A program made the translations under genes and the position numbers. A DNA stretch of 64,000 nucleotides from Methanoregulaceae archaeon (GTDB taxonomy: Archaea > Halobacteriota > Methanomicrobia > Methanomicrobiales > Methanospirillaceae): the NCBI GenBank assembly GCA_021371995.1, contig JAJFVA010000035.1:1-64000 (forward strand), given 5' to 3'. This document shows, piece after piece, positions 1 through 64,000 of the stretch. The number at the start of each line of letters is the position of its first letter. The stretch's first letter is position 1. The notes beneath the pieces are model-generated. The model worked only from the letters and a program-made list of their open reading frames with translations, ran no database searches and had not been told where the DNA came from.

Positions 1-1
1 C

Positions 2-655
2 AATGTCTGGTATTATAACACCCTGATCACGGTCTCCCGATCCGTGACTCCTCCGGTCGCGAGTTTCCGGTATTCAGTCAGCGGAAAGACGGTCACGTTC
101 ACTGACACGTCCACCAATTCTCCCACCTCGTGGTACTGGACGTTTGGTGATGGGACTACCGCTTCAACCCAGAACCCGGCCCATACCTATTCCGGGTCAG
201 GGCCTTACACGGTCACCCTCAAAGCTTCCAGCAGCGGCGGTAGTTCTACCGCTTCGGCAACGGTCTCCCTTTCATCTTCTGCATCGAATCTGCCGGATCT
301 TGTCTATACTGGTGTAGGTTATTATCCCACACGGGTTTTCGGAGGACAAAAAGTGAGCATATTTGATACGACGCAAAATATTGGGGGTGTTAGTGCTTCC
401 GGATTCTTCAATTATTATTACCTCTCAAAAGACAGTGTCTACAGCTCTGATGATATTAAAATTGGAGAGAAATATATTACCTCGCTTGCACCCGGAGCAT
501 CGGTTTCACCCATTGCATCACTAAGTATTCCCAAGTATACCATCCCGGCAGGGGGGTATTATCTCATCATTAGAGTTGATTCAACAAACGCTATTCAGGA
601 ATCGGATGAAAACAATGCATGGTTCCTACCTGATAAAATAATGGTGGTGATGTAA
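2..655 (+). CDS. PKD-CARDB surface protein, 5'-truncated
   Basis: The reading frame is open from the first bases of the window, so this is the C-terminal end of a larger gene; the GTG at 44 is internal. About 15 residues of a preceding domain are followed by a PKD domain (roughly 50-275, with the typical WTFGDG and HTYSGSGPYTVTL motifs). A CARDB-like adhesion domain follows (about 290-650, ending in RVDSTNAIQESDENN). Such PKD/CARDB arrays are extracellular beta-sandwich modules of secreted or S-layer-associated archaeal proteins. No C-terminal anchor is visible. The substrate or partner cannot be judged from this fragment. Confidence 0.8.
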   Translation, partial: NVWYYNTLITVSRSVTPPVASFRYSVSGKTVTFTDTSTNSPTSWYWTFGDGTTASTQNPAHTYSGSGPYTVTLKASSSGGSSTASATVSLSSSASNLPDLVYTGVGYYPTRVFGGQKVSIFDTTQNIGGVSASGFFNYYYLSKDSVYSSDDIKIGEKYITSLAPGASVSPIASLSIPKYTIPAGGYYLIIRVDSTNAIQESDENNAWFLPDKIMVVM

Positions 656-763
656 GAACAATTTTAAAAATTCAAAATCTCATCTTTTTATCCAATAATA
701 TTAGAACTATCTTTGAAATCAGTTCCAGTTCTTTATATTTCTCATTCTCCGGATATATGACAA

Positions 764-1876
764 TCAATGCTCGATAATTATCATGAGCAGGTCACCTTCT
801 TTGAGCCGGTGCAGGAGTCCCACTCTCTGACCGGGATGCTTTACTGAATGGCCCCAGACCCTTGCATAACGGAACCGGTCTACAAAATCCCGGTGGAGTT
901 TCCGGCAGACATCCTCAACGCTGCTTCCCTTCCGGATAATGAGCGGCTCTTCGAGATCCGCAGCTTCACTCTGGGGTTTCAGGTAGACCCGCATGAAGCC
1001 GAGCGTATCGTAGATACGATCTTTTATTTCTGCCATGTGGTAACCGGTATGGGCCGAAATCAACTCAGGATCCATTGAAAAGCGCTTTTTCAGGTCTTCT
1101 TCAATGGCTTCACGGGTTTTATCCTCGATAAGATCAACCTTGTTCACCGCGATGAATGCCGGAACATAGACTCTGTTGCCCAGCATCGCGTCAATCACTT
1201 CATCCTGCGTAGCGTTTCCGCGGATGAGGATATCTGCGTTCATCATCTTGTTCTCAGAGAGGATTGAGCGAATCTCGTCCACATCGAGATCCAACGCTCC
1301 GACAGCATTGACCCTGATGCCTCCCTGAGAAGTCTTCTTAATCGTGATATCTGGTTTGGGCTTGTTTATCCGGATACCTGCATCATAGAGCTCCCTCATA
1401 AGGACATCGACATGTGACGAATTAAAAACGTCGACGAGGATTACTATCATGTCAGCGCTTCTTACCACGCCAATAACCTCTTTTCCCCGCCCCTTTCCCA
1501 TCGCTGCACCGGCAATCAGCCCTGGAATGTCAAGAATCTGGATCTTTGCACCACGATGTTCCATGGCTCCGGGAACCACCGTGAGCGTTGTAAATGCATA
1601 GGCTGCAACCTCGCTCTTCGTTCCGGTAAGCATGTTAAGGAGTGTACTCTTACCGGTTGAGGGAAAACCGACAAGGACAACAGTAGCGTCGCCGGACTTT
1701 TTGACAGAATATCCGTCACCTCCGCCGGCTGATTTCATAGCACGCTGGACAGCCTCATCCTTCAGCCGGGCGATTTTTGCCTTCACCCTTCCGATGTGCT
1801 TGGCGGTGGCCTTGTTATAGGGCGTCCGCTGGACTTCCTCTTCAAGAGTCCGGATATCATCCTCAATGCCCGCCAT
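764..1876 (-). CDS. DRG-family GTP-binding protein with TGS domain
   Basis: A 370-residue Obg/DRG-type GTPase. An N-terminal charged helix (IEDDIRTLEEEVQRTPYNKAT) precedes the G domain, with P-loop GFPSTGKS at about residue 70, G3 DIPGL near 115 and G4 NKVD in the second half. A TGS domain ends the protein. The family binds ribosomes or RNA and is implicated in translation. The frame extends 29 codons upstream, but the ATG at 1876 begins exactly where DRG homologues begin (MAGIEDDI), so I chose it. It stands alone on the minus strand beside tRNA-Glu. Confidence 0.9.
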   Translation of the reverse strand: MAGIEDDIRTLEEEVQRTPYNKATAKHIGRVKAKIARLKDEAVQRAMKSAGGGDGYSVKKSGDATVVLVGFPSTGKSTLLNMLTGTKSEVAAYAFTTLTVVPGAMEHRGAKIQILDIPGLIAGAAMGKGRGKEVIGVVRSADMIVILVDVFNSSHVDVLMRELYDAGIRINKPKPDITIKKTSQGGIRVNAVGALDLDVDEIRSILSENKMMNADILIRGNATQDEVIDAMLGNRVYVPAFIAVNKVDLIEDKTREAIEEDLKKRFSMDPELISAHTGYHMAEIKDRIYDTLGFMRVYLKPQSEAADLEEPLIIRKGSSVEDVCRKLHRDFVDRFRYARVWGHSVKHPGQRVGLLHRLKEGDLLMIIIEH

Positions 1877-2107
1877 TTCGCTGTTCCTATATATAGGCGG
1901 AAGTAAAGCCATATAGTTGTGGGTCTGGCGAAAGATCCCCCTTACCGGATTCCATAACCGCAATCAACTCTTCGACAGTGGAGAGGAAAATTGATCGTCT
2001 TTCCGGAATTATCTCTTATAATACCTCATCCGCAGCCCGTATTTGGCCCCGAAAGGTCAATTATCAACAGATTTAAGTACGAATATGCCTCAGAGATTAG
2101 AGCAGTT

Positions 2108-2182
2108 GCTGCTATAGTGTAGTCCGGCCAATCATGCGGGCCTCTCACGCCCGCGACTGGGGTTCGAATCCCCATAGCAGCA
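2108..2182 (+). tRNA. tRNA-Glu (anticodon CTC)
   Basis: Acceptor arm GCTGCTA (2108-2114) pairs with TAGCAGC (2175-2181), discriminator A at 2182. The anticodon stem CGGGC/GCCCG encloses loop CTCTCAC with anticodon CTC. The T arm TGGGG-TTCGAAT-CCCCA is perfect, and the D arm TAGTGTAGTCCGG is typical of archaeal tRNA-Glu. CCA is not encoded. A TATA-like ATTTAAGTA at 2071-2079 sits about 30 bp upstream. Confidence 0.95.
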
Positions 2183-2380
2183 TTATTTCGACTTTTAAAC
2201 AAAATTCTTTCATAGTGGAAAGAGTTACCCTGGCAAGATGCAGAGGTTCATTCCGGATAATCCTTACAATTACAACAAATTATCGGGATTTATATGATAG
2301 CGCCTACTCAAGAATAGCAGGTTAGAACGAACTGTGTATAAGAGACGCGAAATTTCCATATCCTGCGAAACAAAAATTGA

Positions 2381-4084
2381 TTATCCCCAGGTATTTGAGT
2401 ACCAGGGTTCAACATTATTATATGCAAGGAGGTCGTTTGCCATCATTTTCTCTTCATTGGTCAGTGACCCCTGCTGGAATTTTATAAGATTCTCAGTTGC
2501 CTCGTGATTGCGGTTCAATGCTGTCAGGAGGTAAGCCTTGTCCCCGAATATCCGGTAATCCGAAGGATCGAGTTCCGATGCCCTGCTGAGAAGATCTACG
2601 GCATGCTCATTCAGTGATTTGTCCCAGAATTTCCAGTTGGCGAGAGCGAGCGCATAATTCCTATAAAAATCCGATATTGAGGGATTAATCTCGATTGCCT
2701 GGTTGAAATCCGAAAGTTCCGGAGACCTGTCATTCACATTCATGAGATAAGCCCGGGTGGCTCCTCTCATGTTATAAGCCTGGGCAAAACGGGATTTCAG
2801 CGAAACAGCGGCTGAATAATCCTTTATTGCATCAGCATAGTCCCCCTTCATGAGCTTTTCATAACCCCTCCACTCAAAGTACCATGCTTCAGAAGGATCC
2901 AGTTCTATTGCTCTGGAAAATTCCTGGATCGCAGCTGCATAAAGCCCTTCATGATCATAGTATAATCCAAGAATAAAATGAGCGCGCGGATTTTCACCGT
3001 TCAGCCGGATTGAACGTTCAGCGTCTTTCTTTGCGGAATCGATCAGGAGTGAATTGGATTTTTTCGCCGGATTTCCCGAACCCAGGACAAGCGAGGCATA
3101 TGCTTTTCCGTTAAGGGCATCTATGTTATCAGGGTCCGTCTCAAGGACTTTATTGAAATCCCGAAGTCCGGCCTCATAATACCGGAATACCGAATCATTT
3201 GCGATATAAGATCTCCAGGAATAATACTCTCCAAGGTAAATCCAGGCCGCCCCTCTCCCGATCAGCGCACCGTTATTCTCAGGATCTTTCTTGATTACCG
3301 CGGAAAAATCATCAACCGCCAGCAAGAACTGATCATTTCCCCGGAATTCGTAAAAATTATAATATCCCAACTGGAAAAAGGCCAGTCCACGGGCATATTG
3401 CGCGTCGGAAAAGCTGCTGTTCAGTCTCATCGATTCATTGAAGGAATCAATCGCACCGGCAAAATTGCCCTGTTCCAGGAGCTGGCTTCCTTCGAAGAAT
3501 TTTTGCAGGTAATCAGCCTCGACACCGTTCACCGGAGCTGTCTTGTTCCCTTCCTGTATGACAGGTACTGGTTCATTTTGGGGAGATTTCTGGATTTGTT
3601 CCCGCTGATCATACTGCTCTACTGTTACCTCCCCGTTTTTCCCTACGGTTAGCTTCTTTGTGATACTGTCGCTTCCAAAAGAATTGCTCACTTTAAGGGT
3701 AACAAGCCCGATAACAGGTCCTTCATAAAATTTTACAGGTGTTGCCGAAGACAGGATCGATTCATCGTCAAAACTCCACTGGTAATTCAGGTCAGATCCT
3801 TCTGACAGTGAACCATCAAAAAACACACTGAATCTGGTCACTGCCCCTTTTTTTGCCGAAAAATCAGCAACGGGTAGTTCAGGACGCGAAGGGACAACTC
3901 CTGAAGATTCGTCCTGGATTACCATTTCTCCCTCGAAAGCCGGCTCTCCCGCAAGGCTGGCCGTGTATATTCCCGGGCTACTGCTCACAAGGCTGCTGCA
4001 GTTACAGAATAATCCCACACCGATGCAGAGAATAAGAATCCCAAGTATCAAACCTGCGAGAGGAATCGGCCGTAAATTTTTCAC
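2381..4084 (-). CDS. Membrane-anchored PKD-TPR repeat protein
   Basis: A 567-residue protein. A hydrophobic segment at residues 11-30 is an uncleaved signal anchor, or a lipoprotein signal with C29 or C31 as alternatives. A PKD-like domain follows at about 70-147 (YQWSFDDES motif), then a polar linker (150-190). About seven TPR units follow from about 195 to the end, with signatures such as ALIGRGAAWIYLGEYY and AHFILGLYYDHEGLYAAAI. It is probably an extracytoplasmic scaffold. No catalytic domain is visible. It is monocistronic and followed downstream by tRNA-Glu on the other strand. Confidence 0.85.
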   Translation of the reverse strand: MKNLRPIPLAGLILGILILCIGVGLFCNCSSLVSSSPGIYTASLAGEPAFEGEMVIQDESSGVVPSRPELPVADFSAKKGAVTRFSVFFDGSLSEGSDLNYQWSFDDESILSSATPVKFYEGPVIGLVTLKVSNSFGSDSITKKLTVGKNGEVTVEQYDQREQIQKSPQNEPVPVIQEGNKTAPVNGVEADYLQKFFEGSQLLEQGNFAGAIDSFNESMRLNSSFSDAQYARGLAFFQLGYYNFYEFRGNDQFLLAVDDFSAVIKKDPENNGALIGRGAAWIYLGEYYSWRSYIANDSVFRYYEAGLRDFNKVLETDPDNIDALNGKAYASLVLGSGNPAKKSNSLLIDSAKKDAERSIRLNGENPRAHFILGLYYDHEGLYAAAIQEFSRAIELDPSEAWYFEWRGYEKLMKGDYADAIKDYSAAVSLKSRFAQAYNMRGATRAYLMNVNDRSPELSDFNQAIEINPSISDFYRNYALALANWKFWDKSLNEHAVDLLSRASELDPSDYRIFGDKAYLLTALNRNHEATENLIKFQQGSLTNEEKMMANDLLAYNNVEPWYSNTWG

Positions 4085-4259
4085 AAAGGTCTACCTCCGG
4101 ATTGCACAATAATGATGAGATAGGTTATTCATTCAAGAGAGTATAAGGGTTTCATTTTTACGGCGTAATAATCCTGCCCTTACACTCATATGCCCTGCAT
4201 AAAAAAAACGTTAATAACATATATGTATCTGAATAGGGTATACCCCTCATACAACAAAT

Positions 4260-4460
4260 ATGATTGACAAAGTTCGGGTCCCACGGAAAGTGTATCAGGA
4301 ACTGGTGATGATCAACCGGGAAATCCATTATCCGAATGATTATCCTCTTGCGATAAAGAAGGCCGAAAATAATGGGTTCATCCATGCGGCAGAATGGCTG
4401 AAAAGTAATGAGGAACTCTATAAAATGGGTTTTGCCCGGGGTTTTGAACCGGCTGACTGA
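4260..4460 (+). CDS. Small conserved-looking hypothetical protein, 66 aa
   Basis: A 66-residue, soluble, charged protein with predicted helices (KVYQELVMINREIHYP; AIKKAENNGFIHAAEWL). An AT-rich TATA-like stretch lies at about 4211-4222 and there is no clear Shine-Dalgarno. The composition (high Glu/Lys, few rare residues) and the absence of any competing gene support a real gene. I do not recognise the family. It resembles small helical proteins of methanogens in style only, so no function is assigned. Confidence 0.65.
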   Translation: MIDKVRVPRKVYQELVMINREIHYPNDYPLAIKKAENNGFIHAAEWLKSNEELYKMGFARGFEPAD

Positions 4461-4549
4461 CTGATAATGCAAAAGGAGATCCTGGTTCAATTTTTTTTAT
4501 AAGATCTATCGTATATTCTGTATTCCCTTCCCGATGAGGATGGGGAGTT

Positions 4550-5039
4550 ATGCAATTGCGTACATTATGTTTTGGGATTCTTGTGCGCATCGTTACGCGG
4601 GTGCACCCAGCTAATCACTCTAACGGCCAGAACAACACCAATCCTGACACCAATACTTATTTCCATGACAATATTGTGCGGACTGAGGTGGCTGTGCAGG
4701 CTGGCAGATCTTGCCACAACCCTGGCGGGCCAGGCCTGAACACCGTTTTTTTGCCCATTGACAATCCCTTAAAGATACTTCCTTAAGGTACTGTCGGGAC
4801 TCTTTTAAAAGATCCGAAAGCCATCTCAGGCAAATTCCGCCTTACCATGTGGTACCATTGAAACATAATGCCGTCGATGTTGTGACACCGACATCCCTCA
4901 TGACCGCATAGGGAAAATGGTAAACGTTGAGAATCAGACTGTAATGGTTGATGATGTAACCTTATCATCATTCGATATTAAAACGAAGAACGGGATTCTT
5001 CATGTAATCGACTTTGTGATATTTCCACACTGTTATTAG
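4550..5039 (+). pseudogene. Decayed fasciclin (FAS1) domain lipoprotein gene
   Basis: Pieces of one FAS1 domain can be read in order across three frames. The start is MQLRTLCFGIL, with a lipobox-like LRGCTQ in the next frame. NIVRTEVAVQAG then begins the domain, and LADLATTLAGQ appears after a frame change. GPGLNTVFLPID follows, then an in-frame stop at 4784-4786, then GTVGTLLKDPKAISGKF. After another shift and a TAG come NQTVMVDDVTLSSFDI and NGILHVIDFVIFP, the canonical FAS1 C-terminal strand. The order and spacing match a single-domain archaeal fasciclin lipoprotein of about 160-180 residues. At least two frameshifts and two stops make it non-functional. Confidence 0.7.
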
Positions 5040-5596
5040 ATTCTTCATTTTTTTCCGTTTCTTAAAGATAATCGTACATAATTGAGAGAGCGCAGATTCT
5101 CACTTGTTAGTGTCGTTCATCTCTGGAAATGCCCGGTTCCTTTTTGGACGATGATTAATGATATATCGGAAATTTTTTTCCTTTTCTGTCTGGATCCTCC
5201 CGTACGAATAAAATCCGTGTATCCCAAATCTAACGTATATGAAGATTATTTAGCATTTGGGAACGCTTATGCGTATAATTTCCATTGATCCAACTCCTGT
5301 CTTCCCGATGGTATAAGGTATCAGGTGAATCGTCATAACCACTTCCCGGGGAAATGTGCGGCAGCTCCCAGTGATTCCTTGCCGGAAATGCGGCGCAACG
5401 GAAAAAGTACTGTTTAATTTTTAAAATTATATCATAATAGATATAATATGTATTACTATTATTTATAATAATAATATTATCAGGCGTAAGATCAATGAAC
5501 ACGGCGGCTTACGGGGACACTTTTGCGAAACATTTAAATACCAACTGGCTTCATCATTTCTGTATAAACCAAAACTCTAAAAATCAAGGTGATTTT
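5040..5596. other. Gene-poor stretch, promoter of the next gene
   Basis: No intact gene is visible. A short open stretch at about 5325-5420 (+) ends in a peptide with a CRKCG zinc-ribbon-like turn and may be a gene remnant; this is weak. 5405-5480 is nearly pure A+T. A good archaeal promoter for the following small gene lies at 5526-5540: a BRE-like GCGAAA followed by TATA box TTTAAATA. Confidence 0.4.
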
Positions 5597-5812
5597 ATGG
5601 GAACAAAGATTGGAAAAGAGAAAATCAAGCGTGAACCCGGCTACCTCTATTATCTGGGCAAGGACGGGTTTGTATGGGCAGCGCCGATGAAGAACAACAA
5701 GGGCGGTAAGAAGAAGAAAGTCGGAACTGAAAAGATCGCCCGTGAAAAAGGCTTCCTTTATTATCTTGGCAAGGACGGATTTGTCGGCAAAGCCAAGATG
5801 AAGAATGCCTGA
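5597..5812 (+). CDS. Small internally duplicated basic protein, 71 aa
   Basis: I start this at the ATG at 5597, preceded by AAGGTGAT at 5586-5593, not at an upstream in-frame ATG. The protein is two copies of a unit of about 28 residues: IGKEKIKREPGYLYYLGKDG and VGTEKIAREKGFLYYLGKDG, each followed by FV and a short PMK or KMK tail, joined by a Lys-rich linker (GGKKKK). About two thirds of aligned positions are identical. The YLYYLGKDGFV core suggests a beta-hairpin. There are no Cys residues and no membrane segment. The promoter is at 5526-5540 and a T8 tract follows the stop. Function unknown; the charge would suit nucleic-acid or ribosome binding (inference). Confidence 0.8.
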   Translation: MGTKIGKEKIKREPGYLYYLGKDGFVWAAPMKNNKGGKKKKVGTEKIAREKGFLYYLGKDGFVGKAKMKNA

Positions 5813-5814
5813 AA

Positions 5815-5826
5815 CCTTTTTTTTCT
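5815..5826 (+). terminator. T8 tract terminator
   Basis: Eight consecutive T at 5817-5824 begin five bases after the stop codon of the small repeat protein. Oligo-T on the sense strand is the usual archaeal termination signal. Confidence 0.6.
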
Positions 5827-5995
5827 GAAAACAGTTTATACTCCATTTAACTCGTTACTATTCATGGGATTATTATCCCCAATACCGGGATTACCCTCTC
5901 CCCGAGCTTAGTTTCATGCTATGGTGAGGATATGAATATTCTAACACGTTGAACCCGGTGTCCTCCTCTTGCAAAAAGAGATTATCTTAAAAGTA

Positions 5996-6067
5996 CGCCC
6001 CGGCCGGGATTCGAACCCGGGTCGGAAGCTCCGGAGGCTCCCAGGATATCCACTACCCTACCGGGGC
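5996..6067 (-). tRNA. tRNA-Arg (anticodon CCG)
   Basis: On the minus strand the acceptor GCCCCGG (6067-6061) pairs with CCGGGGC (6003-5997). The D arm is TAGGGTAGTGGATATCCT. The anticodon stem GGAGC/GCTTC encloses loop CTCCGGA with anticodon CCG. The T arm CCGGG-TTCGAAT-CCCGG is perfect. Discriminator G is at 5996. No intron is seen and CCA is not encoded. Confidence 0.95.
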
Positions 6068-6273
6068 AGGTCGAAGGCACATAGGGGTGTCTTCCATATC
6101 AACAGGTCGTGGGACAGTATAATGATTTTGGAATCAGGCATTCCAGAGGCAGGATATTAGTCTATTGGATAAGTCGTGGGGGATGTCTTTTAATTGGTTC
6201 CGCCTGAATTCCGAAATTGACGGGAAATAATCAGGCTCCGTTCCGGAATAAGGTCACGGGAGGATATTCCGAA

Positions 6274-7305
6274 TCAAGAGGTCTGCCTGACTTTGTAAGT
6301 ATACCATATCTTACATGCTCCTTCATGGCTCACCATGCATGGGCCGACAGGGCTTCGTGGCGTACACACACTGTCAAAGAGTTTACAGTCAGATGGCTGG
6401 GCAATTCCCCTGAGTACCTTATCACAGATACAGGCCGAATGTTTGCTTACTGATTTGAATTCAATTCCGAATTTTTTCTGTGCATCATATTGCTCAAATT
6501 CAGGTCTGATCTTAAGTCCTGATGACGGGATGACTGGAAAACCCCGCCATTCCACGTCAGAAGTCTCAAAAACCTGATACATCAGCTCTTTTGCCTTAAC
6601 ATTTCCCTCACGGCAGACTGCCCTTGGATAGGCATTATCAATTCGGTGAGTCCCTGTATTTACCTGGGATACAAGCATCAGGAGCCCAAGGAGGATATCC
6701 TCAGCTTCAAAACCAGCCACAACCTGGGGCACTGGGAATTGTTCGTATTCCTGGTATCCTGTCACAGTGCAGACATGCCCGGGAAGCATAAATCCATGAA
6801 GGTGTGCCTCCCCCTGATCAAGAAGCCACTTCATTGCAGGAGGGACAAGCCGGTGACAGGAGAGGATACTGAAGTTTTCCGGAGGCCCGGCAAGAAGGGT
6901 CGCGGCAACGGTCGGAGCTGTCGTTTCAAACCCTACCGAAATGAAGACGACCTCCTTATCGGTTCCCTCAGCAATTTCCACCGCTTTATGAACTCCCGGC
7001 ACAATCCTGACATCGCCCCCGCTCGATTCAAGAGAGCCGGTACTACCCGGAACCCTCAGAAGGTCCCCATACGTGGCAACAATATATCCCCTCCGGACAA
7101 GTTCAAGTGCTGCGTCAATCTCTCCCTGGGGGGTAATACACACGGGACAGCCCGGACCCATAACGATCTTCAGACGTTCAGGAAGAAGGCTTCGTAATCC
7201 ATGGCGGGCAATTGAGGCCTCGTGGGTACCGCAGATATGCATAAATGAGAGATCGCGATCCACGATATCATGGAGTTTTCTGGATATCTCTTTTCCTAAG
7301 GGCAT
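6274..7305 (-). CDS. hypD: Hydrogenase maturation protein HypD
   Basis: A 343-residue HypD, the iron-sulfur scaffold that with HypC assembles the Fe(CN)2CO centre of [NiFe] hydrogenases in the cytoplasm. Visible motifs are the MHICGTHE loop near residue 22, GPGCPVCITP near 50 and the FISVGFETTAPT segment near 125. The Cys-rich C-terminus (CICDKVLRG..C..C..GPC...GAC) binds a [4Fe-4S] cluster. Length is close to the family norm. It is divergent from the MscS gene, 45 bp away, and is not clustered with other hyp genes here. A hydrogenotrophic methanogen would need it for its hydrogenases. Confidence 0.97.
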   Translation of the reverse strand: MPLGKEISRKLHDIVDRDLSFMHICGTHEASIARHGLRSLLPERLKIVMGPGCPVCITPQGEIDAALELVRRGYIVATYGDLLRVPGSTGSLESSGGDVRIVPGVHKAVEIAEGTDKEVVFISVGFETTAPTVAATLLAGPPENFSILSCHRLVPPAMKWLLDQGEAHLHGFMLPGHVCTVTGYQEYEQFPVPQVVAGFEAEDILLGLLMLVSQVNTGTHRIDNAYPRAVCREGNVKAKELMYQVFETSDVEWRGFPVIPSSGLKIRPEFEQYDAQKKFGIEFKSVSKHSACICDKVLRGIAQPSDCKLFDSVCTPRSPVGPCMVSHEGACKIWYTYKVRQTS

Positions 7306-7350
7306 TCCTGACTAATTATTTTACAATTTGCAGTGATAAGTATACTCATC

Positions 7351-8436
7351 ATGAGCACAGGTACTGTTCTGAACACCACTCCAACAGTTCCAAGTGAGAT
7401 ATTCGGAATTTCAGGTAATTTTTTGGCCGTAATCATCGTTCTGGCCGGAGTTGTTATTGCCATCGTTATGTTTCTTATCGTCCGATGGCTTGAGAAAAAA
7501 GCTGACGCGACTGCATCCCAGATTGATGATATCATCATTGCTTCCATAGGGACTCCGGCGGTAATCGCAGTCCTGGTCATATCAGTGTTTGCCGCATTGC
7601 AGGTTGCCTCACTTCCATCAGGACTCGAATGGATTGTGGAGAGCAGATATTTTGATGCAATCTATGTCATTATCGGTGCCTGGATCGTTTCAGGGTTTGT
7701 TTATAATTTCATCAGCATTTATGGATCCCGTGTTGTCGGAGAGACCGAGAGTGATATCGATGACAGGATGATCGCACTTGCACTGGTGGTTTCGAAATAT
7801 CTGATCTGGTTTGTCGCATTCCTCCTCATCCTTGGGATACTCGAAATTGATATCACCCCGTTCCTTGCGGCAGCAGGAATCATTGGTCTCGCCTTTGCCC
7901 TTGCTGCGCAGGACATTCTCTCAAATTTTTTTGGAGGGGCGATCATCGCCGTGGATAAGCCTTTCAAACTGCACGACAGGATCAAAATCAACGAGTATAT
8001 CGGGGATGTTGTGCATGTAGGTCCCCGCAGCACCCGGCTAAAAACACTTGATAACCAGATCATCACAATCCCGAATTCAACGATTACCAATAGTTTTGTA
8101 GTGAACTACGCGATGCCTGATACGAGGCTTAAGGTTCGTATACCAATCGGTGTTGCATATGGGACCGAGGTTTCAACCGTAAAGAGGATCCTGAAAGAAA
8201 TCGCCCGGGAACTTTCGGAAAGTATCCCCTACATCATGGCAGATCCTGAACCAGCGGTTTATTTCCTGGAATTCGGCACATCAAGTCTTAACTTCCAGCT
8301 TGTTCTCTGGACAAGTGACGTCACAAAAATCTGGGAGGTACAGGATGCAGTAAACATGCTGATCGCAAAACGATTTGCTGAAGAAAAGATCGAGCTTCCA
8401 TTCCCCCAGATGGATGTTCACCTGAAGGAGTCCTGA
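7351..8436 (+). CDS. MscS-family mechanosensitive channel
   Basis: A 361-residue membrane protein. Three or four hydrophobic segments occupy about residues 20-160. The conserved pore helix follows (ITPFLAAAGIIGLAFALAAQ), then the MscS beta-domain (ILSNFFGGAIIAVDKPFKLHDR; IPNSTITNS near 245) and an alpha/beta C-terminal domain. The family releases solutes on osmotic downshock. ATG at 7351 is preferred to the GTG at 7333 because the sequence after it is a normal N-terminus. It is monocistronic, with T-rich stretches after the stop. Confidence 0.93.
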   Translation: MSTGTVLNTTPTVPSEIFGISGNFLAVIIVLAGVVIAIVMFLIVRWLEKKADATASQIDDIIIASIGTPAVIAVLVISVFAALQVASLPSGLEWIVESRYFDAIYVIIGAWIVSGFVYNFISIYGSRVVGETESDIDDRMIALALVVSKYLIWFVAFLLILGILEIDITPFLAAAGIIGLAFALAAQDILSNFFGGAIIAVDKPFKLHDRIKINEYIGDVVHVGPRSTRLKTLDNQIITIPNSTITNSFVVNYAMPDTRLKVRIPIGVAYGTEVSTVKRILKEIARELSESIPYIMADPEPAVYFLEFGTSSLNFQLVLWTSDVTKIWEVQDAVNMLIAKRFAEEKIELPFPQMDVHLKES

Positions 8437-8463
8437 ATCGAATTTTCTTCATGAAGCCACTTC

Positions 8464-8474
8464 AATTTTTTTAA
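8464..8474 (+). terminator. T7 tract after MscS gene
   Basis: Seven T at 8466-8472, about 30 bp after the MscS stop and on its sense strand. A second T-run follows near 8549. No stem is obvious. Confidence 0.4.
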
Positions 8475-8667
8475 TAACCAAAACACTGAATCACTGGTAG
8501 TCCTAATAATTCATACAATCTTTAACCCTCTCGCGACATTGAAATTTTTTTAACTGCCTTGATGATACTGAAGGTCTCCCATGTCTCCAATACCCTGCAG
8601 ACATGCTTCCGGTGGAGACAGGGACCAGCACCAGTTTTATGCTCCACCCGGGATACTTCTCCAGTAT

Positions 8668-9387
8668 ATGTTCGGCGTATCTTCATTCTGTCTCCATAAA
8701 GAGCCGCTTGCCAGTGCTCTTGAACAACTGGCACCTGTCACCGACCTCGTGGAGATAATGGATGACGGCCCTCATTTTATCGAGTCGGTTGAAATACTGG
8801 AATCATACTCGTTCTGCTATACATTCCATGCTCCATCACGGAGCATTAACATTGCAAGCATCCATGAGCCGGTCCGGCGGGCAAGCGTTGAGGTAATCGG
8901 TACATGTTTCTCGCTGGCCGGGGAGGTAAATGCAAAGGTAGTGATTCATCCGGGATATTTTGCATGGGAGGAGGAACAAAAAAAGGCCCTCCGGCAGTTC
9001 CACGCTTCCCTGAGAGAACTCAAAGCTCTCGCCGATGCATGCTCCATTGAATTTTTTATTGAGAACATGGGAAACTGGAACTACTTTCTCCTCAAAGAGC
9101 CATGGGAAATCAGCAATCTAGGCTTGTTCGATCTCGCTCTCGATGTCGGGCATGCCTATCTGAACCACTGCCTTGATGAATTCCTCTGCCTCCCATTCCG
9201 GCATATCCATCTTCATGACAATAACGGATCTGACGATGCACATAAGGCGGTCGGGAGCGGCAGCATTGACTTTAATGCGGTAATGAAGGCAGTGCACCGG
9301 ACAAAAGCCACCCCAATCATTGAGGTGGCGACACTGGATGGCGTGCTCCGGAGCCTCGCTTACCTTGGTTGTACGATACCAGGGTAA
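8668..9387 (+). CDS. Xylose-isomerase-like TIM-barrel protein
   Basis: A 239-residue member of the sugar phosphate isomerase/epimerase (AP endonuclease 2-like) TIM-barrel superfamily. Strand motifs carry the metal ligands: FHAPS near residue 54, VIHPGYF near 93, FFIENMGNW near 130, LALDVGHAYL near 155, HIHLHDNNGSDDAH near 180 and PIIEVATL near 222. A metal-dependent isomerase, epimerase or phosphodiesterase is likely; the substrate is unknown. ATG at 8668 is chosen because family proteins start just before this first strand (FGVSSFCL). The frame is open 29 codons further upstream. Confidence 0.85.
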   Translation: MFGVSSFCLHKEPLASALEQLAPVTDLVEIMDDGPHFIESVEILESYSFCYTFHAPSRSINIASIHEPVRRASVEVIGTCFSLAGEVNAKVVIHPGYFAWEEEQKKALRQFHASLRELKALADACSIEFFIENMGNWNYFLLKEPWEISNLGLFDLALDVGHAYLNHCLDEFLCLPFRHIHLHDNNGSDDAHKAVGSGSIDFNAVMKAVHRTKATPIIEVATLDGVLRSLAYLGCTIPG

Positions 9388-9508
9388 TTCCGCGTTCCTG
9401 GACATTCCAGGTCATATATCAGCCCAGTTTACCGGTAATATCTTCTTTTTACCATATCTCTTCCGCAATCTTTTAAAAGGTTCAGTCCAAAGGTTATTGG
9501 TGCATTGT

Positions 9509-9581
9509 GCCTCAGTGGCTCAGTCGGTAGAGCGTGTCCTTGGTAAGGACAAGGTCGAGGGTTCGATTCCCTCCTGAGGCT
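9509..9581 (+). tRNA. tRNA-Thr (anticodon GGT)
   Basis: Acceptor GCCTCAG (9509-9515) pairs with CTGAGGC (9574-9580), discriminator T at 9581. The D arm is GGCTCAGTCGGTAGAGC. The anticodon stem TGTCC/GGACA encloses loop TTGGTAA with anticodon GGT. The T arm is GAGGG-TTCGATT-CCCTC. A TATA-like TTTTAAAA lies at 9471-9478, about 35 bp upstream. Confidence 0.95.
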
Positions 9582-9623
9582 CTTCATTCCAGACTTTTTT
9601 AACATTCCCGGTTGATCAGGGTT

Positions 9624-10145
9624 TTACCTGTATTTTGTTTCTTCGGGACAGATTTCAGAATTTTCTACAACCAGAAGTTCACGGATTTCCAACCGGGTTG
9701 CCATTATACTTTTAATGAGCTGACTGTCAGCGGAATCAGGGATACATCGGCCCCGATCTACCAGTATCGGTTCACACAGACATGGAGGAGAATTAATTGG
9801 CTTTGGTTCATCCTTCCGGAGAATAACGGTGTGAAATCGTTCCAGTTGTTCGATCCCTGATTCAAGATCTCCGGTATCGTATGGATTCCTGAGAAATATG
9901 TATACTTTTTGCAACCCTCCTCTCAGTTTTTTCAGATAAAGAGTTATGGGAATTCCTCTCATCACAGGTCTCCCGTGGTCGCTGGCCCCTGTACAAGGTA
10001 GCAGTGTAAGCCCCTCTGCCCGTTGCGCCCGTCCATCTTCCCATCCAGAATGGCATCTTCCCCCAATATCTTCAGGCTCCGGGAAAATGAATGGTTCCCG
10101 GCAATGCTGGCAGTGTATACCCGATTGTTTGAAGAGGATCAACAA
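9624..10145 (-). CDS. Unrecognised Cys-rich hypothetical protein
   Basis: A 173-codon frame starting at TTG (10145). It has nine Cys, including HCQHC near residue 13 and CLC in the middle, which could bind a metal. Codon choice looks like its neighbours (GAA, CGG, GGG, CTT), and no convincing gene is on the other strand. Against it are the rare start, the absence of any Shine-Dalgarno, and a second shorter open frame on the same strand (9862-10056). The homologue is unknown to me. It may be a real accessory gene or decayed sequence. Confidence 0.4.
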   Translation of the reverse strand: MLILFKQSGIHCQHCREPFIFPEPEDIGGRCHSGWEDGRAQRAEGLTLLPCTGASDHGRPVMRGIPITLYLKKLRGGLQKVYIFLRNPYDTGDLESGIEQLERFHTVILRKDEPKPINSPPCLCEPILVDRGRCIPDSADSQLIKSIMATRLEIRELLVVENSEICPEETKYR

Positions 10146-10221
10146 AATTGATTTTTATGAGTAATTTTCATCAAACAGATGAATATAAAGGATATTTTAA
10201 AAGAAAGAAGAGCACAGGCTA

Positions 10222-10485
10222 TCATTCCCGGGTTATCTCTCCACCGGAACTTCGTATCATTTCTTCTATCGTATCCTGAAGGATACCGTCACCGAGAGCA
10301 TGATCAAGCATCGGAAAAATCCCGACAAGAGGGAGAGGTTTGAAAATAGCACGTGGTGGAATGTTATCTTTCATCGGCACCTGACCGGGTTCAACCACCC
10401 GGGTAGTCCCATCATCCCAGACTGCAAGGTTTCCATATCCCTGGGCATCCCAGATTTCCCTGATAATGTCTTTTGTGTGAAGCAT
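10222..10485 (-). CDS. Small hypothetical protein, 87 aa
   Basis: An 87-residue soluble protein. The N-terminal half looks like a short beta-rich fold (IREIWDAQGYGNLAVWDDGTT), followed by a proline-rich stretch and a helical C-terminus (ILQDTIEEMIRSSGG). The composition is normal for a real gene and nothing competes on the other strand. I do not recognise the family. It stands alone between the thioesterase and the Cys-rich frame, all on the minus strand. Confidence 0.6.
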   Translation of the reverse strand: MLHTKDIIREIWDAQGYGNLAVWDDGTTRVVEPGQVPMKDNIPPRAIFKPLPLVGIFPMLDHALGDGILQDTIEEMIRSSGGEITRE

Positions 10486-10618
10486 AATCTCATTTCCCGC
10501 TTAAGGATTGCAGCAACGTGGCATTAAAGTGATGGTACCTTAAGGCAAATATTGTACGATTCATCATAAGTAACAGATGAGTGTCCTGGTCACAGTCGAT
10601 CTACCGCGGGAAAAATCG

Positions 10619-11011
10619 TCAGTCTCGAGGTGTTTTACGATATACCATACCCTGGAAGATGGCAATCTTCTCCCCATGTTCTCCTGTAACCTGCACGGTG
10701 TAACTGGCAAGTTTCGGATTTCTGGCATATTCTTCGGCCTCGGCATACAGGGTCCCTGAGCGTGCAGCAGTGAGGTAAGAGATATGAGCGCTAATTGCAG
10801 CAGCGGGGATACCATGCGAATTGGAAGCAAGTGCAAACGCTGAATCGGCAAGGGTAAAAATAGCTCCTCCATGGACCGTATGGTGACTGTTCATATGCTG
10901 CTCTCCAATCTCCATTTTTACACGGGCCTTCCCCGGAGAGACTTCTATCAGCTCTATCCCGGCCTGCCGGGCAAATATATCTGCTTCAAAGAAACGGGTA
11001 GAATCATCCAT
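10619..11011 (-). CDS. PaaI-family hotdog thioesterase
   Basis: A 130-residue single hotdog domain of the PaaI/YdiI type. HTVHGGAIFTLADSAFALASN (residues about 44-64) is the conserved HGG(A/V)xxxLxD motif carrying the catalytic Asp. ISAHISYLTAA is the second conserved strand. Family members hydrolyse acyl- or aroyl-CoA thioesters as homotetramers; the physiological acyl-CoA is unknown here. Length is typical. It starts about 100 bp from the next gene and is probably monocistronic. Confidence 0.9.
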   Translation of the reverse strand: MDDSTRFFEADIFARQAGIELIEVSPGKARVKMEIGEQHMNSHHTVHGGAIFTLADSAFALASNSHGIPAAAISAHISYLTAARSGTLYAEAEEYARNPKLASYTVQVTGEHGEKIAIFQGMVYRKTPRD

Positions 11012-11107
11012 GCCTAAAGGTATCCCCTGCCGACAGAAAAGAGATTGCGTTTCTCCGGCAATGAGCGGACTTGATCGGGGGGAGGGAGAAAACAGCCTGT
11101 ATACGGC

Positions 11108-11464
11108 TTATCTCCCCAGCGCCAGGTCAATGCCCCGGTTTATGCAGCTATATGCTTCATTCTCACGACCTATCCTTTTCAGAATAAGCCCCTTATTAAA
11201 CCAGGTCTCTGCATTGTATGGATCATGTTTGAGTGCCTCGTCATAACTGGCGAGGGCCTCATCACACCGGCCAAGTTCATCAAGACAGTTCCCCTTTTCG
11301 TGCCAGGCGCCCGCATAATGTGGGTCTGTTGAAAGAGCACGATCATAGTACTCCAGGGCATGCAGGTAATCTCCTGCATGTGATGCTTCACTTGCCCTGT
11401 GGTAAAAATACTCCGCATTCTGTGAGATTTTTATCAACGCTCTCCCTGACTGGTTCATATTCAT
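11108..11464 (-). CDS. TPR repeat protein, 118 aa
   Basis: About three TPR units, each with the A-W/A-G-Y/F-A-P pattern: AGDYLHALEYYDRALSTDP, GNCLDELGRCDEALASYDEA and GLILKRIGRENEAYSCINRG. It is soluble and has no signal peptide. It is a protein-protein interaction module of unknown partner. TPR-only proteins of this length are common in Methanomicrobiales, where they often expand (general knowledge). It stands alone upstream of the divergent sensor gene. Confidence 0.85.
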   Translation of the reverse strand: MNMNQSGRALIKISQNAEYFYHRASEASHAGDYLHALEYYDRALSTDPHYAGAWHEKGNCLDELGRCDEALASYDEALKHDPYNAETWFNKGLILKRIGRENEAYSCINRGIDLALGR

Positions 11465-11716
11465 TACGATCTCCTCCGTTTACGGGTATGCTATAGGCCT
11501 TGTGCTGGCGGTTCCCCCAAGGCAGGTGATAATAATTATTAAATTAAAATAATTCTATGCACTATAATTATGGTCACATAATTTGATAGGCAATACATGA
11601 ATCATTATTGCACGGCATTACTGACAGACGATTCCTTATCAGGAAAGTGCCAGGGAACTCTGCGGGTAGCAATAAAAGTGCAAACCTTTTTGATAGATAC
11701 TCCTGATTGTAATCCA

Positions 11717-14368
11717 ATGAACAACCATGCCGATCAGCGGATAGATGAAATCCGGAATCTTTTAAAGGGGAATCCCCGCGGGATGAGCATCTCCGAAATA
11801 GCTGAGCGACTTGGCTTGAAGAGAAACATCGTTTCCGGGGACCTGAATTATCTTGAGAGACTTGGTCACGTTGAAATGCAGTCAATAGGAACAAGCAAGG
11901 TGTACTTCTCAACCACGAACATACCTCTCTCCGGCATTCTCAATTATTCTTCGGACATGATCCTTATCCTCGATGAAAACAAGAAAATCATCGAGGCGAA
12001 TGCGCCAGTCCTCAGGATCACTGGCAGAAACCGGGAAGAAACAATTGGAAGATCGCTGGAAGAATGTTCAGGACCTTTCTTTGCAGCGTTACATGCAATG
12101 GGAGAGAACGGGGACGGGGAGCAAGACCTGACACTCTGGCTCCCCCAACTTGATGATCCCCGTGGAATGCGCCATTTCAGGGTAAAACAGATACCTGCAG
12201 TGTTTGAGGATACCCGACGGGGCACCATGATCATGGTCGAGGATATTTCCGAAGAGATCCGGTACCGTGATGCCCTCCGGTTGAGCGAGGCGCAATACAA
12301 GGCAATCGTTGAAGATCTGCCCGATCTTATCTTAAGGTTCCTTCCTAATGGCACAATCACCTATGTAAACAGATTATTCAGGGAAACGTTCGGACAGGGA
12401 GATGCTGAATTTCGCGGCGAGAATGTATATTCATACTTTTCGGGCCAGGGCCGGGTCGAATTCCTTGAACATGTTCATGATGCAAAGGGGGAGGCTCCCG
12501 TTGTTACACGGGTCCATGCTGTCCAGACAAAAAACGGTCCCCGGAGATTATCTTTCACCATCAGGGCAATATTCAATGAAAATAAGAAGATTATCGAGTA
12601 CCAGGGAATCGGCAGGGATATCTCTGCAGAACTCGATACCCGCGACCAGGTGATGCGTCATGTTGCTGAAACAGAATTTTTATGCAGGAAATCGCAGAAT
12701 TTTCTTGAAACAACCTGTGACAGCGATATTTTTGCTCATCTCTCATCAGGCATCGCTGAAATTGTTCCTGATGCAGTAGTTGTAATATGTTCCTATGATA
12801 ATCCGACCAAAATGATGAGGTTAAGAGTGATAAGAGATGAGAAAGGAGCCGATCTATTACGGGAAATTTTTGGTGAAAAAGAGGTAGATTTTTTCCTTTC
12901 CCCTGAGATTCTCTCGAAAACAGGTGAATATGAGAAAATACAGAATGGAAAGCTTGCAGAAATAAAAACTGATCTTCTGTATCCCCTTGTGGGAGACTCT
13001 TCAGTCAGGCTCCTGCAGCAGACTATCGGTCATCGAAACATCTACGCAACCATGATGGTCTGGGAAGGGGATGTGATAGGCGCAACGGCAATCTGTCTCC
13101 CCATGGGAGATGAGCTGAACAATAAATCGCTGGTTGAGACCTGCATAGGCATGGCAGCACTTACCTTCCAGCGGCATATTATAAAAGAATCACTCTCACT
13201 GAGCAAAAATCGCTTCTCAATGATTACTGAGACCTCCCCTCTTCCCATAGCGATCATAGATCCCAGTGGGCGATACCTCTTCCTGAATAACAAATTCATC
13301 GCGAAGTTTGGATACACTCTCGATGATATCCCTGATGGAAAGAAGTGGTTTCTCCACGCATATCCCGATGCGGGAGAGATGCAGAAGGCACGGGATCTCT
13401 GGATGAGTGATCTGAAAAATTCAAGACCGGGCGAGATTCGTTCAAGGCAGTTAAGGGTCAGGTGCAAGGATGGATCATTCAGGATGATCGTGTTCCACCC
13501 TGTGACCCTTCTTGACGGATGTCAGCTGGTTATCTATGAAGATATTTCAGAATTAGAAGAAGCAGAACGGATAAGAAATCTCCTTGCAGAGATTGTCAGA
13601 TCCTCACATGACGCAATCATCGGAATGACCACAACGGGAAGGATCCAGACGTGGAATCCCGGCGCGGAGAGAATTTATGGGTACACTGCCGATGAGGCGG
13701 TCGGCAAAGATATCGAAATCATCTTTCCCCCTTCCCTGATCAATGAGAAAGACTGGATTCTCAAAAAAGTGAGATCCGGAGAATTCATATCCGATTTTGA
13801 GACAAAGAGAGTGAGAAAGGATGATGCCATAATTGACGTTTCAGTCACCATTTCACCGATATTTGACAGGGAAAACAAAATTATCGGTACTTCCACTATT
13901 GTAAAAGACATTACGGCAAAGAAAGCAGAAGAACGTTTCAGGGCGCTCGAATCAAGGTACCAGGAGATGGTTGATTCAATCAACGTGGGAGTCTACCGGA
14001 GCACGGGAGATCCTGAGGGAAAATTCATCTGGGGAAATTCATACCTGGTGAAAATCCTTGGATATTCATCGTTTGAGGCAGTAAAGGAACTTCCCATCGT
14101 GGATATCTTTCTCCAGACAAACGGGAGGAAGGAACTTATTGAAGATCTGAGGCGTAGTGGTTTTGTGAAGAATCGTGAGCTTATGCTCAAAAAGAGCGAT
14201 GGGTCCGTTATTTATGCCCGTGTCACAGCACTTGCAACGTTCGGTTCCCAAGGTGAGATCTCCTACATCAATGGTATTGTGGAAGATGTTACCGAAAACA
14301 GGGTTCTCTCCCGTAAGCTTGCCTCACTGCAGGGATTATCAGAAGAAAACCGGCTGTACCCTTCATGA
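11717..14368 (+). CDS. HTH-GAF-multi-PAS sensor protein without kinase domain
   Basis: An 883-residue soluble protein. An N-terminal winged HTH (about 5-65, GMSISEIAERLGLKRNIVSG) is followed by two PAS domains (about 70-185 and 190-315). A GAF-like region with Cys residues follows (about 320-500), then three more PAS domains (about 505-620, 630-750, 755-870). PAC motifs such as GTSTIVKDITA are clear. There is no HisKA/HATPase, GGDEF or methyl-accepting domain, so DNA binding by the HTH is the likely output. ATG 11717 is chosen because the 40 codons before it are unlike any domain. The ligand is unknown. Confidence 0.88.
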   Translation: MNNHADQRIDEIRNLLKGNPRGMSISEIAERLGLKRNIVSGDLNYLERLGHVEMQSIGTSKVYFSTTNIPLSGILNYSSDMILILDENKKIIEANAPVLRITGRNREETIGRSLEECSGPFFAALHAMGENGDGEQDLTLWLPQLDDPRGMRHFRVKQIPAVFEDTRRGTMIMVEDISEEIRYRDALRLSEAQYKAIVEDLPDLILRFLPNGTITYVNRLFRETFGQGDAEFRGENVYSYFSGQGRVEFLEHVHDAKGEAPVVTRVHAVQTKNGPRRLSFTIRAIFNENKKIIEYQGIGRDISAELDTRDQVMRHVAETEFLCRKSQNFLETTCDSDIFAHLSSGIAEIVPDAVVVICSYDNPTKMMRLRVIRDEKGADLLREIFGEKEVDFFLSPEILSKTGEYEKIQNGKLAEIKTDLLYPLVGDSSVRLLQQTIGHRNIYATMMVWEGDVIGATAICLPMGDELNNKSLVETCIGMAALTFQRHIIKESLSLSKNRFSMITETSPLPIAIIDPSGRYLFLNNKFIAKFGYTLDDIPDGKKWFLHAYPDAGEMQKARDLWMSDLKNSRPGEIRSRQLRVRCKDGSFRMIVFHPVTLLDGCQLVIYEDISELEEAERIRNLLAEIVRSSHDAIIGMTTTGRIQTWNPGAERIYGYTADEAVGKDIEIIFPPSLINEKDWILKKVRSGEFISDFETKRVRKDDAIIDVSVTISPIFDRENKIIGTSTIVKDITAKKAEERFRALESRYQEMVDSINVGVYRSTGDPEGKFIWGNSYLVKILGYSSFEAVKELPIVDIFLQTNGRKELIEDLRRSGFVKNRELMLKKSDGSVIYARVTALATFGSQGEISYINGIVEDVTENRVLSRKLASLQGLSEENRLYPS

Positions 14369-14513
14369 GGACTTCATCACATGGGATCAATTATGTCAAG
14401 GGAAAGAATAGGATCTTTGCGTTTCTTGGCCCCCAAGATATGCTGCATCTTGAAAGAGAATAATCCCAGCAGAATCTGTTATTAAGGAAGTAATAAAAGA
14501 ATTGAATTCTGCA

Positions 14514-15404
14514 TCAGCCTGTTTTTTCATGGACTTTATCGGGTACGGTGACTTCAATATAGAACGGCGGATAAAATAAGATTCTCTCTTTCCTCAACGG
14601 ATCTTGGAAGAGAATTCCCTCATTTGTCCGCTCAGAAGTAACAATGTAGGAATAAAAACGGTGCCTCCTCACCTCATGCCGGTCTTCAATGCCCAGGAGA
14701 TCCCCGGGGTCCAGACCGGAAGATTTCGCATATGCTCTCTTAAACGAAATACCATGAACCAGATCATAATCTTCCAGGATATAGGAAGCATTCTCATCCC
14801 GTATCACGAGCCATCTGAATGGATGAAACGTTGGAATGATGATCCCCCTGGTATGGATTCGTACAAAAGAGCGGATTCCTGCAGAAAGAAGAATAAAAAT
14901 GATAAAAAATGCGATATACCCCAAGGCAAAGGATCCTGACCCGGCTCCTCCTGCCATGATTAGAGCAAATATGATGCTCGCCGCAAAGAGGACGATGCTT
15001 GGGCCTGGAAATATTCCGATTGTAAATTTCTTCAACGATAAGGGATATAAAAGAGGTATACCGGGAAATGCAAGGCTGTCCAGGACGATGTGGGTGCATA
15101 TTCCTGAAAAGATGACAAGAATCAAAACGGGCGGGACTCCTAAACAGTACGGGCAGGCACCAGCCGTTACTCCAAGAATGATTCCGAACCAGGCAAGTCC
15201 GGCAATAACTACTGCACCTGCGAAGCTGTGAGTAAATCCGCCGTGGGTAAGAATAAAGAGAGAGGGATGGTTGTCTGATAGTGGCTTGAACAGGATATCA
15301 ATATCAGGGATAATTGCACCAAGCACCATCGCAAAGAGATAGAGGGAGGGGGTTGATGCAGGGAGAGAGAGAGTTATTACAAAGGCGTGGGTGAGTGAAT
15401 CCAC
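14514..15404 (-). CDS. YdjM-like membrane-bound metal-dependent hydrolase
   Basis: A 296-residue integral membrane protein of the YdjM/DUF457 family. Conserved N-terminal motifs are MDSLTHAF (H6), LGAIIPDIDIL near residue 30 and HGGFTHSF near 54, followed by HIVLDSL near 105. These His/Asp residues form the predicted metal site. Five or six transmembrane helices fill the first 170 residues, and a soluble domain of about 110 residues ends the protein. The biochemical substrate of the family is not established. It is monocistronic, convergent with the PAS sensor gene. Confidence 0.85.
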   Translation of the reverse strand: MDSLTHAFVITLSLPASTPSLYLFAMVLGAIIPDIDILFKPLSDNHPSLFILTHGGFTHSFAGAVVIAGLAWFGIILGVTAGACPYCLGVPPVLILVIFSGICTHIVLDSLAFPGIPLLYPLSLKKFTIGIFPGPSIVLFAASIIFALIMAGGAGSGSFALGYIAFFIIFILLSAGIRSFVRIHTRGIIIPTFHPFRWLVIRDENASYILEDYDLVHGISFKRAYAKSSGLDPGDLLGIEDRHEVRRHRFYSYIVTSERTNEGILFQDPLRKERILFYPPFYIEVTVPDKVHEKTG

Positions 15405-15530
15405 ATCAAAGATGTATTCCTGTTATCTGAAAAATTATCCGGCAGTGACACTATATTGCATGGAAAGGGTGAATTTTTCCCCATAGGTATGGGGAACCGA
15501 ACGGTGGAAATGATCAAAAAAAAGAGCTTG

Positions 15531-15857
15531 CTAGTGGGGATGGTACTCTTTTACAGGAGCTATCTGGGCCTTACCCGCAAGGATCCTGTTCAGATCACGA
15601 TAACCGACCACATAGAGCTTTTGCTGTATCAGTGCGGTAAGTTCCTGCTTCTTTGGACCGAGAATCGGAGAAAGCCATGCAGTCCCTTCACGTTCGCCGG
15701 CAGGATCAACAACTTCGACTGACCGGTGGAAGAGGAGAGGGGGGATATCTTCTGGTGTAATGAAATAGCGTGACCCGGAAATATCCATGGATAAACCCCT
15801 GCCAGACCTGCGTGCGGTGCCTGCACGGGTATAAACGATGCATGGTGCCTTTCCCAT
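15531..15857 (-). CDS. Hypothetical protein, 108 aa
   Basis: A 108-residue protein without signal peptide or membrane helix. Segments such as GSRYFITPEDIPPLLFHRSVEVVDPAG look like short beta strands with a conserved-looking domain boundary. The C-terminus is polar (KAQIAPVKEYHPH). Codon use matches its neighbours. I do not recognise the family; the length and fold suggest a small beta-rich domain. It stands alone between the YdjM gene and the gap with the candidate RNA. Confidence 0.6.
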   Translation of the reverse strand: MGKAPCIVYTRAGTARRSGRGLSMDISGSRYFITPEDIPPLLFHRSVEVVDPAGEREGTAWLSPILGPKKQELTALIQQKLYVVGYRDLNRILAGKAQIAPVKEYHPH

Positions 15858-16083
15858 TATACTTCACCACCATCCTATAGGAATTATGAAGATGTAAATG
15901 TGCCGTCAGACGCTAAAATGAAGTTATTTTAATGAACAGGCAATTTTAATCAGGTTATATCAGGTACATAAAAAAGTTTTCCTGTTCCTGGATTTTACTG
16001 ATACGATACTGCGAACATGAAAATCAAATGCTCATTAAAGTCTTTAACATTAAAAAAAACGGTCAATTATCAGCACTTTTCAG

Positions 16084-16096
16084 AAAACTTTATATA
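16084..16096 (+). promoter_or_regulatory. Archaeal promoter upstream of candidate RNA
   Basis: A BRE-like GAAAAC is followed by TATA box TTTATATA at 16089-16096. At the usual spacing, transcription would start near 16118, immediately before the hairpin described in the next entry. No protein gene on this strand is served by it: the next gene to the right is on the other strand. Confidence 0.6.
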
Positions 16097-16117
16097 CAGA
16101 ACAATACAACAAAAAAG

Positions 16118-16237
16118 ATGAAGCCAGCATGGCCCGGAGCCTGGTATAGGCTTAAATTGCTGATACTCTAATTGATCGATGACTGATACTCTCACGCATC
16201 AATTATATACCATGCCCGGTCCATGATGGTCAGTTTT
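16118..16237 (+). ncRNA. Candidate structured RNA with long hairpin
   Basis: An outer stem pairs 16128-16148 with 16206-16225: about 19 base pairs, two mismatches and one bulged A. Its tip is TGGTATA/TATACCA. Inside it, TAATTGAT (16169-16176) pairs perfectly with ATCAATTA (16198-16205), and the end of this inner stem abuts the outer one without a gap. A 10-base direct repeat CTGATACTCT lies at 16160-16169 and 16183-16192. A T5 tract at 16233-16237 ends the element. With the promoter at 16089 this gives a transcript of about 120 nt. It is not a recognisable tRNA, RNase P, SRP or C/D box RNA. The rest of the 550-bp gap has only small hairpins (for example 16377-16391). Confidence 0.5.
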
Positions 16238-16410
16238 TACGTAGTCTTTAGTCTGGTACTAAGGCTGAACCTCTCCTGAAGAATCCTTTGCTTCATTCCC
16301 TTTTATGCAGTCTGGCTCAAAAACCAGCGGCATTATAACAAGAGAGATAACGGGAGGAACAGATGACTCTCATGAAGGGCGTTATACGCCCATACCGGGA
16401 TATCTCGTTA

Positions 16411-18150
16411 TCATATGATAATCATGTACAGCATGAGAGAGAGGAGAAAGGCCAGAAGAAGGACAGCAGCGGAAAGTGGAGGTATGAAGAGGATCATGGC
16501 ATTTACCGTACTCGCCATCTGGACAATCCGCTGGGAACCAAAAACACGGATCCGTTCACATAGCGCCGTGTTTCCTGCCGCTTCTCCCGGGGCAAGGCTC
16601 ATCAGGGACTCCTTGACTGCCCGGTCAAGGTAGGGTAGGATCAATTCCGGGCGGATATTGAAGCCAACAGGATTTTTCCCTGACATAATGTTGACCACAT
16701 GGGAATCAGTCGTCATGATCTCGGCTTCATCCACAAGGGTAAGTACATGGTCCCGAAGGATATCGCGGACCCCGGCCTGGACATTATTTCCATCGATAAG
16801 GACATAGGCAGTCGTCTGGCCGTTGACCTCAATGATCAATACTTCGATTCCCTGATCGCCAAAACCTTCTTTCCTCGAAAAGGGGGGTATCACCTGTGCA
16901 GATCCAATCCCGAACGGGTATTTTACCAGTCCCGGGCCCTCTTCGATTGCATGCATGGCAGCGGACTGGTATTCATATGCAGTCAGCGTCCCCGGCTGAA
17001 CCGTGGAAATATCCCCGGTAAAACAGTTATGGGCATCCACAAATGCAACATGCCGGAATGTGCGGTGCCCTTCAGCCATGATCGCCATTCCCACCCCGAG
17101 ATCAATATCCTCGGTTTTTTCAGGAGATCGTGTGCTGATAATGAGGAGGGTTTCATTGAATACCTGGTAAAGAACTGAAACAGTGCCATAGCAAAACCGG
17201 CATGATTTGCTCGCGTCACCTGAGAATGCCAGGTTCCGGCTACCCTCCCGTATCGCGAAGATGATTTTTTTTATTTCATCCTCGGCAACCAGGTTGAAAT
17301 CATGCGTTGCCGTCCCGTGGGAGACCATTACCATTTCAGTGAAGGCGGACTGAAGAAATTTCGGAAGATTCCCCCCACCAATCTCTCCCAGGGGCCCCGG
17401 GTGGATATTTGGCACAGTAAAGAGTACACCTTTCCCCTGTTCCGTCCTGAAGAAGAGGCTCACCTGGGGAACATAAACCTCCTCACCAATTTCGCGGAAG
17501 AAATCCTCCATTGTCTTTGATCCGTCTGTGATGTGGGCAATGAAGGTATTTAAGAAATTGAGTCCGTGGATATGAAACGCACGATAGAGGGGACGATCGA
17601 CCGCCCAGATAAGGAGGACGAAACCAACGCCAAAAACGAGGGCGGAAATGAGGGCAAAAAGACCGAACGGCGGGCTGAAGAGATATATCCCGATCAGGAT
17701 GCCTGCGCCGCTCTGGATGAATGCCGGGAGGACCGTGCGTGTAACACGATAGTCTGCGATTGCTGCGAGAACGACCAAGCGTGCGCCGAAAATGAAACCA
17801 AGTGCTATCGCATAGGAAAAGGGAAGCAGGGAGATGCTCACCACCATCCCAATAAGGGAAATGATTACAAGGAAGACCGTGCATGCGAGAGCGAGCAGTG
17901 CCGAACGGTTCCATGTGATATGCCCTGAAAAAACATTTACAAGAGGTTTTGTTGCCAGAAACCCGGTCAGGGCAGGGATTGTGAAACAGAGCGACCCGAA
18001 AAACCGGATATTCTGACCGAACCGGAGACTTGCGCCATCGATAATGAAACCAAGAATTACAATGATGGCAAGGGAGGTAGGCCAGGAAGGGGCAACAAAG
18101 AAGAACCGCGAAAGCCGCTCAATTTTAACATCTCCGCTTACGACTCCCAT
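16411..18150 (-). CDS. DUF2070 family archaeal membrane protein
   Basis: A 579-residue protein of the archaeal DUF2070 family. About six transmembrane helices fill residues 20-195. A large soluble domain follows with conserved motifs VPNIHPGPLGEIGGGNLP near 250, SHGTATHDFNLVAEDE near 280, AFVDAHNC near 370 and LIIEVNGQTTAYVLIDGNN near 435. Two C-terminal hydrophobic stretches end it. The His/Asp pattern suggests a metal-dependent enzyme, but no function is established. It is first on its strand after the gap and is probably monocistronic. Confidence 0.9.
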   Translation of the reverse strand: MGVVSGDVKIERLSRFFFVAPSWPTSLAIIVILGFIIDGASLRFGQNIRFFGSLCFTIPALTGFLATKPLVNVFSGHITWNRSALLALACTVFLVIISLIGMVVSISLLPFSYAIALGFIFGARLVVLAAIADYRVTRTVLPAFIQSGAGILIGIYLFSPPFGLFALISALVFGVGFVLLIWAVDRPLYRAFHIHGLNFLNTFIAHITDGSKTMEDFFREIGEEVYVPQVSLFFRTEQGKGVLFTVPNIHPGPLGEIGGGNLPKFLQSAFTEMVMVSHGTATHDFNLVAEDEIKKIIFAIREGSRNLAFSGDASKSCRFCYGTVSVLYQVFNETLLIISTRSPEKTEDIDLGVGMAIMAEGHRTFRHVAFVDAHNCFTGDISTVQPGTLTAYEYQSAAMHAIEEGPGLVKYPFGIGSAQVIPPFSRKEGFGDQGIEVLIIEVNGQTTAYVLIDGNNVQAGVRDILRDHVLTLVDEAEIMTTDSHVVNIMSGKNPVGFNIRPELILPYLDRAVKESLMSLAPGEAAGNTALCERIRVFGSQRIVQMASTVNAMILFIPPLSAAVLLLAFLLSLMLYMIII

Positions 18151-18199
18151 GGTGTTCTCCTGGCAATCCTCTCATATTTCAATGAATGCTGCTGCTTGA

Positions 18200-19087
18200 T
18201 TATTCATTCAGCACCAGAGGTCCAAAATAATTCTCATATCGTGACTTCATCATCTCCCAGCCGGGAAGATTGGTCTGGCATCCGGCCACTTCAACGACAT
18301 GGGATGCTGCAACAGTGCCCACCCTGCAGCAAATCAGAGGGGGCAGATGTTTTAAAAATGCCGTGAGGAAACCTGCCCGGTATGCATCACCAGCTCCGGT
18401 GGGATCCACCATCCTTACCGGGATTGCGGGGATATGCTCCTCTTTTCCTTCCAAGTATAGAATGCTCCCTTCGCCTCCACGGGTAAACACAGCCATGGGC
18501 ACCATCCCGATGAGATCCTGGCGTGAAATGCTCATCATCCGGCACATGCCCTCGACCTCATGCTGGTTGGCAAACAGCAGAGAGACCCGTGAAATAATTG
18601 AATGCAGCTGTTCAGCCGAATAACGGTGAAGGTCCTGTCCGGGATCAAACGAAGAAAAACCTGCCTTTTCTGCAACCTTCACATTAAAAACAGGATCAGC
18701 AGTAGCCATATGTACAAAGGGAAATGAGGGTGGATCAGATGTCCTGAAAATATCAGAGGCCCCCCATTCAAAGAACGTGATCTGGTCGCCGGAAGGATCA
18801 GTAAACATAAACGCTGTAGCCGTGTGTTTCCCGGGGACTGTGTAAAATTGGGTGTAAACCCCGTTTTCTTTTAACCATGCCTCGTAAGCACTCCCCTTGA
18901 AATCCCCCCCCACAGCACTTACAAGGGTAACCTCTCCTCCAAGCCTTGCAATTCCTGTCGCGATATTGGCCGCACCACCCCCAAAGAGGATATTACGGTC
19001 AGTGATGGTGGATGACCCGTTTCTGACCGGAAGGGAAGAGACCCGGGAGATATGATCGACTGCAGTATGCCCAACGATATGGATCAT
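18200..19087 (-). CDS. PfkB-family sugar/nucleoside kinase
   Basis: A 295-residue ribokinase-fold kinase. The N-terminal [17 protein letters not shown] (residues about 35-51) is PfkB signature 1, and [15 protein letters not shown] near 225 is signature 2 with the catalytic Asp (DPTGAGD). It phosphorylates a sugar or nucleoside with ATP; archaeal members of this size include broad nucleoside kinases. Its ATG overlaps the UPF0212 stop by 4 bp (ATGA), and it is the last gene of a four-gene minus-strand operon. Substrate is undecided. Confidence 0.88.
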
Positions 19088-19422
19088 AGTTCACATACTT
19101 CTTTTACCATGAGCGGAACATCACGAAGCGCTTTGCCGACCACGGATTTTGCTATCTTTGCCGCGTGTTCTTCCGAATCAGCCCTGAATACCTTCATCTC
19201 CAGCAGCAGGCCGACAAGCGCGGTATTTGCAACAACCAGCGCACTGTTAAGCTCCCCCTCGCAAAACGGGCATTCAAGCATCCCCGCCTCGATCTCAACA
19301 TAGTTTGCAGAAGGATTCAGCCTTTTTCCGGCTTCACTGATGGCTATCCCTACCGCGTCATCAAGAGATTTCACATCCTTGATCACCCACGCAGACTCCA
19401 GGGTCACAACATAATCAGGCAT
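19084..19422 (-). CDS. UPF0212 (DUF555) family protein
   Basis: A 112-residue protein. The start [17 protein letters not shown], the central [17 protein letters not shown], the CPFC motif and [12 protein letters not shown] are characteristic of the archaeal UPF0212 family. The upstream 11 codons of the frame are not part of the family, so ATG at 19422 is chosen. It overlaps nitroreductase upstream by 8 bp and the PfkB kinase downstream by 4 bp. Function unknown; the CPxC pair may bind metal. Confidence 0.93.
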
Positions 19423-19954
19423 CGTGATACCACTCCTCTGTATGAAAATGCTCACTCACTGGCATCCGCTCAGTCAGATTCGAAGGTAATCTCCCTTTTC
19501 CTACACAGAGCATTGCAACAGGACGAATGTGGGGGGGGAGTGAAAGGATCTCTTTTACTTCCTCCTCATCAAATGCGCCGACCCAGCAGGATCTGATCTG
19601 AACCGCATGAGCGGCAAGCATCAGGTACGTGCATGCAATGGTGGCGTCCTGGACCGCATACAGGATTCCCCTCTCCCCATAACGGGACATGGACCGCACA
19701 TAGTTAGCACAGACTACAAACACAGCGGGAGCGTTCATCACCTGGGGTTGCCCCAGTGCCGCATCAGACAAAGCCTCCTTCCTGCCCGAATCCCGGACGA
19801 GCACCACATCCCAGGCTTCAAGGTTCCCGGCGCTTGGCGCCGTTGTTGCGCAATCCAGGAGGTAGGCGATCTCATCATCGCCAATCTCTTCCTTGCTGTA
19901 ATCACGGACGGAACACCGTGTGTTTAAAAATCCATGGAATTCAGAGGAGTCCAT
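19415..19954 (-). CDS. Nitroreductase-family flavoprotein
   Basis: A 179-residue FMN-dependent nitroreductase-fold protein. The N-terminal [17 protein letters not shown] and [17 protein letters not shown] contact FMN. The central [18 protein letters not shown] and [17 protein letters not shown] are typical. It reduces an unknown acceptor with NAD(P)H or F420H2. It sits in an operon with an unknown helical protein upstream (14 bp overlap) and UPF0212 downstream (8 bp overlap). Confidence 0.9.
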
Positions 19955-20303
19955 TGTCCGATAACACCTGCCACGCTCCCTGTGCGGCCGTGGTTACCGC
20001 ACTGACTGATTCTGATAATTTCAGGGATGCAGAGCCGTACTGGTCGCTCTCAACCTGGCTGATGACCTCACTGAGGAGTCCGATAGCTTTTCTGAACTCA
20101 GCCCTGTCAGTACCCCTGAATGCAAACTCCAGCTCGGCACGCACTGATTCAAGGACCATGACAAGCATCCGCTTTGCCCCGGCTTTCTCATGATCCGGAA
20201 ATCCGGCAAGAGCAATCGTGAGCTGTGAGCAGATTATCAGTTCTGACTTCCCACGCTCGGCGAACTGGTAACTTTTTACTGCAGTCTTGAGATCCATGTT
20301 CAC
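19941..20303 (-). CDS. Helical hypothetical protein, 120 aa
   Basis: A 120-residue, almost wholly alpha-helical protein without membrane segments or Cys clusters apart from one Cys (IICSQL). Long amphipathic helices (KRMLVMVLESVRAELEFAFRG; AIGLLSEVISQVES) suggest a helical bundle. It is the first gene of the operon that continues with nitroreductase, UPF0212 and PfkB, which it overlaps by 14 bp. I do not recognise the family; the linkage suggests a shared role with the flavoprotein. Confidence 0.75.
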   Translation of the reverse strand: MNMDLKTAVKSYQFAERGKSELIICSQLTIALAGFPDHEKAGAKRMLVMVLESVRAELEFAFRGTDRAEFRKAIGLLSEVISQVESDQYGSASLKLSESVSAVTTAAQGAWQVLSDNGLL

Positions 20304-20390
20304 TCTATCAGCTCAGCCGGAGATGAGTGTTACGGCAGGAACCGGTTTTATTCCGGAATTAAAAAAGGGATGTTATCGTCTTATGGAGTA

Positions 20391-20714
20391 TTAACGCGCC
20401 GATTTTTGTTTTGCACCCAGCATTGAGGCTTTTGCCCGGCGCATGGGCCTGCGGATCATCGGATTTGCAGTAGGCCCCGGCTCGCCGCGCCCTCCACGGC
20501 CTCCGCGTCCACCTCTTCCCCCCCGTGAACCGCCCCTCCGGGGGCCTCCTCGTCCATCACCGGTCGCTGCCTCGAGTTTCTTGAGCGATGCGCCGGCTTT
20601 GAACCGCTGGTTGGGACCTGCCCGCTTCATATCACCTTCAGCTTTTGGAACCAGGCGTATTTGGCCCTTTACTCCCTTTACCTGGACCCACTGGACTGTT
20701 CCTGTCTTTCCCAT
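20391..20714 (-). CDS. DUF5350 family protein with RGG box
   Basis: A 107-residue very basic protein. The N-terminus (MGKTGTVQWVQVKGVKGQIR, then VPKAEGDMKRAGPNQRFK) matches my memory of the methanogen DUF5350 family. Residues 55-75 hold six RGG triplets, typical of RNA-binding disordered tails. The C-terminus is Arg/Lys-rich. I infer RNA or ribosome association. It lies 40 bp downstream of gatE on the same strand and may be cotranscribed. The GC-rich repeat is unlike the neighbours in composition because of Gly/Arg codons, not transfer. Confidence 0.85.
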   Translation of the reverse strand: MGKTGTVQWVQVKGVKGQIRLVPKAEGDMKRAGPNQRFKAGASLKKLEAATGDGRGGPRRGGSRGGRGGRGGRGGRGEPGPTANPMIRRPMRRAKASMLGAKQKSAR

Positions 20715-20751
20715 ATTGAAAAACTCCTTAATTAATATATCAGGCGTTCAC

Positions 20752-22611
20752 TTAAACCTTGTCACCGGGAGCTGTCGCAGACAGGTGCCGTGAGATCTCC
20801 TGCTTCAGTACCTGGCTCACCAGTTTGCCATCAACCGAACCCCGCACTTCCGCCATAACAATTCCCATGAGCGGGCCGAGGGCTCCCATTCCTTTTTCCT
20901 TTACAAACTCATGACGGTCCTGCACGATCGTACGGACAATGTCCTCAAGGCGGCCACGGGAGACCTCGGGGGCACATTCAGCAACAGCGTCCCGGACTGC
21001 CATGCCGGCTGTTACTTTTTCAAGAATCGCAGGCACTGCTTCCTTTGCAGCCCGGCCGTCTTCCACTGCCTTTAATACCATCAGGATATCGTCATCCGAG
21101 AGACAGGATACATCGGAACCGGAACGTGCAAGTTCCTTCACACTTGAAAGCAGGGTCCGGGCTGCGAGCAACGGGGTAATACCTTCGGCAACTGCACGTT
21201 CAAAGAGAAAAACCTGCTCGGAAGAGGCAAGCTGTGAGGCAAGGGCAGGGTCCAGGCTAAGATCCCTGATAAAACGCTCTGCCTTATCAACGAGCAGTTC
21301 AGGTACCGGGAGTCCCGCATACCACTGCGGGTCTATCCGGACAGGGAAAACATCAGTTTCCGGGTACATCCGGGCAGCTCCTGGAAGGGGTCGCATGTAT
21401 GACGTGCTTCCGCCTTCAAGCATCTTCCTGGTCTCTTCAGGGACTCCCTTCAATGCAGACTCTGCCCGCCGGATAACCTGCTGTGCAGCACAGGAAGCCT
21501 TCGTCTTGTCCCCAGCAACAAGGACAATACACTCATCAGGCCCGGATTTTAAATAGTTCCTGAGAGATTCCACCTCCCCGGCGGTTATTCCATAGGCAGG
21601 GAGTTCATCGGTATGGAATATTCCCCCTACCCCGCATTTTTTTGCATAATCTGATATCTCGCTGCCAAGCCTTCTCCCCGGCTGGATCTCCCTGCCCACA
21701 AACCCTGTAAACCCCGGTAGCCGTACGGCAAGTATTTGACGGGCTTTTTTCAGAATTGTGGAAGAGGTGGAGGTAAAGAGCCCGGTGACATCAGCAGGCA
21801 GACAATTGACGGATGCTCCCCGCTTCAGGAGTTCATCCCGTATCTCAACGAGGCAGTTCTGCCGCCGGACCTCCCGGTCGACCATTTCCGCAATCAGATC
21901 AAGATCCTGCACCCCTTTAATCTCAACACGGGCCCCCTCCCGTATAGAGATGTTGATGTCCTGCCGGATTGTTCCAAGACCCCTCTTGACACGACCTGTG
22001 GAACGCAGCACCATTCCAAGGTACCCGGCCATCTGTCGGACTTCCTCGGGGGTCTTCATGCAGGGCGAAGTCGTGATCTCAACAAGGGGAATTCCCAGCC
22101 GGTCAAGCGAGAAAGTATCACCCTCCACCCTCTGGGCTGCTTCCTCTTCCAGGCAGATTGTCTCAATCTTTCCTCCATTCGGGAGTGTTCCGTCAACTGC
22201 GATAAGTGCAGTTCTCTGGAACCCGCTGGTATTAGACCCGTCGATAACAAGTTTTCGCATAGTATGTATCTGCTCAATGGGAGTCATCCCAAGAAGACAG
22301 GCAATGATACATGAGAGTTCAAGGGCTTCCTTATTCAGGGGTGAAGGCGGCTCTTCATCATATTCAACAAGGCATGTCGTGTCATATCCGTAGTAACAAA
22401 ACATGCGTTCGTGTTTCATCTCCTCTTTTGCTGCGGCATCGATCTCTCCGAGTTCACTCTCGGTTGCCCTCAGATAGCGGAAAAACTCCTTGTCATGCTC
22501 ATCAAATTTCCGAAGATGGGTCGGACATTGACAGAAGAGTTTTGTTCGGGTGTTCAACTGCTGGTGGATCTCGATCCCGGCTTTCAGCCCGAGCTGTTCG
22601 TAATCGATCAA
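20752..22611 (-). CDS. gatE: Glu-tRNA(Gln) amidotransferase subunit E
   Basis: A 619-residue GatE, the tRNA-binding and kinase subunit of the archaeal GatDE that converts Glu-tRNAGln to Gln-tRNAGln. Family motifs are LGLKAGIEIHQQLNT at the start, the AspRS-like inserted domain in the middle and a GatB-like YqeY tail. I choose TTG at 22611 (peptide MIDYEQLGLKAG) over the GTG at 22629: the TTG has GGGGAGGT 5-8 bp upstream, matches the family's N-terminus, and its TTGA overlaps the gatD stop. The pair is translationally coupled. Confidence 0.95.
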   Translation of the reverse strand: MIDYEQLGLKAGIEIHQQLNTRTKLFCQCPTHLRKFDEHDKEFFRYLRATESELGEIDAAAKEEMKHERMFCYYGYDTTCLVEYDEEPPSPLNKEALELSCIIACLLGMTPIEQIHTMRKLVIDGSNTSGFQRTALIAVDGTLPNGGKIETICLEEEAAQRVEGDTFSLDRLGIPLVEITTSPCMKTPEEVRQMAGYLGMVLRSTGRVKRGLGTIRQDINISIREGARVEIKGVQDLDLIAEMVDREVRRQNCLVEIRDELLKRGASVNCLPADVTGLFTSTSSTILKKARQILAVRLPGFTGFVGREIQPGRRLGSEISDYAKKCGVGGIFHTDELPAYGITAGEVESLRNYLKSGPDECIVLVAGDKTKASCAAQQVIRRAESALKGVPEETRKMLEGGSTSYMRPLPGAARMYPETDVFPVRIDPQWYAGLPVPELLVDKAERFIRDLSLDPALASQLASSEQVFLFERAVAEGITPLLAARTLLSSVKELARSGSDVSCLSDDDILMVLKAVEDGRAAKEAVPAILEKVTAGMAVRDAVAECAPEVSRGRLEDIVRTIVQDRHEFVKEKGMGALGPLMGIVMAEVRGSVDGKLVSQVLKQEISRHLSATAPGDKV

Positions 22612-23837
22612 AGAGACCTCCCCCCGCACTCCCCTTTCAGGCTGGATCTCATCATGGTACTCGCGTGTTCAGGGTCCTTTGTGTTGCCAAGAACCCACAT
22701 CAGCTTTACCAGGGCAACCTCGGGAAGAGTATCTTCACCCTCAATAACCCCGGCCTTGATAAGGTCCCGTCCGGTGTCATACACCCTGTCACATACTCTC
22801 CCATGCAGGCATTGGGATGTCATCACGACCATAGTTCCTTCCTCTATAAGCCCCATGACAGGGGGGATAAGGGATGTACTCACATGACCAAGCCCGGTAC
22901 CGGCAATGACAAGTCCTTTGTATCCGGAAAATGAAGTGACAGCGTTTACGGGCATTCCCGGGTAAGAATAAAGAAGGCCACACCTTTCTTCTAGTGAACT
23001 GGCGATAGAAGGCTCCTGTTTTCCCCTCCTGATCGCTGCATCTCCAAGTTCAACTTCAAGGGAGGGATATCTCACCCTCCCTATAGGAGGAATACCTGTG
23101 CTCTGAAATGCATCCCTGCGGGAGCTGTGCATTTTTCTGACCCGTGTCCCGCGGTGAATGGAACAGGAGTCATCGCTTGTTGTACCATGCATCACCACTG
23201 CAACTTCCCCGAGATCACTTACTGCCGCACTGGCGCTGCAGAGGGCATTGACGGTATTATCGCTGCTCGGACGATCGGCTGATCGCTGTGATCCGACAAA
23301 AATGACAGGGACCGGTGTATCAATCATGAAGCTCAGGGCTGCCGCACTGTATGCCATCGTATCGGTTCCGTGGGTAACAATCACTCCGGCCGAACCACAC
23401 CGTATCTCCTGGTATACCGCTTCGGCAAGTTCCTTCCAGATGGCAGGAGTCATGTTTTCTGACAATATCGTACAGAGTTTCCTTGCACGGTAATGCCCGA
23501 TCGTCACGAGCCTGGGGATTGCCCTGAGAATGTCCTCGGCATCGAACTGACTGGTAACCGCTCCGGTCCGGTAATCGATCCGGCTCGCTATAGTGCCCCC
23601 GGTTGATACAATGGAGAGATGAGGGAGGTTTTCATCCTGGGTAACCGTGACTGGGGGGGATGACGTGATTTCAGGCCGTTTCACCAGGCTGATTTCAGAT
23701 GGAGAAACCCCGATGTTGTAACCACTGTCCAGTTTTATTACCGCCATCCCGTCCCGTCCGGTGATATACGTCCCGGGACGCGCTGTATCTCCATGCCTGC
23801 AAAGAACCATATCACCGGAACGGAACTCACTACTCAC
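22608..23837 (-). CDS. gatD: Glu-tRNA(Gln) amidotransferase subunit D
   Basis: A 409-residue GatD, the asparaginase-like subunit that releases ammonia from glutamine for GatE. An SH3-like N-terminal domain (residues about 5-65) precedes the asparaginase fold, with catalytic motifs STGGTIASR near 80 and THGTDTMAYSAAAL near 155. The start is the GTG at 23837, with GGAGG about 8 bp upstream, rather than the ATG at 23870, which lacks a Shine-Dalgarno. It overlaps the argH stop by 8 bp and is coupled to gatE. Confidence 0.95.
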   Translation of the reverse strand: MSSEFRSGDMVLCRHGDTARPGTYITGRDGMAVIKLDSGYNIGVSPSEISLVKRPEITSSPPVTVTQDENLPHLSIVSTGGTIASRIDYRTGAVTSQFDAEDILRAIPRLVTIGHYRARKLCTILSENMTPAIWKELAEAVYQEIRCGSAGVIVTHGTDTMAYSAAALSFMIDTPVPVIFVGSQRSADRPSSDNTVNALCSASAAVSDLGEVAVVMHGTTSDDSCSIHRGTRVRKMHSSRRDAFQSTGIPPIGRVRYPSLEVELGDAAIRRGKQEPSIASSLEERCGLLYSYPGMPVNAVTSFSGYKGLVIAGTGLGHVSTSLIPPVMGLIEEGTMVVMTSQCLHGRVCDRVYDTGRDLIKAGVIEGEDTLPEVALVKLMWVLGNTKDPEHASTMMRSSLKGECGGRSL

Positions 23838-25311
23838 GTGCGATCCTCCGTGCGTCCCGGATGAGTGCATCGATTGCCTCTTTCAGTGCCAGGGCTCGCT
23901 GCTCAGTGTTCTGCTGGTCTGCTTCGAGCCTCTTTTTCCTGTCTTCAATGGCACTCCGGATCGAAAGGGTAGATGGACTCCCTTTCGCTTTCTTCTGCTC
24001 TATGCTCTTTTCCACATCAAGGGCATCCAGAATATCGATATCCTGAAGGGAATTCCCAGGAAGAGGAGATCCGGTAATGCTGGTTGCCGCCTCATCCAGA
24101 AATACCCGGTCAAGGCCGCCATTCTGGACCGCTCTCCCGACAATACTATGGGCAGTGCGGAACGGGAGACCACATTTCCGGACAAGCATATCGGCAAGAT
24201 CCGTTGCGGTTGAATAGCTTTTTCCCGCTTCCTCCTTCATCCGCTCTCGATTGAAGGATGCTGTCATGAGCATACCGTTTAAAAGGCTGGTGCTGTGCTT
24301 GGCATCCTGGACACCACGCAGGAGACTGGGGGTAAGTTCCTGGAGATCCCTGTTATAACTCATAGGGAGCCCTTTCATTGTAACAGCTGCAGAGGTATAC
24401 GCGCCTATGAGCGATGCCGCCTTCGCACGCATAATCTCAGCCGTATCCGGGTTTTTCTTCTGGGGCATGATCGAGCTTGTAGAGCAGAATGCATCATCAA
24501 GGGAAACAAAACCGGCAAAAGAGGAACTCCACAGGATGATCTCCTCACAAAGCCGGCTTATCCCCGTCATCATAATAGAGAGGTTGGAGAGAACCTCAAG
24601 TGCAAAATCCCGGGATGACACCGCATCCATCGTATTTCCGAGCACTCCATCAAATCCGAGTATCCCTGCAATATACTCCCTGTTAACCGGATATCCTGTC
24701 GATGCAAAGGCTGCCGCACCAAGAGGTGACAGGTTGACGCGGGAGAATGATTCGGATAGCCGTTCACAGTCACGGGAGAAAGCCTGCTCGTATGCGAGCA
24801 GGTGATGTGCGAGTGTTGTCGGCTGGGCATGCTGGAGATGGGTAAACCCGGGCATCACGGTCCCTGTGTGCTCTTCAGCAAGGCAGATTATTGTCTCCCG
24901 AAGCCTGAACAGTATGGAAAGCTGCCGGAGCACGTCCTCCCTGAGTCGAATACGGAGACAGGCAGCCACTTCATCATTCCGGGATTTCCCCATATGCATG
25001 CGGCCGCCAGTCTCTTCACCGACCGTTGTGATCAGGAACGCTTCAATTCCCGCATGAACATCCTCGTAGATGTCATCAAATGCTGATTCGGGGATCCCTT
25101 CATCATAGAGTCTGAGCAGTGCGGCGAGCAAAGGACGGACCGTCTCTTCATCGAGGATCCGCTGTTTTGAAAGCATCAGGACATGAGCAATATCCACAAG
25201 GACATCCGCATCAGCAATTTGCCTGTCCGCCACCATTGAAGAGAGAAAATGCATCATCTCCCCGGTCCGCTCCCCCGAGAGGCGCCCCCTCCGCACCACA
25301 TCATTGCGCAT
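23830..25311 (-). CDS. argH: Argininosuccinate lyase
   Basis: A 493-residue fumarase/aspartase superfamily enzyme catalysing the last step of arginine synthesis (argininosuccinate to arginine and fumarate). Visible motifs are EDVHAGIEAFL near residue 87, GGRMHMGKSRNDEVAA near 100, PGFTHLQHAQPTTLAHH near 150 and the signature SSIMPQKKNPD near 270. ATG 25311 starts at the conserved MRNDVVRRGRLSG. It is first in an overlapping operon with gatD and gatE, so arginine synthesis and Gln-tRNA formation are cotranscribed. Confidence 0.97.
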   Translation of the reverse strand: MRNDVVRRGRLSGERTGEMMHFLSSMVADRQIADADVLVDIAHVLMLSKQRILDEETVRPLLAALLRLYDEGIPESAFDDIYEDVHAGIEAFLITTVGEETGGRMHMGKSRNDEVAACLRIRLREDVLRQLSILFRLRETIICLAEEHTGTVMPGFTHLQHAQPTTLAHHLLAYEQAFSRDCERLSESFSRVNLSPLGAAAFASTGYPVNREYIAGILGFDGVLGNTMDAVSSRDFALEVLSNLSIMMTGISRLCEEIILWSSSFAGFVSLDDAFCSTSSIMPQKKNPDTAEIMRAKAASLIGAYTSAAVTMKGLPMSYNRDLQELTPSLLRGVQDAKHSTSLLNGMLMTASFNRERMKEEAGKSYSTATDLADMLVRKCGLPFRTAHSIVGRAVQNGGLDRVFLDEAATSITGSPLPGNSLQDIDILDALDVEKSIEQKKAKGSPSTLSIRSAIEDRKKRLEADQQNTEQRALALKEAIDALIRDARRIARE

Positions 25312-25352
25312 CCGAATATAACCTCTGTAACTTATAGGAACGCGAAAAAAGA

Positions 25353-25886
25353 TTAAAGCCACGCCTTGCGTGCAGCGAGTTCGATGGCACGTTGTACCGA
25401 TTCGCGCGGGATGATGGTGGCAACCGGAATGTGGACAAGCTGTTCGATAATGCTTGAGACAATCGGGGCACAGACAATTGCAGTTGCCCCTTCGCGCTCG
25501 GCACGGACAGCAGCCACGATTGCATCTTCCATGGTGTGAACAGGATACTCACGAACCCTTATTCGGTGCCCGTCCACTTCCGCATTCCTCTCCTGCACGG
25601 TATCAAGGACCGGTCGGGCAGCAATAAGCCCGATGAATTCCCCTTCGCCCGACCGCTCAAATTGTCGGAGAGCATGCACAACTGCACGAAGCGTTGAGAG
25701 GTTGGGAGACCGCCGCCCATGGAGGATCTTATAGAGGGAACTCTGGGCTATCCCGCTCTTTTCAGAGAGTTCCCGTACACTTATCCGCAGTTCATTCTTC
25801 ATTAACTGATTGAGCGCCCGCACAAATTCCTGGTCTGATATCAGTGATGCGCGCATAAGGCGGTCGACAGGATCGCTTAGTACCAT
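25353..25886 (-). CDS. COG1709-like HTH transcriptional regulator
   Basis: A 177-residue regulator. An N-terminal Cro/C1-type HTH lies at about residues 22-75 (ISVRELSEKSGIAQSSLYKILHGRRSPNL). A C-terminal ligand-binding-like domain follows, with a PrpR-type TAIVCAPIVSSIIEQL. The start at ATG 25886 drops 17 codons from the open frame and leaves a normal N-terminus. It is divergent from the ABC transporter operon, with the inverted repeat at 25960-26000 between them. Control of that operon and of itself is the natural inference. Confidence 0.85.
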   Translation of the reverse strand: MVLSDPVDRLMRASLISDQEFVRALNQLMKNELRISVRELSEKSGIAQSSLYKILHGRRSPNLSTLRAVVHALRQFERSGEGEFIGLIAARPVLDTVQERNAEVDGHRIRVREYPVHTMEDAIVAAVRAEREGATAIVCAPIVSSIIEQLVHIPVATIIPRESVQRAIELAARKAWL

Positions 25887-25930
25887 TGCCGTATACAGAA
25901 GGGATAATAAGTATCGATATATAACACTTT

Positions 25931-26000
25931 TGTCCAAATTGATCTGCCGGATGCGGATAATATGGACAGTAAATCATAATATTGATATTATTGTCCATAT
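25931..26000. promoter_or_regulatory. Inverted-repeat operator between regulator and ABC operon
   Basis: ATATGGACA (25960-25968) and TGTCCATAT (25992-26000) are a perfect 9-bp inverted repeat with a 23-bp spacer. A third half-site TGTCCAAAT lies at 25931-25939. It is placed midway between the divergent regulator and transporter genes, where a dimeric HTH protein would act. Confidence 0.6.
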
Positions 26001-26046
26001 ATTATAGAATATTAGTACAATAGTATAATTTTATTTACTCAATAGG

Positions 26047-26060
26047 AGAATTTATACTCC
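26047..26060 (+). promoter_or_regulatory. Promoter of the ABC transporter operon
   Basis: A TATA-like TTTATACT at 26051-26058 is centred about 27 bp before the ATG at 26081. No Shine-Dalgarno precedes the ATG. A leaderless transcript is therefore likely. Confidence 0.45.
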
Positions 26061-26080
26061 ATCAGCCAGACCTAGTTTTC

Positions 26081-27286
26081 ATGCAGATATCAAAAATGAT
26101 CGCTGTTGGTGCAGTGATGGCGATCGCCCTGCTAATCGCCGGGTGTATCACCCCCGCACCCCCTGCAGAGAACTCGGTCTCGGTTATCTACACCAAGGGG
26201 ACCGGCCCGATGCCCACCCTCCTTGCAACGGACCAGATTGACGGCTATATTGCCTGGCAGCCATTTGTCGAGGTCGCTCCACTCGCCGGGATAGGAAAAG
26301 TCCTCATCTATTCCGGTGACCTCCCCCCTGCCGGCCGGTGGCAGAACCATCCCTGTTGTGTCTTTACTGCCCGACAGGATGCCATCGACAATAACCCTGA
26401 CCTGACCAATGCCCTGACCGCCGCTCTTATCCTCTCGACCCGCTACATCGAAGATAACCCGAATGAGAGTGCCGAGATTGTCGCGGACTGGCTTGCCGGA
26501 AAAGGCAATTTCACGTATGGAGATATTTCTGTTTCATCGGTTGAAGTGCTCCAGCGGGCATTCCCGACTGTCAAATTTGTGAATGAACCCACAGACGACT
26601 GGAAGAATGATACTCTTGAATTTGTCTATGCCCAGCGGGAACTGGGCGTACTGACCGGATCCCTTGTAAATACCACGGATAAGGAGTCAATTGATCTTCT
26701 ATTTGACAGCAAGCCCTACGATTCAGCCGATTCCATGATCCAGTCTGGAGTCATCACCACTCCTGCAGTACAGAGCAAACCGATCGGGCTGGGATACCTG
26801 ATGTCCGACCACCATGCAGCCCTTTTTGTGGCGGTCAAGAACTGGAAATACTTCGAGGACACATATGGTATTGCTATCAAACCGCGCGACCTGACCGCAT
26901 CACGCCCTGACGTTGCCGACCTTATCGTGAACGGGCAGCCCGTTGCAGAGCTCAGGCTCGTCTCTGCAGATGCAGGACCGCAGCTGATGCAACTATCTTC
27001 CACAGATACGATCCAGTATGCGCTCGTGGGCAATCCCCCGGCTATCGCGGCAATCGATAAGGGGACCCCGGTAAAGATCATTATGGCTGTCAACGAAGAG
27101 GGATCAGGGATTGTCCTTGCAGAGGATGCCCCGGCCAATGACTGGGACAGCTTTGTTACATGGGCAAAAACCCGCTCAGCCAGCGGCCAGCCCCTGAAGA
27201 TAGCAGCACCGGGGAAGGGATCGATCCAGGATGTGCTCCTCCGGTATTCCCTTGAAGAGAGTGGTTTATCAGTTAAGGAAGGATAA
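26081..27286 (+). CDS. NitT/TauT-type ABC substrate-binding lipoprotein, lobes permuted
   Basis: A 401-residue lipoprotein: signal with lipobox LIAGC (Cys22). The NMT1/SsuA fold is recognisable but in swapped order. Residues 32-225 match the half that is normally C-terminal: ATDQIDGYIAWQPF, GKVLIYSGD, NHPCCVF, and a helical segment ending in KESIDLLFDSKPYDSAD. Residues 233-401 match the normally N-terminal half: IGLGYLMSDHHAALFVA, YALVGNPPAIAAIDKGTPVK and GKGSIQDVLLRYSLEE. The ligand (sulfonate, nitrate or another anion) cannot be decided. It is the first gene of a binding protein-permease-ATPase operon. Confidence 0.9.
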   Translation: MQISKMIAVGAVMAIALLIAGCITPAPPAENSVSVIYTKGTGPMPTLLATDQIDGYIAWQPFVEVAPLAGIGKVLIYSGDLPPAGRWQNHPCCVFTARQDAIDNNPDLTNALTAALILSTRYIEDNPNESAEIVADWLAGKGNFTYGDISVSSVEVLQRAFPTVKFVNEPTDDWKNDTLEFVYAQRELGVLTGSLVNTTDKESIDLLFDSKPYDSADSMIQSGVITTPAVQSKPIGLGYLMSDHHAALFVAVKNWKYFEDTYGIAIKPRDLTASRPDVADLIVNGQPVAELRLVSADAGPQLMQLSSTDTIQYALVGNPPAIAAIDKGTPVKIIMAVNEEGSGIVLAEDAPANDWDSFVTWAKTRSASGQPLKIAAPGKGSIQDVLLRYSLEESGLSVKEG

Positions 27287-27298
27287 TCTATCAGGATA

Positions 27299-28066
27299 AT
27301 GAGGAGCCCCCTTACCCTCCTCCTCCCTGTCCTTCTTATTGTGGGATGGGAGGTTGCGGCTTATTTCATTGATAATCCGTTCATTCTTCCATCCCTTACC
27401 ACAGTTATCCCGATCCTTCTCCACCCGTTTTCTTCTGAGTATACTCTGGGGAGCGGAAGTCTCGTTGACAATGCTGCAGCAAGCCTGTTCCGGGTTGCGT
27501 CCGGATTTCTTCTCGCGGCAGTAATTGCCATCCCTCTCGGTATCGGTATGGGGCGCTCGCATTTCCTTCATGATTTTCTTGACAGCACTATTGAACTCCT
27601 TCGGCCAATTCCCCCCCTTGCCTGGGTGCCACTCGCGCTTGCATGGTTCAAGATCGGGTTCGTTTCTATCGTGTTTATCATATTCATCGGTGCGTTTTTC
27701 CCAATTCTCCTGAATACGATTGATGGGGTAAAGTCTGTCAAGAAGACCTGGATCGAAGTGGCTGAGACCCTCGGCGCCCGGGAACGCGATGTGCTTTCAA
27801 AAGTAATCCTTCCCGGCTCTGCACCAACTGTCTGGACCGGGCTCCGGGTTGGGTTTGGTATTGCATGGATGTGTGTTGTTGCCGCGGAATGGCTCCCGGG
27901 AATATCCCGGGGACTCGGGTATCTTATCCTTTATGCTTACAACTTCGGGCAGACCAACCTTATTATCGCAGGGATGGTGGTAATCGGCGTGATTGGTATC
28001 CTGATTGACCAGATCTTCAGGGCGGGTGAGAAGAGATGGTTCTCATGGAGATCGCTGGAACGATGA
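27299..28066 (+). CDS. ABC transporter permease, SsuC/TauC type
   Basis: A 255-residue BPD-type permease with about six transmembrane helices. The cytoplasmic EAA loop is VAETLGARERDVLSKVILPG near residue 160, which contacts the ATPase. It belongs to the NitT/TauT importer class. It starts 12 bp after the binding-protein stop and ends 34 bp before the ATPase start, so the three genes form one operon. Confidence 0.93.
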   Translation: MRSPLTLLLPVLLIVGWEVAAYFIDNPFILPSLTTVIPILLHPFSSEYTLGSGSLVDNAAASLFRVASGFLLAAVIAIPLGIGMGRSHFLHDFLDSTIELLRPIPPLAWVPLALAWFKIGFVSIVFIIFIGAFFPILLNTIDGVKSVKKTWIEVAETLGARERDVLSKVILPGSAPTVWTGLRVGFGIAWMCVVAAEWLPGISRGLGYLILYAYNFGQTNLIIAGMVVIGVIGILIDQIFRAGEKRWFSWRSLER

Positions 28067-28100
28067 GTGTGATGCAGGTATTCAAAGGAGTGTCCCGGCT

Positions 28101-28889
28101 ATGACCCTGGAAATCCTGAACCTTTCAAAGGAATTTCCTGTACCCGGACAGCCCCCGATCCAGGCGCTGTCAGGGATCACACTCACTGTGGGGGACAAGG
28201 AATTTGTTTCGGTTCTCGGACCTTCGGGGTGCGGAAAGACAACGCTGCTCCGGATTGTTGCAGGGCTCGAAACTGCGACTTCAGGATCCATCACGCTGGA
28301 TGGGGAGAGCATCGATCGACGGAGTTCTCAGATGGCCATGATATTCCAGGAGTACTCGCTCTATCCCTGGAGAACGATTATCGATAACGTGACCTTCGGA
28401 CTTGAGATGCAGAATATCGAGGAGAGACCTGCAAGGGAAGTGGCATTGGAGTATCTCCACCTTGTGGGACTTGATGAATTTGCCAACCGGTACCCTTACG
28501 AACTTTCCGGAGGAATGCGCCAGAGAGTAGCCGTTGCACGAGCAATGGCAATCGAGCCCCGGATTCTGCTGATGGATGAGCCTTTCGGGGCACTGGACGC
28601 CCAGACCCGGAATATGCTTCAAAAAGAGCTTCTTGAGATTTGGGAAAAGACAAGGAAGACCGTGCTCTTTGTAACACACAGCGTCGATGAAGCAGTGTAT
28701 CTCTCGGACCGGATTGTCGTGCTTACCGCGAGACCAGGCCGAATCAGGAAGATTGTGGATTCCTCGCTTGAAAGGCCACGGAACCGGACAAGCCCGGAAT
28801 TTGCGCGGATACGCAGGTGTGTCCTTGATCTTATCAACGAGAGCGGGCAACCAAAGGAAGATTTAATAGTGCATCCCCCCTCTTTATAA
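28101..28889 (+). CDS. ABC transporter ATP-binding protein, SsuB/TauB type
   Basis: A 262-residue ATPase: Walker A GPSGCGKTT near residue 40, Q-loop FQEYSLYPW near 85, signature LSGGMRQR near 135, Walker B ILLMDEPFGALD near 155 and switch His in FVTHSVDEA near 190. ATG 28101 has AAAGGAG about 10 bp upstream. The frame is open to 28005, but that stretch lies within the permease gene. It energises uptake by the adjacent permease and binding protein. Confidence 0.95.
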   Translation: MTLEILNLSKEFPVPGQPPIQALSGITLTVGDKEFVSVLGPSGCGKTTLLRIVAGLETATSGSITLDGESIDRRSSQMAMIFQEYSLYPWRTIIDNVTFGLEMQNIEERPAREVALEYLHLVGLDEFANRYPYELSGGMRQRVAVARAMAIEPRILLMDEPFGALDAQTRNMLQKELLEIWEKTRKTVLFVTHSVDEAVYLSDRIVVLTARPGRIRKIVDSSLERPRNRTSPEFARIRRCVLDLINESGQPKEDLIVHPPSL

Positions 28890-28920
28890 AGAACCGATAG
28901 CGAAGAGGAGTGACTGACAG

Positions 28921-29475
28921 ATGGTTCGAAAACCAGCCAAAATGTACAGGAATCTGGCAAAGAAGGCTTATACGAGAAGAGAATACATGGGCGGTGTACC
29001 CGGAAGCAAGGTCGTCCAGTTTGATATGGGAAACCTCTCCCAGGAATTTCCCCTCGAATTGAATCTTATCGTTGTAGAGTCCTGCCAGATACGTCATAGT
29101 GCGCTCGAAGCAGCACGTATCAGCATCAACCGAAAACTGCTCAAGGATGTTGGGAGGATGAATTTCCATCTCAAACTCCGGGTGTTCCCGCACCATGTCC
29201 TTCGCGAGAACAAGCAGGCAACAGGAGCAGGTGCAGACCGTGTCTCTGAGGGGATGAGACTTGCCTTTGGAAAGGCCGTGGGGACCGCAGCCCGGGTGAT
29301 GAAAGACCAGGTGGTTTTCACAACGTATACGAGCCCGCAGTACCTTGACAAGGCGAAAGTTGCCATGAAAGCGGGCAGCCACAAACTCCCTTCTCCTGCG
29401 TATTTCACCGTTGTTGAACGGAGCGGGCCAGTGCCTGCGGAATCCCCCGCACCGGCTGTCAACGAATCAGAATAA
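28921..29475 (+). CDS. rpl10e: 50S ribosomal protein L10e
   Basis: A 184-residue archaeal L10e (uL16 family). [11 protein letters not shown] at the start, [29 protein letters not shown] and [16 protein letters not shown] match family blocks. It lies near the tRNA binding region of the large subunit. Its TATA box (TTTATAAA at 28883-28890) overlaps the end of the ABC ATPase gene, and GAGGAG lies 12 bp before the ATG. It is not in a ribosomal cluster here. Confidence 0.97.
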
Positions 29476-29554
29476 AAATTCTTATCTCCCTCCTTCTTTT
29501 TCGCCCTGATTCCGGACAGAAACGATTATAGATTTTCTTCGCCGAGTACTGGTG

Positions 29555-30391
29555 ATGGTGCTTCCAGAAGATGACTCACTGTACCGGGCCGTGGCAGACG
29601 CTACATGCCGGGCATTCCGGCAGGCAGAGACGATCCTCCCCCCTGATATAGTGGCGGCACTTCGCACTGCCGCCGGCAGAGAGTCATCTGCTGTCGCCCG
29701 ACATGAATTATCAAATATTCTCGAAAATATCGCTCTTGCAGAAAAGCTTGCCCTGCCTATCTGCCAGGATACCGGAGTGCCGGTGATTTTTCTCACCGTG
29801 CCACCGCATGTCCCCTACTCCCACAGGCTCCTCCTTGCTGCCAGCGAGGGAGTACGGAGAGCAACCCGGGATGTCCCGCTCCGGCCAAACGTCGTTTCGC
29901 CTCTCGAAAGAAAGAATTACGGCGATAACACCGGGCCGGGGATGCCGTCATTCCATGTATCCCCGGGTGACATCCTGACCGTTACCGTTCTCCCGAAGGG
30001 TGCAGGGGCAGAAAACATGTCCCGGCTGGCCATGCTTCTCCCGACTGAAAAGGACCAAATTCCCAAGTTTGTCGCGGAGACTATGCTGATTGCAGGAGGC
30101 AGGCCGTGTCCCCCTGTTGTGCTCGGGGTTGGAATAGGCGGTACATTTGACAGCTGTGCCGCACTGGCCAAGGAAGCCCTGCTTCTCCCTATCGATACCA
30201 TGGATCCCTTTGAACAGGAGCTCTGTGATGCTGTCAATGCCCTAGGGATTGGACCGATGGGATTAGGGGGAGAGACAACGGCACTTGCCGTGAAGGTCAG
30301 GACTGCTGCCTGCCATACTGCATCGCTGCCCGTTGCAGTGAATGTCCAGTGCTGGGCTGCCCGCAGGTCAACCATCGAGGTGAAATGGTGA
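29555..30391 (+). CDS. fumA: Fumarate hydratase, alpha subunit (class I)
   Basis: A 278-residue N-terminal part of class I iron-sulfur fumarase (TIGR00722-like). It contains CQDTGVPVIFL near residue 70, PGDILTVTVLPKGAGAENMS near 130, GVGIGGTFDSCAALAKEALL near 190 and GPMGLGGETTALAVKV near 230. Cys residues bind the [4Fe-4S] cluster. It interconverts malate and fumarate. A GTG at 29552 is an alternative start one codon upstream. A TATA-like ATTATAGA at 29525-29532 would give an almost leaderless mRNA. It heads the fum-kor-suc operon. Confidence 0.93.
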   Translation: MVLPEDDSLYRAVADATCRAFRQAETILPPDIVAALRTAAGRESSAVARHELSNILENIALAEKLALPICQDTGVPVIFLTVPPHVPYSHRLLLAASEGVRRATRDVPLRPNVVSPLERKNYGDNTGPGMPSFHVSPGDILTVTVLPKGAGAENMSRLAMLLPTEKDQIPKFVAETMLIAGGRPCPPVVLGVGIGGTFDSCAALAKEALLLPIDTMDPFEQELCDAVNALGIGPMGLGGETTALAVKVRTAACHTASLPVAVNVQCWAARRSTIEVKW

Positions 30392-30933
30392 ACAGAATCT
30401 GCCTTAAAACCCCGCTCGGTGATGAAGTCCTCTCGCTTCATGCCGGGGACCATGTCACGCTCTCCGGAATCGTGTATACCGCAAGGGATGAAGCGCACGT
30501 AAGGATGATGGAGGAAGGCATCCCCTTCAATCCGCAGGGAGCGGCAATCTACCATTGCGGACCCGTTATCCGGGACTCCCGTATCCTTGCCGCAGGCCCT
30601 ACCACCTCGTCGCGATTGAACTCCCTCACCGGGTTTCTTCTTGACGGGGGTGTGCGTGCACTCATTGGCAAGGGAGGTATGGGAACCGAGGTTGCAGGAC
30701 AGCTCCGGGATAGGGGGGTTTACCTTGCCTGTACCGGAGGGTGTGCGGTGCTTGCAGCCTCAAAAATGTCCTTAAAAGGCGTTTTTTTCGAAGACCTCGG
30801 AATGGCAGAGGCGATCTGGATCATTGAACTCGATTCGCTCCCTCTTGTTGTCGGGATCGATTCCCACGGAAATGACCTCTTTGCTGATATATCCAGAGAA
30901 GCAAACAAACAATTCCACATACAGTTCACCTAA
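30385..30933 (+). CDS. fumB: Fumarate hydratase, beta subunit (class I)
   Basis: A 182-residue C-terminal part of class I fumarase (TIGR00723-like). It has IVYTARDEAHVRMMEEG near residue 30, YHCGPVI near 58, GPTTSSRLNSLTGFLLDGG near 72, GKGGMG near 95 and the terminal FEDLGMAEAIWIIELDSLP. The start ATG at 30385 overlaps the alpha stop by 7 bp, and the upstream frame extension is inside fumA. It pairs with the alpha subunit to form the active enzyme. Confidence 0.94.
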   Translation: MVNRICLKTPLGDEVLSLHAGDHVTLSGIVYTARDEAHVRMMEEGIPFNPQGAAIYHCGPVIRDSRILAAGPTTSSRLNSLTGFLLDGGVRALIGKGGMGTEVAGQLRDRGVYLACTGGCAVLAASKMSLKGVFFEDLGMAEAIWIIELDSLPLVVGIDSHGNDLFADISREANKQFHIQFT

Positions 30934-30951
30934 CATACAAAGGACCATGCC

Positions 30952-31224
30952 ATGAGACTGCAGATAGATGAACGCCGGTGTAAGGGATGTAATCTCTGCA
31001 CCCTGGTCTGTCCCTACCGGATCTTCAAACCGGGAAAGCGAGCCAACCTGAGAGGGGTGATCGTCCCCGAACTCGATCGTCCTGAGCGGTGTGCCAACTG
31101 CCGGCTCCGCGACCTGTACGGAAGGACCCTCTGCGGCATGTGCCAGATGATCTGCCCTGATCAGGCAATCTCATGGGTTAAGGAAGAAGAGCATGTACCA
31201 AAAAAGGTGGCGATCGAATATTGA
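30952..31224 (+). CDS. korD: 2-Oxoglutarate:ferredoxin oxidoreductase, delta subunit
   Basis: A 90-residue ferredoxin-type subunit carrying two [4Fe-4S] clusters. The first motif is CKGCNLCTLVCP at residues 10-21. The second is CANC..., separated from CGMCQMICP by a nine-residue insertion. It passes electrons between ferredoxin and the catalytic Kor subunits. It begins 18 bp after fumB and overlaps korA at TTGA. Confidence 0.92.
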   Translation: MRLQIDERRCKGCNLCTLVCPYRIFKPGKRANLRGVIVPELDRPERCANCRLRDLYGRTLCGMCQMICPDQAISWVKEEEHVPKKVAIEY

Positions 31225-32321
31225 CCCGGACTGAATTTATGCAGGGGAATACGGCCTGCGCCGAGGGGGCACTTGCCGCTGGGTGCCGTTTCTTCGGCGG
31301 CTATCCCATTACCCCTTCAACTGAAATCGCAGAGCATATGGCACTCCGCCTTTCGAAAACAGGGGGAGTATTCATCCAGATGGAAGACGAGATTGCGGGT
31401 ATCGCTGCAGTGATCGGTGCTTCATGGACCGGGACAAAGGCGATGACTGCGACAAGCGGGCCCGGCTTCTCCCTGATGATGGAGAATATCGGGTATGCAA
31501 TCATGACCGAGACCCCCTGTGTCATCGTTAATATCCAGCGCGGAGGCCCTTCAACCGGTCAGCCCACGATGTCTGCCCAGGGGGACATGCTCCAGTGCCG
31601 CTTTGGATCTCACGGGGATTATAGCGTCATTGCTCTCTGTCCTGCGAGTGTCCAGGAGATGTTTGATCTGACGGTCGATGCATTCAACCTTGCAGAGCGC
31701 TTCAGGGTCCCGGTCTTCCTCATGGCTGATGAGATCATCGGGCATATGAGGGAGAGACTTATCATCCCGGACAGTGTCGTCTCCGAACAGCGGATACCGC
31801 TTGAGCCGGGAACTCTCCCGTTCAAAGCAGGGGAGGATCTCGTGCCGGGATTTCCCACGTTCGGAAAGGGTTACGGCGTTCATGTAACTGGCCTTACCCA
31901 TGATGAACGCGGATATCCCTGTGCCACCAGCCCGAAACTCCATGAAGACCTCGTAAAACGGCTTGTCGCAAAAGTTGAAGGAGCCCGCGATTCAATCACT
32001 TCGTGCGATATAATCAATCCTGAAGCAGAGACCGTTTTTATCTCTTATGGTGCCCCTTCCCGGACCGTGCAGCAGGTGCTCCATGATCACTCCGGAGACG
32101 GGATCGGGCATCTCAGGCTGAAGATGGTCTGGCCATTTGCCGAGTCGCTGCTCGCCCGCTTTAAAAATGCACAGACTTTTATCGTCCCTGAACAGAACCT
32201 CGGCCAGATATCCCGCGAGATCGAGAGGCATGTGGACGGGGAGGTAATATCCGTCCCGAAACTCGGCGGTGATCTCCATACACCGGACGATCTTTACAAA
32301 GTTTTGGAGGATGCACGATGA
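31221..32321 (+). CDS. korA: 2-Oxoglutarate:ferredoxin oxidoreductase, alpha subunit
   Basis: A 366-residue pyruvate:ferredoxin oxidoreductase domain I/II subunit. GYPITPSTEIAEHM near residue 30, QMEDEIAGIAAVIGASWTG near 54, TATSGPGFSLM near 77 and RGGPSTGQPT near 110 are conserved. The start is TTG at 31221, whose TTGA overlaps the korD stop; no other start would keep the conserved N-terminus. The complex converts 2-oxoglutarate and CoA to succinyl-CoA or the reverse. Confidence 0.94.
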   Translation: MTRTEFMQGNTACAEGALAAGCRFFGGYPITPSTEIAEHMALRLSKTGGVFIQMEDEIAGIAAVIGASWTGTKAMTATSGPGFSLMMENIGYAIMTETPCVIVNIQRGGPSTGQPTMSAQGDMLQCRFGSHGDYSVIALCPASVQEMFDLTVDAFNLAERFRVPVFLMADEIIGHMRERLIIPDSVVSEQRIPLEPGTLPFKAGEDLVPGFPTFGKGYGVHVTGLTHDERGYPCATSPKLHEDLVKRLVAKVEGARDSITSCDIINPEAETVFISYGAPSRTVQQVLHDHSGDGIGHLRLKMVWPFAESLLARFKNAQTFIVPEQNLGQISREIERHVDGEVISVPKLGGDLHTPDDLYKVLEDAR

Positions 32322-33106
32322 GCGAGGAGGAATGGCTCAGGCAGGACCGTCTTCCCCATATCTTCTGTGCAGGGTGCGGGAACGGGACCGTCATCAACTG
32401 TACTCTCTCTGCAGTGGAGCAGATCGGCTGGAAGAAGCAGGACACCATCTTTGTTTCCGGAATCGGATGCTCATCCCGTGCACCAGGCTACATCTCCACC
32501 GATTCGCTCCATACCACGCATGGCAGGGCGCTTGCATTCGCTACTGGGATTAAGCTGGCAAACCCGGGCCTGAACGTTGTTGTTTTTACCGGTGACGGGG
32601 ATCTCGCTGCAATCGGGGGCAACCACTTTATCCACGCATGCCGGAGAAATATCGACATTACCGTGGTCTGCATGAATAACATGATCTATGGGATGACGGG
32701 GGGACAGGGAAGCCCTACCACCCCGCTGGGGGGCCTTTCCACGACAACTCCCTACGGGTCCAAAGAGCCGGCATTTGATCTCTGCGGTCTTGCTTCCGCA
32801 GCGGGAGCAAATTACGTGGCCAGATGGACCTCCTATCATGTCCGTGAACTCACGAGATCTATACTGACCGGTCTTGAGACCCCCGGTTTTTCGTTTATTG
32901 AATCGCTGGTGCAGTGCCCTACCAACTACGGCCGGCGGAACAGGTTCAAACAGGTCACCGATCAGATCGAGTATTTCAGGTCCCATACTATCCTCGTAGA
33001 AAAGGCTGTACGGATGAAAGAGAAAGGGGAAGAAGTACCGGCGGACATGATTCTTTCCGGCGAATTTGTGCGGCGTAACCGGCCTGCACTCGGAGTGCGG
33101 CCATGA
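32318..33106 (+). CDS. korB: 2-Oxoglutarate:ferredoxin oxidoreductase, beta subunit
   Basis: A 262-residue thiamine-diphosphate-binding beta subunit. FCAGCGNGTVIN near residue 15, SGIGCSSRAPGYI near 45, HTTHGRALAFATGIK near 65 and VFTGDGDLAAIGGNH (Mg/TPP motif) near 90 are clear. ATG overlaps the korA stop by 4 bp (ATGA). The Cys residues would hold the [4Fe-4S] cluster near TPP. Confidence 0.95.
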   Translation: MSEEEWLRQDRLPHIFCAGCGNGTVINCTLSAVEQIGWKKQDTIFVSGIGCSSRAPGYISTDSLHTTHGRALAFATGIKLANPGLNVVVFTGDGDLAAIGGNHFIHACRRNIDITVVCMNNMIYGMTGGQGSPTTPLGGLSTTTPYGSKEPAFDLCGLASAAGANYVARWTSYHVRELTRSILTGLETPGFSFIESLVQCPTNYGRRNRFKQVTDQIEYFRSHTILVEKAVRMKEKGEEVPADMILSGEFVRRNRPALGVRP

Positions 33107-33642
33107 GGCACGAGGTCAGGTTCTCCGGCTTTGGAGGACAGGGAATTATTCTTGCTGCCGTAATTCTCGGGCGTGCAGCAGTCATGTATGACAACAAGTA
33201 TGCAGTGCAGACCCAGGTATACGGGCCTGAAGCGCGGGGAGGGGCTTCAATGAGTGCGGTAATTATCGATGACGAACCAATTCTCTACCCCAAGGTGGCA
33301 ACCCCTGACATCTACGTCATCATGTCCCAGGAAGGCTTTGAAAAATACGGGGCGGCAGCATGCGGCGAAGCCGAAATGCTCCTGGATAATACACTTGTGC
33401 ACTCCCGTCCGGCCTGCCGGTATATTGAGATACCTGCAACCAGGGAGGCGCGGGAAACGCTTGGAAGGGATATTGTGGCAAACATCATCATGCTTGGTGC
33501 GCTCGTGGCCGCAACCGGAGTGGTGAGCCGGACTTCTATAGAAAAGGCAATCCTTGATTCCGTTCCAAAAGGGACCGAATCCCTGAATATAAAGGCAATG
33601 AAGCGGGGCTTTGAGCTGGCCGAAGTGGAGAGTAACAGATGA
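33103..33642 (+). CDS. korC: 2-Oxoglutarate:ferredoxin oxidoreductase, gamma subunit
   Basis: A 179-residue gamma subunit of the 2-oxoacid:ferredoxin oxidoreductase family. FSGFGGQGIILAAVILGRAA near residue 5 and TQVYGPEARGGASMSAVIID near 36 are its hallmark blocks. It overlaps korB by 4 bp and sucC by 4 bp. It completes the four-subunit Kor complex. Confidence 0.94.
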   Translation: MRHEVRFSGFGGQGIILAAVILGRAAVMYDNKYAVQTQVYGPEARGGASMSAVIIDDEPILYPKVATPDIYVIMSQEGFEKYGAAACGEAEMLLDNTLVHSRPACRYIEIPATREARETLGRDIVANIIMLGALVAATGVVSRTSIEKAILDSVPKGTESLNIKAMKRGFELAEVESNR

Positions 33643-34724
33643 AATTTCTTGAGCATGAAGCAAAATTGGTCTTCGCAGACAATGGGATCCCAGTACCGCA
33701 TGGAGTCCTGATCCGGTCTGCTGATGAGCTGGCAGGGCACCTTGATACACTCCCGTTTGAGTTTGTTTTAAAGGCCCAGGTGGATGTAGGCGGACGGGGA
33801 AAAGCGGGCGGAATCCTCATGGCGGATAAAAAAAATGGAGTTGCAACCGCCAGAGACCTGTTTGGAACAACAATAAAGGGCGTTCCGGTGCGGGAGATCC
33901 TAGCCGAGGAACGGCTTGAGATCCTCCACGAGTACTTCGCCAGCATCGCTGTTGACAGGTCAACGAAGGAAGCCCTCATCCTCTTTACTGAAGAGGGAGG
34001 GGTCGACATCGAGACACTTGCACGGGAGCGCCCCTCGGCAATCAGGAGAGCATCTGTCTCTCTCCTGATGACAGAGATTCCCCCTTTTATGCTCCGTGAC
34101 CTCATTGGTAAAGCACCGAAGGAAGCAGGGAAGATACTCCAGAGTCTTTATACTGTATTTCGAAGGAAGGATGCTGTACTTGCAGAGATAAATCCTCTTG
34201 TGACCACCCCCTCCGGCATCTTTGCTGCTGATGCCAAGCTGATTGTGGATGACAATGCCCTGAAAAGGCAGGGCATCTCCCAAAACAGGGACCTGACGGA
34301 GCGTGAACGGGAAGCAGAGAAGCATGGGTTTTCCTACGTTGAACTTATAGGGAATATTGGGGTAATCGGAAACGGTGCCGGGCTCACGATGGCAACGCTC
34401 GATCTGATCGATTTCTTCGATGGAAAGGCAGCCAATTTCCTTGATGTGGGGGGCGGCGCTGACCAGGAACGTGTCAAACATGCGGTGCAGCTCGTTGCCG
34501 GGGTTCCTTCTGTCAGGGTGATCATTGTAAATCTTCTTGGCGGGATTACCCGGTGTGACGAGGTTGCCCGCGGGATTATCGATGCCGGTATCAGCCAGGA
34601 AGTTATTGTAAGGCTTGCCGGTACGAATGAGGAGGAGGGGAAATGCCTTCTCATGGAGAAAGGGTATCGCATGCTTGATTCAATGGAGCAGGCGGTCAGG
34701 GCTGCCGTGGAGGCGGTCAGATGA
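33639..34724 (+). CDS. sucC: Succinyl-CoA ligase (ADP-forming), beta subunit
   Basis: A 361-residue ATP-grasp subunit. LKAQVDVGGRGKAGGI near residue 45 and DAKLIVDDNALKRQ near 195 are typical. GNIGVIGNGAGLTMATLD near 235, LDVGGGADQERV near 265 and RLAGTNEEEG near 325 complete the family pattern. It couples succinate plus ATP and CoA to succinyl-CoA, with sucD. It overlaps korC and sucD by 4 bp each. Confidence 0.95.
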   Translation: MKFLEHEAKLVFADNGIPVPHGVLIRSADELAGHLDTLPFEFVLKAQVDVGGRGKAGGILMADKKNGVATARDLFGTTIKGVPVREILAEERLEILHEYFASIAVDRSTKEALILFTEEGGVDIETLARERPSAIRRASVSLLMTEIPPFMLRDLIGKAPKEAGKILQSLYTVFRRKDAVLAEINPLVTTPSGIFAADAKLIVDDNALKRQGISQNRDLTEREREAEKHGFSYVELIGNIGVIGNGAGLTMATLDLIDFFDGKAANFLDVGGGADQERVKHAVQLVAGVPSVRVIIVNLLGGITRCDEVARGIIDAGISQEVIVRLAGTNEEEGKCLLMEKGYRMLDSMEQAVRAAVEAVR

Positions 34725-35587
34725 TTTACGCGGACAAATCAGCAGGCATCATTGTCACCGGCGCAACGGGACGCCAGGGTGCCTTTCATATTGCACTCAT
34801 GAATGAGTATGCAAGAAACATTGGAGGGACCGGGGTTGTGGCCGGAGTCACCCCTGGCAAAGGAGGTCAGGAGATCTGCGGGGTCCCGGTCTATAACAGC
34901 ATCAGGGACGCAATAGCCGAATGTGATGCCGAAGTGAGCGTAATTTTCGTCCCCGCAGGAGCTGCAGGCGACTCTGTCATGGAATCGGCAAGTGCCGGGC
35001 TCTCTCTTGCAGTCACCATCACTGAGCATATCCCTGTCCATGACACGATGAAGGCAATCGCGTATGCAAAGCTGCATGATTGTGCCGTCATTGGTCCAAA
35101 CTGCCCAGGGCTCTTGTCACCGGGTGAGATCAAACTCGGTATCATGCCAGCCCATTTATTCTCCCGCGGAAATATCGGAGTGATCTCAAGAAGCGGTACC
35201 CTGACGTATGAAATAGTCGATGAACTGACAAAAGCCGGGCTGGGCCAGAGCACGGTAGTAGGGATTGGTGGCGACCCTGTCATCGGACAGACATTTTCCG
35301 ATGTCCTCCGGCGTTTCGAAGAGGATGACCAGACAAAAGCGGTAATACTGATTGGCGAAGTGGGAGGCGCTCTTGAGGAAGAGGGTGCCCGCTCCACGGA
35401 TCTCCCCATTGCAGCCTATATTGCCGGAATATCGGCCCCCCCCGAAAAGAGGATGGGGCATGCGGGCGCTATTATTGAGGGCGGGGAGGGCGACGCCCGT
35501 TCCAAGATCGAGCGACTCCGGAAGATGGAAGTTCCTGTCGCAAGCCGTCCATCGGAGATACCCGGGATCATAAGAAAACTGCTTTGA
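34721..35587 (+). CDS. sucD: Succinyl-CoA ligase (ADP-forming), alpha subunit
   Basis: A 288-residue CoA-binding subunit. GATGRQGAFHIALM near residue 12 and VTPGKGGQEICGVPVY near 43 bind CoA. IGPNCPGLLSPGEIKLGIMP near 125 and SRSGTLTYEIVDELTKAGLG near 155 are conserved. RMGHAGAIIEGGEG near 246 includes the phospho-histidine. It is the last gene of the operon. Confidence 0.96.
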   Translation: MIYADKSAGIIVTGATGRQGAFHIALMNEYARNIGGTGVVAGVTPGKGGQEICGVPVYNSIRDAIAECDAEVSVIFVPAGAAGDSVMESASAGLSLAVTITEHIPVHDTMKAIAYAKLHDCAVIGPNCPGLLSPGEIKLGIMPAHLFSRGNIGVISRSGTLTYEIVDELTKAGLGQSTVVGIGGDPVIGQTFSDVLRRFEEDDQTKAVILIGEVGGALEEEGARSTDLPIAAYIAGISAPPEKRMGHAGAIIEGGEGDARSKIERLRKMEVPVASRPSEIPGIIRKLL

Positions 35588-35792
35588 TCACTTCATTTTT
35601 CCGAAAGCTCATGCCCATCCCCAAAAATACCGTGAATATCCGGCAGAATGTTTTCGGCAGGGCAGGGTTTTCCTTGCTTCCCCCTTCTATTCCCTTCATC
35701 ATCCTGTGCGGGCTGTTTCCTGATCCCATGCAATCCTGAAACAATATAAAGCCTGAGACCTAAAATGAAAGGTACATCAGCGGGTCGGAATT

Positions 35793-36593
35793 ATGAGCGC
35801 AAACAACTTCGATACTCCGGATCCTGCCGGGAATGATGATGAGCCCGCCGGCGCAGAGCGATACCTTCATCCCGGTGAAAATCTCCGGATCTGTTCCTCT
35901 GATATCCAGATAAAAAAGTTCAGGTTTGAAGCATATCTCACAAACAAGAGGCTTTTTTTAATTGATCAGAACGACCGGAAATCAGGGATCACGGCAAAGG
36001 AAATTCCGGTGCAATCCATCATCAGCAGCTATCTTGAAGAATCTCCAGCCCGGGAACCGGTACTCGTTCTTTCAGTAAGGACATCTGATGATGACATCAG
36101 GACCATGAAGATGGTATTTGTACATAATGGAGAAGATCGGGCCAGGGAAGCGGAAGAATGGGTTCATCTCATCTCGCAGACTGTTTCAGCAGCAACTCCC
36201 GGGCGGATCCAGGCTCCGGAGCCTGTCACGGCTCCTGAAGCGCGGACACTCTCGGATACCATGGTATTTCCAGTATCCCGTCCCTCTCCTGCCCCTGCAG
36301 GAAAACCTGGTGCAAAACCCCCCGGCAAATCAGTACCAGACCGGTCACCGGCACCTGGTGCAGCGGCGGCTCCAGCCCCCTCCCCTGCGCAGATTGTCTA
36401 TTGTTTTCATTGCGGAAAGAAGCTCCCGGGAAATGCGAATTTCTGCCCGTTCTGTGGCACACGGGTACATGAGACCCATCACGAGGAGGAATCCCATCTT
36501 CATCTTCCTCTCCACCAATACAGGGAGCAGCCTTTGGAACCACCGCAGGAAACGATAAAAAAGACTGGATGGAGACGATTTTTCAGAAGATAG
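35793..36593 (+). CDS. PH-like domain protein with C-terminal zinc ribbon
   Basis: A 266-residue cytoplasmic protein. A bacterial PH-like beta domain occupies about residues 25-120 (YLHPGENLRICSSDIQIKKF; AYLTNKRLFLID; EEWVHLI). A Pro/Ala-rich linker follows (130-205). A double-Cys zinc ribbon (CFHCGKKLPGNANFCPFCGT) lies at about 207-226, before a His-rich acidic tail and a basic end. TATA-like CAATATAAAG precedes it near 35740. No function is established for this architecture. It is monocistronic. Confidence 0.8.
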   Translation: MSANNFDTPDPAGNDDEPAGAERYLHPGENLRICSSDIQIKKFRFEAYLTNKRLFLIDQNDRKSGITAKEIPVQSIISSYLEESPAREPVLVLSVRTSDDDIRTMKMVFVHNGEDRAREAEEWVHLISQTVSAATPGRIQAPEPVTAPEARTLSDTMVFPVSRPSPAPAGKPGAKPPGKSVPDRSPAPGAAAAPAPSPAQIVYCFHCGKKLPGNANFCPFCGTRVHETHHEEESHLHLPLHQYREQPLEPPQETIKKTGWRRFFRR

Positions 36594-36663
36594 TGCACGA
36601 ACAATCCCAATTTTTCATGGGTCTCCTCCGCTGCTGACAGGCCGGGGAGACCTGAAACCGCCG

Positions 36664-37752
36664 TCAGGATGATTTGAATACTTCTTTCGATAACACTTTC
36701 CTGGCGATAACCATATGAACGGAACTACCCCGGTGGAAGTCATCCTTGATCTGCTTTTCAAGAACGACCCTTAAACCTGCCCCGGACATTTCTGTCCGGT
36801 ATTCCATGGTCATAAAGGGCTTTTCCCTGCTGTAACGCCCCTTTCCTTTCTCTTCATTATCGAGGGTCCATAACTGCCATTCGAGGGCATGGTACGCGTC
36901 ATTGCGATCACTGTCATCAGACTGTACATTCACAAAAAGGCCTCCTTCGTTCAGTGCACCTACAATTTTTGGGAGGAGTTCAACACTTTTCCCGCTTGGA
37001 TTTGAAGAGGATAAGATAAGATCGTACCCGCTGCCGATATCATCGGAAAAGAAATTACCGGGGATGGTGTAGACCCGCGCGGCATGGAACTGCCTGATAT
37101 ATCTCTCGGCAAGGACGGTGATATGGGGATAATCGAAGATATATGCATCGAGTCCGGGATTCAGCGCTGATAGTGCGATTGCATAAAGGCCGTGCCCTCC
37201 GCCAAGATCGATCATTTTCTTTGCCGATGCAAATTCCGGCATTCCGGAAATCTCACTGACCGTTCGCTGGAGTCTGCCTGTAAGGGCGTTCTCGGCCATG
37301 GCCGGAAGAGCAAGGTCCCCAAAGAATTCTTCACGGGTAAATACCAGGGGCTCCCCGATCATTCGCTCCGGAAGGCAGGACCAGATCTTTTCGAGAAACA
37401 CCGCATTTTTATGGATATGACTCTTCTGGCAATAGGGGGATTCCGAGACAAGGTAGGTTGACGCAAGCAGGCTGTTTTTATACCTGTCCTTTTTATTGAT
37501 AAGAACGCCTGAATGGGTCAGAACGCCAAGAAGGGGGGCCAGCCGCTCCTCATCAATCCCGGTTGCAAGCGAAAGCTCACCAGGAGTCCTGGAACCTTTC
37601 TCCAGGTGATCAAACAAATACAGTGAAATGGCAGTGTGAAGTGCCGCAAATCTGATCAGCCCGTGCATCCCGTTATCAACCAGCGAAAAGAAATGTTCAG
37701 GAGGTTCTTCTGGTTCTTTGAGAAAATCAAGCATCAGATCACATGCCTGCAA
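36664..37752 (-). CDS. SAM-dependent O-methyltransferase (acetylserotonin type)
   Basis: A 362-residue methyltransferase: an N-terminal winged-helix dimerisation domain (residues about 25-110, GELSLATGIDEERLAPLLGVL) and a Rossmann SAM domain. The glycine loop is MIDLGGGHGLYAIALS near 190 and a second motif is YIFDYPHI near 215. Late motifs NEGGLFVNVQSDD and MTMEYRTEMSGAGLRVV match the O-methyltransferase family 2. An ATG at 37734 (MLDFLKEPEE) is an alternative start. Methyl acceptor unknown. It is divergent from AdoMet synthetase, which supplies its cosubstrate. Confidence 0.87.
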   Translation of the reverse strand: MQACDLMLDFLKEPEEPPEHFFSLVDNGMHGLIRFAALHTAISLYLFDHLEKGSRTPGELSLATGIDEERLAPLLGVLTHSGVLINKKDRYKNSLLASTYLVSESPYCQKSHIHKNAVFLEKIWSCLPERMIGEPLVFTREEFFGDLALPAMAENALTGRLQRTVSEISGMPEFASAKKMIDLGGGHGLYAIALSALNPGLDAYIFDYPHITVLAERYIRQFHAARVYTIPGNFFSDDIGSGYDLILSSSNPSGKSVELLPKIVGALNEGGLFVNVQSDDSDRNDAYHALEWQLWTLDNEEKGKGRYSREKPFMTMEYRTEMSGAGLRVVLEKQIKDDFHRGSSVHMVIARKVLSKEVFKSS

Positions 37753-38068
37753 TGCAATGGGAAACGTATTGGTGCAGGTGAAGGCTAAAGCTTTTGGAGC
37801 CCGATTATATTGATCCCTGATACGGACGAATTGATCCTAATCCATGTGTGAGATATCCCGGCACAGGCTGAGGCAGCCGATATCTCTCCGGTAAGATTTC
37901 ATAATCGTACTTCTCATTTTTTCCGGTATACCTCTGCCTGAACCGGAAGGGTGATGCACTCCCGGATTAACAGGAATTATGATCTGAAGGCGGTTATTCT
38001 GAAAGGAATGATTAAATGATTTACCGTCGTTTTTATAATGACTATACCGCTTGGAGAATGAGGATCCG
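37753..38068. other. Divergent intergenic region with three hairpins
   Basis: A 316-bp gap between the O-methyltransferase and AdoMet synthetase genes. GAGATATC (37850-37857) pairs perfectly with GATATCTC (37879-37886) around an inner GGCT/AGCC hairpin. TTCCGGT (37921-37927) pairs with ACCGGAA (37942-37948). A T6 run lies between the two, at 37917-37922. A TATA-like TTTTATAA near 38031 sits 30-40 bp before the AdoMet synthetase ATG and would make the hairpins upstream of its transcript. An ATTATATT near 37805 could drive a short RNA across the first hairpin instead. Confidence 0.45.
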
Positions 38069-39271
38069 ATGAAGAGAAATATCAAAGTTGAAGCGCTGCA
38101 CCAGACTCCGCTCGAGAAGCAGGGGATAGAGCTTGTCGAGAGGAAATGCCTTGGTCACCCTGACAGTCTTGCTGATGGTGTCGCTGAAGCGATCAGCCGT
38201 GCCCTGTCAATGGCATATCTTGAAGAGTGCGGGGCGGTGCTCCACCACAATACTGACCAGGGTGAGATCGTAGCCGGTGAATCGATACCAAAATACGGGG
38301 GCGGAAAGGTAATCCGGCCGATCTATATGCTTCTTGACGGGCGGGCAACGAGACAATTCAACGGGATCAATATCCCGACTGATGCGATTGCGCTTGAGAC
38401 TGCACGAAATTATCTCAGGACCACGCTCACCAATCTCAATCTTGAGCGGGACATCACGATCGATTGCCGCCTGGGTACCGGTTCAACCGATCTCCGTGAT
38501 GTGTTCAAGCCCTGCCAGGGAACTGCACCACGTGCAAATGATACATCGTTTGGAGTTGGTCATGCCCCGTTCTCAGAGACAGAGACAATTATCCTCGGGA
38601 TTTCGGATTATATCGATACTACCCTCCGGGCACGGTACCCTGCCATTGGCCAGGATATCAAGATCATGGGCCTCAGGGAAGGAGACACCATCACCCTTAC
38701 GATCGCCTCTGCAATTGTTGACCGGTACTGCAGTGGGCTTTCCCAGTATATCGAATACAAGGAAATACTCAGAGAGCATGCGGAAAGCGTTGCCAAAAAA
38801 TTCACTTCGAGAAAGGTCATTGTCCAGGTCAACACGGCCGACGATATCAATACAGGAAGTGTATTCCTCACGGTAACCGGGACCTCTGCCGAGATGGGTG
38901 ATGATGGTTCGGTCGGACGCGGAAACCGGTGCAACGGGTTGATCACCCCCAACCGGCCGATGAGCATGGAGGCAACGAGCGGAAAAAATCCGATCAATCA
39001 TATTGGAAAGATCTATAATATCCTCTCTACTATGCTCGCAAAGGAATGCGTAAAGGAAGTTGATGGGATCGAAGAGATCTACATCAGGCTGCTCTCCCAG
39101 ATCGGTCACCCAATCGATCAGCCCCTTGTTGCAAGTATCCAGATCCTCCCAAATCCGGATGTCCGTCTCCCTGAAATAAACCGTGATATTGAAAGCGTGA
39201 TCGATTCAGGACTCGCAAACATAACCTGCATAACCGAGAAGATTATCCGTGGTGAAGTCAGGACGTTCTGA
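38069..39271 (+). CDS. mat: Archaeal S-adenosylmethionine synthetase
   Basis: A 400-residue archaeal-type MAT (distinct from bacterial MetK). LVERKCLGHPDSLADGVAEAISR near residue 22, HHNTDQGEIVAG near 60, RATRQFNG near 90, GTGSTDLRDVF near 130 and GRGNRCNGLITPNRPMSMEA near 290 are family blocks. It makes S-adenosylmethionine from methionine and ATP. ATG 38069 follows GAGGA by five bases; the frame's earlier ATG is not needed. It is followed by the his genes. Confidence 0.96.
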   Translation: MKRNIKVEALHQTPLEKQGIELVERKCLGHPDSLADGVAEAISRALSMAYLEECGAVLHHNTDQGEIVAGESIPKYGGGKVIRPIYMLLDGRATRQFNGINIPTDAIALETARNYLRTTLTNLNLERDITIDCRLGTGSTDLRDVFKPCQGTAPRANDTSFGVGHAPFSETETIILGISDYIDTTLRARYPAIGQDIKIMGLREGDTITLTIASAIVDRYCSGLSQYIEYKEILREHAESVAKKFTSRKVIVQVNTADDINTGSVFLTVTGTSAEMGDDGSVGRGNRCNGLITPNRPMSMEATSGKNPINHIGKIYNILSTMLAKECVKEVDGIEEIYIRLLSQIGHPIDQPLVASIQILPNPDVRLPEINRDIESVIDSGLANITCITEKIIRGEVRTF

Positions 39272-39320
39272 TAAGCGGGAAACCGGGGAGAACCACCCGG
39301 TACCCGGGATACCCTCCATA

Positions 39321-40175
39321 GTGCGGCTTGCCATCCCGAACAAGGGACGAATCGCAGGACCGGTCATGGAACTGATGGAGAAGAGCGGGCTCCACCTCCT
39401 TGATAAGGGCGAACGAAGACTGATATCAAGGACCCCGGATCCCCATATTGAGGTGCTCTTTGCCCGTCCCATCGACATCCCTGAATATGTGGCAAACGGC
39501 GCTGCAGACCTCGGAATTACCGGAAGGGATATGGTATGCGAGCGAGAGGTTGATGTGGAAGAGCTGCTGAACCTGAAATTTGGCGAAGCCACTCTCGTTG
39601 TCGCGGTAAGAGAAGAAGACGCTGCAAAGAGTATAGAGGACCTGGCAGGAAAAAAAATCGCCACCGAGTTCCCGGTGATTACTTCCGGGTTTTTCAGAGA
39701 GAAACACATCCCCGTGACCGTGGTCCCGGTTGGTGGCGCCTGCGAAGTAACCCCTTACCTTGGCATTGCAGATGGAATCCTCGACCTTTCGAGTTCCGGT
39801 GACACGCTCCGATCCAACAGGCTGCGGGTTATCAGAAAAGTGCTTGAAACCAGCACGATCCTCATCGGAAACAGGGAGGCAAAGGCATCAAAAAGCGAGA
39901 AGATTGAAGAGGTTGTTCTCGCTCTCGAGAGTGTGATCCGGGCACAGGGCCAGTGTTATCTGATGATGAATGCAAAGCGTTCATGCCTCGAAGAGATCAC
40001 AAATGTTCTCCCGGGCCTTTCCGGTCCTACGGTAATGGAGGTTGCATCGCACGATGATCTTGTCGCAGTTCATGCCGTTGTGAGCGAAGACAGGGTCTAT
40101 CGCCTTATCAACAGACTGAAGCGGGCAGGAGCAAGGGACATCCTCGTGATGTCTATCGAGCGGATGATACGCTGA
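39321..40175 (+). CDS. hisG: ATP phosphoribosyltransferase HisG, long form
   Basis: A 284-residue long-form HisG, the first enzyme of histidine synthesis. The catalytic part contains VRLAIPNKGRIAGPVMEL, ANGAADLGITGRDMVCE near residue 60 and the PRPP loop GIADGILDLSSSGDTLR near 150. A C-terminal ACT-like regulatory domain (about 210-284) marks the long form, subject to histidine feedback. I start at GTG 39321, where homologues begin; an alternative GTG at 39249 overlaps the mat gene by 23 bp and adds 24 residues without family similarity. Confidence 0.93.
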   Translation: MRLAIPNKGRIAGPVMELMEKSGLHLLDKGERRLISRTPDPHIEVLFARPIDIPEYVANGAADLGITGRDMVCEREVDVEELLNLKFGEATLVVAVREEDAAKSIEDLAGKKIATEFPVITSGFFREKHIPVTVVPVGGACEVTPYLGIADGILDLSSSGDTLRSNRLRVIRKVLETSTILIGNREAKASKSEKIEEVVLALESVIRAQGQCYLMMNAKRSCLEEITNVLPGLSGPTVMEVASHDDLVAVHAVVSEDRVYRLINRLKRAGARDILVMSIERMIR

Positions 40176-40176
40176 C

Positions 40177-40896
40177 ATGAAGGTTTTTCCTGCGGTAGAT
40201 ATCCTTTCAGGCAGATGTGTGCAGCTCGTGCAGGGGAAGAGGGATTCTGCCATCTCTTTCGGACGGCCGATTGACTGCGCCATGAGGTGGATCAATGCCG
40301 GTGCCCACGATCTCCATGTAGTGAACCTTGATGGCGCTTTTGGGAATTCTTCGGAAAACCTTGCACTAATCAGGGAGATTATCCGCGAAACCGGAGTGAC
40401 AATTCAGCTGGGGGGGGGTATCCGTTCATTTGTGGATGCGGCAGGATGGCTTGATTCCGGTGTCGGGCGGGTGATTATTGGAACCCTTGCGGTAAAGGAC
40501 CCTGCAGTGCTTACAAAACTGTCTGATGCGTTTGGTCGTGACAGGATCATGGCTGGCGTCGACGCGCGAAACGGAAGTATTGCGGTTGAAGGCTGGGAGA
40601 GGACGGGGGGGGATTATGTCGAATGGGCCCGGACGTTTGAAGAGATGGGCGCAGGCTCCCTCCTCTTCACGAATGTCGATGTCGAGGGTCTGCAGCAGGG
40701 TATTTGTATCCAACCGGTTTCCCGGCTCATTGATTCTGTCACAATACCCGTAGTGGTGGCCGGGGGCGTTTCGAGCGGACCGGATGTGAGAGCATTAAAA
40801 GAGATCGGGGCATATGGTGTAGTACTGGGCTCAGCGCTCTATTCAGGGAAACTGACATTGCGCGAAGCTCTGGAGGCTGCTGATGAGAAGGGCTGA
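40177..40896 (+). CDS. hisA: ProFAR isomerase HisA
   Basis: A 239-residue TIM barrel that isomerises ProFAR to PRFAR in histidine synthesis. [18 protein letters not shown] at the start carries the catalytic Asp8. [11 protein letters not shown] near residue 48, GGGIRSF near 81, GVDARNGSI near 126 (catalytic Asp) and [13 protein letters not shown] near 190 are conserved. It begins 1 bp after the hisG stop and overlaps hisB by 14 bp. Confidence 0.95.
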
Positions 40897-41464
40897 GGTA
40901 TCACGTCAGACAAAAGAGACCAGGATCACCATCGTGCTGAATCTTGATGGATCCGGTACGGTTCATACCGATACCGGGCTTCCGTTTCTCGATCACATGC
41001 TCCAGGCCATGGCACACCATGGAAGGTTCGATCTTGACTGCAGGGCCAGCGGCGATCTTGAGGTTGATTCCCATCATACGGTTGAAGATATTGGCCTGGT
41101 TTTGGGTGAAACGATAAAAAAAGCCATAGGTGATGGTCGGGGAATACGGAGATTTGCACATGCCATGGTTCCCATGGACGAGTCTCTTGCCACAGTGGCC
41201 CTGGATTGCAGTGGGCGGGGCTTCCTTGTGTACCAGGGATGTCTCTCACATCCGGCACTGGGTGGTATCGAACGTGATGTTTTCGAACATTTCTTCCAGA
41301 GTCTCTGCGGAAAAGCCGGGCTGAATGTGCATATCATATTCCATGGGAGGAATGATCACCATCAGATGGAAGCGGCATTCAAGGCTTTTGGCATTGCACT
41401 CGGGGAAGCTTCAACAATCGTGGAAGGAAGAGAAGATATTCCGAGCACAAAAGGAACCCTCTGA
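40883..41464 (+). CDS. hisB: Imidazoleglycerol-phosphate dehydratase HisB
   Basis: A 193-residue manganese enzyme. [16 protein letters not shown] near residue 33, [15 protein letters not shown] near 61, [21 protein letters not shown] near 150 hold the metal-binding His residues. It is the single-domain archaeal form, without the phosphatase part of the bifunctional bacterial enzyme. It ends a hisG-hisA-hisB operon; the remaining his genes are elsewhere. Confidence 0.96.
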
Positions 41465-41494
41465 GATCATTGCGGTATACCTCATCGTACCGCA

Positions 41495-41902
41495 TTAATG
41501 CATCCGTGCGACAATAGAGGCGAGGGCGTCTCTTGCTGCGGCTTTAACGCTGATATTTTCATCCATGCAGGTTCTGAACAAGGGCTCAATCGCTCTGGGA
41601 TCCCCGAGGGTTCCAAGAGCTCCGGCGGCTGCTATCCTGACTTCGCTTTTTTCATGCCCGAGCATCAAAATCAGGGCATCAAAATCGGATGTGTTCTCAT
41701 AGGATTTTAAAAGTTCCGGATTTTTTTGGAAATTTGCGAGTTCATCCCGGGAGGATGTGTGAAGAAAAGTAAGGGAGGAAGATTGGTTTTCATATCCTCC
41801 GGTTACGGAAATATTCCCCCTGGTTAATTCGAGAAATTCCGGTTTTTTACTGGTCAATCTGACCCCCAGACCCTTTTTTGAGGGTACTATCCGGTAGGAC
41901 AT
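41495..41902 (-). CDS. HEAT repeat protein, 135 aa
   Basis: A 135-residue protein with a C-terminal pair of PBS-lyase/HEAT repeats: LILMLGHEKSEVRIAAAGAL and IEPLFRTCMDENISVKAAAR, in a GDPRAIEPL context. The N-terminal half (MSYRIVPSKKGLGVRLTSKK) is beta-rich and unrecognised. ATG 41902 is chosen; a GTG at 41929 would add nine residues. It is probably a small adaptor. It is convergent with hisB. Confidence 0.75.
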   Translation of the reverse strand: MSYRIVPSKKGLGVRLTSKKPEFLELTRGNISVTGGYENQSSSLTFLHTSSRDELANFQKNPELLKSYENTSDFDALILMLGHEKSEVRIAAAGALGTLGDPRAIEPLFRTCMDENISVKAAARDALASIVARMH

Positions 41903-42099
41903 AACCCTAAAAATGCATACGCCCTTCACCTATGCACGGCATAGTTATTGACAGAACGAACTCACTTTTTTGAGGGAACGAATATTCTTTCTGAAATTCC
42001 ACCCTCCGGTAAGAAAAGATCTCATAAAAGAGTTTGATGCCACCTTGGTTCTGATTGCTGCGGTTTGTTCGTATGCCGTTTTAAAGGGAAATGATGTAG

Positions 42100-42306
42100 T
42101 TATGCGGACTTTGCCGCAAGATCCACATCTTCTTCCTTGATCGTCTTTCTGCCCGCATGAAGGGCAAGTCTGTTGGCTTCCTTTGTCAGGTTTGCGATGT
42201 AATCTTCCGCCTTCGCCACAAGAGCGGCAGCTGCATCGGATCCGACTCTCTCAGCACCATTCTTTTTTGCAATTCTCACAACTGCAGCAATAGGTAAATC
42301 TGCCAT
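42100..42306 (-). CDS. Archaeal histone
   Basis: A 68-residue histone fold protein. LPIAAVVRIAKKNGAERVG begins helix 1, SDAAAALVAKAEDYIANLTKEANRLALHAGRKTIKEEDVDLA covers helices 2 and 3. Length and residues match HMf-type histones that wrap DNA as dimers and tetramers. It has a strong promoter (next entry) and GAGGT about 10 bp before the ATG. It is monocistronic, as is common for archaeal histones. Confidence 0.97.
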   Translation of the reverse strand: MADLPIAAVVRIAKKNGAERVGSDAAAALVAKAEDYIANLTKEANRLALHAGRKTIKEEDVDLAAKSA

Positions 42307-42341
42307 TGTATTTTACCTCAAGACAAAGGTATATCAGGAAA

Positions 42342-42356
42342 TATTTAAACATTTCG
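42342..42356 (-). promoter_or_regulatory. Strong archaeal promoter of the histone gene
   Basis: On the minus strand a BRE CGAAAT is followed by TATA box TTTAAATA (42349-42342). The expected start lies near 42320, leaving a 5' leader of about 15 nt that includes the Shine-Dalgarno. The sequence is close to the archaeal consensus, fitting an abundant protein. Confidence 0.65.
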
Positions 42357-42505
42357 TGAATTATGACTTTATTTCCCTCAAATAGCCTATCGGGAACCAC
42401 TTTGACCCAATCTGAAAATACGCCCGGATGTTACTCTGGAGGCAGTGTTGAAATCAGGCAATTTTTCTTGCTTTCACATATTTAAGAGGAAATATCTGAT
42501 TGTTT

Positions 42506-43261
42506 TCACTTTAAAAGACATTCTGCGAGTCTTATCGCATTTGCATAATGAGACGTGGCGCGCGAAGTATCGACAAAGATTTTGCCGATATTAAGGACTG
42601 GTGCGCCATGTCCGTGGCCCGATCCAAGAAAGGTTAGCGTACGGAAGATGAAATTGCCCGAAACCCCGTCAGGAGCAATAATTACCCCGCAATCCCGGAT
42701 TGCATCCTCAATCAGTATCTCATAGTGCACTCCACCGGTGAGGCGGGCAACGAGTTCTGCATCGGCAAGACTCCGATCCACTTCAGGATGCCTCCCGATA
42801 TCTCCCAGCCGTCCCCCTGAAAGGACACCGATTTTTGCCGATAGTCCGAATTTTTCAGCCAGGGTTCGTGCTTTACAGGCCAGCGCCACCTTCTCGCCTA
42901 CCGTCCAGCCTTCATCGACTCCCACGGGTGCAAGGAAAAAACGTGTACCGTCAGACGTCTCGAGAAGGGCTGCACGCTCGAGGTGATCAACCCCGAAGGC
43001 CTTTTTCAATGCGGAAAGGGTACTGCTTGCAGGCAGTGTTCCTCGTATCGCTGCATCGATACGGCCGGCAGCGAGATCATTGGTGAGAGTAAAACCCGGA
43101 TCGGAGCATTCCTGAAGTGTAATCCCGGGGTGGGGCGGTAACCGGCCGTTCACCTGGCCGGTATAAACAATGATCCGGCAGGAAGCATTGCTTCCTGCAA
43201 TACTCGAAAAAACTTTCCCGCTCTCCTCGCCGGCTCCGATACCTATGGTCTTTAGGGACAT
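42506..43261 (-). CDS. mtxX: Methanogenesis marker protein 4 (MtxX)
   Basis: A 251-residue phosphotransacetylase-like protein of the methanogen-specific Mmp4/MtxX family. [18 protein letters not shown] at the start, [23 protein letters not shown] in the middle and [27 protein letters not shown] in the last third match it. The family is annotated as a methyltransferase-related protein, but its reaction is not established. It overlaps the marker 2 gene by 10 bp, so the two are coupled. Confidence 0.92.
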
Positions 43262-44271
43262 ATCGTATTGTCTGAAAAGAGACGCATGACACCGTTTTTG
43301 GAGAAATCAAATACAGAAGTATCTTCTCCGTCATACGATATCCTCAGTTCACGGCTTGCATCCACTACACCGACGATCTCTGCAGTCATCCCTACCCTGG
43401 AAAATTTCCTGGCAATCTCTTTTGCATGCTCCGGCCTTGCCGTGAGCACAAAACCCATTCCAGGATAACACCTGATCCACTGATCAAATGTCATGGCATG
43501 AACCTTCAGGTCAGGTTTTGGAATCAGGTCAAGATCGATCAGGGCACCTTTTCCGCTCACCTCAAGGAGCATCCCGAGCGTCCCGATAATCCCGGGATTA
43601 CTGATGTCTTTCCCTGCAGTTACCAGGTGCTCCCTCGCAAGCTGCTCAAGGATATGAACCTGTGCACGGACCATTTCTGCAGGTTTCATGGTGACCGAGT
43701 CCCAGTTGAGGGCACAGGAAGGATGAATCCTTCCGTTAAGATCAATTGCAATAATGATAACATCGCCAATACCTGCGGTATGGCTGTAGATGACCGCATC
43801 GCGGGGAGCAACGCCAAGTATTGCAACATCGATCACGCTGTACGGGGTATCAGGGTGCAGGTGACCTCCCACGATCGGGACACCAAACTGTAACGATGCT
43901 GCATGCATCCCGTCAAGGACGTTACCCCTGATGCTCTCATCCGAGATCGAGAAGACATCGACCATTGCAATCGCTCTTCCCCCCATAGCTGCGATATCAT
44001 GGATATTGACGAGCACGGAACAATAACCCGCCCAGTAAGGGTCAGCCTCCATCAGGCGGCTCCAGATCCCGTCCGCGGCGAGCAGGAGGACTTCATCGCC
44101 ATGCTCGATCACGGCAGCGTCTTCCCCAAATGACGCAATTACGTGTGGAGCATCTATCCGGATCGCCCGGACCATCTCACCGATCGATTGTTTCCGCTTT
44201 ACCCCTTCATATTCACGTACTGCAGTGGCAATCTTTGCAGTAGAGCAGCCGTTCAAAACCATAGAACCCAC
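43252..44271 (-). CDS. Methanogenesis marker protein 2, AIR synthase-related
   Basis: A 339-residue PurM/SelD-fold protein (AIR synthase-related) of the methanogen marker 2 type. ASFGEDAAVIEHGDEVLLLAADG near residue 45 and NIHDIAAMGGRAIAMVDVF near 90 are the ATP-binding blocks. VPIVGGHLHPDTPYSVIDVAILG near 130 and GFVLTARPEHAKEIARKF near 270 are also typical. An ATG at 44262 is an alternative start. Family members are ATP-dependent, but the substrate is not established. It is divergent from rfcL, 72 bp away. Confidence 0.92.
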   Translation of the reverse strand: MGSMVLNGCSTAKIATAVREYEGVKRKQSIGEMVRAIRIDAPHVIASFGEDAAVIEHGDEVLLLAADGIWSRLMEADPYWAGYCSVLVNIHDIAAMGGRAIAMVDVFSISDESIRGNVLDGMHAASLQFGVPIVGGHLHPDTPYSVIDVAILGVAPRDAVIYSHTAGIGDVIIIAIDLNGRIHPSCALNWDSVTMKPAEMVRAQVHILEQLAREHLVTAGKDISNPGIIGTLGMLLEVSGKGALIDLDLIPKPDLKVHAMTFDQWIRCYPGMGFVLTARPEHAKEIARKFSRVGMTAEIVGVVDASRELRISYDGEDTSVFDFSKNGVMRLFSDNTICP

Positions 44272-44343
44272 ATAATCCGCTTCGTACTAACCAATGGAGC
44301 ATCATCAGAGATAATTTATTTGATACACGGTTGAAGTCTAGGC

Positions 44344-45852
44344 ATGGACTGGGCGTCAAAATACCGCCCGAAACATGTGGCAGACGTGGTCGGGAACAGC
44401 AGTGCATTGCACCTGATGGTGGAATGGGCACGTTCCTGGACCACGGAGAGTAAGCCCCTTCTCCTCCATGGAAAACCAGGAACGGGAAAGACTTCGAGCG
44501 TCTATGCCCTTGCTACCGATTTTTCCTGGGAAGTAATCGAGCTGAATGCCAGTGACCAGCGGACCAGGGATGTCATTAAAAAAGTCGCCGGGACCAGCAG
44601 TACCACGGGCAGCCTCCTGGGGTCTTTAAGAAAACTCATTCTGCTTGATGAAGCGGATAACCTCCATGGAACGGCCGACCGGGGGGGTGCACGGGCTATT
44701 CTTGAGGTGATACGAAATACACGCCAGCCGGTGGTTCTCATCGTCAACGACCTTTACCAGTTATCCCCGGATATCAGATCCCGTTCTGAACCAGTGCCGT
44801 TCCGGGCGCTGCCGGCCCGCTCAATTGTCCCGAGGCTCCGGTATATCTGTAGTGCGGAGTGTCTGAAGTGCAGCGATGGTGCTTTGAGAGAGATCGCTGA
44901 ATCTGCAGGGGGCGACATGCGGGCGGCTATAACGATGCTCGAGGCTGCGGCAATCGGCCGTTCCGTGATTGGAGACACCGATGTATCCACATCCCGGAAA
45001 GATGAGCGGTCTTCAGTCTTTGACCTGATCAGCGCAGTGTATGGGAAAACAGGGACGAAGGACCTGATGCGGATTGTCTATGATGTTGATGAAACTCCTG
45101 ATACCCTTGCCCAGTGGATCGAGTCAAACATAGGGCATATTCATGACAGGACTCGATACTTCCAGGCATACCAGCATCTGCTGAGAGCTGATGAGTACAT
45201 CGGCCTGACGTACCGGCAGCAGTACCATACCCTCTGGCGATACGCAACTGCCCTCATGATACTCGGGGTATCGGAAGCTGCGGGCGGCGAAGGAATCCAT
45301 GCACGAATCACATCTCCTGAACGGTGGAGAAAAATGGGAAGTTACCGGAAACAGAAAGTGGTTCGCACCGGCATGCTTGGTAAGATTGGACGATCCCTTC
45401 ATCTCTCCCAGTACATGCTCCGCGATACCTATATAACGCCGGTTTCCCTCCTTGCTGATCGTGATCCCCTTTCGTTCGCGCGTGAGTTTTCCCTTGATGC
45501 AGATGAACTCAGCCTGCTTATTCACGACAAAACCCGGGCACAAAAGGTGTTGAAAACCCTGATGGATGAGGAGCGGTTACTGGAAAAAGAGAGGGAAAAG
45601 GCTGAGCGGATAAAGAAAAAGAAGCAGGGAGCATCAATATCCGGCGAAGAGAGGGTAAATGGTCCCGGAGGATATTCGACCCGGATTCCTAACGGGGACG
45701 AACAGGATACGCCATATCCTCCCGGGGCCCCCCATTTGCCCTCTGACCCTGATGAGGGGCCATTGGAACCATCACAACCCCGGGAAACTTCCTCTGAAGA
45801 GGAGAAACAGGCCGGAAAGCGTACTCAAAAGACCCTTTTTGACGGGTTCTGA
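44344..45852 (+). CDS. rfcL: Replication factor C large subunit
   Basis: A 502-residue clamp-loader large subunit. WASKYRPKHVADVVGN at the start, Walker A HGKPGTGKTSS near residue 42, Walker B LILLDEADNL near 100 and sensor region near 150 mark AAA+. A helical collar domain follows. The charged tail ends in QKTLFDGF, a PIP-like box binding PCNA. It loads the PCNA ring with RFC small subunits. The ATG has a TATA-like box at 44310-44318 about 30 bp upstream, so the mRNA is probably leaderless. Its end overlaps the UPF0146 gene by 28 bp. Confidence 0.96.
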   Translation: MDWASKYRPKHVADVVGNSSALHLMVEWARSWTTESKPLLLHGKPGTGKTSSVYALATDFSWEVIELNASDQRTRDVIKKVAGTSSTTGSLLGSLRKLILLDEADNLHGTADRGGARAILEVIRNTRQPVVLIVNDLYQLSPDIRSRSEPVPFRALPARSIVPRLRYICSAECLKCSDGALREIAESAGGDMRAAITMLEAAAIGRSVIGDTDVSTSRKDERSSVFDLISAVYGKTGTKDLMRIVYDVDETPDTLAQWIESNIGHIHDRTRYFQAYQHLLRADEYIGLTYRQQYHTLWRYATALMILGVSEAAGGEGIHARITSPERWRKMGSYRKQKVVRTGMLGKIGRSLHLSQYMLRDTYITPVSLLADRDPLSFAREFSLDADELSLLIHDKTRAQKVLKTLMDEERLLEKEREKAERIKKKKQGASISGEERVNGPGGYSTRIPNGDEQDTPYPPGAPHLPSDPDEGPLEPSQPRETSSEEEKQAGKRTQKTLFDGF

Positions 45853-46247
45853 CTTTTATGGTAGCGGTGAAGGGTAACCCCGCATTCGATGATCTCTCCC
45901 CCCCGGCTGTATCCTTCAAATCCGAGATGGTATACCAAAAGATCAATATCGAGACTGCAGGCAAGCCGGATCAGGGCCGGTATCATTTCTTCACCAGGTC
46001 GGACCGAGTATACTACCTCGACCTCCTGATACAGGCTGATATCCGGTGAAAAAATATCATCAATAAAGAAAGGGATATCAGGTGCGGTTTGCGGCCTCTG
46101 GATATCAGTGCAGAATACCTTAACACCGGAATCCTTCAGTGTCGCTGCAGCAACGAAATTGTTCCCTGCCCCCACTTCTGCGGCTGATCGGTAGCGGGAC
46201 GCAATAAAGGCGCCGATACACCGTTCAATATGTTTATGAGCGCCCAT
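45825..46247 (-). CDS. UPF0146 family protein
   Basis: A 140-residue small Rossmann-like protein of the archaeal UPF0146 family, resembling a minimal SAM-methyltransferase fold. AAEVGAGNNFVAAATLKDSG near residue 25, VFCTDIQRP near 45, FIDDIFSPDISLYQ near 60 and YSVRPGEEMIPALIRLA near 85 are the family blocks. No substrate is known. It overlaps rfcL convergently and starts close to the divergent archaemetzincin gene. Confidence 0.9.
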   Translation of the reverse strand: MGAHKHIERCIGAFIASRYRSAAEVGAGNNFVAAATLKDSGVKVFCTDIQRPQTAPDIPFFIDDIFSPDISLYQEVEVVYSVRPGEEMIPALIRLACSLDIDLLVYHLGFEGYSRGGEIIECGVTLHRYHKSQNPSKRVF

Positions 46248-46262
46248 TGTGAGTACATGGTA

Positions 46263-46811
46263 ATGGATCTCCTTATTTTTTGGGATTCCGGTGCACCCGC
46301 AGGACTCGAACTCCCTGTCATGCGGATGATTTCAGTTCTGCTTGATGTCCCGGCAAGGGTATGTGGAAATCCACTTATCATGAACGGATATGTGGGTTCG
46401 CGTCGCCAGACTGATGCCAGTGTACTGCTCGACAGTATTGGCGTGTTCAAGCAGCGTCAGGATATCAGGAATCATGTCCTTGTTGTTACAGGGAATGATA
46501 TCTTCTCGGCCGGGGCAACTTCACTGTTCGGCCTTGCCCGCCCTTCTGCTGGTGCTGCGGTCGTTTCCACTGCCCGCTTCTCCAATGAATTTTACGGAAA
46601 GGATGGGAACGAAGAAGATCTGATCGACCGGACAGTAAAAGAGAGTGCTCATGAGGTAGGTCATCTCCTCGGGCTTGATCACTGTATGACACCTGAATGC
46701 ATCATGCATAATCCCCTGACGCTTGATGACCTTGACCGGAAAAAGCGCTGGTTTTGCCCGGTTTGTAAAAATATACTGGATAGTGCACGTATAATGAATT
46801 CTCTTTTCTGA
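46263..46811 (+). CDS. amzA: Archaemetzincin
   Basis: A 182-residue zinc metallopeptidase of the archaemetzincin family. The extended zinc motif HEVGHLLGLDHC sits at about residues 131-142, followed by the Met-turn-like CIMHNP and the second metal motif CPVC. The start ATG 46263 gives the usual length; the frame is open to 46230, overlapping the UPF0146 start. It is cytoplasmic and its substrates are unknown. It pairs divergently with UPF0146. Confidence 0.9.
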   Translation: MDLLIFWDSGAPAGLELPVMRMISVLLDVPARVCGNPLIMNGYVGSRRQTDASVLLDSIGVFKQRQDIRNHVLVVTGNDIFSAGATSLFGLARPSAGAAVVSTARFSNEFYGKDGNEEDLIDRTVKESAHEVGHLLGLDHCMTPECIMHNPLTLDDLDRKKRWFCPVCKNILDSARIMNSLF

Positions 46812-46949
46812 ATTTCTTAACCCGCAGACCATTCGAATAGAGGAAACGGGTATCTGCCAGGATATGAATCTGGAATGATATAGACCTCTAGTATTCCTTC
46901 CAGGAAAAGCTAGGGCAAAAAAAGCAATTGCCGGCATATCTGTCTTCCA

Positions 46950-47093
46950 CGTGTAGCTAACCAGCAGATGCATCAGGGAAGTATTGCGGGTGTAATGAGA
47001 GCGTTTGACTGAATTAAAACCGGTCGAGGAAAGAAATTCCAGGGCCTGCTCTCTTCCATAAAAGAATGCCTGTGCCTTTTGAAACGGGGGGAA
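46950..47093 (-). pseudogene. Possible C-terminal remnant of a SAM methyltransferase
   Basis: On the minus strand 47093-47001 reads FFYGREQALEFLSSTGF, then after one frame change QTLSLHPQYFPDASAG. The pattern resembles the end of class I SAM methyltransferases (SREEALEFL..GF....QTLF..P). There is no start, no upstream domain and several stops. The rest of this 290-bp gap, between archaemetzincin and the P1 gene, shows nothing else. The call is weak. Confidence 0.3.
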
Positions 47094-47103
47094 AAAGGAT
47101 TGT

Positions 47104-47424
47104 TCAGCCGAACAGGGCACCGAGCCCTGCCATGCCGCTCTCTTCCTCTTCCTTCTTCTCTTCAGGGGCCGGGGCAGCGGCGGCCGGTGCGGCTGCACCA
47201 GCGCCTGCAGCAGCTGCAGGTGCAGCAGCAGCGACAGCGACCGGTGCGGCTGCAGCCTTGCTGATGGCCTCATCAATATTTACCCCGTCAAGGGCAGCTA
47301 CCAGTGCCTTGATTCGGGCGTCGTCAACAGCGATACCGGCAGCGGTCAGGACCGCTTTTACACTCTCTTCCTTGATTGGCTTTCCTGCCTTGTGCAGGAG
47401 AAGCGCTGCATAGATATACTCCAT
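47104..47424 (-). CDS. rpl12: 50S ribosomal protein P1 (L12)
   Basis: A 106-residue archaeal P1/L12 stalk protein. The N-terminal dimerisation part is [20 protein letters not shown], the middle is an Ala/Pro-rich hinge and the tail is the acidic [17 protein letters not shown] that recruits elongation factors. The low-complexity hinge is normal for the family. It is the last gene of L11-L1-L10-P1, 25 bp after L10. Confidence 0.97.
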
Positions 47425-47449
47425 ATCTTTTCACCTACTCTCGAATTTT

Positions 47450-48304
47450 TCAGGATCCCTCTACCAGATTCTGGAGGGCGGCACTTTCCCTGTGCGCTTT
47501 TCCAATAATACCATCAATCACGTCTTTTTCATAGACGCTGGCTTCAACCGCAAGCCCGCGGGCTTCCCGAACTGCGCGGGTGATAATCGGTGCCATGGTT
47601 TCAGTCGTAGGAATCACGGCATTGACCGACAGGTTGAATGCCTGCTGTCCGGCAAGGGTAATCTGCCTGATGATCATATCCTCGTCTATCGCGAGAACGG
47701 ACGGTTCATACACACTGCCCTCAAAGAAAGCAGCCTGCAGGATGAGTCCCACGTCCATCGGCTTAATATCGAGTTTTGACAGGACATCGGCAAGTTTTGT
47801 GTTGATCGCCTCACCTTTCCGCACGACCGTCTTCGTCTCACGGATCTTCACCTTCCCGGCTTCAATTGCGGCCGGGATTCCCGCCTGCTGGAGCTCCCCA
47901 ACGATTGGCCCCGGCCTGAAACTGGTCGGACCTTTCTCGACCACGATGTCTTCAGGAGCCTTCTCCCCGGGCTTAGCCGCCATCTTGGTCTTGGTTTTCT
48001 CGAGCTTCTTGAACAGCTTGAACGGATTTTCATTGGTGAAGATGATCGCAGAATGCCCGGAGATAAAATTTCCAAGCGTTGTAACTTCCCCGCCAATCTC
48101 CTGGAATGCGTGCTCGATGAGGGTGTTTCTCGTCATCTTGAGCTTCGCGGTCCCTTTCAGGTTTCTCCTTATCTGCTGGAGCTGTGATGCGGGGATGCCA
48201 TACATATCGACGAGCCCGATAAGCGCGTACTTCCCGATGTCGGCCTTAATCTCGTCGACCTCTTTCCGCTTCCATGCCGGAAGATGATGGGTGTACAGCG
48301 CCAT
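47450..48304 (-). CDS. rpl10: 50S ribosomal protein L10 (P0), short form
   Basis: A 284-residue L10. HHLPAWKRKEVDEIKADI at the start, GLVDMYGIPASQLQQIRRNL and RNTLIEHAF form the rRNA-binding domain, and a spine domain (residues about 110-270) binds P1 dimers. It ends ESAALQNLVEGS and lacks the acidic Gly-Leu-Phe tail that many archaeal P0 proteins share with P1. It overlaps the L1 stop by one base. Confidence 0.95.
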   Translation of the reverse strand: MALYTHHLPAWKRKEVDEIKADIGKYALIGLVDMYGIPASQLQQIRRNLKGTAKLKMTRNTLIEHAFQEIGGEVTTLGNFISGHSAIIFTNENPFKLFKKLEKTKTKMAAKPGEKAPEDIVVEKGPTSFRPGPIVGELQQAGIPAAIEAGKVKIRETKTVVRKGEAINTKLADVLSKLDIKPMDVGLILQAAFFEGSVYEPSVLAIDEDMIIRQITLAGQQAFNLSVNAVIPTTETMAPIITRAVREARGLAVEASVYEKDVIDGIIGKAHRESAALQNLVEGS

Positions 48305-48948
48305 TATAACAGCCTCTCTGCCGGTCCCATGGTGGTTTTGACAAAGACCGATCGGATGTTCATCGATCCCTGCTCGAGGACTCCCTCGATTTTCTTAAGG
48401 ACCGCGTCGATATTTTCTGCGATCTGCTCGGGGGGCATCTGCGTTGACCCGACCTTCACGTGAAACGTCTTTTTATCTTTCGTCCGGATTTTCACGGATT
48501 TCCGGAGACGTTCAACAATCGGCCTGATATCGGTTCCGCCAGGTATCGGCGTCGGCATACGGCCTCTTGGCCCGAGACGGGGTCCAAGGAACCGGCCAAC
48601 CTGTGGCATCACGCCCGTATCAGCAAGGAAGAAGCGGTACCTGCCTGCTACCTGCCTTGCTTCACGTGGTTCGCCGCCAAGGCGTTCGATCTCTTCCGGG
48701 CCGATGATCAGGTCCACCCCGGCTTCACGTGCCTGGGTGGTAATGTCTCCCTTGCCGAGAACCGCAATCCCCACTGTCTTTCCTGTACCGTGGGGGAGAA
48801 GAATCGTTTCATCGATACGGTTCTTCGGCTGCGCCATGTCGATATTCTTGAGATTGATGGTGATATCCACACTCTCAGAGAACTTCCGTTCTGGCGCCTT
48901 CTCAATGGCCGCTTTAACGGCCTCCAAAATTCTGGCCCTTTCTACCAT
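48304..48948 (-). CDS. rpl1: 50S ribosomal protein L1
   Basis: A 214-residue archaeal L1 that binds the 23S stalk. VERARILEAVKAAIEKAPER at the start, DITINLKNIDMAQPKNRIDE, ETILLPHGTGK near 50 and PRLGPRGRMPTPIPGGTDI near 125 are conserved. In methanogens L1 is known to repress its own operon by binding mRNA; no copy of the site was proven here. Second gene of the operon. Confidence 0.97.
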   Translation of the reverse strand: MVERARILEAVKAAIEKAPERKFSESVDITINLKNIDMAQPKNRIDETILLPHGTGKTVGIAVLGKGDITTQAREAGVDLIIGPEEIERLGGEPREARQVAGRYRFFLADTGVMPQVGRFLGPRLGPRGRMPTPIPGGTDIRPIVERLRKSVKIRTKDKKTFHVKVGSTQMPPEQIAENIDAVLKKIEGVLEQGSMNIRSVFVKTTMGPAERLL

Positions 48949-49007
48949 ATGGTTCCTCCATAGTCCTCGACCACATGTGATCTTCTATGGGATTGTCAGC
49001 CAATTCG

Positions 49008-49484
49008 TTACGAAGCGAGAACCGCGTCATACGTTCCGGCATCAATCGCCGCAAGGACTTCCCTTGGACGTTTGCCGTCAACGTTCACACCCATCGAAAG
49101 ACAGGTCCCGACAACTTCCTTGACCGCATTCTTGAGGTCGTAAGAGAGCATGTCGTCAGCCTTCATACGGGCGATTCTGACCGCGGCCTGCATCGGCAAG
49201 TCGCCAACCACTTTCAGGTTGGGTTCGGGGGATCCTTTCTCGATATGAACCTCTTTTTTGATGAGAGCCGTCGTGGGTGGAATGCCCACGGTGACCGTGA
49301 AGTTCTTTTTGTCGTCGACTTCGATCGTTACCGGCACCTGCATGCCGTTGAATTCTGATGTCTTCTTATTGATCTCATCGACAACTGCCTTCACGTTTAT
49401 ACCGAGTGGTCCGAGTGCAGGTCCTATGGGCGGACCTGCGGTCGCCTTGCCTCCGGATACTAATACCTCGACCACGTCTGCCAT
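49008..49484 (-). CDS. rpl11: 50S ribosomal protein L11
   Basis: A 158-residue L11, binding the GTPase-associated region of 23S r[26 protein letters not shown] near residue 10, [19 protein letters not shown] near 50 and [34 protein letters not shown] near 105 are conserved. It is the first gene of the ribosomal operon. Its start codon and Shine-Dalgarno lie in hairpins described in the next entry. Confidence 0.97.
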
Positions 49485-49520
49485 GGTATCACCATGCTGT
49501 CCCGCTGAAACGGTTTCAGC
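49482..49520 (-). promoter_or_regulatory. Two hairpins in the L11 mRNA leader
   Basis: On the mRNA strand GCTGAAA (49520-49514) pairs with TTTCAGC (49510-49504) around a 3-base loop. CATGGT (49496-49491) pairs with ACCATG (49487-49482) around GAT. The second stem contains the GGTGAT Shine-Dalgarno and the L11 ATG. It could occlude initiation, as an autoregulatory or coupling element; this is inference. Confidence 0.45.
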
Positions 49521-49581
49521 GTGGGTTAAAAAAGGTAGACTCGTAAAGACTTAAAGGTTATAGCCGGAGCAGGCTAAAGGC

Positions 49582-50055
49582 TCAGTTGTTGTCGCCGCGA
49601 TCGACAACCCGGACATTGTCTCCTCTCACAGTAATCGGGATAGGGAGAACGCTCTCGTAGAGCTCGACCGTAATCTCTTCCTTACCCGCATCTATCCGTT
49701 TAACGACTGCTTTTTCACCTTTGAACGGCCCGGCGATAAGTTCAACGATCGTCCCCTCAGAGATTCCGCTGACAACTGGTTTCGGCACCAGGAAGTGCGC
49801 TACCTCTGCAAATGTTGTTTCGCCCCGCACCACAGTGCGCGCATGTGCCACCTTCTCTGCAAGCTGCTCGATCCGTGCCAGGCTTTCAGGTGTCTCTACA
49901 AGCACGTATCCTTTGAGCTCATCAGGTACGATGATCGCTGTTACCTTTACATCAGTAGCCCCGGTATCGATGGCCTTCTTGATGTTGTCGGCGACAGTTC
50001 GTTCCTGCTTCGACGTGGTCTTGATAGCAAAAATACGATTGGTGTATTCTTCCAT
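49582..50055 (-). CDS. spt5: Transcription elongation factor Spt5
   Basis: A 157-residue archaeal Spt5 (NusG family). An NGN domain (residues about 7-90, IFAIKTTSKQERTVADNI ... LKGYVLVETPE) is followed by one KOW domain (about 95-150, GTIVELIAGPFKGEKAVVKRI). It works with Spt4 on RNA polymerase. It lies 5 bp from secE in the conserved secE-spt5-rpl11 order. Confidence 0.96.
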   Translation of the reverse strand: MEEYTNRIFAIKTTSKQERTVADNIKKAIDTGATDVKVTAIIVPDELKGYVLVETPESLARIEQLAEKVAHARTVVRGETTFAEVAHFLVPKPVVSGISEGTIVELIAGPFKGEKAVVKRIDAGKEEITVELYESVLPIPITVRGDNVRVVDRGDNN

Positions 50056-50060
50056 AGCAA

Positions 50061-50255
50061 TCAGGACAGCGGGATCATGCCAATGTATATCAGGAATCCG
50101 ATCAGCCCGACAATCAGAACACCTGCCGCAGCAACCAGTGCGATCTTCCTGAACTCATCCCTTGTCGGGGTTCTTGCAAGCTTTAAGATCCGCCAGTATT
50201 TCCTGAACAGCTCCTCGTTCACATCGAATTTTATATCGGGTTTTGCTATTTCCAT
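50061..50255 (-). CDS. secE: Preprotein translocase subunit SecE
   Basis: A 64-residue SecE/Sec61-gamma. An amphipathic N-terminal helix (FRKYWRILKLARTPTRDEFRK) is followed by one transmembrane helix (residues about 40-60). It clamps SecY in the translocon. Its position directly before spt5 is conserved in archaea, and it lies 6 bp from ftsZ. Confidence 0.94.
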   Translation of the reverse strand: MEIAKPDIKFDVNEELFRKYWRILKLARTPTRDEFRKIALVAAAGVLIVGLIGFLIYIGMIPLS

Positions 50256-50261
50256 GGGTTA

Positions 50262-51353
50262 TCACTTCAGAAAATCTATCTCAAACTGTTTCTGAACTTT
50301 GGGGGTTATCTTCTCGTTCCTACCATATATTTGTGGCGACCGTACACCAGTTACTACGAGCATTGTACGCATCTTGCTCTGCATCGATGGATCGACCTGA
50401 GCTCCCCAGATGATCCGCGCGCCTGGATCAATCCGGTTATACACTTCCTGAATGACTCCCTCTGCTTCCGACATGGTCATGTCAGGACCCCCAATCACGT
50501 TCACGAGTGCAGCAGTAGCTCCGGAAATATCGACATCAAGAAGCGGTGAACGGATGGCTTTCTTGACCGAGTCGGCCGCCTTGTCCTCGCTGTCACTCTC
50601 ACCCACCCCGATCATTGCCACTCCGCCCCGCTCCATAACGGTACGCACATCGGCAAAATCAAGGTTCACAAGCCCGGGCATGGTGATAAGTTCAGTGATT
50701 CCCTTGACCGCACGCATCAGGACTTCGTCGGCGACCTTAAATGCCGCATAGAGGGGAAGACGGGGGACAACTTCGAGGAGCCGGTCATTCGGCACAACAA
50801 TAACGGTATCGGTAACATCGCGGAGCCGTTCGAGTCCTGCCTCGGCATTCTCCATCCGGATAGCACCTTCTGCAGTAAAGGGCAGGGTTACAACCGCGAT
50901 GGTGAGGGCCCCCTCGTCCCTTGCCGCTTTGGCAACGATAGGAGCAGCACCCGTACCTGTGCCGCCTCCAAGACCTACCGTAATAAATACCATGTCACTC
51001 CCGGAGACAACCTTCTTGATATCCTGTTCGTTCTCGAGAGCAGCTTCCTCACCTATCTGGGGGATTGAACCTGCTCCCAGTCCCCTGGTTCTCTGCCTCC
51101 CGATAAGGATGCGATGGTCCGCCATGGTCCTGGCAAGGTGCTGGGCGTCAGTGTTCATTGCAATCAGATTTGCCCCGTGAATACCCTCCTCTTTCATCCG
51201 TGTTATGGTATTTGACCCGCTCCCCCCGCAGCCAATTACCGTGATCTCGGTTTTAAGCTCCTTTAATATCTGGTCAAGTTCCTCGTTTTCTGAGAGGACT
51301 TTGGCAGGCTCGGTGCTCACCTTGGTCAGCGCTTCTTCGACAATCGATCTCAT
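50262..51353 (-). CDS. ftsZ: Cell division protein FtsZ
   Basis: A 363-residue tubulin-like GTPase forming the division ring. [15 protein letters not shown] near residue 39, MNTDAQHLA near 65, the tubulin signature [12 protein letters not shown] near 110 and [11 protein letters not shown] near 220 are all present. I start at the ATG at 51353, whose ATGA overlaps the dtdA stop; the frame also reaches 51386, which adds 11 residues. The gene lies upstream of secE. Confidence 0.96.
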
Positions 51354-52669
51354 ATCAGTTTCTCCAATCCCGGGATTCGGATACATGTTACTGTCCTGGT
51401 ACGGACCATGTCCGGGGTGATCTCACGGCCGTTGACGTTTACCACACCTCCCTTCATCAGTTCCCCGAACAGGGGTCCACGGGGGATGCCCAGATGGCGC
51501 GCTTTTTCCGGGTCAAACCTCGTTCTGCTGATGATAAGCCGGTCCCCTTCAACCGCCGTGGTTTCTCCACTACATATCAGTGTAACGCATAAGCTTATTA
51601 AATCATTCAGTACAAGCGCAGGGTTCTCCTCCGTAGTAATAAAAACCGGGAGGAGCGGGTTTCCCCTAGAAGAGAGAGAGGCAACGGGCAGCTTTCCGAT
51701 GCCTTCTCTCAGCCCGCAGAGGTTGACCCGTATTGTTTCAGCAACTAGGTCATCCGGCAGCCAAAGAACATGGGGGCTTCCGTCTTTCATCCCTGCGGAG
51801 ATACTGATATCAGACCCGGAATGCAGTTCCTGTGCGGATCTCCGAATCTCTTCCCACGTGGACCAGGAAATGGACCGTAACTGAAGAAGCTCATGTTCTG
51901 ACAGCCGGGGAATACCCAGACCCATAAGAACGGTTTCGATCATTTCCATCTCGCCGGGCGTAATCGCCTTTTTATCAATATAGACGGCGTTTGCGGAACT
52001 CTTTTCTGCCAGGGCTGAAAGCATCATGGTATCAAGAGAAGATACAAACCTGCTGTGTACGATATGGCCAAAAGCGGTCCGGGACCTGATGGCAATTTCA
52101 GTTTCCCTCCGGGCATAGTGCGTGCCGCCGATTCCAAGAACATTCACGGTATCAGCAGGATCAGCTTCAAAAACACTCAGTGCCACCGTATGGCCTGCAC
52201 GGGCATCCGTCCATTCCTTTCCAGTACTTCCAATCTCTACAAAAAATGACGGGGTTGAGAGTTCGGTGGGGCCGTGATGGGTGATTTCGTAGGTAACCCG
52301 GTATCCTTCCGGAGCATTCTTATTGAGGTTGCAGAGGACAGCATGCATCCATGGGGGCGACGCAACCGCAAGTGAACCGGTAATACCCCCGAGCCTGGCA
52401 GGACCGATGTTACCAGTGACATGGACGGTCAGGACCGGAAACGGGTTTTCCGAGGAATGCCGGGAGAGAAAAATGATCAGATCTGCATCAAGCTCATCGT
52501 CAATATGATCCTGGAAGATCAGACGGGCAGATACCTCATGAAAGACCAGCTTGTGGTGTTCGAGGGGAAACGGGCGTGAGGATTCCGGATTTGCCAGCAG
52601 ATCCTCCATACATTTCCGGATGTTCTTCCCTGCCGGGTCAAGGCTCGAGTGAACAAGCGCGATTTTCAG
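51350..52669 (-). CDS. dtdA: D-aminoacyl-tRNA deacylase DtdA
   Basis: A 439-residue archaeal DtdA (GEK1 type), which releases D-amino acids from t[16 protein letters not shown] at the start, FLSRHSS near residue 60, ALCNLN near 100, [22 protein letters not shown] near 125 and [10 protein letters not shown] near 175 are conserved. No ATG, GTG or TTG is in frame where the family begins; the CTG at 52669 fits, with a G-rich GGGGGGTG just upstream. The open frame runs further, but that part is antisense to the next gene. Its stop overlaps ftsZ. Confidence 0.88.
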
Positions 52670-52742
52670 AAGGCACCCCCCACCCCCTTGAGCGAAACAG
52701 ACATGGTAAACCCTATTTCTTTGTACACATACTATTGTTACT

Positions 52743-52919
52743 ATGGACGAACAGAAGATACGGGCCGCATTCAAGAACGAGGGAATAGATAAAGAGATAA
52801 AATGCCCTGAAGCGTTTGCCATTTCAGAAAAATACGGAATCTCAAAGACCGATATCGCACGGTTCTGCAATACGCACGGGGTTAAGATCCGGGGCTGCCA
52901 GCTGGGCTGCTTCAAATGA
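52743..52919 (+). CDS. Small Cys-containing HTH-like protein, 58 aa
   Basis: A 58-residue protein whose central part reads as a helix-turn-helix: CPEAFAISEKYGISKTDIAR (residues 21-40), then FCNTHGVKI and a C-terminal CQLGCF. Cys21, Cys42, Cys52 and Cys56 could hold a metal. The final ATGA overlaps the moeA start, so the two are translationally coupled. I have met similar short sequences ending CQLGCF in methanogens. Sensing of metal or molybdate for the moeA operon is a plausible inference. Confidence 0.78.
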   Translation: MDEQKIRAAFKNEGIDKEIKCPEAFAISEKYGISKTDIARFCNTHGVKIRGCQLGCFK

Positions 52920-54121
52920 GCCTGTTTTTAACGACAGTATCGGTTGAGGATGCAGTGAGGACGGCACAGAGTCTTGCCGGGCCATTGCCTCCTGAAGAGA
53001 TCCCTCTTTCCTCTGTATCCGGACGCATCCTTGCTGCTGATATCAGGGCGGATATCGACATTCCCGGGTTCAACCGCTCATCGGTTGACGGATATGCCGT
53101 GAGGTCACGTGACACGGCAGGGGCATCGGAATCCCTGCCCGCCCTGCTCAGGCTTACAGGCCGCGTGGCGATGGGGGAGGCAGGGTACAGGAATCTCCTC
53201 CCGGACAATTGTTTCTATGTTCCAACCGGGGGGGCAGTACCGGAAGGGGCGGATGCCATGGTCATGGTGGAGTATACCGAATCCATTGGAGAAGACATCC
53301 TGGTGAAAAAGCCGGCAGCCCACGGAGATAATATAGTATTACAAGGTGAAGATTTCAAAGCAGGGTCGGTCATATTATTGGCAGGGACCCTTCTTTCTCC
53401 CCGTGAAATTGCAGCTCTTGCAGCGACGGGTAAAACAACGGTACCTGTTGTTACACGACCCAGAGTCGGGGTGATATCTACCGGAAACGAGCTGATACCG
53501 GTTGGAGACGTCCCCAGGGGCAACCAGGTCAGGGATATCAACAGCTGGATGTGCGGGGCGTTTCTTAAAGAAAAAGGATGTATCCCCGAATATTACGGGA
53601 TTACCGGGGACGATCGTGCCCACTTGCGTGGAGTACTCCATAAAGCACTCTCTTTCTGTGACGCTGTACTCATTTCAGGAGGCAGCTCAAAGGATGACCG
53701 CGACATGACGGCAGATCTTATACGCGAATCGGGAGAAGTGCTTGTCCACGGGATTGCCCTTGCCCCGGGAAAACCAACCATCATCGGGAGGGCGAACGGG
53801 ATACCTGTGATCGGCCTTCCCGGGCATCCGGCATCGGCTTTCGTTGTACTCCTCGTGATCGCACGGCCGCTCCTCTATCGTATGACCGGGCAGAACGATC
53901 AGGAGTTGCTGACAAGGAGTCTGGTGCTCGGAGAAAATATCCCATCCACACGAGGGAGAGAGGATTATGTCCGTGTATGTATCCGGGAGGGAAAAGTGTA
54001 CCCCGAGTTTGGTAAATCCGGTCTTGTGAACACCCTGATCCGGAGTGATGGCCTTGTTAAGGTTCCTTCCGGCATGGAAGGCCTTGAAGAGGGAGATATT
54101 GTGGAGGTGATCCTCTGGTAA
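52916..54121 (+). CDS. moeA: Molybdopterin molybdenumtransferase MoeA
   Basis: A 401-residue MoeA, inserting molybdate or tungstate into molybdopterin. PGFNRSSVDGYAVRSRDT near residue 45, PEGADAMVMVEYTE near 108, STGNELIPVGD near 190, ISGGSSKDDRDM near 250 and APGKPTIIGRANGIPVIGLPGHPAS near 285 are conserved. Tungsto- or molybdopterin is needed for formylmethanofuran dehydrogenase in methanogens. Its start overlaps the small Cys protein. Confidence 0.95.
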   Translation: MSLFLTTVSVEDAVRTAQSLAGPLPPEEIPLSSVSGRILAADIRADIDIPGFNRSSVDGYAVRSRDTAGASESLPALLRLTGRVAMGEAGYRNLLPDNCFYVPTGGAVPEGADAMVMVEYTESIGEDILVKKPAAHGDNIVLQGEDFKAGSVILLAGTLLSPREIAALAATGKTTVPVVTRPRVGVISTGNELIPVGDVPRGNQVRDINSWMCGAFLKEKGCIPEYYGITGDDRAHLRGVLHKALSFCDAVLISGGSSKDDRDMTADLIRESGEVLVHGIALAPGKPTIIGRANGIPVIGLPGHPASAFVVLLVIARPLLYRMTGQNDQELLTRSLVLGENIPSTRGREDYVRVCIREGKVYPEFGKSGLVNTLIRSDGLVKVPSGMEGLEEGDIVEVILW

Positions 54122-54153
54122 AACGTTATCTTTCGGTCAGATCTCTGTCCGAA

Positions 54154-55974
54154 GTGCTCGGGATTATCTCCCGTGAGTTTCCGTCCCTGCGTATCCCTTG
54201 TGACATCGCGCTTGAAGAATCGGTGGGAAGAATCACCGCACGGCCTCTTTTTGCCACCTACTCGGTCCCGGAAGCAGTTCTGTCAGCAATGGATGGGATT
54301 GCCGTCAGAAGTGAGGATACCTGGGGGGCAAGTGAGCAGAGACCGGTAACTCTGACAAATAATGCGCGGGTGAATACCGGGAACTTGATCCCTCCGGGAT
54401 TTGATGCGGTCATCATGATCGAGGACGTAACCTTCGAGGGCAACCGGGCGGTAATCCGGAAGGCTGCAGGACCCTGGCAGCACGTCAGGCCTGCCGGTGA
54501 GGATATCGCGGAATCGGAGATGATTCTTCCTTCCGCTCACCGGATCCGGCCCCATGAGATCGGCGCACTTGCTGCCTACGGAATATCCCGCGTCCCGGTA
54601 CTCACTGCCCGGGTAGGACTGGTCCCTACCGGAAGTGAGCTGGTAACGCCTGGAACACGGCCTGCACCAGGTCAGGTGGTGGAGAGCAATACCGTGATGG
54701 CCTCAGCATGGCTCAGGTCTATTGGTGCAGAGTGCCGGAAGTATCCTGTTACCCCCGATGACCCGGACCTCATCTCAGAGAGAATTGAGCAGGCTGTTGC
54801 AGAAAATGATATTGTTATCATATCAGCAGGATCCTCTGCCGGAACAAGGGATTATACCGCAGAAGTTGTCTCCCGACTTGGTGAGATCCTTGTCCATGGA
54901 ATTGCGATAAAACCTGGAAAACCGGCTATTATTGGGAAGATCAACAGGAAACCGGTTATCGGGATGCCGGGATATCCGCTTTCTGCAATGACAGTAATAC
55001 GGGAGATCATGGTGCCGCTGCTCGGGCGCTATGGTTTGTCCGCTCCCGATCCCGTGACCCTCACTGCCACTCTTGCAACTAGTCTTCATTCAGAAACAGG
55101 AACCTGCGAATATGTGCTACTTGCAATCGGGAAGATAAGGAACCGTTTCATCGCGATCCCTCTCTCCCGGGGTTCCGGAGTCCAGATGAGCGGGGTCAGG
55201 GCGCAGGCATTCCTGCGTATCCCTGCCGACAGCGAGGGGTATGAAGCGGGAGAAGAGGTGCCGGTTACCCTCATGGTTCCCGAAGAGATCGCAGAAAGAA
55301 CTCTCCTGATATCCGGGAGCCATGACCCGGTTCTTGACTGTCTCCTTGAACTCATGCAGAAAGAAGGGGTCACGCTCCATTCATCACATACCGGAAGTAC
55401 GGGCGGAATCCTCGCACTGAAAAGGGGCAGCTGTCATGCAGCGCCAATGCACCTCCTTCATCCATCCGGGGAGTATAATCTTCCCTTTCTCCGGCATTAC
55501 CTTCCAGGGGAGGACATTACCCTTGTTGGTATTGCCGGACGCGAACAGGGAATCGTCTCCCGCGAGGGACTCTCTCTTGCTGACCTCCCTTCACATACCT
55601 TCATCAATAGACAGAAGGGTTCCGGGACCCGGATGCTCCTCGACTATGAATTAGACAGACAGGGAATTGCTCCCGGATCGATCAGGGGTTATGATCGTGA
55701 GCTGACCACCCATATCGGGGTGGCCCTTGCAGTGCGGCAGGGAGAGGCAGATGCCGGAATGTGCGTTTACTCTGCTGCACGGGTTCTGGGTCTCCCCTTC
55801 GTTCCGGTAGGGAGAGAGCGGTATGAACTCGCCATCAGGACCGGGGACCTGGCCGATCCGCGGATTAAAACACTCCTTGGCGCGATCAATTCTGAGCGGT
55901 TCAGGGAGATCCTTCAGCACCTTGGCGGGTACGATATCTCCTGTACCGGACAGCTGCGGAACACGCTTCGCTGA
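54154..55974 (+). CDS. MoeA fused to a periplasmic-binding-like domain
   Basis: A 606-residue fusion. A MoeA part (residues about 1-380) has [15 protein letters not shown] near 46, DAVIMIEDV near 88 and [23 protein letters not shown] near 250. A PBP-like domain (about 385-600) has [17 protein letters not shown] and [19 protein letters not shown], as in MoeA proteins thought to sense molybdate. GTG 54154 is the first canonical start; the family begins 12-13 codons earlier, where a CTG at 54115 follows a perfect GGAGGTGAT. It overlaps the next gene by 74 bp, convergently. Confidence 0.9.
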
Positions 55975-56371
55975 CTGCCTCTTCCGGGGTGCCGCACCTG
56001 GCTACCCCCGGGATATCCCAGGTGAGGTACCCGGCAACCGTGCGTCCGCTTTTCAGGGCAATTGCGATCTCTGCCAGGGTTCCATAGTTTCCCCCGATCG
56101 CAACGACAGCATCCGAGGACTGGATCAAAACAGCATTCCTCGCATGACCAAGACCTGAGCGTATGGTGACAGAGAGCTCTGAATTTTCACCGGTAAGTCC
56201 CGGAATGATTCCTACCGTCATTCCCGATTCCTCGCGGGCACCCAGGCATGCTGCCTCCATCACCCCGAAAAGCCCTCCGCAGAGCAGGATGGCGCCCTTC
56301 TGAGCAATACAGCGCCCGGCTCTTGTGGCAGCTTCTGCTTCTCCGCTACTGCATACTCCTGGACCTATCAC
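55901..56371 (-). CDS. LOG-like Rossmann protein (TIGR00725 type)
   Basis: A 156-residue protein of the LOG/lysine decarboxylase-like family. VIGPGVCSSGEAE at the start, LLCGGLFGVMEAACLGAREESG near residue 29, GIIPG near 53 and IGGNYGTLAEIAIALKSGR near 91 are the PGGxGTxxE-like blocks. The GTG start at 56371 removes the residues that usually precede VIGPG. Function may be nucleotide-sugar hydrolysis; the substrate is unknown. It overlaps the MoeA fusion gene by 74 bp. Confidence 0.85.
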   Translation of the reverse strand: MIGPGVCSSGEAEAATRAGRCIAQKGAILLCGGLFGVMEAACLGAREESGMTVGIIPGLTGENSELSVTIRSGLGHARNAVLIQSSDAVVAIGGNYGTLAEIAIALKSGRTVAGYLTWDIPGVARCGTPEEAVSEACSAAVRYRRYRTRQGAEGSP

Positions 56372-56427
56372 TGCAATCTGGATTGGAGATCTGCTGGCCC
56401 TTTGCGCATTCTCCGGAAACTGAAGAT

Positions 56428-57861
56428 CTATTGCAATCCCCCCCGCGGATTGAAGACAAGGAGCTTTTCCTCAGTCATTTCCCTGATCGCATAACGGGGA
56501 CCCTCCTTCCCGGTCCCGGATGCCTTAGTCCCGCCGTAGGGCATCTGGTCGGCTCGAAACGTCGGGATATCGTTCACCATCACACCACCAACTTCAGCTT
56601 CCCCAAATGCCTGCAGGACGAAAGGGAGGTGGTTTGTGAATATCCCCATCTGCAATCCGAATTCGCTCCGGTTGGCTTCAGCAAGTGCTTCACCGAACTT
56701 TCCATATTTGTTAACAGTGATGATGGGGGCAAATGCTTCCTCGCAACTGACCCGCATATCAGGCTGTGCATCTGCAAGCACTGCCGGGGTAAAAAGAGCT
56801 CCGGTCCGCTTCCCGCCGCACAGGAGCGTGGCCCCCTGCTGCACGGCTTCCCGGACAATGGTTTCTGCCTTTATCGCGGCCTCGACCGAGATCATCGGCC
56901 CGATTTCCGTGTCCGGGTTCCGGGGATCTCCCGTCTTTAATGCTGCGACATGCTTAAGGATCATTTCCAGTGCCCGATTGTAGATACAGTTCTCGAAAAA
57001 GACCCGTTGCACCGATATGCAGACCTGGCCGGCATTCGAAAATCCCCCGGTTACAATGCGGGATACTGCATAGGGTAAATTCGCATCCGAATGGACGATT
57101 ACCGCTGCATTTCCACCAAGTTCGAGCATCACTTTTTTTCTCCCGGCAATCTGTCTGAGCCGCCAGCCAACAGCAGGGCTCCCGGTGAAGGAGAGAAACG
57201 CGATCCGGGGATCGCGGACCAGCCCTTCCGCAGTGCTGGCCGGGCAGGGGATAACGCTCAGTGCTTCGGGTGGAAGGCCGGCCTCAAGAGTAAGTTTTCC
57301 AAGAAGCAGGGAGGAGACGGGGGTTGCTGAAGCCGGTTTCAGGATAACGGAATTTCCCGAAGCAATCGCAGGCCCAAGCTTGTGGCATGCAAGGTTCAGC
57401 GGGAAGTTGAAAGGGGTGATCCCCAGGACTGGCCCCAGGGGAACTCTTCTTGTGATCCCAAACCTCCCTGCCATGTCCGCGCTCCAGTCAAGCGGCAAGA
57501 GTTCCCCGTTTATTCTCCCTGCCTCTTCTGCTGAAATGCGAAGAGTTGTGCAGGCCCTTGTAACTTCCTGTTCCGCAAACGATCGGGTTTTCCCGCCTTC
57601 AAGAACCAGAATATCGATGAATTCAGAGGACCGTGTCTTAACCAGGTCAGCAAGATCAGACAGGATGCGACGACGCTCCGCCGATGAGAGAGCCCTGGTT
57701 ATTTCAAAAGCCTCTGCTGCAGTTTCAGCAGCATCGGAACAATCCTGCTCCCCTGCCTGGTGAACCAGTGCAACAATCTCCCCGGTATAAGGGAACCGGA
57801 CCTCAAGGGGCGCGGCACCTGTTCTCCACTCCCCACCGACAAGAAACGGGTATTCATTCAT
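56428..57861 (-). CDS. NAD(P)-dependent aldehyde dehydrogenase
   Basis: A 477-residue aldehyde dehydrogenase. GITPFNFPLNLACHKLGPAIASGN near residue 130, KPASATPVS, FTGSPAVGWRL near 215, MLELGGNAAVIV near 235 (catalytic Glu) and NAGQVCISVQRVF near 268 (catalytic Cys) are present. Archaeal members of this kind include lactaldehyde dehydrogenase of F420 synthesis, but the substrate is undecided. I start at ATG 57861, where homologues begin; the frame is open to 58002. It is divergent from ileS. Confidence 0.9.
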   Translation of the reverse strand: MNEYPFLVGGEWRTGAAPLEVRFPYTGEIVALVHQAGEQDCSDAAETAAEAFEITRALSSAERRRILSDLADLVKTRSSEFIDILVLEGGKTRSFAEQEVTRACTTLRISAEEAGRINGELLPLDWSADMAGRFGITRRVPLGPVLGITPFNFPLNLACHKLGPAIASGNSVILKPASATPVSSLLLGKLTLEAGLPPEALSVIPCPASTAEGLVRDPRIAFLSFTGSPAVGWRLRQIAGRKKVMLELGGNAAVIVHSDANLPYAVSRIVTGGFSNAGQVCISVQRVFFENCIYNRALEMILKHVAALKTGDPRNPDTEIGPMISVEAAIKAETIVREAVQQGATLLCGGKRTGALFTPAVLADAQPDMRVSCEEAFAPIITVNKYGKFGEALAEANRSEFGLQMGIFTNHLPFVLQAFGEAEVGGVMVNDIPTFRADQMPYGGTKASGTGKEGPRYAIREMTEEKLLVFNPRGGLQ

Positions 57862-57988
57862 ACTGGCTGCTCCAAACAGCGCTGCACACTTCAAAGAAAA
57901 TACTTTGTGGTCGCGGGGATAATATCTGGGAATATACGCGCACCCTTGAGCAGTCGCGGGTACCCGTACAACCGTTTGGGGGATCCCG

Positions 57989-60900
57989 GTGAAGGAAGTC
58001 ACCAGCAGTTACAATGCAAACGAGATTGAGGAGTCTGTCCGCCAGCTCTGGCTGGAGCACGCGATCTTTGAAAAGACAAAAGAACTCCACCGGAGAGACC
58101 CGGACTTTTTCTTCGTGGACGGGCCGCCCTACACGACCGGCCATATTCACCTTGGCACGGCCTGGAACAAGATCATCAAGGACAGCATCCTCCGCTACAC
58201 CCGCATGACAGGGAGAAATGTCATCGCCAGGGCAGGGTATGACATGCACGGGCTTCCGATCGAGGTGCGGGTCGAGCAACAGCTCGGCTTTGTCTCCAAA
58301 AAAGACATCGAACGGTTCGGGATCGGTCAGTTCATCGAAAAATGCCGCTCTTTTGCCGCGATTAACATGGAAGTGATGAGCAGGCAGTTCATAGCGCTCG
58401 GCGTATGGCTCGATTTCGATGATCCCTATCAGACCATGAAGCCAGAATATATCGAGGCTGCGTGGTGGACCCTTGCCAGGGCTGAATCTGAGGGGATGCT
58501 TGAGCGGGGATACAGGGTAGTGAACTGGTGCCCCCGTTGTGCAACAGCTATTGCAGATTCCGAAGTTGATTATGCAGATGTCACTGACCCGTCAATCTAT
58601 GTCAAGTTCCCGGTTGACGGGAGAGACCATGAATACCTTGTCATATGGACGACAACCCCCTGGACTCTTCCGGCAAACGTGGCCGTTGCGGTTCATCCTG
58701 ATATCACCTATGCCCGTGTTGAAGCGGTAAAGGACGGGAGAAGAGAGATCCTCTGGATTGCCGAAGACCTGGTCGAAGCTGTTCTCAGGAAAGGCAGGTA
58801 CCAGGATTACTCGGTTCTCGAAAAAACCAGCGGCAGGGGTCTGACAGATTTTGTGTATACTTCCCCCATAAAAGATACCGTGACCCTCCAGCGTGACCTC
58901 GCGCACCGGGTTGTAACGGCAGATTTCGTCACCCTTGAAAATACCGGGATGGTTCATATCGCGCCCGGGCATGGATGGGATGATTACCTGCTCGGGTGCC
59001 GGGAACAGCTCCCCATCATCTGCCCGGTCGATGCGACCGGAAGGTTCACGAGCGAGGCAGGGACTTTGAGCGGGATGTTTATCAAGGATGCAGATGCGAT
59101 CGTCCTTGATGACCTTGGGCACCATCTCCTGGCCAGGGAGTCCGTGACACACAGGTACGGACACTGCTGGAGATGCAAGACCCCGATCATTTTCCGCGCA
59201 ACAGAACAGTGGTTCCTGAAAGCATCTGAGATGAGGGACCGGATGCTCGAAGAGGTCGCTAAAGTCACGTGGTATCCCGAATGGGCAGGGAGTGCACGGT
59301 TTTATGACTGGATCAAGGAAGCCCGGGACTGGTGCATCTCCCGTCAACGGTACTGGGGTATACCGATTCCTGTATGGGAGTGTCGATCCTGCGGAACGTA
59401 CCGGGTTTTCGGGACATTCAGGGAGCTCGAATCGGCAAGCGGACAATCCCTCCCCGATCCCCATCGCCCGTTTGTTGACGAGATAACGGTCCAATGCAGA
59501 TGCGGAGCAGAGATGCACAGGGTTGAGGATATCTTTGATGTGTGGTTCGATTCGGCCGTTGCCTCATGGGCTACACTCCGTTTCCCGGGAGAGAGAACTG
59601 CGTTTGACAGGCTCTGGCCTGCGGACTTCATCACTGAAGGGCAGGACCAGACCAGGGGATGGTTCTATTCCCAGCTCGGGGCAAGCACCATAGCGTTTGG
59701 ATGTTCACCGTATAAGAGCGTCCTGATGCATGGGTTTGCCCTTGACGCTGAAGGGCGGAAAATGAGTAAAAGCCTCGGAAATGTCGTAACCCCGGAAGAA
59801 GTGGTGACCACCCAGGGGGTCGATGTCCTCCGTCTCTATGTCCTCTCTTCAAGCGCCCCCTGGGATGACCTCAAGTTCAACTGGGACGGGATCAAAACTG
59901 TCAACCGGGCCATTAATATCTTCTGGAATGTCTACCGTTTCCCCCTCCCCTACATGATTCTTGACGGTTTCGAGCCTGCTATTAGCATGGACGGGCGATG
60001 GGATGAAGACGCGATAACATCCCGGCTCGGGACAATGGCTCACGAGGACCGGTGGATCATCTCCCGCATCAATTCCTGTGCTGCACTGGTGAGCACGGCA
60101 ATGGAGGAACGACAACTCCACCGGGCAACCCGTGCCCTCATACAATTTATCCTGGAGGATCTCTCGCGGTGGTATGTCCAGCTGGTGCGACCCCGGATGT
60201 GGCTTGAGGGAGAGTCGGAAACAAAGTCCGATGCCTATGAAACCATGTATTACGTCATCAGGCGACTCTGCGGGCTTCTTTCGCCATTCACCCCACATAT
60301 CACCGAGATGATGTACCGAAATATCAGGACTCATGCAGATCCGCCAAGTATCCACATGACTGACTGGTGGACTGGCGACGGTCGCATGGTGGACGTAACC
60401 CTTGAGCGGGCGATGGACACCGTCCGTTCTTTTGATGAGGCATCTGCAAATGCCCGGCAGGCGGGAAAGAGAAAACTCCGCTGGCCCGTCCGCGAAGTCG
60501 TTGTTGTAAGCGACAATGATGAGGTCGTTTCCGCCATTGGAAGCCTTTCCCTGATCTGCGAGGATCGGGCAAATGCACGCACGGTCCGGGTCGTCCGGGG
60601 CAGGTTTGACCGTTCAGGGTGGAGGGCCGAGCCGGTTATGAAAGCGCTCGGGCCCGCCTTTGGAAAGACCGCTCCCCGTGTGCGTGATCTGCTAAGATCA
60701 GCAGATGCGGCCGCCCTGAAATCAGCCCTCGACAACGGTGAGACGGTGACGCTCACGGAGGAAGGGAATTCATACCTGATACAACCCGGCCATGTAGCCT
60801 TCATCGAGGAGCTGCCTGACGGCCTCTTTCAGGCGCCGATGGATAACGGAACGGTCTATGTTGATGTGACCCTCACTGCAGATCTCGAGGCAGAAGGGTA

Positions 60901-61192
60901 TGCGCGTGAAGTGATACGGCGAATCCAGGAGATGCGGAGGCTGCGTGATCTCAATGTCGAGGATTACATCACTGCCGGAGCGGTCATCAGTGATGACCGG
61001 GTGGTGTCTCTCCTGCAGGGGCACTGGAGGGAAGAGATAATGGAGGAGGTGCGGGCCGGACAGTTCACCATTTCGGCCGGCAACTCGTTTTCCTTTTCGA
61101 ATACATGGGAGTTGGAAAAAGAGTGGGATGTTGAGGGAATCCCGATGCTGATCGGCATCTCAAAGCTCGCGGATCAACCCGGTAAGAAATGA
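57989..61192 (+). CDS. ileS: Isoleucyl-tRNA synthetase
   Basis: A 1067-residue class I synthetase. It has HIGH motif GPPYTTGHIHLGTAWNKI near residue 45, an editing (CP1) domain with CPRCATAIADSEVDY and TTPWTLPANVAVAVHP near 230, a zinc finger CRSCGTY near 465, KMSKSLG near 590 and an anticodon-binding C-terminal domain. The start is GTG at 57989. Length matches the archaeal/eukaryotic form. Its 3' end overlaps thg1 by 33 bp, convergently. Confidence 0.97.
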   Translation: MKEVTSSYNANEIEESVRQLWLEHAIFEKTKELHRRDPDFFFVDGPPYTTGHIHLGTAWNKIIKDSILRYTRMTGRNVIARAGYDMHGLPIEVRVEQQLGFVSKKDIERFGIGQFIEKCRSFAAINMEVMSRQFIALGVWLDFDDPYQTMKPEYIEAAWWTLARAESEGMLERGYRVVNWCPRCATAIADSEVDYADVTDPSIYVKFPVDGRDHEYLVIWTTTPWTLPANVAVAVHPDITYARVEAVKDGRREILWIAEDLVEAVLRKGRYQDYSVLEKTSGRGLTDFVYTSPIKDTVTLQRDLAHRVVTADFVTLENTGMVHIAPGHGWDDYLLGCREQLPIICPVDATGRFTSEAGTLSGMFIKDADAIVLDDLGHHLLARESVTHRYGHCWRCKTPIIFRATEQWFLKASEMRDRMLEEVAKVTWYPEWAGSARFYDWIKEARDWCISRQRYWGIPIPVWECRSCGTYRVFGTFRELESASGQSLPDPHRPFVDEITVQCRCGAEMHRVEDIFDVWFDSAVASWATLRFPGERTAFDRLWPADFITEGQDQTRGWFYSQLGASTIAFGCSPYKSVLMHGFALDAEGRKMSKSLGNVVTPEEVVTTQGVDVLRLYVLSSSAPWDDLKFNWDGIKTVNRAINIFWNVYRFPLPYMILDGFEPAISMDGRWDEDAITSRLGTMAHEDRWIISRINSCAALVSTAMEERQLHRATRALIQFILEDLSRWYVQLVRPRMWLEGESETKSDAYETMYYVIRRLCGLLSPFTPHITEMMYRNIRTHADPPSIHMTDWWTGDGRMVDVTLERAMDTVRSFDEASANARQAGKRKLRWPVREVVVVSDNDEVVSAIGSLSLICEDRANARTVRVVRGRFDRSGWRAEPVMKALGPAFGKTAPRVRDLLRSADAAALKSALDNGETVTLTEEGNSYLIQPGHVAFIEELPDGLFQAPMDNGTVYVDVTLTADLEAEGYAREVIRRIQEMRRLRDLNVEDYITAGAVISDDRVVSLLQGHWREEIMEEVRAGQFTISAGNSFSFSNTWELEKEWDVEGIPMLIGISKLADQPGKK

Positions 61193-61891
61193 ACGGCCTT
61201 CCGGAGAAGAAAAGACAGGGGGTTCCCGTACACACTTCACCGAGGATCGGAGGGTCCTGACCACCCGTGATTCGGTAGGGTTGAAACCCTCGATCTCTTT
61301 CGCTGTTTTAAAGACAAGGATACCCCGTCTCTGCCAAGCGGGGGTTCTTGCAAGGTTTATTCCCCGGGAAAACATCATTTCATGCATTTCTGATGAGGAG
61401 ATTCCTTTGAGTATCTGTGCTGCCTCGTGAGAGCTCTTTCCCTCAGTGACCAGCGTGTGATGGCAGTACGCATTGATATGGTTTCTCCATGCCTCAGCCT
61501 GGCGATCAATAAGGTATCGCAGGGCAAGAGCCGGGCTGACCTGGATGATCCGGGCATCGAAGGCAACCGGGAACGGGGATGACATCTCGAGTGTCAGGGC
61601 ACTTGCAGTGTATGATGCAGTAACAGAATCGATCTTCTCGACTCTCCCCGAATAGGGGATATACGAGAAATAGAGGCTGATCTCATCAGAGAAGGTATAC
61701 GCAAAATCAGGAGAAAGCCCGCTTGATGCTATCAGCCGTTCGCTGACATTGGCCATTGCCCTCGCAAACCGACTGTCAAAAGGCCGTTTCAGCCCCCATT
61801 CATCAGCGATTCCATGAAATCCCCGGCCGTCAAGGCGTACAAAGATAGGAGGGACAGAGAGTAGGTTGCTGAATATCTCACGACTTTTCAT
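61160..61891 (-). CDS. thg1: tRNA(His) guanylyltransferase Thg1
   Basis: A 243-residue Thg1, which adds G-1 to tRNAHis or repairs tRNA 5' ends in the 3'-5' direction. PPIFVRLDGRGFH near residue 14 and YTFSDEISLYF near 66 hold the metal-binding Asp residues. The remaining HINAYCHHTL motif near 137 is also typical. A TATA-like GTATATAC at 61908-61915 lies so close to the ATG that the mRNA is probably leaderless. Confidence 0.93.
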   Translation of the reverse strand: MKSREIFSNLLSVPPIFVRLDGRGFHGIADEWGLKRPFDSRFARAMANVSERLIASSGLSPDFAYTFSDEISLYFSYIPYSGRVEKIDSVTASYTASALTLEMSSPFPVAFDARIIQVSPALALRYLIDRQAEAWRNHINAYCHHTLVTEGKSSHEAAQILKGISSSEMHEMMFSRGINLARTPAWQRRGILVFKTAKEIEGFNPTESRVVRTLRSSVKCVREPPVFSSPEGRSFLTGLIREL

Positions 61892-62092
61892 ATAACAAGC
61901 CCGGGCAGTATATACCCTGTAAGTATCCGGAATTCATGCTTGGATGCTTACCTGGATTGAACGATTGCGTTCCAGGAATGATGGTAAAAAATATCCACCC
62001 TGCCTTGCGCAGGATTTCTGAAGGCCTGAAGAGATTAACATTCTTGCGCTGGATCAGGTGCTGGCAATCGACACCTGATAATAGAGGATCCA

Positions 62093-62113
62093 AAAAACCC
62101 CTGAAGGGTTTTT
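62093..62113 (-). terminator. Hairpin terminator after the PRC-barrel gene
   Basis: AAAAACCC (62093-62100) pairs with GGGTTTTT (62106-62113) around a five-base loop. On the minus strand it ends in T5, placing it 30-50 bp after the PRC-barrel stop. The 200 bp beyond it up to thg1 hold two smaller hairpins and no gene. Confidence 0.6.
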
Positions 62114-62143
62114 CCGGGAGAAGAGAATCCATACCCCGCCCGG

Positions 62144-62401
62144 TCAGATATCTTCAGCCCTGAATGCACCTGGCAGGTGGCGGATGAGAATAATGTCCCC
62201 TATACTCCGGATAATCCGGAAAGGTACTTTCAGTCCCTTGTAGTTCTTGATATCCACCAGCTGCTGGTTTAATTTCCCCACAACGATCGATTCCATTTTC
62301 TTTGAGTCGATGTCTATGAGTATATCCTCCACTTCACCGACAAATACACTCTTTTCGGTATATACCTTGAGATCGAACAATTCGGTAATCTGGTTTCTCA
62401 T
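62144..62401 (-). CDS. PRC-barrel domain protein, 85 aa
   Basis: An 85-residue PRC-barrel protein. ELFDLKVYTEKSVFVGEVEDI and IDIDSKKMESIVVGKLNQQL are the conserved strands. These small beta proteins occur in archaea and bind proteins or RNA; one relation is to RimM. ATG 62401 is preferred to the TTG at 62410. It is divergent from the site-2 protease gene and shares its intergenic promoter region. Confidence 0.9.
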   Translation of the reverse strand: MRNQITELFDLKVYTEKSVFVGEVEDILIDIDSKKMESIVVGKLNQQLVDIKNYKGLKVPFRIIRSIGDIILIRHLPGAFRAEDI

Positions 62402-62415
62402 CCTGATCAATGAAA

Positions 62416-62443
62416 GGTATATACTATTCGCATAAAAATATAC
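62416..62443. promoter_or_regulatory. Interleaved divergent promoters
   Basis: A plus-strand TATA (GGTATATACT at 62417-62426) is 25-30 bp before the expected start near 62447, so the protease mRNA would have about 4 nt of leader. A minus-strand TATA (GTATATTT at 62443-62436) would start near 62414, just before the PRC-barrel ATG. The two boxes lie in the same 27 bp and each promoter covers the other's start. Confidence 0.5.
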
Positions 62444-62450
62444 TCCTTTT

Positions 62451-63587
62451 ATGAACGGCTCGCTGAAAATCGGGACCTTCTATGGCATTCCCATCCAGCT
62501 CCACTGGACATTTCTGATTATTATTCCCCTCTTTGCCTGGATCATCGGCAGCCAGATCCTCCTGACAACAGAGCTGATCGGTAATATCTTCCGGGTCTCA
62601 ATTGACACGAGCATTATTGCAGAAGGGTATATGCCCTACATTCTCGGGATCATTATTGCCCTCGGGCTGTTTGGCGGCGTCCTAATCCATGAACTGGCCC
62701 ATTCTATCCTCGCCAAGAGCAAGGGGATCAAGATCAACAGCATCACGCTGCTCATCTTTGGCGGGATATCATCGATGGAGGAAGAGACCCCTGACCCAAA
62801 GGTGGAACTTCCGATGGCGGCCATTGGTCCGCTTACCAGCCTCGTTGTTGGAATTGTATGCATTGCCATCATGTACCTTGCCGCGGGAGCAGCGGCCGCC
62901 AATCCTGCCGTTGCAGGGGTTTTTGTCTTCATGTTTGGCTATCTCGGGCTCCTGAACGTGTTTTTATTCGGTTTCAATCTCCTGCCTGCCTTTCCTATGG
63001 ATGGCGGAAGAGTGCTTCGTGCATTCCTGGCACGATCGATGCCGCTCAACAAGGCTACCCGGATTGCAGCTGATGTCGGCAAGGTTTTTGCTGTCCTCTT
63101 CGGCATCCTTGGCATCTTTCTCCTAAACCCTATCCTGATCCTGATTGCCTTCTTCATCTACATCGGGGCCAGCCAGGAATCCACCGCAATGAAGTACAAC
63201 TTTCTCCTCAAGGATGTCACGGTCAGCGATATCATGGCTACCGATGTCCGCACGGTATCGCCGGAACTCCCGGTCAGGGAGGTGATTGATCTGATGTATA
63301 CGACAAAACACCTTGGTTTTCCGGTCGAGGAGAAGGGACATGTGACGGGCATGGTCACCCTTTCCGATGTTCACAAGATCGCCCCCCTTGACAGGGAAGC
63401 GATGCAGGTCAGGGATATCATGACACGGGGGATCATTGCCCTTCCGCCCAGAGCTCCGGTCATTGATGCGCTCCGTATCATGTCAGGAAACAACATCGGG
63501 CGAATCCCGGTGATGGAAGGAGACCAGCTTCTCGGGATTGTTACGAGGACTGATATTATGAAGGTTATTGAACTGAAGGAGATGTAA
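62451..63587 (+). CDS. Site-2 protease (M50) with CBS domains
   Basis: A 378-residue membrane protease. HELAHSILAK near residue 80 is the zinc-binding HExxH, and NLLPAFPMDGGRVLRAFLA near 175 is the third metal ligand block. About six transmembrane helices span residues 10-240. Two CBS domains (about 255-310 and 320-375) form the cytoplasmic regulatory part. It cleaves membrane proteins, and the CBS pair may sense adenine nucleotides. It overlaps the last gene by 23 bp, convergently. Confidence 0.93.
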   Translation: MNGSLKIGTFYGIPIQLHWTFLIIIPLFAWIIGSQILLTTELIGNIFRVSIDTSIIAEGYMPYILGIIIALGLFGGVLIHELAHSILAKSKGIKINSITLLIFGGISSMEEETPDPKVELPMAAIGPLTSLVVGIVCIAIMYLAAGAAAANPAVAGVFVFMFGYLGLLNVFLFGFNLLPAFPMDGGRVLRAFLARSMPLNKATRIAADVGKVFAVLFGILGIFLLNPILILIAFFIYIGASQESTAMKYNFLLKDVTVSDIMATDVRTVSPELPVREVIDLMYTTKHLGFPVEEKGHVTGMVTLSDVHKIAPLDREAMQVRDIMTRGIIALPPRAPVIDALRIMSGNNIGRIPVMEGDQLLGIVTRTDIMKVIELKEM

Positions 63588-64000
63588 AAGAGAGAAGGTG
63601 ATCGATCGGTGTTTTGCCGGCAATCGACCTGAACTCCCCGATCCCCGCAAGCGGCCTGGCCCCTGCAATTTTTGCCGCGATCTTGACACTGATGCCCGGT
63701 ATCCATTTCAATGCCTGGAGCGGCAGGTCATTCACCTTCACCGGCAACGGGAGGGCAGTGATCGATCGCATTCCGTGGTCCACAACCACCGCATCAAGAA
63801 TCGTCCGTTTCGCGAGCCGTATCGGTATCCCTGCAAGGATCGGGTAGGATCCCATCTGCCGTCCGAAGGACAGGTTCCCTTCCTCTTCGATGACAATTTC
63901 ACGCAACACGGTGCCTGTGGGAAATACCTGCTTCAGCATGGGCAGATCGAAATTCCTTCTCACATTCTCTTTAAAAGCCCTGAACTGAGGGGCATATCTC
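63565..64000 (-). CDS. C-terminal part of a probable radical SAM protein
   Basis: The frame is open to the window edge, so only the last 144 residues are visible. They begin AFKENVRRNFDLPMLKQVFP, then GRQMGSYPILAGIP and VVVDHGMRSITALP. A helix-hairpin-helix end follows (ALKWIPGISVKIAAKIAGARP). This tail resembles that of archaeal radical SAM proteins with an HhH end, but the Cys-rich radical SAM domain lies outside the window. It overlaps the protease gene by 23 bp. Confidence 0.6.
   Translation of the reverse strand, partial: RYAPQFRAFKENVRRNFDLPMLKQVFPTGTVLREIVIEEEGNLSFGRQMGSYPILAGIPIRLAKRTILDAVVVDHGMRSITALPLPVKVNDLPLQALKWIPGISVKIAAKIAGARPLAGIGEFRSIAGKTPIDHLLSFTSPSVQ

Follow-up and report, generated by a model that had tools for sequence, protein, structure and literature searches.

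Evidence for a natural circular permutation in an SsuA/TauA/NMT1-type binding protein of Methanomicrobiales

Why do the two halves of an archaeal ABC importer binding protein follow each other in reversed order? The ORF that raises this question occupies positions 26081-27286 of the window, by which we mean the whole stretch of 64,000 nucleotides analysed here from a Methanoregulaceae archaeon (assembly GCA_021371995.1, contig JAJFVA010000035.1). It encodes 401 amino acids with a signal peptide and a lipobox (LIAGC) at residues 18-22, in which Gly21 and Cys22 are invariant in an alignment of 23 rows. The gene for this substrate-binding protein (SBP) is followed by a permease gene, with 12 bp between stop codon and permease start (27287-27298), and then by an ATPase gene, while an HTH regulator is encoded divergently upstream (Table 1); a scan of 25300-29600 against Rfam gave no match. 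The first-pass annotation had described the ORF, the signal peptide, the lipobox and the 12 bp gap, all of which can be read from the sequence, and had proposed that the protein is a natural circular permutation of an NMT1/SsuA-type SBP. We are strongly inclined to accept this proposal on the basis of the reversed profile order, the doubling of the score upon rotation, the alignment through the joint, a confident structural model, contrasting Foldseek results and conservation across the order. As judged from sequence and model, the protein is a predicted lipid-anchored SBP of the SsuA/TauA/NMT1 family with a circularly permuted chain.

The profile PF13379 (NMT1_2) matches the ORF twice, with a total of 106.8 bits against a curated cut-off of 24.7, and the order of the matched segments is the reverse of the canonical N- to C-terminal order. 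Profile positions 150-251 are matched in the upstream block at nucleotides 26153-26494 (residues 25-138, E 2.5e-16) and positions 36-152 in the downstream block at 26948-27280 (E 1.5e-11); at these E-values the reversed double match is therefore not due to chance. The junctions between the two halves had been placed correctly to within a few residues. The only other Pfam family listed for the ORF is PF09084, with no match to the OpuAC family, and the NCBIfam model SsuA_fam (TIGR01728) matches in two stretches with 67.3 bits, which is below its cut-off of 163.5. Using a profile of 329 positions built from 16 unpermuted relatives, we scored every rotation of the mature protein. The native order gave 79.7 bits with a best stretch covering one half only, whereas the rotated order gave about 164 bits and aligned with profile positions 18 to 310-312 straight through the joint, the top-scoring rotations starting at residues from about 187 to 219. 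When 247 genomes of the phylum were searched, the rotated query also aligned with unpermuted proteins without a break across the artificial joint, the best of these matches spanning residues 66-277 of 362 at 41 % identity (E 6e-29). A sequence search of the PDB with the native order returned matches to halves only (best E 0.007). Rotation thus restores a near full-length collinear match, as is characteristic of a circular permutation.

An AlphaFold2 model of the permuted protein, based on 23 family sequences, has a mean pLDDT of 90.6 and a pTM of 0.85, and the corresponding values for an unpermuted relative (L131) are 88.2 and 0.79. The predicted model has a two-lobe alpha/beta fold and, after rotation, its structural elements match those of the canonical model in order, apart from extra hairpins in the permuted protein. 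Foldseek, which aligns in sequence order, listed neither SsuA nor TauA for the permuted model and nothing better than E 3e-4, with query TM scores of at most 0.31 among the listed matches; the best-ranked bacterial SBP was OpuAC (E 8e-4, TM 0.31/0.44, rmsd 13.9). In contrast, the canonical control L131 retrieved TauA, SsuA and 3un6 at E-values of about 1e-20 to 1e-21 with target TM scores of up to 0.86.

It has been described that both termini of Xanthomonas citri SsuA lie in domain I and that its hinges are formed by residues 107-109 and 204-211 (PMC3839906). Residues 93-230 of L131 align with 63-200 of this protein, and the cut, at about residues 183-190 of L131, corresponds to about 153-160 of SsuA, which is midway through domain II provided that the residue numbers of the chain agree with that publication. 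The cut is located between the GSIQD helix and the following strand. Because it falls inside lobe II, each half contains parts of both lobes, and the blocks are sequence halves rather than lobes. The first-pass annotation had spoken of two lobes in swapped order and had suggested a structural comparison with SsuA/TauA; the exchange of the halves was borne out and the elements of the confident model agree after rotation, but the equation of blocks with lobes has to be given up. In the alignment, some twelve residues connect the old C-terminal part, with its LFD motif, to the old first strand. The lobe I hairpin is common to the aligned permuted proteins and absent from unpermuted relatives. The model has a short strand at both new termini (residues 32-37, nucleotides 26174-26191, and residues 397-400, nucleotides 27269-27280), where an unpermuted relative has one strand, and the second strand might possibly be a leftover of a duplication.

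Table 1. Coordinates of the permuted binding protein, its segments and the neighbouring genes in the window
Feature	Position	Strand	Evidence
Signal peptide of the permuted SBP with its lipobox (LIAGC, Cys22)	26081..26146	+	Sequence; invariance of G21/C22
Block A (residues 32-222), equivalent to the C-terminal half of a canonical SBP, with the later part of lobe II, the return into lobe I, the HPCC motif and the helical tail	26174..26746	+	PF13379 150-251; alignment with unpermuted relatives; AlphaFold2 elements in matching order
New linker from old C-terminus to old N-terminus, about residues 223-234	26747..26782	+	Alignment; block pLDDT 96-97 around residues 221-240
Block B (residues 235-401), equivalent to the N-terminal half of a canonical SBP and ending at the new C-terminus, with the first lobe I strands, the GNPP loop and the beginning of lobe II including the GSIQD helix	26783..27283	+	PF13379 36-152; rotation test
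Additional beta-hairpin within lobe I (about residues 270-296)	26888..26968	+	Alignment; AlphaFold2 strands 278-283 and 286-296
Cognate permease; lineage tracks the permuted binding protein	27299..28066	+	PF00528; trees
ATPase subunit; lineage does not track the permuted pair (start at a chosen in-frame ATG)	28101..28889	+	PF00005; trees
Divergent HTH regulator, common to permuted and canonical operons	25353..25937	-	PF01381; neighbourhoods

Two other explanations for the reversed order have to be weighed. A sequencing or assembly error could have fused two partial SBP genes, which the first-pass annotation had itself named as an outcome that would overturn its proposal; the draft genome consists of 43 contigs and in one relative (L150) the gene is indeed split over two frames. 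However, matches at 1e-40 were found in 115 of the 232 genomes of the class, a few of them contig-end fragments or partial but most full length, free of internal stops and in the same order. G033, G017 and G042 are examples of carriers assembled in a single contig, and homologues that are 50-85 % identical align over their whole length. The homologues found share the reversed order, for which the annotation had proposed a search, and an error of this kind was rejected on the basis of this conservation, its probability being negligible. Alternatively, half-proteins from different SBPs could have been fused, rather than one protein rotated. This would agree with the separate profile match of each half and with the unequal conservation of the halves seen in members such as L025 (46 % and 60 %), but the two halves together make up one complete SBP, whose core is neither lost nor repeated, and rotated sequences place the permuted proteins in one clade, so that we regard such a fusion as highly improbable. 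The reading as a circular permutation is retained in the following.

A scan of species genomes revealed 24 further full-length loci with the permuted order and one with block B only. Those permuted loci whose records give an order or family belong to the Methanomicrobiales, and in the phylum sample the sole carrier outside this order is G369, a fragmented metagenome-assembled genome (MAG). The permuted form was not found in bacteria in a pattern-based genome scan, which detects close relatives only, and none of the 44 records returned by a plasmid search for the same order covers 80 % of the query. There are two subfamilies, which are about 30-41 % identical and have the same cut point and the same lobe I hairpin: the first includes the window protein and is, among the loci examined, mostly found next to argH and the regulator, and the second is found elsewhere. 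All permuted operons fall on one side of a strongly supported branch in both the permease tree and the tree of rotated SBPs (support 100/97 and 100/99), and the permease tree joins them to unpermuted operons of family f14. The permutation therefore appears to have arisen once, and the trees support an ancestor akin to the SBP-permease pair that is now unpermuted in this family. Tandem duplication, fusion and trimming would be the likely route, and no extant tandem intermediate was found. In the course of it, a short linker would have connected the old C-terminus to the old N-terminus, both of which are in lobe I, and the chain would have acquired new ends midway through lobe II. The lipid anchor of the predicted structure would then hang from lobe II instead of lobe I; the fold would presumably close on its ligand as usual and deliver it to its own permease.

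In two congeners (G035 and G125) the same locus holds an unpermuted SBP, with gatD, argH and the regulator on one side and the genes for L10e and fumarase on the other. The argH/L10e locus thus carries the permuted pair in some lineages and the canonical pair in others, with the same regulator and flanks. At the locus of these congeners the permease is 38-39 % and the ATPase 62-63 % identical to that of the window. In the permease tree, a clade of the first subfamily with the permeases of the canonical locus is rejected (p-AU 1e-5); in the ATPase tree, so is the grouping found for the permeases (p-AU 0.01). The simplest reading is that the SBP and permease move as a pair while the ATPase stays; the resident ATPase has apparently been kept at the locus, and the permuted SBP and its permease would have moved together after the permutation. 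However, a clade of the first subfamily with the ATPases of the canonical locus is also weakly rejected (p-AU 0.04). We mention as a speculative and rather unlikely extension that the changed chain ends and lobe II anchor altered docking in such a way that the SBP serves its own permease lineage only, and that the locked pair repeatedly replaced the canonical pair of a coenzyme M importer, with regulator and ATPase staying in place.

With regard to known systems, the window protein agrees with SsuA/TauA/NMT1-like SBPs (PF13379; 2x26, 6ssy, 3un6) in profile, core elements and SBP-permease-ATPase operon, but differs in its reversed halves, in having its termini in lobe II and in the extra lobe I hairpin. 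TpMglB-2 of Treponema pallidum (Tp0684, 'Type Ic / Cluster Bc') is likewise a tethered ABC binding protein whose chain is naturally permuted in a circular manner; however it has a Type I sugar-binding fold, belongs to an unrelated sequence family, and its permutation reordered the strands of the N-lobe (PMC4990184). A published search reports circular permutation among glycine betaine-binding proteins including OpuAC of Bacillus subtilis (2b4l/2b4m), which is likewise a two-lobe protein (PMC2395249); OpuAC belongs to the betaine-binding family, though, and its structural similarity to the window protein is weak. Circular permutation is therefore known in other binding proteins but apparently undescribed in the SsuA/TauA/NMT1 family, as no description of a permuted member was found in the open literature searched. 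An SBP that is permuted and travels with its own permease is new here. Because unpermuted relatives exist, the origin appears to be single and both versions alternate at one locus, this family offers a natural experiment that shows how far an ABC binding protein depends on the position of its chain ends and of its tether. In addition, this importer can be overlooked or misannotated across the Methanomicrobiales when structure or profile searches are collinear.

The ligand and the history of the module are less certain than the permutation itself. Neither ComA nor ComDE was found in the window genome, which is 98.6 % complete, and neither MMP16 nor cysteate synthase was detected above cut-off, and because all of these are missing the host is a predicted coenzyme M auxotroph. 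The genes for cysteate synthase, ComDE and MMP16 lie side by side in 6 of 21 relatives, and a single contig missing from the draft could mimic such a loss, although two congeners (G023 and G035) lack them as well. Sulfopyruvate decarboxylase (ComDE) adjoins the SBP operon in three f10 genomes, a linkage that was seen in loci of family f10 only, and no correlation between the permuted form and the loss of coenzyme M genes was seen in the 21 relatives checked. In Methanosarcina acetivorans, an SsuA-type 'CoM-specific ABC transporter' has been reported to rise when cells are starved of coenzyme M (PMC12068725), and according to a review the coenzyme M transporter genes ssuABC occur in almost all methanogens (PMC10658910). 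The window importer would likely have the same function, and the passages of the two accounts on these transporters do not mention a permutation. From the predicted auxotrophy, the ComDE linkage and these published transporters, coenzyme M is the leading candidate, and we think it somewhat probable that this compound or a close sulfonate is bound. The permuted protein may instead import, for example, taurine or a different sulfonate, nitrate, bicarbonate or a precursor of thiamine. Among the named permease and ATPase models, those closest to the operon include SaoP/SaoA, TauC and NtrB, all under cut-off, and the structural relatives found by Foldseek for the canonical form include proteins that bind taurine, alkanesulfonate, nitrate, bicarbonate and thiamine-related compounds; set against the predicted auxotrophy of the host and the ComDE linkage in related operons, another ligand is a serious but less favoured possibility. 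The permutation thus probably concerns the importer of coenzyme M, a compound that predicted auxotrophs need for methane formation.

A number of minor observations were made at individual loci. The congeners G023 and G035 likewise lack all coenzyme M synthesis genes tested and are predicted auxotrophs. A lone ORF of 183 amino acids with block B only is present at L149:2763-3311 (G166), away from the contig ends and with no neighbouring permease match, and at L150:2966-4224 (G203) the permuted protein is divided between two overlapping ORFs by a frameshift or an assembly error. Two permuted binding-protein genes stand in tandem ahead of one permease and one ATPase gene at L113:1574-4170 (G122), and two also stand in tandem at G138:C65. 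At L135:219-6465 (G369), genes for ComA, a ComB-like protein and ComDE lie on one contig with a permuted SBP and its permease, and this pair is located upstream of a second permease, which is of canonical type and spread over two frames, and of an f10-type ATPase. On the evidence of this one MAG contig, the arrangement provisionally looks as if a replacement had been caught midway.
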